A stretch of DNA of 19,570 bases from Clostridia bacterium (GCA_030595925.1 JAUVLC010000045.1:1-19570); one strand, 5' to 3'; positions 1 to 19,570 are shown, counted from the stretch's first letter. Program-made: numbers and translations. Notes: generated by a model not told the origin, from the sequence alone.

Positions 1-291
1 TCAAGTTTGTAACAAATTTTCAAGAAATCTAATGTAATTATAAAGAGATTTCTTAAAAATTTGTGTTTTATATCCTGGTATATCTAAACATTTTCTGATA
101 CTATATCGCCTCCTTGGTTAGTTTGGTTTAGCTATCATAACAATACCAAGTTTTTGTTGGTAATCAATGCTTTTTTATTTACCTCTTAAATTTCCCTGCT
201 TTTTTCTCTATTCTCCTTTATTTACAATGTGTTTTACTCTTTCTTTATGCTATTATTCCACAATAAATACGAATGAACCGAATATTTTACC
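1..291. other. AT-rich region without a supported gene
   Basis: No convincing gene is visible. On the minus strand a frame is open from about 117 down to a TGA at 3-1, and a good SD-like AAGGAGG lies at 115-109, but no ATG, GTG or TTG follows at a suitable distance. The frame could be the eroded start of a gene or chance. I recognise no family in its roughly 38 codons. Confidence 0.4.
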
Positions 292-320
292 TTGACAAAA
301 GGCTAAGACTGTGATAGATT
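292..320 (+). promoter_or_regulatory. Candidate sigma-70 promoter upstream of the microprotein
   Basis: A perfect -35 TTGACA at 292-297 is separated by 17 bp from TAGATT at 315-320, which matches the -10 consensus at four of six positions. A transcript from here would have a leader of about 155 nt before the small ORF at 482. That leader contains a 9-bp AT-rich inverted repeat (388-396 with 422-430) and a later T-run, which is too weak to call a terminator. Confidence 0.5.
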
Positions 321-481
321 TACTAATATAATAAAAAAGAAAATAGTGCGAAAGGCAAATCTTATTCTCTGTCATAAAGTAGATAATTTGATTATTTTAA
401 TTTTTTAGTAAAACAAGACATAATAATCAAGGGATTCTTTTTTGTTGATAATATTTAAACAAAAAATGAAGGGGGAATTAT

Positions 482-583
482 ATGTGGAATACTTTGCTGG
501 TTATTTTGTTAGTTGTATTATGTGTCCTGACGGGTAAGTTAGTGATTCTTTTAAGGGCTGAGGAGCGGGTTAAGAAATTATAA
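482..583 (+). CDS. Possible 33-aa single-span membrane microprotein
   Basis: This short ORF starts with ATG six bases after a GGGGG-containing SD-like stretch (471-475) and ends at TAA. The product begins MWNTLLVILLVVLCVLTG, one hydrophobic span of about 15-18 residues, and ends in a charged RAEERVKKL tail. That is the layout of a small inner-membrane protein with its basic end in the cytoplasm. It lies downstream of a candidate promoter and upstream of the riboswitch-controlled gene, which has its own promoter, so the two need not be co-expressed. I recognise no family. The support is the start site and the clean membrane-helix composition, so chance cannot be excluded. Confidence 0.45.
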   Translation: MWNTLLVILLVVLCVLTGKLVILLRAEERVKKL

Positions 584-627
584 TTTCACATTTCAAGGTT
601 TGGAAGAGAGGGGCTATGGATTGGTCC

Positions 628-656
628 TTGACAAATAAATAAAAGAGGGATATTTT
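628..656 (+). promoter_or_regulatory. Sigma-70 promoter for the riboswitch transcript
   Basis: A perfect TTGACA (628-633) is followed after 17 bp by TATTTT (651-656), which matches the -10 consensus at four of six positions. The expected start near 663 lies about 15 nt before the riboswitch aptamer, which is where a riboswitch promoter should be. Confidence 0.65.
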
Positions 657-677
657 TAATAATGTAAGGCAAAGGAT

Positions 678-769
678 AGTTCGATAAAGGCAAACCCTGA
701 GAAATTGGGGGACGCAAAGCTACGGGTCTGGAGGGAAAAATTCCTATGATCGCCGGGTTACCGAAGATA
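678..769 (+). promoter_or_regulatory. GEMM-I (c-di-GMP-I) riboswitch aptamer
   Basis: The conserved core of the GEMM-I class is present in order: GGCAAACC (689-696), a stem with a GAAA tetraloop (CCCUGA-GAAA-UUGGGG, 695-710), the block GACGCAAAGC (711-720), ACGGGTCT, an apical stem closing on TTCCTATGAT, and GCCGGGTTACCG (752-763). Outer stem P1 can form between TTCG (680-683) and CGAA (762-765). Aptamers of this class bind cyclic di-GMP, and a variant subclass binds cGAMP. In my hand alignment to the Vibrio Vc2 aptamer the ligand-contacting position 20 is G, which would favour c-di-GMP, but that needs a covariance-model alignment. A terminator hairpin follows at 792, so control is probably by transcription termination. 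Whether the ligand turns expression on or off cannot be read by eye. Confidence 0.9.
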
Positions 770-791
770 GAAAAAAATAAATTAAATAATG

Positions 792-831
792 GCCGGTTTG
801 TCGTTTATAAAAACGATGAATCGGCTTTTTT
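792..831 (+). terminator. Intrinsic terminator, riboswitch expression platform
   Basis: The two 15-nt arms 792-806 and 811-825 pair fully, with two G-U pairs, around a four-base loop and are followed by T6 (826-831). It starts 22 nt after the aptamer and lies before the SD of the downstream gene, so it is well placed as the regulated terminator. Confidence 0.8.
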
Positions 832-840
832 ATTTAAAAA

Positions 841-871
841 AACCTGTCCCGCCTGTGAAGTGGGACAGGTT
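841..871 (+). repeat. Perfect 10-bp inverted repeat abutting the SD site
   Basis: AACCTGTCCC (841-850) and GGGACAGGTT (862-871) are perfect complements around an 11-base loop. The 3' arm ends two bases before AGGAGG (873-878). No T-run follows, so it is not a second intrinsic terminator. It may shield the leader, tune access to the SD, or be one of the genome's small palindromic repeats. Confidence 0.6.
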
Positions 872-884
872 AAGGAGGAAGAAT

Positions 885-1823
885 ATGGAATGGACTAAAA
901 AGAATGGATTGTGTTTTGTTCAATTCATACATCCCGGCGGTGAACATACACCGGATAATAATGGTCATATTAAAAATTGGAATAAGGGAAAACATAAAAG
1001 AAAATTTGTTAAAAATTTTGGAAAATATTTATCATTAAAAGGTGATAAGTGGCAGGAACAAATAGGAGATATTATCTTTTGGTGTGAATGGAGCCCTGAA
1101 TCCAGAATAATAAAAAGAATTATTTCCCCCATACATAACGGACCTGAATACATCTCCTTTCCATATTATGTATTACCCAAAAATTATAAAAGATTACAGG
1201 GGACAGACCCTTTTGTTTTTGGAGAACGGTTTCATTATACGGTTTGCCAACAATATAAAGGAAAAACAGCAACGACAGTAAGATCTCTCGAAAAAGGTTC
1301 GGTTATTCTTTTTGGTTCCTGTATAAACAGGGATAGTTTTGTAATTGATACGGTATTTGTTGTAGATCACTGGATTGAACATAGTAAAAAGAATTATAAA
1401 AATGTTTTGAAAAATAATATTCCTAATACATATACTGATGTGACAATATCTCCTTTATATCAAAATTTATATCAAAAAACAAAAAAAGATATTTCATTCA
1501 GATTATATTTTGGGGCAACCTATAACAAACCAGTAAACGGGATGTTCAGTTTTTTCCCTTGCTGTCCATATAATAACAAGTTAAAAGGATTTGCTCGTCC
1601 GAGAATAGAAATAAAGAATGTAATTACTAATAATCTCCTGCAGGGGAAAAAATTAAATCCTCAAAATAATATTAAGGATGTTAAAAAATTGTGGGATGAA
1701 GTAGTAAAACAAGTAAAGAAACACAAATTAATGTTAGGCATTTATACACAATTACCACCAAGAATGGTTGAATTTAACGTTAAGACAGTTTTAGATTTAT
1801 TTGAAAGGGAACAAAAGAAATAA
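885..1823 (+). CDS. Unrecognised 312-aa protein under c-di-GMP riboswitch control
   Basis: I start this gene at ATG 885, six bases after a perfect AGGAGG. The same frame is open back to 789, but that stretch is the terminator hairpin and leader. The product has no signal peptide or membrane span. Distinctive segments are FVQFIHPGGEH (11-21), WNKGKHKRKFVKNFGKY (32-48), DIIFWCEWSPES (62-73) and FGSCINRDSFVIDTVFVV (143-160). The clustered His, Trp, Cys and acidic residues suggest an enzyme rather than a structural protein. I have a vague memory of similar proteins among widely scattered hypothetical or nucleotide-modification-associated families, but cannot assign one. The upstream riboswitch and dedicated promoter make it a likely single-gene c-di-GMP-responsive unit. 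A direct repeat of CAAAACCTATTT follows at 1847 and 1877, with no clear terminator. Confidence 0.85.
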   Translation: MEWTKKNGLCFVQFIHPGGEHTPDNNGHIKNWNKGKHKRKFVKNFGKYLSLKGDKWQEQIGDIIFWCEWSPESRIIKRIISPIHNGPEYISFPYYVLPKNYKRLQGTDPFVFGERFHYTVCQQYKGKTATTVRSLEKGSVILFGSCINRDSFVIDTVFVVDHWIEHSKKNYKNVLKNNIPNTYTDVTISPLYQNLYQKTKKDISFRLYFGATYNKPVNGMFSFFPCCPYNNKLKGFARPRIEIKNVITNNLLQGKKLNPQNNIKDVKKLWDEVVKQVKKHKLMLGIYTQLPPRMVEFNVKTVLDLFEREQKK

Positions 1824-1919
1824 GTGTAAGTAATATAGCCAAAAGACAAAACCTATTTGAAAAAACAATTCCAAACCAAAACCTATTTTAAAACCCTAAT
1901 CTTTTTTTGGGTCTAATTT

Positions 1920-2124
1920 CCCGCAGCTTGCTGCGTCATTCCCGCGAACAGACTGTGTTGTAATTAATGTAGTTGCCCAATTTATTGGGCGGAACGGATA
2001 ATAATGAATTCTCATAAATGAGGCAACTACAATTGCCTTAAAAAAGCAGGATTGTGACACAGTCTGGAAAGTAGTAATCTATAGGAATAGACTCCTGCTT
2101 TCGCAGGAGTGACATTGATTGATA
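1920..2124. repeat. Palindrome-rich interspersed element
   Basis: This gene-free stretch is dense in inverted repeats. CGCAG..CTGCG lies at 1922-1935. A 10-bp pair is at 1949-1958 with 2057-2066. A 9-bp pair, GTAGTTGCC/GGCAACTAC, is at 1969-1977 with 2022-2030. GCCCAATTTATTGGGC is at 1975-1990, and ACTCCTGC-TTTC-GCAGGAGT at 2091-2110. The first two long pairs are nested, so the region could fold as one branched structure. The motifs TCATTCCC and GTGACATT recur in similar form in the gap after dinB, suggesting a dispersed non-coding repeat family. Confidence 0.6.
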
Positions 2125-2156
2125 CCCCGCAGCTTGCTGCGGGGAGGTTCTTTTTT
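2125..2156 (+). terminator. Hairpin with T-run, probable terminator
   Basis: CCCCGCAG-CTTG-CTGCGGGG (2125-2144) is a perfect 8-bp GC-rich stem with a four-base loop, followed by AGGTTC and T6 (2151-2156). The same CGCAGCTTGCTGCG core occurs at 1922-1935, so this hairpin may be part of the repeat element that also terminates transcription arriving from the left. Confidence 0.55.
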
Positions 2157-2245
2157 ATATTTCAAAGTTCATCCCCCTAAATTAATTATTAGTATAATAT
2201 AGATTAGACTAAAAAGGATTAAGGTAAATTAGGGGGGTAATTAAA

Positions 2246-2314
2246 ATAAAATTTGTGAATGGAAAGAAGGAACTGAATTTACCAAAATTAATAATACATA
2301 TATTTCCAATTTAA
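2246..2314 (+). pseudogene. Decayed duplicate of the start of the downstream ATPase gene
   Basis: The region from 2193 matches the promoter and first codons of the gene at 2392, offset by about 146 bp. Both copies have TATAAT (2193 here, 2340 downstream), TTAGACTAA, a 52-53 bp leader and then the same codons. Here the start codon reads ATA instead of ATG. The product would be IKFVNGKKELN, against MKFVNRKVELD downstream, and it meets TAA at 2312. No -35 element remains upstream of its TATAAT. It keeps a better SD (AGGGGGG) than the intact gene. I read this as the remnant of a tandem paralogue or partial duplication. Confidence 0.7.
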
Positions 2315-2317
2315 GGC

Positions 2318-2345
2318 TTGACAAAATGTTGTGTATTAGTATAAT
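2318..2345 (+). promoter_or_regulatory. Consensus sigma-70 promoter for the ATPase gene
   Basis: TTGACA (2318-2323) and TATAAT (2340-2345) are both perfect and 16 bp apart. Just downstream TTAGACTAA occurs twice with a 15-bp period (2351-2359 and 2366-2374), overlapping the expected transcription start. The placement suits an operator, though no regulator is identified. Confidence 0.75.
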
Positions 2346-2391
2346 ACAAATTAGACTAAAGAAGATTAGACTAAATTAAGGGTTAACTAAA

Positions 2392-3786
2392 ATGAAATTT
2401 GTGAATAGAAAAGTGGAACTGGATTTTTTAAACAAAAAATGGGGAGAAAAGCAATCGCAGTTGATTATCATTTATGGTAAACGGCGTGTAGGTAAGACGG
2501 AACTTAGCATCCGGTTTGCAAAAAACAAGCCACATATTTATTTCTTATGTGAAAGAATAGCTGCTCATAAGCAGTTGAAGAAATTTACCGAAGTGATTGC
2601 TGAATATTTTGACGATGAGTTTTTGCCCGAAGAAGGGTTTAGAGATTGGGAGACCGCTTTTAAATATATTTCTAAGAAAAACAAAAAGATGATTCTTATA
2701 ATTGATGAGTTTCCTTACTTAGCTGAATCAGATAAATCTGTACCGTCTACTTTTCAGAAGGCATGGGACCTTTATCTAAAAAAATCTAAAGTTTACTTGC
2801 TTCTTCTGGGGTCAAGTATATCTATGATGGAAAAAACCACTCTTTATTATAAAGCTCCTCTTTATGGGAGAAGAACAGGTCAGTTTTTGGTAAAACCGTT
2901 TAAATTTAGAGAGCTAAAGAACTTTTTCCCGGAGAAAAGTTTTGAAGAAAGATTGGCTATATATAGTGTTGTTGGAGGAACACCGCTTTATTTGTCCAAA
3001 TTTTGTGGGAAAAACTATATTGAGGTAATAAAAAAAGAAATTTTGCAAAAGGGACAACCTCTTTATGAAGAAGTTGAGTTTTTGCTCAGAGAAGAGCTAA
3101 AAGAACCAAGAAATTATTTTGTGATACTTGAGGCTTTATCTCTTGGGAAGACAAGGTTGTCGGAAATTATTAATGAGACTGGATTTGATAAAGGTATTTC
3201 TTCGCGGTATATTTCTATATTAAATAGTCTTCAAATAACAACAAAAGAAATTCCGGTTACTGAAAAAATACCGGAAAAAAGTAGAAAAGGGATATATTTT
3301 ATAGATGATAACTTTTTTAATTTTTGGTTTAGATTTGTTTTTAAGAATAGAACTTTTCTTGAAGAAAATAGGATAAATGAAGTGGTAAAGAAGATAAATG
3401 AGGCAATAACTGAACTATTAGCCCGGAACTATGAGAGGGTAGCATGTGATATTCTCAGGGATACTTTTTTTAGTAAAAAATTAACTGCAGAATTTGAAGT
3501 GTATGGCCGCTGGTGGGATAAAAAGGGAGAAATAGATATTGTGGCTTTAAATTATGAAAACAGGGAAATTCTTTTTGGTGAGGTTAAGTGGACAAACAAA
3601 AAAGTTGGAATAGACATTTACGAAGACCTGAAAAGAAAATCTGAAATGGTAGAATGGTGGAAGGGTGCTACTAAAAAATATTTTGCTTTATTTAGTAAAA
3701 GTGGCTTTACTGATGATATGCTCAAAACAGCAGAAAAAGAGAAGGTATATTTATTCCATAAAGATAATTTGATAAGTGCAAAATAG
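2392..3786 (+). CDS. ATP-binding protein, archaeal-ATPase/DUF234 type
   Basis: The 464-aa product has an N-terminal P-loop ATPase of the STAND/AAA-like archaeal ATPase family. Walker A is GKRRVGKT (29-36), Walker B MILIIDEF (100-107), the sensor-like strand LLLLGSS (136-142), and an Arg pair lies at 160-161 in PLYGRRTGQF. The C-terminal part fits DUF234, with GRWWD (372-376), EID (380-382) and EVK (397-399). Spaced this way, the latter two resemble the PD-(D/E)XK nuclease core. Proteins of this class are common in archaea and anaerobic bacteria, often in multiple copies, and their biological role is unsettled. A possible link to mobile or toxin-like modules is inference. ATG 2392 follows AAGGG (2378-2382), a weak SD. 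It has its own promoter, a decayed paralogue start upstream, and a separately transcribed downstream operon. Confidence 0.9.
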   Translation: MKFVNRKVELDFLNKKWGEKQSQLIIIYGKRRVGKTELSIRFAKNKPHIYFLCERIAAHKQLKKFTEVIAEYFDDEFLPEEGFRDWETAFKYISKKNKKMILIIDEFPYLAESDKSVPSTFQKAWDLYLKKSKVYLLLLGSSISMMEKTTLYYKAPLYGRRTGQFLVKPFKFRELKNFFPEKSFEERLAIYSVVGGTPLYLSKFCGKNYIEVIKKEILQKGQPLYEEVEFLLREELKEPRNYFVILEALSLGKTRLSEIINETGFDKGISSRYISILNSLQITTKEIPVTEKIPEKSRKGIYFIDDNFFNFWFRFVFKNRTFLEENRINEVVKKINEAITELLARNYERVACDILRDTFFSKKLTAEFEVYGRWWDKKGEIDIVALNYENREILFGEVKWTNKKVGIDIYEDLKRKSEMVEWWKGATKKYFALFSKSGFTDDMLKTAEKEKVYLFHKDNLISAK

Positions 3787-3878
3787 GAACAGTAAATATT
3801 GTCCGGCATATTTGTGTATCCGTATTGAAGTTTTAATTTCACATTTTAAAGTTTGCTCCCCCAAACAGTTAAACTTTG

Positions 3879-3907
3879 TTGAAAAAAAATGGACTTTAAT
3901 GTATAAT
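3879..3907 (+). promoter_or_regulatory. Sigma-70 promoter of the radical SAM operon
   Basis: TTGAAA (3879-3884), 17 bp, then a perfect TATAAT (3902-3907). The predicted start near 3914 leaves a leader of about 55 nt before the first gene of the operon. I see no operator or riboswitch. Confidence 0.7.
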
Positions 3908-3968
3908 ATTATTGGTTTTTAAAATATTATTCTGTCATTGGTGATTTTTTTTCAAGAGGATTTGCTTG

Positions 3969-5618
3969 ATGGGGAAGAAAATTCTTTCGGTTTTTATCCT
4001 TTCGGTTTTTTGCTTTCTAAGCATTACCTCTCTTTGTCAAGCAGGGCTTAAACTGCGATGGGTGGAAGTAAACGTAGTTTTGGATAAAGACGGTAAAGCT
4101 CAGATAACTTATGCTGTTCGTTGGACCTGCCAAAATGCCAATCTGCATGGTTTTTATTTCAAAGGATTTGTCGGTTCACCTGTGTTTGATTATGAAAATG
4201 CTTATGCAGTGGATAAGCAAGGGAATCGCTATCCATTAGAAATAAAAAAAATTTCTTCCAAAAAGTACGATATTATTCTTGCCGGGGGAAAAGCTTTTGA
4301 TAACGGAGAGATTACTTATTTTTTTCGTTTTGCCAATAATTTGCAAATGAGCGGTAATGTTACCCAAACCGATAGTGAGTTCGGGAGATTAGCGGTATTT
4401 AACTGGGCACCGGTACAATGGGATGAGGGTTTAGAGCACGAGACGGTTATAGTACATTATCCTGTTAGTCTTTCCTCTCAAAATGTAAGCGAAGAAGATT
4501 TAAAAAAAATAAAATTTCTTACTGAGAAATATGTTAATAAGCGTTATTTTATAGATTATGTTACGGTTAAAGGAAAAACCGGAGAAAATATCTTCACCGT
4601 TAGATTTCACCGAGAAAATTTAACTTCCCGCTATCATTTCCGGATTCAAACCTATTTAGATGCTACCCTTTTTAAGTTGACTACTATTGCCGGGAAAATG
4701 CCCTGGGTCAAAACAGATTTAAAGAAAGCCCGGGAGGTCTATTTTCTCAATCGTTTATTCCCTGGAAGCATTTTAGCTCAGATACCAATGAGTTTAACGG
4801 CTTTTTTTATTATTGGATTAGTGGTAGTAGTAGTTTTTATCATTTTTCCTTTTTTAATTATGACCAGGAAACATCAGTCTATGCTGGTAGCACAGGCCGG
4901 AATTTCCAAAGTGAAGTGGGATGGGGATGAATGGGTACCGCCAAAAATTCAAGTAGGGTCATTTCGCAAAAAAGGAAAAATTTATAAAGATCTCTCGGCG
5001 TTGGAAGCAGGACTTCTACTGGATATTCCTCTTTCGGTTTTATTGGGGATGATAATTATAAATATGGAGAGAAAAAAACTAATAATAGCAAAAAGTCTTG
5101 ATCCCATAAAGTTAGAACGGCTTCCCGGGATAACCACCAGTGATGATCCTTACGAAGACATGATTTTTCATGCCATTGATACTGACGGCAGTATTCCGCA
5201 AAAACCGGTTTACGATATGTTTTATTTAATTGCTACGGGGATGGAGCAAAAAGTATGGGATTGTGATTTGGAGGCAACAAAAAAATATTATAAAAAACAT
5301 CTGGATAAAATTTTAAAGGAAAAAAGAAAAGATGCTTACTATTGGTATGGGTATGATGATTTTTATTATGGTAATCGGTATCATCGATATAATTATCACA
5401 GAAGCAGAAGAGTAGGTAAAGGGTTAGAAGGGAATATTGCTCAGGTCAGTGAAGCTTTTTCTACTTTTAGAACTTCTTCTATGTGTTATGACGGGCCTTT
5501 TGTACAAAATGTTTGTCACGATGCCTGCCATTCTGCTTGCCATTCTGCCTGTCATTCTGCTTGTCATTCCGCCTGTCATGGTGCCTGTCACGGGGCCTGT
5601 GTGAGCAGCGGACATTAG
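3969..5618 (+). CDS. Membrane-anchored protein with C-terminal CHxA repeat tail, putative radical SAM substrate
   Basis: The 549-aa product has a signal peptide (hydrophobic core after MGKK, cleavage probably after SLCQA), about 250 extracytoplasmic residues, one membrane span (about 276-299) and a cytoplasmic C-terminal half. The layout recalls DUF2207-type membrane proteins. The cytoplasmic part has a helical segment (SALEAGLLLDIPLSVLLG) like a small winged-helix module, then a Tyr/His/Arg-rich stretch. From residue 516 it ends in seven tetrads of the form C-H-x-A plus a final Cys, so eight Cys at i, i+4 spacing and seven His, closing with VSSGH. The TAG stop is one base before an in-frame ATG of the maturase gene, indicating translational coupling. 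ATG 3969 lies eight bases after AGAGGA; TTG 3966 is an alternative start. The tail may be a modification substrate or a metal-binding tail. Confidence 0.85.
   Translation: MGKKILSVFILSVFCFLSITSLCQAGLKLRWVEVNVVLDKDGKAQITYAVRWTCQNANLHGFYFKGFVGSPVFDYENAYAVDKQGNRYPLEIKKISSKKYDIILAGGKAFDNGEITYFFRFANNLQMSGNVTQTDSEFGRLAVFNWAPVQWDEGLEHETVIVHYPVSLSSQNVSEEDLKKIKFLTEKYVNKRYFIDYVTVKGKTGENIFTVRFHRENLTSRYHFRIQTYLDATLFKLTTIAGKMPWVKTDLKKAREVYFLNRLFPGSILAQIPMSLTAFFIIGLVVVVVFIIFPFLIMTRKHQSMLVAQAGISKVKWDGDEWVPPKIQVGSFRKKGKIYKDLSALEAGLLLDIPLSVLLGMIIINMERKKLIIAKSLDPIKLERLPGITTSDDPYEDMIFHAIDTDGSIPQKPVYDMFYLIATGMEQKVWDCDLEATKKYYKKHLDKILKEKRKDAYYWYGYDDFYYGNRYHRYNYHRSRRVGKGLEGNIAQVSEAFSTFRTSSMCYDGPFVQNVCHDACHSACHSACHSACHSACHGACHGACVSSGH
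5514..5600 (+). repeat. Tandem 12-bp repeat encoding the CHxA tail
   Basis: Seven consecutive 12-bp units encode Cys-His-(Asp/Ser/Gly)-Ala, followed by one more Cys codon. All seven units differ at DNA level: TGT or TGC, CAT or CAC, GCT or GCC and several third-residue codons occur. The protein pattern has therefore been kept while synonymous sites drifted, which argues against fresh slippage. Confidence 0.9.
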
Positions 5619-5628
5619 GATGGGATTT

Positions 5629-6957
5629 ATGAATTACTATGAACAAATAAAATGGGTTGATGAGTATATTGAATATGTGGCTCCTTTTATTTATGTAAGA
5701 GAGGCGGATAATTTATTGATTAAAATCCCTAATGAAGCTTATAAACTTAATCCGCAGGGACTGAAAATTTTAAAACATCTCCTTTCCGGGGGAAGTATCT
5801 ATCTGCTTATAGACCGGTATCCGGACAAAGAAAAAGTAGCTTACGATATTCATAATTTTTTTTGCGATTTGCGGGCAATATTAAAAGGATGTTATCAGGA
5901 GCGGGTTCCCCGGCGTGCTGTAGAAAAAATTCCATTCTCTTTACCTTTTAATACACTTCCTGTTTTAAGTGAAATAGCGGTAACCTACCGTTGTAATTTA
6001 GCTTGTAAGTTTTGTTATGCTTCCTGTGGATGTACTAAAAAGCAAAACAGTGAGGAATTAAATACAGAAGAAATTAAAGAAGTGCTTACTATTATCAAAA
6101 ACGAAGCAGAAGTTCCCTCAGTGAGTTTTACCGGGGGAGAACCTACCTTGCGGGATGACCTTACAGAGGTAATTAGCTTTGCTAAGTCTTTAAAAATGTG
6201 GACCAATTTAATTACCAATGCGACGCTTATTACTAAGGAAAAAGCCCAATCTTTTAAAGATGCGGGATTGGATTCCGCTCAGGTTAGTTTAGAAGGGGGA
6301 AAGCCTGTTTTACATGATGCTATTGTCCAAAAGTCCGGTGCTTTTACTTCCACTATTGGAGGTCTGATGCATTTAAAGGAAGCAGGAATCAGGGTACATA
6401 CCAATACTACTATTTCCCGTTTGAATAAAGAAGAACTTTTTAATATTTTAGATACGGTAAAAGATTTAGGGATGGACCGGTTGTCTATGAATATGATTAC
6501 TCCACAGGGTTCGGCATTGAAGGATTTAAGTAAAATTTTGATAACTTATTCGGAAATTGGAGAGGTTGTTTTAGAAGTTTTTAAATATGCTCAAAAATTA
6601 GAATTGGAATTTATGTGGTATTCGCCTACACCGATGTGCATTTTCAATCCTATTATGCATGGATTAGGGAGTAAAGGTTGTGCGGCTTGTGATGGATTGT
6701 TGAGTGTTGCTCCCGATGGCAATATTCTTCCCTGCTCTAGTTTTCCTAAGCCAATGGGGGATATTCTGGAGATGAAAGGAAAGTTTAAAGAGGTATGGAG
6801 AAGTCTGGATTTTGAATTTTTCCAGAAGAAACGTTTTGCTCACCAAAAATGTAAAGAATGTCAGCATTTAGCTATTTGTAACGGAGGATGTCCCCTCTAT
6901 TGGGAGCAGGTAGGTTTTGAAGAGATTCTTAAGCAAAACAAGGAGGTGGTGGTGTGA
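5629..6957 (+). CDS. PqqD-like/radical SAM/SPASM maturase
   Basis: The 442-aa enzyme has three parts. Residues about 25-88 resemble PqqD (KLNPQGLKILKHLLSGG, then a predicted helical pair), the fold that recognises leader or substrate peptides in RiPP pathways. The radical SAM core has the 4Fe-4S motif C122-x3-C126-x2-C129, followed by CYASCG, and the SAM-binding GGE (169-171). The SPASM domain has C351, C354, a 14-residue gap to C369, then C408-x2-C411-x5-C417-x3-C421, able to hold auxiliary clusters. Such enzymes use a 5'-deoxyadenosyl radical to form thioether or C-C links or otherwise modify peptides. The reaction here is unknown. ATG 5629 sits eight bases after AGGA; ATG 5620, one base after the upstream stop, is an alternative start. 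Position and fusion architecture point to the CHxA tail upstream as substrate. Confidence 0.92.
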   Translation: MNYYEQIKWVDEYIEYVAPFIYVREADNLLIKIPNEAYKLNPQGLKILKHLLSGGSIYLLIDRYPDKEKVAYDIHNFFCDLRAILKGCYQERVPRRAVEKIPFSLPFNTLPVLSEIAVTYRCNLACKFCYASCGCTKKQNSEELNTEEIKEVLTIIKNEAEVPSVSFTGGEPTLRDDLTEVISFAKSLKMWTNLITNATLITKEKAQSFKDAGLDSAQVSLEGGKPVLHDAIVQKSGAFTSTIGGLMHLKEAGIRVHTNTTISRLNKEELFNILDTVKDLGMDRLSMNMITPQGSALKDLSKILITYSEIGEVVLEVFKYAQKLELEFMWYSPTPMCIFNPIMHGLGSKGCAACDGLLSVAPDGNILPCSSFPKPMGDILEMKGKFKEVWRSLDFEFFQKKRFAHQKCKECQHLAICNGGCPLYWEQVGFEEILKQNKEVVV

Positions 6958-7910
6958 GTATTTTACCTGACCCTCAAAAACAGGGAAATATTCAGTTTAT
7001 TTTTGCTAAAAAATTATCTTATTCCGCCCGGATGAAATTTGTCTTGTTTTTTATTGTCATTGGGCTTTTGATTCAACTGTTTTTTCATTTTTGGCTGGGT
7101 CTTATTTTCTTAGGGCTCGGAGTAAGTTTAAGTTTTATCAAAGGATATTTTGATAAAACGATTGTAGTAAGTAAAGGAAAATGGGCGCAGGTTACCCCGG
7201 ATGAATACAAAAAAGTTAAAACAAAACAAGAACAACTAAAAAAATGGGATACAGATGCTTTTGATATTACTAATTCTTTAGGTGCGGCTGTTTTTATATT
7301 AGTAGCTTTGATTTGTTTTGCAGTTTGGTTTGGACTTTATTATGTTTTAGGAGAATTGAGGCTTGCTTTATATTGGATTATAGACGTGATAGTTCTTTTT
7401 GGTTTTCATTGGATTACAGGGATAAGGACTTTTTTAAAAAGAGATAAGTTAATTATAAAAATTAATTTTCTGGAAAAGATTATGGCTGGATTATCTAATC
7501 CCAGTGATATTCAAGTTTTGCCAATGCTTTCTACCAGAGAAATTGAAGGGAAAGGCTGTATTCCGGATGATGCCCGGCTGATGATACGCTTTCTCAATGC
7601 CCCGGAATGTTTTATGGGAATGCAAATTCAAATTTCCTTAAACAATGTGCAGGGGAAAGATTATCCTTATCTTTATTGTGTTTTGATTGCTAAAAAAGAA
7701 GCGGGATTTTTCCTTAAAAGAGAACAATTACTTAAAAATCCTCCGGAAAAAGTAGTGTTTGAACAGCAGGCATCAGGTGATGTAGATGTCCTGGTAATTC
7801 GCCAACATACCACTAAAAGGTCCGGGTACCATACCAATTTGAAAAGAGCTGCTAGTATTGTAATGGAAACAATTTCTTTAACCCGTCGGTTGCTAAAAGA
7901 AAGTCTTTAA
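6954..7910 (+). CDS. Unrecognised four-helix membrane protein of the radical SAM operon
   Basis: The GTG start overlaps the maturase stop (GTGA) and follows AGGAGGT (6941-6947) by six bases, so it is translationally coupled. The 318-aa product has two membrane spans near 27-63, a basic cytoplasmic-type loop (about 64-105), two more spans near 110-156, and a soluble C-terminal domain of about 160 residues. That domain contains GKGCIPDDARLMIRF, NAPECFMGMQIQISLNN and IRQHTTKRSGYHT. There is no signal peptide and no protease or transporter motif that I recognise. Tight coupling suggests it works with the CHxA protein and the maturase, perhaps as a membrane partner, receptor or exporter-like factor. 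That is inference from position only. No convincing terminator follows, only T8 at 7913-7920. Confidence 0.85.
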   Translation: MSILPDPQKQGNIQFIFAKKLSYSARMKFVLFFIVIGLLIQLFFHFWLGLIFLGLGVSLSFIKGYFDKTIVVSKGKWAQVTPDEYKKVKTKQEQLKKWDTDAFDITNSLGAAVFILVALICFAVWFGLYYVLGELRLALYWIIDVIVLFGFHWITGIRTFLKRDKLIIKINFLEKIMAGLSNPSDIQVLPMLSTREIEGKGCIPDDARLMIRFLNAPECFMGMQIQISLNNVQGKDYPYLYCVLIAKKEAGFFLKREQLLKNPPEKVVFEQQASGDVDVLVIRQHTTKRSGYHTNLKRAASIVMETISLTRRLLKESL

Positions 7911-8070
7911 GCTTTTTTTTGTTTAACAAAAATGAAATAAAAAAATAGAAGGGTTTTTGGCCTGGTAAAAATAAGTAATATTTAACATTATGCCTATAAA
8001 GAGAGGTTGGTTGGCGTGAAAATAAAATATTGAAATTCCTTCCAAAGGTTAAAAATTATTTTTTGTTTTT

Positions 8071-8119
8071 CCCTTAACTTTTTTTGTAAATAAAAATTAA
8101 AGTTTAAGGGAACTTTTTT
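8071..8119 (+). terminator. AT-rich hairpin with T-run before the ECF promoter
   Basis: CCCTTAACTTT (8071-8081) pairs with AAAGTTTAAGGG (8099-8110), with one bulged base, around a 17-base loop, and is followed by AAC and T6. It could end transcription from the upstream operon. Its 3' arm supplies the GG of the next promoter's GGAAC box, so transcription from that promoter starts beyond it. Confidence 0.45.
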
Positions 8120-8136
8120 GGAAATTTTTTGTCTAA
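8109..8136 (+). promoter_or_regulatory. ECF-type promoter of the sigma factor gene (autoregulation)
   Basis: GGAACTT (8109-8115) and GTCTAA (8131-8136), with 17 bp between GGAAC and GTCTA, match the RpoE-type ECF consensus. The same boxes with the same spacing recur at 9208-9235, so this is very likely the promoter used by the sigma factor encoded just downstream. Confidence 0.8.
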
Positions 8137-8154
8137 GATTATAGAGAGGTAAAA

Positions 8155-8745
8155 ATGCAAGAAATAGCAAATAATATCATTATACAGGCTTCAAAAGGAG
8201 ATATAGGGGCTTTTGAAATAATATATAAAGCGGGTGCCGATTTTGTCTATAGTATAGCTTTGAGTATTACTAAGGACATTGATAATGCTGAGGATATTAC
8301 TCAGGAAGTATTTATAAAAATATACAAAAATCTTAATAAATTTCAGTTTCGCTCAACGTTTAAAACATGGATATACAGGATTGCTATTAATACCGCAATA
8401 AATGCTTATAAAAAAAGATCAAAAGAAATGAGTAAAAGGGATGATTTTGATTTTGCTCTTAAAACTCAATATGTAAATGATGAAACAGAGGAAATTATTG
8501 GCAGGAAAGACAAAAAAAGACAGCTTTTATCTTTTTTAGATACGCTGAATACGGAGCAGAGAACCTGTATAATATTAAGGGAAATAGAGGGATTAAGTTA
8601 TAAAGAAATTTCTGAAGTATTAAAAATTAATATTAATACTGTACGCTCAAGATTAAAAAGAGCCCGAATAGCTCTTTTAGCTTGTAGGAAAAAAGGGGTG
8701 ATGAACGATGAATTGCGAAGAAATAAAGCAATTGTTAATGACTGA
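8155..8745 (+). CDS. ECF RNA polymerase sigma factor
   Basis: The 196-aa product has sigma region 2 at about 25-90 (DITQEVFIKIYKNL for core binding, then STFKTWIYRIAINTAINAYKKR for -10 recognition) and region 4 at about 125-178, with the helix-turn-helix LSYKEISEVLKININTVRSR that reads the -35. Region 3 is absent, as in ECF sigma factors. ATG 8155 follows GAGAGG by five bases. Its 3' end overlaps the anti-sigma gene by 38 bp, so the pair is co-translated. It probably directs RNA polymerase to the two GGAAC-N17-GTCTA promoters here, including its own, giving positive autoregulation in response to envelope stress. Confidence 0.95.
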   Translation: MQEIANNIIIQASKGDIGAFEIIYKAGADFVYSIALSITKDIDNAEDITQEVFIKIYKNLNKFQFRSTFKTWIYRIAINTAINAYKKRSKEMSKRDDFDFALKTQYVNDETEEIIGRKDKKRQLLSFLDTLNTEQRTCIILREIEGLSYKEISEVLKININTVRSRLKRARIALLACRKKGVMNDELRRNKAIVND

Positions 8746-9205
8746 TTATATTGATGGTGAAATTAGTAAGGAATTAAAAGAAGAAGTGGAAAAGCATCTG
8801 AATATTTGTGACAACTGTCGGCAACTTCAACAGGATTTGCAGGGGATTAGTGGTGATTTATTTAAAAAAATAAAGCAAATTAAGGTGTCGGCTTTAGTTT
8901 GGACCAGAATAAAAAATTTTGTAGGCAAAGAAAGAAAACAATCAAAGGGGATATTTGTCGGGTTAATTAATTATTTACGACCTGATTTTTTTATCAGAAA
9001 ACCGGTTTTTTCTATGGCGGTGTTTTTAACAATTGTTTTTTTGGGAATAATTTTTACAAGATTGCCGGTTAGTAATCAGAAAATAGCAAATTCTTATTTA
9101 AAAGAACAAGTAGATTTTTTTGTTTATTTAGATGCCGATGGAACAGAATTTTCGGATACAGAGAACATAGATTTTGGAACCAGTATAGAAGAATATTTTC
9201 TCTAA
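8708..9205 (+). CDS. Zinc-finger (ZAS-type) membrane anti-sigma factor
   Basis: The 165-aa product has the ZAS signature C3 ... H30-x3-C34-x2-C37 in its N-terminal cytoplasmic part, which in this family binds zinc and clamps the cognate ECF sigma factor. One membrane span lies at about 100-117 (VFSMAVFLTIVFLGIIF), leaving about 45 acidic residues outside the membrane. The start lies inside the last codons of the sigma gene, with GGGG about nine bases upstream. Release of the sigma factor would follow a signal acting on the outer segment or on the zinc site. Which one cannot be told, and no dedicated site-1 protease gene is adjacent. The Ste24-like protease at 12588 is probably unrelated. Confidence 0.92.
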   Translation: MNCEEIKQLLMTDYIDGEISKELKEEVEKHLNICDNCRQLQQDLQGISGDLFKKIKQIKVSALVWTRIKNFVGKERKQSKGIFVGLINYLRPDFFIRKPVFSMAVFLTIVFLGIIFTRLPVSNQKIANSYLKEQVDFFVYLDADGTEFSDTENIDFGTSIEEYFL

Positions 9206-9207
9206 AA

Positions 9208-9235
9208 GGAACTTTTTTTTAATTTTTTTGTCTAA
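9208..9235 (+). promoter_or_regulatory. Second ECF-type promoter, for the Spy/CpxP-like gene
   Basis: GGAACTT (9208-9214) and GTCTAA (9230-9235) repeat the boxes and 17-bp spacing of the promoter at 8109. The T-rich spacer and the following GAT are also shared. It begins two bases after the anti-sigma stop, so the third gene has its own ECF promoter besides possible read-through. Confidence 0.8.
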
Positions 9236-9276
9236 GATAGTGAGAAGTAAAACAATAAAAAAGGAGATAAGAACTC

Positions 9277-10224
9277 ATGAAAGCAAGATATAAACTAGTA
9301 AGTGTTTGTGTGGGAGTAATGGTAGTATCTTTTTTAAGTGTGGTTGCCCATGCCGGTAGAGGCCATGTAGAAAAGGGGTATAACTATGGAGAAAAAAGGA
9401 TAGATAATTTAGCAAAAGAGCTGGAATTAACTCCTAAACAACAAAAGCAATTTGAGAAACAGCATGAAATAGAGCATAAACAGAAGAAGAAAAATTGGAA
9501 ATTATTGAAAGGTAAAAAAAGGGAACTTAAAGAAGAATTAGAAAAAATAAATTCGGATGAAAGAAAAATAAAGAAAATAATTGAAGAGTATAAAGAATTA
9601 AAGGCTAAAGTGATTAATCAAAGAGTGGACTGTGGGTTAAAAATGAAAAAAATTTTAACAGCTGAGCAATTTGACAAATTTCATCAAAGAGTGAATGTTG
9701 GTAAAAAAGAAATGATGCATAGACGAAAAGAAAAAATGAATGAGAAAAGGATGAATAACTTGGTTAAGGAACTGGATTTGATTCCCCGGCAGCAAGAAAA
9801 AATGGAAAAATATCATAAGTCAAAACGACAGAAAAAAGAAAGAATGCATGAAGAAAAAGTGGATAATCTGATTAAGGATTTGGATTTGACTTCCCAGCAG
9901 CGAGTGCAATTGGAAAAATACCGCAAGACAAATCATGAGAGACATAGAAAATACCGGGACTTATTAAAGGATAAGCGAAAAGAACTTGAAATAGAATTAG
10001 CAAAATATGATTCGGATGAAAGGGAAACAAAAAGAATAGCTACCCAGCTTACGGATTTATGGGGAGAGGCTATAGAACAAAGAACAAATAGCGTATTGGA
10101 AATAAAGAAGGTGTTAACCCCCGAGCAATTTGAGAAATTTCAGCAAAAGATAAATACTTTTAAACATAGAAAATCGGGCAAGCGAGGACATCCCGGGAGC
10201 AGGGGACAATTTCCTTTAGAATAA
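9277..10224 (+). CDS. Duplicated Spy/CpxP-like periplasmic protein
   Basis: A signal peptide (cleavage probably after VVAHA, residue 26) is followed by a highly charged, almost wholly helical protein. LTxxQ-type motifs typical of the Spy/CpxP/ZraP family occur as LTPKQQ (51), LTAEQF (127), LTSQQR (204) and LTPEQF (280), with a degenerate LIPRQQ (168). The family holds periplasmic chaperones or stress sensors of about 150-170 aa. This product has 315 aa and appears to hold two full units (about 40-142 and 193-297) separated by a partial third (about 157-190). AGGAG (9262-9266) lies ten bases before ATG. The adjacent ECF promoter fits an envelope-stress effector, possibly with feedback on the stress response. 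Confidence 0.88.
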   Translation: MKARYKLVSVCVGVMVVSFLSVVAHAGRGHVEKGYNYGEKRIDNLAKELELTPKQQKQFEKQHEIEHKQKKKNWKLLKGKKRELKEELEKINSDERKIKKIIEEYKELKAKVINQRVDCGLKMKKILTAEQFDKFHQRVNVGKKEMMHRRKEKMNEKRMNNLVKELDLIPRQQEKMEKYHKSKRQKKERMHEEKVDNLIKDLDLTSQQRVQLEKYRKTNHERHRKYRDLLKDKRKELEIELAKYDSDERETKRIATQLTDLWGEAIEQRTNSVLEIKKVLTPEQFEKFQQKINTFKHRKSGKRGHPGSRGQFPLE

Positions 10225-10245
10225 TTATTAAGGGCAGATAAGTAT

Positions 10246-10290
10246 TAAATAAGATAGGGACTAATTTTTAATTAGTCCCTATCTTATTTA
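10246..10290. terminator. 21-bp perfect hairpin between convergent genes
   Basis: Arms 10246-10266 and 10270-10290 are perfectly complementary with a three-base TTT loop. AT-rich ends flank a GGGAC/GTCCC core. The hairpin lies between the 3' ends of two convergent genes, and both strands have U-rich 3' arms, so it probably works as a bidirectional terminator. Confidence 0.75.
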
Positions 10291-10316
10291 AGCATAAAAT
10301 TTTGTGGTGGAGTAAT

Positions 10317-10952
10317 TTAAAAGTGATATCCTAAAGATGCACAGAAATAAGGAAAAACAGCATTTTTTTCAATTATGGGCCGTTGAAGGGTCAAGACTAA
10401 AGAGCTAACAGGGACTAACATTAAACCGGCCAAACTGAATCCACCAAATTCCTGGCTGAGCGTGTTGTAGTCAGTATCGAAAAGATAAGCAGCCCCTACA
10501 GTAAGATTTATTAAAAAACCTTTTCTTTCTTTAGGATGGGTAAAAAAATTAAGTCCCATTTCAAAATTCCACCAATAATAACGGTCTTCGAAATCAACTT
10601 CAAAATCAGTGTGAACGGTACCTGTATCGGGATCTTTGAATTTTGTTTCCGCTGTTCCCTTGTGATAACTAAACGAAGGGCCTGTGCCGAAGTGAAGTAT
10701 GTTATTTTTACCCGGGTAATAACGGACCATAGTAGAATATTGATTACCGGTAAGTCCTCCTCCTGCACCCAGACAGAAATCAAAATAATTCAAGGATAAA
10801 TTCCCTTCCAATCCGATAAAGCCTACAGGACTGCCTACGCCGGCTGTAGTTTGAAATCCAACGCCAACTCGTTTAATGTCAGAAGAATAAGCTGCTTGTG
10901 TCATGAGAAAAAAAGAAACAACACATAAAAACAAATTTTTTGAGTTTTTCAT
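10317..10952 (-). CDS. Small secreted outer-membrane beta-barrel-like protein
   Basis: The 211-aa product starts at the ATG complementary to 10952-10950, eight bases after AGGAGA. The frame is open further upstream, but that part runs through the promoter and into dinB. A signal peptide (MKNSKNLFLCVVSFFLMTQA, cut near residue 23) is followed by alternating hydrophobic, aromatic and glycine-rich strands (VGVGFQTTAGVG, FCLGAGGGLTG, LINLTVGAAYLF). It ends LGYHF, a terminal aromatic residue typical of outer-membrane barrels. The size suits an 8-stranded barrel of the OmpW/OmpA-like type, but no specific family or ligand is recognised. The only nearby same-strand gene is much further right, so it is likely monocistronic. 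Confidence 0.8.
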   Translation of the reverse strand: MKNSKNLFLCVVSFFLMTQAAYSSDIKRVGVGFQTTAGVGSPVGFIGLEGNLSLNYFDFCLGAGGGLTGNQYSTMVRYYPGKNNILHFGTGPSFSYHKGTAETKFKDPDTGTVHTDFEVDFEDRYYWWNFEMGLNFFTHPKERKGFLINLTVGAAYLFDTDYNTLSQEFGGFSLAGLMLVPVSSLVLTLQRPIIEKNAVFPYFCASLGYHF

Positions 10953-10999
10953 GGGGAATTTCTCCTTTTTAGTTTTTAAGCAATACTTCATATAATATA

Positions 11000-11027
11000 A
11001 GTATAACCAAAAAAAACAAAAAAGCAA
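11000..11027 (-). promoter_or_regulatory. Sigma-70 promoter of the barrel-like gene
   Basis: On the minus strand TTGCTT (11027-11022) is separated by 16 bp from TATACT (11005-11000). The start would be near 10993, giving a leader of about 40 nt with the SD. It diverges from the dinB promoter. Confidence 0.5.
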
Positions 11028-11040
11028 GTAATTTTTTTCT

Positions 11041-11068
11041 TTTACGCATTTAAGATCTTTGTTATAAT
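11041..11068 (+). promoter_or_regulatory. Sigma-70 promoter of dinB, predicted leaderless
   Basis: A perfect TATAAT at 11063-11068 is preceded, 16 bp upstream, by TTTACG (11041-11046). The ATG begins only eight bases after the -10 box, about where transcription should start. No SD is present upstream of the ATG, so the mRNA is probably leaderless. I see no LexA-type palindrome. Confidence 0.6.
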
Positions 11069-11075
11069 CAATATT

Positions 11076-12260
11076 ATGAAAAAGGTAACTCTTCAAAAAC
11101 GTTATATTATTCATATTGATATGGATGCTTTTTTTGCGGCGGTAGAGCAACGGGATAATCCTCAATACAAGGGGAAACCGGTAGTAGTTGGTGCTGATCC
11201 AAAAGGAGGAAAAGGGCGGGGGGTTGTGTCTACCTGTTCTTATGAGGCACGGAAATTTGGTATTCATTCGGCAATGCCTATTTCTATAGCTTATCGCAAG
11301 TGCCCGGAGGCTATTTTTTTGCCGGTAAATATGGAAAAATATCAGCAGGTATCATTAGAAATCGGAAAGGTTTTAGATGAATTTACCCCTCAGATTGAGT
11401 GGGTTAGTATTGATGAGGCATTTTTAGATATTAGTGGAAGTCACCATCTTTTTGGTAGTCCTTATAAGACCGGATTACTTTTAAAGTCCCGGATAAAGGA
11501 AGTGACCGGATTGACTGCTTCAGTAGGAATAGCTCCTCATAAATTTGCTGCCAAGATTGCTTCGGACTTGAAAAAACCGGATGGTTTAGTGGAAGTTACT
11601 CAAGACTCTTTGTTATCTTTTCTTTGGCCTTTAGAAGTAAACAGGATATGGGGTGTAGGGAAAAAGGCAGTGAAGGTTTTAAATGAATCAGGTATTTATA
11701 CTATGGGCGATTTAGTCCATAGAAAAGCTGGAAAATTGATAGAATTATTGGGTAAAAACGGAGAACATATTTGGCAGTTAGCCAATGGTATTGATGATAG
11801 AGAAGTGGAAACAGAAAGAGAGATAAAATCGATAAGTAACGAATATACTTTCCAGCAGGATACGGATAATAAGGAAAAAATAGGAAGTGTTCTTTTATCA
11901 TTGTGTGAAAAGGTTTCCCAACGACTGTTTCAAAAAGAATTAAAAGCTAAAACAATTACTTTGAAAATTCGCACCGGTGATTTTAAAACCCATAGTCGAA
12001 CTGTTAGTATTAGTAATCCGACTAATTTTACCGATGTGATTTTTAAAGAAATACAAAAAACATATAATAATTTTCAGACAAAAGGGAAAAATATCCGTCT
12101 TTTAGGGGTTAAAGCTTCTAATTTGAGTTTAGATACGAAACAGGGTGATTTTTTAAGTGAAAAAGAAAATAAAAAACGCAATAAAATACAAATAGCAATG
12201 AAAAAAATAAAGAATAAATTCGGAGAAGATGCTGTTTATAGAAGCGGTGGAAAAATATAA
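11076..12260 (+). CDS. dinB: DNA polymerase IV (Y family, translesion)
   Basis: The 394-aa product carries the Y-family palm motifs: HIDMDAFFAAVEQRDNP (13-29, with catalytic D15) and SIDEAFLD (111-118, with catalytic D113 and E114), plus the fingers segment CSYEARKFGIHSAMP (54-68). Helix-hairpin-helix and little-finger regions follow, giving a normal full length. Pol IV extends primers past lesions and mismatches at replication forks. I cannot point to a clear clamp-binding motif at the C-terminus, which ends in KFGEDAVYRSGGKI. The -10 box almost touches the start codon and no SD is seen, so initiation is probably leaderless. No SOS box is evident, and it is flanked by unrelated genes. Confidence 0.95.
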   Translation: MKKVTLQKRYIIHIDMDAFFAAVEQRDNPQYKGKPVVVGADPKGGKGRGVVSTCSYEARKFGIHSAMPISIAYRKCPEAIFLPVNMEKYQQVSLEIGKVLDEFTPQIEWVSIDEAFLDISGSHHLFGSPYKTGLLLKSRIKEVTGLTASVGIAPHKFAAKIASDLKKPDGLVEVTQDSLLSFLWPLEVNRIWGVGKKAVKVLNESGIYTMGDLVHRKAGKLIELLGKNGEHIWQLANGIDDREVETEREIKSISNEYTFQQDTDNKEKIGSVLLSLCEKVSQRLFQKELKAKTITLKIRTGDFKTHSRTVSISNPTNFTDVIFKEIQKTYNNFQTKGKNIRLLGVKASNLSLDTKQGDFLSEKENKKRNKIQIAMKKIKNKFGEDAVYRSGGKI

Positions 12261-12587
12261 AGATAAAAAACAGTTTAAATTTGTTTTATCAGTTACATTA
12301 GTTAAAGAATAAAAGGCGAATTAGACTTATGCAAAATAGACTAAAATATACCTTGCTTGTCTGCCAATCTTTGAGGCAGGTCATTCCCCTGCTTGACAGG
12401 GGAATCCAGTAAAATCAATGTGTTTGGATTGTCCAATCAAGTCGGACAATGACATTTTTCTTGTTTTGCAGAAGCGTAAAGGCGAATAGCAAGGGAGGAG
12501 AAAATAAGGGGCTGTTACAGATAAAAGAAATTGATTAAAAGATTTTGATAGTACCTAAATTTTAAAAGACATTTCAAAATTAAATAA
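12261..12587. repeat. Gene-free gap with three small palindromes
   Basis: No ORF of note. Three hairpins lie close together: CTGCC (12361-12365) with GGCAG (12375-12379), ATTCCCCTG (12383-12391) with CAGGGGAAT (12397-12405), and TTGTCC (12429-12434) with GGACAA (12444-12449). The motifs GGTCATTCCCCT and ATGACATT echo the element at 1920-2124, so this is probably a second member of the same dispersed repeat family. At 12321 and 12336 are TTAGACTTA and ATAGACTAA, 15 bp apart, similar to the pair near 2351. A weak AT-rich hairpin just after dinB (GATAAAA near 12262, TTTTATC near 12284) may be its terminator. Confidence 0.55.
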
Positions 12588-13835
12588 TTAATTTTTAAGA
12601 GAGGTTATTTTTTTTATAGCTTGAATCCTTGCTAATACAGGGGGATGACTGTATTCTAAAAAAACTTTTAACGGATGAGGGGTTAAATTGCCGAGGTTAT
12701 CAACAGTTAATTTCTTCAAAGCAATAATAAAAGATTCCGGTTTTTGGTAAGTAGAAATAGCATATTGATCTGCTTCATACTCGTGTTTTCGGGAAAGGAT
12801 GTTTCCCAGAACGGAAAGGAGTATACTAATAGGGGTATAAAGAAAACCAAAGAAAAACAAACTTGCGTAGATAGAAGTTTGTTCCATTCTGAAAGCTGCA
12901 AATAAACCCGGATTATTAATAAATAAAGAGAGAATAAAAAACATCAAACCATGGGTGAAAATTGAAAGGATGATACTTTTTACTATGTGTTTTTTCCGGT
13001 AATGGCCTATTTCATGGGCCAGGATAGATACAATTTCCTCTACCGTATGTTTTTCGATGAGAGTATCAAACAGGGCTATACGGCGATATTTTCCAAAGCC
13101 GGTAAAAAAAGCATTTGTTTTTGTAGAACGCCTGGAAGCATCTATTTTAAAAATTCCTTTCATTTTAAAATTTTCCGATTTTGCATAACTTTCAATACTA
13201 TTTTTGAGCTCTCCGTCCTCTAAAGGGATAAATTTATAAAAGAGGGGAATAATAATTACCGGGGCAATGAAAGATAAGAATAGTTGAAAAGAAGAAAGGG
13301 CAATCCAGCAATAAAACCATGCCCACTGTCCTGTTTTATTAAAAAACCACAGGATTAACGAAAAAGATATTCCTCCCAGAAGGGCAGTTAAAAACCATTT
13401 TTTTAAAATATCGGTAATAAAAGTTTTTATGCTGGTTTTATTAAAGCCGTATTTTCCTTCAATAACAAAAGTGTGGTAAGCGGAAAAAGGTATATGCATT
13501 ATCTGCGATGCAAAAACCAGAATAGCCGCGAAAGTTAATCCGGTGAGAAGAAAATTAAGTTGAAAATTTCTTGCCCAACGGTCAACAAAATTAAATCCGC
13601 CGAGAAAAATGAAAAGGATAATAATTAGAGTAAAAATTGTATTTTCAATCGAGGAGAAAAGAGTATTTTCTTTAAGGTATTTTTGTGATTGGGCATATTT
13701 ATCGGCATTGTAATATTCGGTAAATTCTTCAGGTAAGGCAGGGCTGGCATGTCTTACATTTAAAATTCCGATAAACAAATTTAGAAGGTATTCGCTAATT
13801 AGGATAAATAGTATAATAATAAGATAAACGTTCAT
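12588..13835 (-). CDS. M48 family metalloprotease, Ste24/CAAX-protease-like
   Basis: The 415-aa integral membrane protein starts at ATG 13835, seven to eight bases after AAGGGGA. It has the zinc motif HEIGH (274-278), a downstream glutamate in HEYEADQYA (351-359, most likely E352 as third ligand) and SHPPVLARI (396-404), all standard for the Ste24 branch of M48. Several membrane spans lie between about 1-25, 62-82, 95-115, 148-200, 284-308 and 322-345. Bacterial members are thought to cut membrane or misfolded proteins. The prenyl-CAAX substrate of the eukaryotic enzyme is not expected here. Length and motifs are complete. It stands alone on this strand, with no visible regulatory link to the ECF circuit. 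Confidence 0.93.
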   Translation of the reverse strand: MNVYLIIILFILISEYLLNLFIGILNVRHASPALPEEFTEYYNADKYAQSQKYLKENTLFSSIENTIFTLIIILFIFLGGFNFVDRWARNFQLNFLLTGLTFAAILVFASQIMHIPFSAYHTFVIEGKYGFNKTSIKTFITDILKKWFLTALLGGISFSLILWFFNKTGQWAWFYCWIALSSFQLFLSFIAPVIIIPLFYKFIPLEDGELKNSIESYAKSENFKMKGIFKIDASRRSTKTNAFFTGFGKYRRIALFDTLIEKHTVEEIVSILAHEIGHYRKKHIVKSIILSIFTHGLMFFILSLFINNPGLFAAFRMEQTSIYASLFFFGFLYTPISILLSVLGNILSRKHEYEADQYAISTYQKPESFIIALKKLTVDNLGNLTPHPLKVFLEYSHPPVLARIQAIKKITSLKN

Positions 13836-14076
13836 AATAAAATCCCCTTAAGAGAAAAAATTGTAATACTTTGCTGAAGCCATAATCTTTAGGACTTTAA
13901 GAATAACAGATTAGTTTAAAAAAATCAATTAAATAATCTTAGAAAAAATTGCTGGATTTTTAAATGGAAATATGCTTTAATAATTGAAGGATAGGAAGAC
14001 GTAGAATAGAATTTTGCTGACAAAAGTAGAAGTAGTGATGGCTGCAATATATTTGTTTTTAAGAAAGGAGAAGTAA
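13836..14076. other. Divergent intergenic region, no clear promoters
   Basis: AT-rich DNA between the divergent protease and chemoreceptor genes. I find no good -35/-10 pair in either direction and no sigma-28-type flagellar promoter. The SD AAAGGAG of the right-hand gene is at 14064-14070. Confidence 0.4.
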
Positions 14077-15324
14077 TTGGTAATGAAAAATACTTACTAT
14101 AGACAAAATATAATTTCAATTATTGCCAGTGTAGGGTTAAGTTGGTTAATTTTTGGTTTTTTATTTTCATTGCAAACAGATTTGTGGCGAATATCAATTA
14201 TTGGTTTATTGTATATCGGGATTTGTTGTTTAGTCTGGGATCGTTTAATTTATGCCCGTCTAATAGACTATAAAAAAAACCTTATTGAGCAATTAGGAAA
14301 ACTAACAACGGAAGACAAATTGGAGTTGACGGGATATTTGGGAAATGAGGAAGAACTTGTAACTTTTTTTAAACAGTATATTTCCCCAATGTATGGAATT
14401 TCAAATACGTTAACGACTTATTCAAAAGAACTGAGCAATATTAGTCAAAATTCTTTACAGCTTCCTCAAAGATTGACTACTTTAATGGAAAAAGTAGCTG
14501 AAAATACTACGGAGCAATCTCAATTAGTAAATATTATATCAAGTAATAGTGAGCAAATTTCTATAGCCATTAATGACGTAATTCAATTTGTTCAAGCAGC
14601 AGCGGAAATGAGTAAAGCTATCTTGAATATGTCTACCAGGATGAATGAATTTGTAGAGAAGTTTGTTAAAATGATGGATATCAGCCAAACTAAGGTAGAA
14701 GATTTAGCTAGTGGAGTGAGAGATTTTAAGAAAAAAACGGAGGAAATAAAGGGGATAGGAAAATCCATAAAAAGAATTACTAACCAAACTAATGTTTTGG
14801 CCTTGAATGCTGCAATTGAAGCATCTCAGGCTGGTGAAGCAGGGCAAGGATTTTCCGTAGTGGCGGAAGAAGTACGTAAACTTGCGAAAAATACGTCCAA
14901 TTTTGCTCAGGAAATTTCTAAATTAGCGGTAAGCAATCAAACGGATACGGATAAAATGATTTCGGGGATAGATGCTATTGTTGAAAGAATTCATTTAAAT
15001 TTTCAAAAAGTTAGTCAGATGAGAAATGATATAGAAAAAATTTTTGATGTAAATAAAAATATTTTTGATTTAAATCAAAAGACAGCCGAAGCAATGACTA
15101 AATCATCAAGCAATATAGAGGAGATTATTGATATAATTAAAAAAACGGTTGTAATTTCAAATCAACAGGTAAAAGATGTGGAAAACACTGTTGAGGTTTC
15201 CGGGAAATTAAAACGGACGGTAAAATTAGGTTTAAATCTGGGAAATATTATCGAAAAAATAACGGAAAAGGCAAATGCTTTAAACAAAAGGTTTAAAAGC
15301 GAGGAATCAAACCTCCCGGAGTAA
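14077..15324 (+). CDS. Methyl-accepting chemotaxis-like signalling protein without sensor domain
   Basis: The 415-aa product has two closely spaced membrane spans (about 11-32 and 38-57) with almost no loop between, then a long helical coiled-coil. It carries the conserved MCP hairpin tip ITNQTNVLALNAAIEA (234-249) through QAGEAGQGFSVVAEEVRKLA (251-270). That tip contacts CheA and CheW. No periplasmic ligand-binding domain and no clear HAMP exist, so input must come from within the membrane, from the cytoplasmic region at about 60-130 (starting YKKNLIEQLGKL), or from partners. TTG 14077 lies six bases after AAAGGAG; ATG 14083 in the same frame is 12 bases away and equally possible. No che genes are in the window. 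Confidence 0.9.
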   Translation: MVMKNTYYRQNIISIIASVGLSWLIFGFLFSLQTDLWRISIIGLLYIGICCLVWDRLIYARLIDYKKNLIEQLGKLTTEDKLELTGYLGNEEELVTFFKQYISPMYGISNTLTTYSKELSNISQNSLQLPQRLTTLMEKVAENTTEQSQLVNIISSNSEQISIAINDVIQFVQAAAEMSKAILNMSTRMNEFVEKFVKMMDISQTKVEDLASGVRDFKKKTEEIKGIGKSIKRITNQTNVLALNAAIEASQAGEAGQGFSVVAEEVRKLAKNTSNFAQEISKLAVSNQTDTDKMISGIDAIVERIHLNFQKVSQMRNDIEKIFDVNKNIFDLNQKTAEAMTKSSSNIEEIIDIIKKTVVISNQQVKDVENTVEVSGKLKRTVKLGLNLGNIIEKITEKANALNKRFKSEESNLPE

Positions 15325-15744
15325 GGGCAAGTAAAATAGAAACGATATTACGATATTGGCCTTTTTGGTTTAGATGTCGTATTTGCGGGGGATAATCTTA
15401 CCGAAGAGAAGCAATTTACTACCTGAATAGCTGTATTAATAAAACACTCATCAAAAGGCAAACAAAAGGGTTAGACCCCGTTATTCTTTTTAAAAGATAT
15501 ATTAGAAACAAAAGAAACAGGTAAGAGGAAAAAACATTTGGGTCCGTATTTTTTAAATGCTAAGCCAAAAAGATATAAAGGTGAATATATATTTGAGTTG
15601 ACATTTCATACAGATGAAATAAAAATTAAAGAGAAAGCCTGTTTTTCGGGGACGGAGAAATAAATCAGGCAGCTACCGAAAAATGGGGGGGACAGAGTTT
15701 CTTATTATATCCCTATTAAACTATTAAAAAAGGAGTAATTTGGA
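15325..15744 (+). other. Eroded coding DNA between two genes
   Basis: No intact gene is present, but short open stretches look protein-like. One from about 15340 reads YYDIGLFGLDVVFAGDNL before a TGA. Another, from after a TAG near 15475 to TAA near 15661, includes HLGPYFLNAKPKRYKG and YIFELTFHTDEIKIKE. Neither has a start codon with an SD. Around 15649 and 15691 the motif GGGGACRGAG occurs twice in the same orientation, with GGTAGCTGCC on the opposite strand between them. This may mark the edge of a lost mobile element. AAAGGAG near 15729 serves the next gene. Confidence 0.35.
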
Positions 15745-17199
15745 ATGGGAAAAAAATATTTGAAGTTTTGGGAGGCAACTTTAGTTTTTGTGGGAATTAT
15801 ATTTTTTCTTTCGACAAAAGTCTGGGCTGTAGGTACATTGATTCCCATTTCTTCGGCAACTTATAATGGCCCGGCGAATAATACTGATCGTGGCAGCGGG
15901 GTAGCCGTAGATTAGAGAGGGAATATCATTGTTACCGGTAGATGCCACAACGGAGTATATTTTGATTACTGTACTATAAAATATAATAATAATTTTTCCG
16001 TAGTGCTTGCTTCAATAAGTTATAATGGGACTATAAATAGTTATGATATTGCCACTGGAGTAGTTGTAGATAATAATGGAAATATCATTGTTACAGGATA
16101 TACTAATACCGGAGTGAATGAGGATTATTGTACCATAAAATATAATAATGATTTATCACACACGCTTGCCTCGGCTATTTATAACGGGCCTGAAAATGGA
16201 TGGGATAAGGCGAGTGGAGTAACCGTAGATAATAATGGAAATATTATTGTTACAGGATATGTTATTAACGGAGCGAACGAGGATTATTGTACTATAAAGT
16301 ATAACAATGATCTTTCCCTGGTATTGGGTTTAGCTACCTATAAGGGGTCTGCAAATGGAAGGGATTATGCTTATGGAGTGGTTGTAGATAAGGATGGAAA
16401 TATCATTGTTGCCGGGATTTGCTATGACGGAATGACTAATAATTATTGGACAGTAAAGTATAATAATAATCTTTCTCTGGTGCTCGCTTCAGCTACCTAT
16501 AACGGACCTGAAAATGGATGGGATGAGGCGAGTGCAGTAACTGTAGATAGTAATGGAAATATTATTGTTACAGGATATAGCGACAATGGGGTAAATCATG
16601 ATTATTTTTCAATAAAGTACAATGGTTCTCCAAGAATTTTCTCTGTTTCTCCTGCCTCTACCGTAAAAGGCAGAACTTTCGATCTTACTATAAACGGAGT
16701 AAATTTTTTTAGCGGAGCGGAAGTGTTTTTTAGTGGGGAGGGAATAATAGTAAATTCCATCAATTTCATAAATTCAAATCAACTCAGAGTAAATATTACT
16801 GTTACTCAAGATGCTTCTTCGGGGAGAAGAGATGTAACCGTTATTAATATAGATGAAGCCAGTGTGACGTTGTCAGTAGTATTTGAAGTTAGAAAAAGAG
16901 AAGTATTAGGTGTGGGAGTAAAAGTTCAGGGAGGGGATAAAGGGTATATAAATATAGCTAAAGGAGAGGAAGCAACAATTTATTTTAAGACTGCCGGTTC
17001 CGGGGAGATTAAGCTAAGGGTTTATACCTTACGGGGTCAATTGATTTGGAAAAAAAGTAAAGAGAGTGACGGGGAGGAAGATTTTATTATCTGGGATGGT
17101 AAGAATAGTGAGGGGACGGTTGTGGCTTCCGGGGTTTATGTGATTTTTATTGAAGGTCCCGGGATAAATACTACTAAAAAAATAGCCATTATAAAATAG
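15745..17199 (+). pseudogene. Secreted beta-propeller-like repeat protein interrupted by TAG
   Basis: ATG 15745 follows AAAGGAG and opens a signal peptide (hydrophobic core EATLVFVGIIFFLS, cut after KVWA). Five 53-residue repeats follow, consensus YNG...GVxVDxxGNIIVTG...DYxTIKYNxxLS, like delta-60/SBBP-type propeller units. Next come a TIG/IPT-like Ig domain (SVSPASTVKGRTFDL onward) and a C-terminal FlgD/sorting-type Ig domain (IKLRVYTLRGQLIW ... WDGKNSEGTVVASGVYV). The frame is continuous from 15745 to 17199 except for TAG at 15913-15915, codon 57, where other repeats have Asn, Lys or Ser. Translation could restart at GTG 16003, but that product lacks a signal peptide. This is a single nonsense change, a read error or read-through. 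Genome-wide TAG recoding is unlikely because TAG ends other genes here. Confidence 0.8.
15847..16629 (+). repeat. Five tandem 159-bp units in the secreted protein
   Basis: Units start at 15847, 16006, 16165, 16324 and 16483, each 53 codons with no length change between units; the last is slightly short. The stretch encoding DNNGNIIVTG is nearly identical between units, while the first unit is the most diverged and carries the TAG. This suggests repeat growth by duplication. Confidence 0.85.
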
Positions 17200-17243
17200 A
17201 AATAATAAAAAAAAGCGGTTGTTGTTAAACAGTTAAATAATTA

Positions 17244-17273
17244 TTGACATAATTTTAAAGAATAGAGTAATAT
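17244..17273 (+). promoter_or_regulatory. Sigma-70 promoter of the RNA helicase gene
   Basis: A perfect TTGACA (17244-17249), 18 bp, then TAATAT (17268-17273). The leader to the ATG at 17430 would be about 150 nt. Long leaders are usual for cold-shock helicase mRNAs in other bacteria. A stem GACATTGT/ACAATGTC (17366-17373 with 17383-17390) followed by CCCC lies in the leader, 20 bp before the SD. Confidence 0.5.
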
Positions 17274-17429
17274 CGACTTATCCCTAAAAAAGCCGCAAAA
17301 GGCATAGAATCAAATAAGAGCAGTGTTAGTATGTAGTCGATCGAGGAAAAAAAAGTATTTTTAATGACATTGTAACTATTTAACAATGTCCCCCTTAAAT
17401 GCAATAACAATGAGGAGAAGAGAAATATT

Positions 17430-19058
17430 ATGATAAGAAAAAAGATATTTAGTGACCTTGGACTTTCGATAAAAGTACTGGAAGCAATTAATAAAAAGGG
17501 TTTTGAAGAGCCAACCGCAATTCAGGCTGTGACTATTCCTGTAATGCTAAGAGATGATAGTAATATCATAGCACAAGCCCAAACAGGTACAGGCAAAACA
17601 GCTGCATTTGGATTACCTTTGATAGAAATGGTTAATACCGATTCCAGAACAGTTCAGGCGCTAATTCTAGTTCCTACACGGGAGTTAGCCATTCAGGTAT
17701 CAGAAGAAATCAATTCACTCAAAGGAGACAAGGATATCAAAATAGTGCCGATATATGGTGGGCAAGCTATTGATCAGCAATTACGCAGATTAAAAAAAGG
17801 TGTACATATTGTAGTGGGGTCTCCGGGCAGGGTAATTGATCATCTTAGAAGAAAGACATTAAAGCTTGGAAAAATTGAGCATCTGATACTTGATGAAGCA
17901 GATGAAATGCTGAATATGGGATTTATCGAAGACATGGAAACAATAATGAAGCATACAAATCCTGACAAAAGAACGTTATTGTTTTCGGCAACAATACCAG
18001 GAAGGATAAAGGCCCTTGCGCACAAATATATGGACGGTTATGAGCTTCTTACAGTTAAGAACGAGCAATTGACAACAGATTTGACGGAGCAAATATATTT
18101 TGAGGTAAAAGCCCCGGATAGATTTGAGGCACTATGCAGGATAATTGATATTGAAGATGATTTTTACGGGTTGGTTTTCTGCCGAACAAAGAGTGATGTT
18201 GATTCTGTTGTAACTCATTTAACGGATAGAGGATATGATGCAGAAGCTATTCATGGGGATATTTCACAGCCGCAAAGAGAAAGAATTCTAGAAAAATTTA
18301 AGAAAAAGAGAGTCAATATTCTTATAGCAACAGATGTTGCATCTCGCGGAATTGATGTTAATGACCTCACCCATGTTATAAACTATTCACTGCCTCACGA
18401 TCCAGAGTCGTATGTTCATCGAATAGGCCGTACAGGAAGGGCAGGGAAAGAGGGTACGGCTATTACATTTATTACTCCTAGTGAGTATAAGCGGCTGATG
18501 TTCATACAGCGGATGGCCAAGACTGATATTAAAAAATCAAAAGTGCCAATGGTAAAAGATATTATCGAAGCTAAAAAGAAAAAGATATGTGATGATTTGA
18601 CTGCTGTTCTTGAAAAGGAAATTGATACTAATTATTATAACTGGGCTAAGAAATTACTAGAGCATAATGATTCGACAAAAATATTAGCTGCTACACTTAA
18701 ATATTGTTTCGAAGAAGAACTCAATTCTGGTGCTTATGGTGAAATAAAAGAGGTTGGTGGAAAGGGGAAGCAACTTGATCAACAGGGTAAAGCAAGACTT
18801 TTTGTCGCACTTGGCAGGAAAGACAATATTAATGCCAGAAAACTTGTTGAGCTTATAATGAGCAAAGTCCCGGTTAAGTCCAAACATATCAATGACATAC
18901 AAGTAATGGACAAATTCTCTTTTATAACCGTTCCTTTTAATGATGCAGAAAAAATCGTTGTCAGTTTTAAAGAAAAAGGGCAGAGGTCGTTGATCTCTCA
19001 TGCCAAAAAAAGAACGGATAACAAGGGTCCGCAACGGACGCGTGGGGCGCACCGCTGA
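17430..19058 (+). CDS. deaD: DEAD-box RNA helicase, DeaD/CsdA type
   Basis: The 542-aa product has every helicase motif: the Q motif around FEEPTAIQ (25-32), motif I AQTGTGKT (50-57), Ia PTRELA (82-87), SPGR (131-134), DEAD (155-158), SAT (186-188) and HRIGRTGRAG in the second RecA domain. The C-terminal part (from about 454, RLFVALGRKDNINARKLVEL) matches the DbpA-type RNA-binding domain of DeaD/CsdA/DbpA helicases. It unwinds RNA helices during ribosome assembly, mRNA turnover and cold adaptation. The tail is short and basic (KKRTDNKGPQRTRGAHR). GAGGAG (17412-17417) lies 12 bases before the ATG. Choosing between DeaD and DbpA by eye is not certain. Confidence 0.93.
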   Translation: MIRKKIFSDLGLSIKVLEAINKKGFEEPTAIQAVTIPVMLRDDSNIIAQAQTGTGKTAAFGLPLIEMVNTDSRTVQALILVPTRELAIQVSEEINSLKGDKDIKIVPIYGGQAIDQQLRRLKKGVHIVVGSPGRVIDHLRRKTLKLGKIEHLILDEADEMLNMGFIEDMETIMKHTNPDKRTLLFSATIPGRIKALAHKYMDGYELLTVKNEQLTTDLTEQIYFEVKAPDRFEALCRIIDIEDDFYGLVFCRTKSDVDSVVTHLTDRGYDAEAIHGDISQPQRERILEKFKKKRVNILIATDVASRGIDVNDLTHVINYSLPHDPESYVHRIGRTGRAGKEGTAITFITPSEYKRLMFIQRMAKTDIKKSKVPMVKDIIEAKKKKICDDLTAVLEKEIDTNYYNWAKKLLEHNDSTKILAATLKYCFEEELNSGAYGEIKEVGGKGKQLDQQGKARLFVALGRKDNINARKLVELIMSKVPVKSKHINDIQVMDKFSFITVPFNDAEKIVVSFKEKGQRSLISHAKKRTDNKGPQRTRGAHR

Positions 19059-19107
19059 TGTTTTCCGTTATGCCTTAAGAGTAAAAACAAAGGGAAAAAT
19101 CAATTCA

Positions 19108-19554
19108 ATGTTCAAAATAAAAACAAATGCTTTTACTCTAATAGAACTTATGATTGTAGTAGCTATCATCGGAATACTTGCCAGTATTGCTATACCAAAA
19201 TTTGCTGACTTAATTCGTAAATTACAAGAAGCAACTACTAAAGGAAATCTTGGCGTACTACGAAGTGCTCTTAGTATTTATTATGTAGATAACGAAGGCT
19301 TTTATCCCTACGGTAATCCTGTTTCTTCTCTTATTCTTATATATGTGGACGAAATTCCTATCTGTTATACCCACCACCACTCCCCTCAAACATATATCCA
19401 AGACTATGGAGGAGTATCCGGTGATATGGGTGGATGGGGATATTGGATGGAAGCCCACTCCGAATGGGGTAAAATATTTGTCGATTGTGTTCACACAGAT
19501 CTTCGTGGTTCCACTATTTCTAGTGTGCTGTCTCATAAATCCCTTGACATTTGA
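19108..19554 (+). CDS. Type IV pilin-like / type II secretion pseudopilin
   Basis: The class III signal MFKIKTNA is followed by FTLIELMIVVAIIGILASIA, the N-methylated pilin helix. Cleavage falls after Ala8, leaving Phe at +1 and Glu at +5. Ala rather than the usual Gly at -1 is tolerated by prepilin peptidases. The 148-aa length and the GspG-like segment KGNLGVLRSALSIYYVDNEGFYP fit a major pseudopilin-like fold. The C-terminal half is rich in Gly, Trp and His (THHHSPQ, GGVSGDMGGWGYWMEAHSEWG) and has two Cys that could form a disulfide. ATG 19108 begins 49 bp after the helicase stop. The frame is open from 19000, but the pilin leader fixes the start. AAAGGG lies about 13 bases upstream, a weak site. 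Confidence 0.9.
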   Translation: MFKIKTNAFTLIELMIVVAIIGILASIAIPKFADLIRKLQEATTKGNLGVLRSALSIYYVDNEGFYPYGNPVSSLILIYVDEIPICYTHHHSPQTYIQDYGGVSGDMGGWGYWMEAHSEWGKIFVDCVHTDLRGSTISSVLSHKSLDI

Positions 19555-19570
19555 ATATTTATTTTGTATA
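19544..19570 (+). promoter_or_regulatory. Possible promoter cut by the window end
   Basis: A perfect TTGACA (19544-19549), inside the last codons of the pilin gene, is followed 17 bp later by TATA at 19567-19570, where the window stops. It could drive the next gene to the right. Confidence 0.35.

Follow-up and report, generated by a model that had tools for sequence, protein, structure and literature searches.

The window analysed here, a stretch of 19,570 nucleotides, carries three abutting plus-strand genes that, by ORF reading, form one cassette, in which a radical SAM/SPASM enzyme very probably has as its substrate the repetitive CHxA tail of an adjacent membrane protein, which it would meet in the cytoplasm. 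The cassette itself, the conservation of the tail, the strict pairing of tail and enzyme, and the correspondence between tail codes and enzyme clades, two of each, are strongly supported by sequence comparison. That the enzyme of this three-gene cassette modifies the cytoplasmic (CHxA)7–9-C tail of the anchored protein is considered likely. The following features were assigned, with positions counted from the first letter of the window:

3969..5618, plus strand: gene 1, tailed membrane protein and proposed maturase substrate (549 aa, ATG at 3969; homologues, weak DUF2207 similarity)
3969..4043, plus strand: signal peptide, residues 1 to about 25 (hydrophobic segment 1–19; helix 2–21 in the model)
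4044..4664, plus strand: extracytoplasmic beta domain, residues 26–232 (pLDDT about 90; ribophorin I-like fold)
4803..4859, plus strand: single transmembrane span, residues 279–297 (hydropathy 3.3; long helix 268–314 in the model)
4920..5318, plus strand: cytoplasmic domain, residues 318–450, candidate docking site (inter-class BLAST matches; invariant residues)
5250..5279, plus strand: motif KxWDCDxEAT, residues 428–437 (K428, W430, D433 and T437 invariant, n=21 sequences)
5514..5615, plus strand: (CHxA)7-C-VSSGH tail, proposed modification site (conservation and codon analysis)
5620..6957, plus strand: gene 2, radical SAM/SPASM candidate maturase (445 aa; CxxxCxxC and SPASM Cys residues)
5677..5889, plus strand: PqqD-like N-terminal domain, approximate bounds (PF05402 matched by 11 of 24 orthologues; sister class at 9e-5)
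5980..6453, plus strand: radical SAM core, residues 121–278 (PF04055)
6679..6891, plus strand: SPASM domain (PF13186 at residues 354–415; Cys pattern extending to C424)
6954..7910, plus strand: gene 3, predicted 4-TM protein (318 aa, GTG start; adjoins the cassette in most loci)

The ATG of gene 2 at 5620 lies 1 nt beyond the gene 1 stop codon, which makes the translational coupling claimed in a preliminary description of this DNA plausible, with the qualification that an alternative ATG, common to a close relative, exists at 5632. The GTG start of gene 3 overlaps the gene 2 stop codon; this gene (6954–7910) had been overlooked as a member of the cassette. The same three genes are present in the close relative G002, whose enzyme is 92% identical and whose tailed protein is 87% identical to the gene 1 product over the assembled part; the phylum of the window is represented by three genomes in the collection. 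Profile searches against NCBIfam (June 2026) returned no model reaching its cut-off for gene 1, 2 or 3, and plasmids and phages yielded no maturase match at E 1e-40. Assignment to a defence system was rejected, as the PADLOC pVip matches of the maturase derive from the common radical SAM core only.

The gene 1 product terminates in CHDACHSACHSACHSACHSACHGACHGACVSSGH, comprising seven CHxA units followed by a Cys, and the ORF at 3969–5618 thereby confirms the 549-aa protein with seven such tetrads and a closing Cys that had been described. Across at least 33 tails, the number of CHxA units was shown to range from seven to nine, with the variable position occupied by Ser (198), Asp (28), Asn (11), Ala (9), Gly (6) or Gln (1). 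The Ala at position four was unchanged over 253 counted units; these were counted by the CHxA pattern itself, in which Ala is fixed by definition, and the sequence alignment agrees. The terminus CVSGG(x)H is conserved among homologues, and gene 1 homologues from distant phyla, which share 28–39% identity, all carry the same tail at their end. Mean pairwise identity amounted to 0.93 in the tail compared with 0.28 in the body of the protein, while codon identity, given an identical residue, was 0.40 and 0.39, respectively. Between the window and G002, the tail exhibits one replacement and six silent codon changes, compared with 52 and 82 in the rest of the shared protein. As tail residues are near-fixed while their codons vary as they do in the body, selection acts on the tail as protein. 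In the predicted structure, the tail is represented by pLDDT values below 50.

A 12-bp tandem repeat located at the end of a gene could also be taken for a DNA-level repeat, spread or kept by slippage and devoid of protein function. We give this explanation practically no credence: neighbouring units are identical in DNA in just 12 of 216 cases and codon agreement is equally low in tail and body, so neither slippage nor recent spread explains the tail. Ser residues are furthermore drawn from both codon families, and the narrow unit number and conserved terminus likewise speak against it. A DNA repeat artefact was consequently discarded on the codon analysis.

Hydropathy and predicted structure agree on a signal peptide, an outside domain and one membrane span, as had previously been read from the sequence. 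Since Lys and Arg residues follow the single span on its C-terminal side in most homologues, the C-terminus and its tail are predicted to be cytoplasmic, consistent with the side originally assigned to the tail. The modelled beta domain matches ribophorin I (8agb_E) with a Z score of 16.4 and an rmsd of 2.7 over 180 residues (VIA-align), and structure comparison also relates its fold to the N-terminal domain of M1 aminopeptidases. A resemblance to DUF2207 (PF09972) was located in this N-terminal extracytoplasmic domain in nine of 21 members of the family (best E 4e-7), with the window protein scoring 17.1 bits against a gathering threshold of 24.4. A sequence search of solved structures returned nothing significant for the products of gene 1 and gene 3.

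The region following the span is predicted to adopt a winged-helix-like structure. Alignment of 21 sequences revealed eight invariant residues in this cytoplasmic domain (W322, P325, G336, K337, K428, W430, D433 and T437), four of them within KxWDCDxEAT, the best-conserved stretch close to the tail and a candidate docking site for the maturase. BLAST similarity between carriers of the CHxA tail and those of a second tail class, CACA, described below, is found mainly at residues 318–451, and at the sequence level the cytoplasmic domain is the only part detectably common to both classes.

The gene 2 product was shown by profile search to contain a radical SAM domain (PF04055, E 5e-27) and a SPASM domain (E 5.8e-8), the latter matched by PF13186 in all 24 orthologues. 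The CxxxCxxC motif (C125, C129 and C132) is invariant in 24 of 24 sequences, as are the SPASM residues C354, C372, C411, C414, C420 and C424, together with C340. The PqqD-like N-terminus also attributed to this enzyme was not detected by Pfam (PF05402) in the window protein itself; it is seen in 11 of the 24 orthologues, below the curated cut-off (best E 0.0017), and in the sister class at E 9e-5 (23.1 bits, cut-off 23.4). By profile, SkfB, PqqE, SuiB and CteB rank among the nearest relatives of solved structure, with 5v1q and 5wgg presumably representing SuiB and CteB, respectively. Named equivalogs in NCBIfam remained below their cut-offs, i.e. NirJ2 at 147 of 500 bits, AhbD at 145.8 of 500 and PqqE at 136.9 of 381. 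In the alignment, CHxA-class enzymes are devoid of a Cys that follows the last SPASM motif in the CACA class, and one auxiliary cluster may thus be ligated by a residue other than Cys or have a free coordination site.

The distribution of the tail was explored in 290 genomes spread across the domain, which were searched for gene 1 relatives and for the tail pattern, and in 85 thousand species genomes, which were scanned for CHxxCHxxCHxxCH. Full-length gene 1 relatives with 30–36% identity were identified in six of the 290 genomes outside the genus of the window, and all six terminate in (CHxA)n-CVSGG(x)H. The larger scan yielded at least 118 stretches, 21 of the 118 being, among the matches listed, real tails that end long ORFs and the others out-of-frame repeat junk. 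Hosts among the matches listed belong to the Kiritimatiellota, Planctomycetota, Myxococcota, Acidobacteriota, Spirochaetota, Pseudomonadota, Chloroflexota, Abditibacteriota and Aminicenantes. Altogether, at least 33 CHxA tails were found in at least nine named phyla as well as candidate phyla; the larger named phyla were sampled through the pattern scan only, and nearly all hosts are metagenome bins, so that single phylum assignments may be wrong.

Tail and maturase were shown to be tightly associated. Among the matches listed, the maturase gene resides in the same cluster at 31 of 33 tail loci and elsewhere in the genome for the remaining two, in agreement with the expectation that CH-repeat tails always co-occur with this enzyme. 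One of these two, G243, has tail and enzyme on separate contigs; the other, L048, is a second tail gene, accompanied by the third gene and without a local enzyme, of a MAG whose complete cassette is L063. None of the at least 33 CHxA tails was found in a genome devoid of the maturase. Among the 290 genomes, a DNA pattern of three CHxA units occurred solely in the eight genomes with the gene family, and its reversed control in none, indicating that the CHxA tail is far beyond chance. All eight of these tail-bearing genomes encode the maturase, and eight of the nine maturase genomes encode the tail; in the ninth (G001) the gene is broken by a contig end, and apart from this genome no maturase of the CHxA clade was found without a tail. 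When the genus of the window was excluded, the association held in six of six cases in 287 genomes, for which counting gives a chance probability near 1e-12. Distances between substrate bodies correlate with those between enzymes (r 0.80, 0 of 5000 permutations), part of which may reflect plain common descent of the cassette.

Enzyme scores fell into bands of about 620–670 bits (496 for the contig-cut G001), 296–318 bits and below 191 bits; the enzymes at 185–190 bits (L220–L222), which match without the N-terminal region, were assigned to other families. The second band comprises five enzymes forming a single clade (SH-aLRT 100), and proteins ending in CACACACAGCACACAGGGR were found in exactly these five of the 290 genomes. 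All five CACA-tailed proteins possess a signal peptide and, by hydropathy, four of the five have one span after an outside domain. The two tail types have an Ala-Cys step in common, while His is absent from CACA. In the enzyme tree, the rooting of which rests on two long outgroup branches, the divergent CHxA enzymes L084 and L129 group with the CACA clade. This second tail type, tracking a sister maturase clade exactly (five of five), adds weight to the tail being the partner of the enzyme: a match of two sister clades to two tails on related carriers would be difficult to account for if the tail did not matter to the enzyme. The CACA genes lie close together in two genomes and on different contigs in three (G122, G259 and G268), and the separation of tail and enzyme in these genomes, as in G243 and L048, shows that clustering is not obligatory.

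In most loci that extend far enough to reveal it, gene 3 adjoins the cassette, and in L050 it is positioned between the substrate and enzyme genes. Its product was modelled as four membrane helices with a cytoplasmic alpha/beta domain (pLDDT 82). The C-terminal domain matches Spa15 with a Z score of 8.4 and an rmsd of 3.1 over 121 residues, a value near background level, as are the scores of 5–8 obtained for several type III chaperones and YbjN. As a guess based on this model, the gene 3 product may keep the tail in place for the enzyme.

The occurrence of a near-invariant tail, paired across phyla with a dedicated radical SAM enzyme, indicates that the enzyme probably rewrites the tail. The pairing, the matching CACA clade and the cytoplasmic topology all favour the earlier suggestion that the tail is the target of the maturase, the substrate role itself being what we infer from these sequence patterns. 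In the proposed sequence of events, the signal peptide would direct export of the protein, with the membrane stop keeping its winged-helix-like domain and its tail cytoplasmic, and the maturase would dock by its PqqD-like domain onto the conserved cytoplasmic domain. The enzyme would then move along the tail, treating a single CHxA unit per step, with the third protein, through its putatively chaperone-like cytoplasmic domain, possibly presenting the tail to it. Each unit might acquire a thioether linking the Cys sulfur to a carbon atom in a nearby residue, for which the invariant Ala and the adjacent His are candidates; that Cys thioethers constitute the tail chemistry is the favoured but tentative guess, drawn from distant resemblance and placed somewhat short of even chances. 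The finished tail would represent a rigid Cys/His array suited to metal binding or redox sensing, a role that is likewise guessed and that we do not quite expect to prove correct. The composite picture of a widespread RiPP-like class, in which the tail becomes, unit by unit, an attached, crosslinked metal or redox array connected to an extracytoplasmic domain and two enzyme clades read the CHxA and CACA codes, is possible, though it is more doubtful than either of these guesses.

Other chemistries and other fates of the tail merit consideration. The radical SAM/SPASM enzyme anSME oxidises Cys to formylglycine, and the tail could similarly carry formylglycine, a His crosslink (C–N or C–C) or C–C bonds of the cyclopropylglycine type instead of thioethers. 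We regard such non-thioether chemistry as a real possibility, if not quite an even one: CHxA-class tails invariably contain the His and the enzyme is also near PqqE, C–C bond formation by a radical SAM/SPASM enzyme is precedented (PMC9062424), and His crosslinks made by such enzymes are cited in PMC10206099. Against it, the sister class pairs with CACA tails devoid of His, so that His is no general requirement of the family. Alternatively, the tail might be an unmodified Cys/His metal array, comparable to the Cys-lined helices of copper storage proteins, with the enzyme acting elsewhere on the protein or on the gene 3 product. A Cys and a His every four residues are a natural pattern of metal ligands, and the enzyme could have another partner within the cassette. 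Metal binding would, however, require no Ala at position four, yet this residue is no less invariant than Cys and His across the 253 units; tail type and enzyme clade change together, and L048, with a tail and third gene and no local enzyme, has the enzyme in its MAG. An unmodified array is accordingly considered unlikely.

Most RiPP cores are released after modification, and a terminal tail would be well placed to be cut off as a free peptide, reducing the membrane protein to a mere carrier. Reading the neighbours by eye brought to light no evident conservation of a protease gene with the cassette, nor is an exporter evidently conserved, and the tail is predicted to be cytoplasmic, rendering a releasable core distinctly improbable. 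If the tail is indeed modified, radical SAM RiPP chemistry would reach beyond small free peptides to a tail that is a fixed part of a large transmembrane protein, and would do so in at least nine bacterial phyla, with mostly uncultured members. The pairing represents a clear substrate–enzyme code, in which seven to nine equal units ease the reading of mass changes, and it offers a functional handle on the widespread but poorly understood DUF2207-like proteins.

The gene 1 product resembles DUF2207 proteins in its N-terminal extracytoplasmic domain and differs from them in its single span after that domain, in its CHxA tail and in the sub-threshold score of the window member. A link between DUF2207 proteins and radical SAM genes, mentioned in the preliminary description, was not found in the open literature, although the weak DUF2207 similarity is real. 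An ovothiol–DUF2207 neighbourhood taken from the literature was set aside, having been dismissed by its own authors. The open literature contained nothing relevant on DUF2207 with radical SAM enzymes, on CHSA tails or on Cxxx repeats, and no description of the tail–enzyme system emerged there or among the NCBIfam families, so that the system is possibly undescribed.

Among known systems, anchored TIGR04222 proteins carry a Cys-rich C-terminal tail that has been proposed as the target of a neighbouring MNIO enzyme (PMC12452194). The two arrangements have in common a large anchored protein, a Cys-rich, low-complexity C-terminal tail and an adjacent peptide-modifying metalloenzyme. This precedent tempers the notion of a new kind of target, since anchored Cys-tailed proteins had already been proposed as MNIO substrates (PMC12452194), while the enzyme class differs, being radical SAM here. 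TIGR04222 tails are, moreover, Gly/Ser-rich and predicted to be periplasmic, whereas the CHxA tail is predicted to be cytoplasmic, and a third of TIGR04222 genomes lack an MNIO (PMC12452194), in contrast to the strict pairing observed here. At a threshold of E 1 the NCBIfam TIGR04222 model did not match the window protein, at 0.01 it matched none of the relatives, and no MNIO (DUF692) match was obtained among the window genes scanned. TIGR04117 (Syntroph_Cxxx) is similar in having a Cys at every fourth residue of a C-terminal repeat and, by its family name, a radical SAM enzyme acting on it. The model, 98 in length, implies no signal peptide–TM–cytoplasmic architecture, unlike gene 1, and the window tail scored 11.1 bits against it (E 0.33, cut-off 50).

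The maturase shares its radical SAM and SPASM domains, and tentatively a PqqD-like region, with SkfB (a sactionine enzyme), SuiB, CteB and PqqE, the substrates of which are short free peptides rather than a large membrane protein. The statement that RiPP maturases act on short peptides describes a general habit with exceptions, as the SPASM enzymes QhpD and anSME act on proteins, i.e. a small enzyme subunit and a single Cys of sulfatases, respectively, and thus differ from an enzyme directed at the repeat tail of a membrane protein. The unit-wise action proposed here is paralleled by TvgB, which modifies the repeated TVGG motif of TvgA unit by unit with a loss of 2 Da each (PMC9062424). Both cases would involve a radical SAM/SPASM enzyme working on a repeated short motif, with the difference that the TVGG substrate is a free peptide in which cyclopropylglycine is formed and no Cys takes part.

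A second tail type, termed CACA, was identified at the C-terminal end of related membrane proteins. This tail, CACACACAGCACACAGGGR, varies even less than the CHxA tail and was observed at loci L013, L014, L015, L016, L202 and L205 in genomes G268, G131, G122, G259 and G242, with the sister radical SAM clade being present in exactly the same five genomes (5/5). The Cys following the CPLYW motif is retained in CACA-class maturases and absent from CHxA-class maturases (maturase C-terminus at 6892-6957 in the window), hinting, from sequence, that the latter may possess an unusual auxiliary cluster ligand.

Among Myxococcota, two loci (L084 and L129) encode divergent, longer protein bodies whose tails take the variant form (CHSA)n-CACHSACHSAC-VSSCAG(S/G)F, and the tree groups their enzymes with the CACA clade. 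A single Myxococcales MAG (L048 and L063) carries two tail genes and one detected maturase gene; its lone tail gene is directly followed by an ORF resembling the third cassette gene.

Further features of the window are as follows:
5424-5615, minus strand, antisense ORF across the tail repeat
8155-10224, after the cassette, ECF sigma factor, zinc-finger anti-sigma factor and LTXXQ/heavy-metal-resistance-like protein
2392-3786, archaeal-type AAA ATPase with DUF234 (PADLOC match)

Antisense ORFs of this kind were found opposite many tails, being artefacts of periodic codons. In the relative G002, a different gene comes after the cassette. The AAA ATPase matched the PADLOC candidate defence family PDC-S27 (3e-42).
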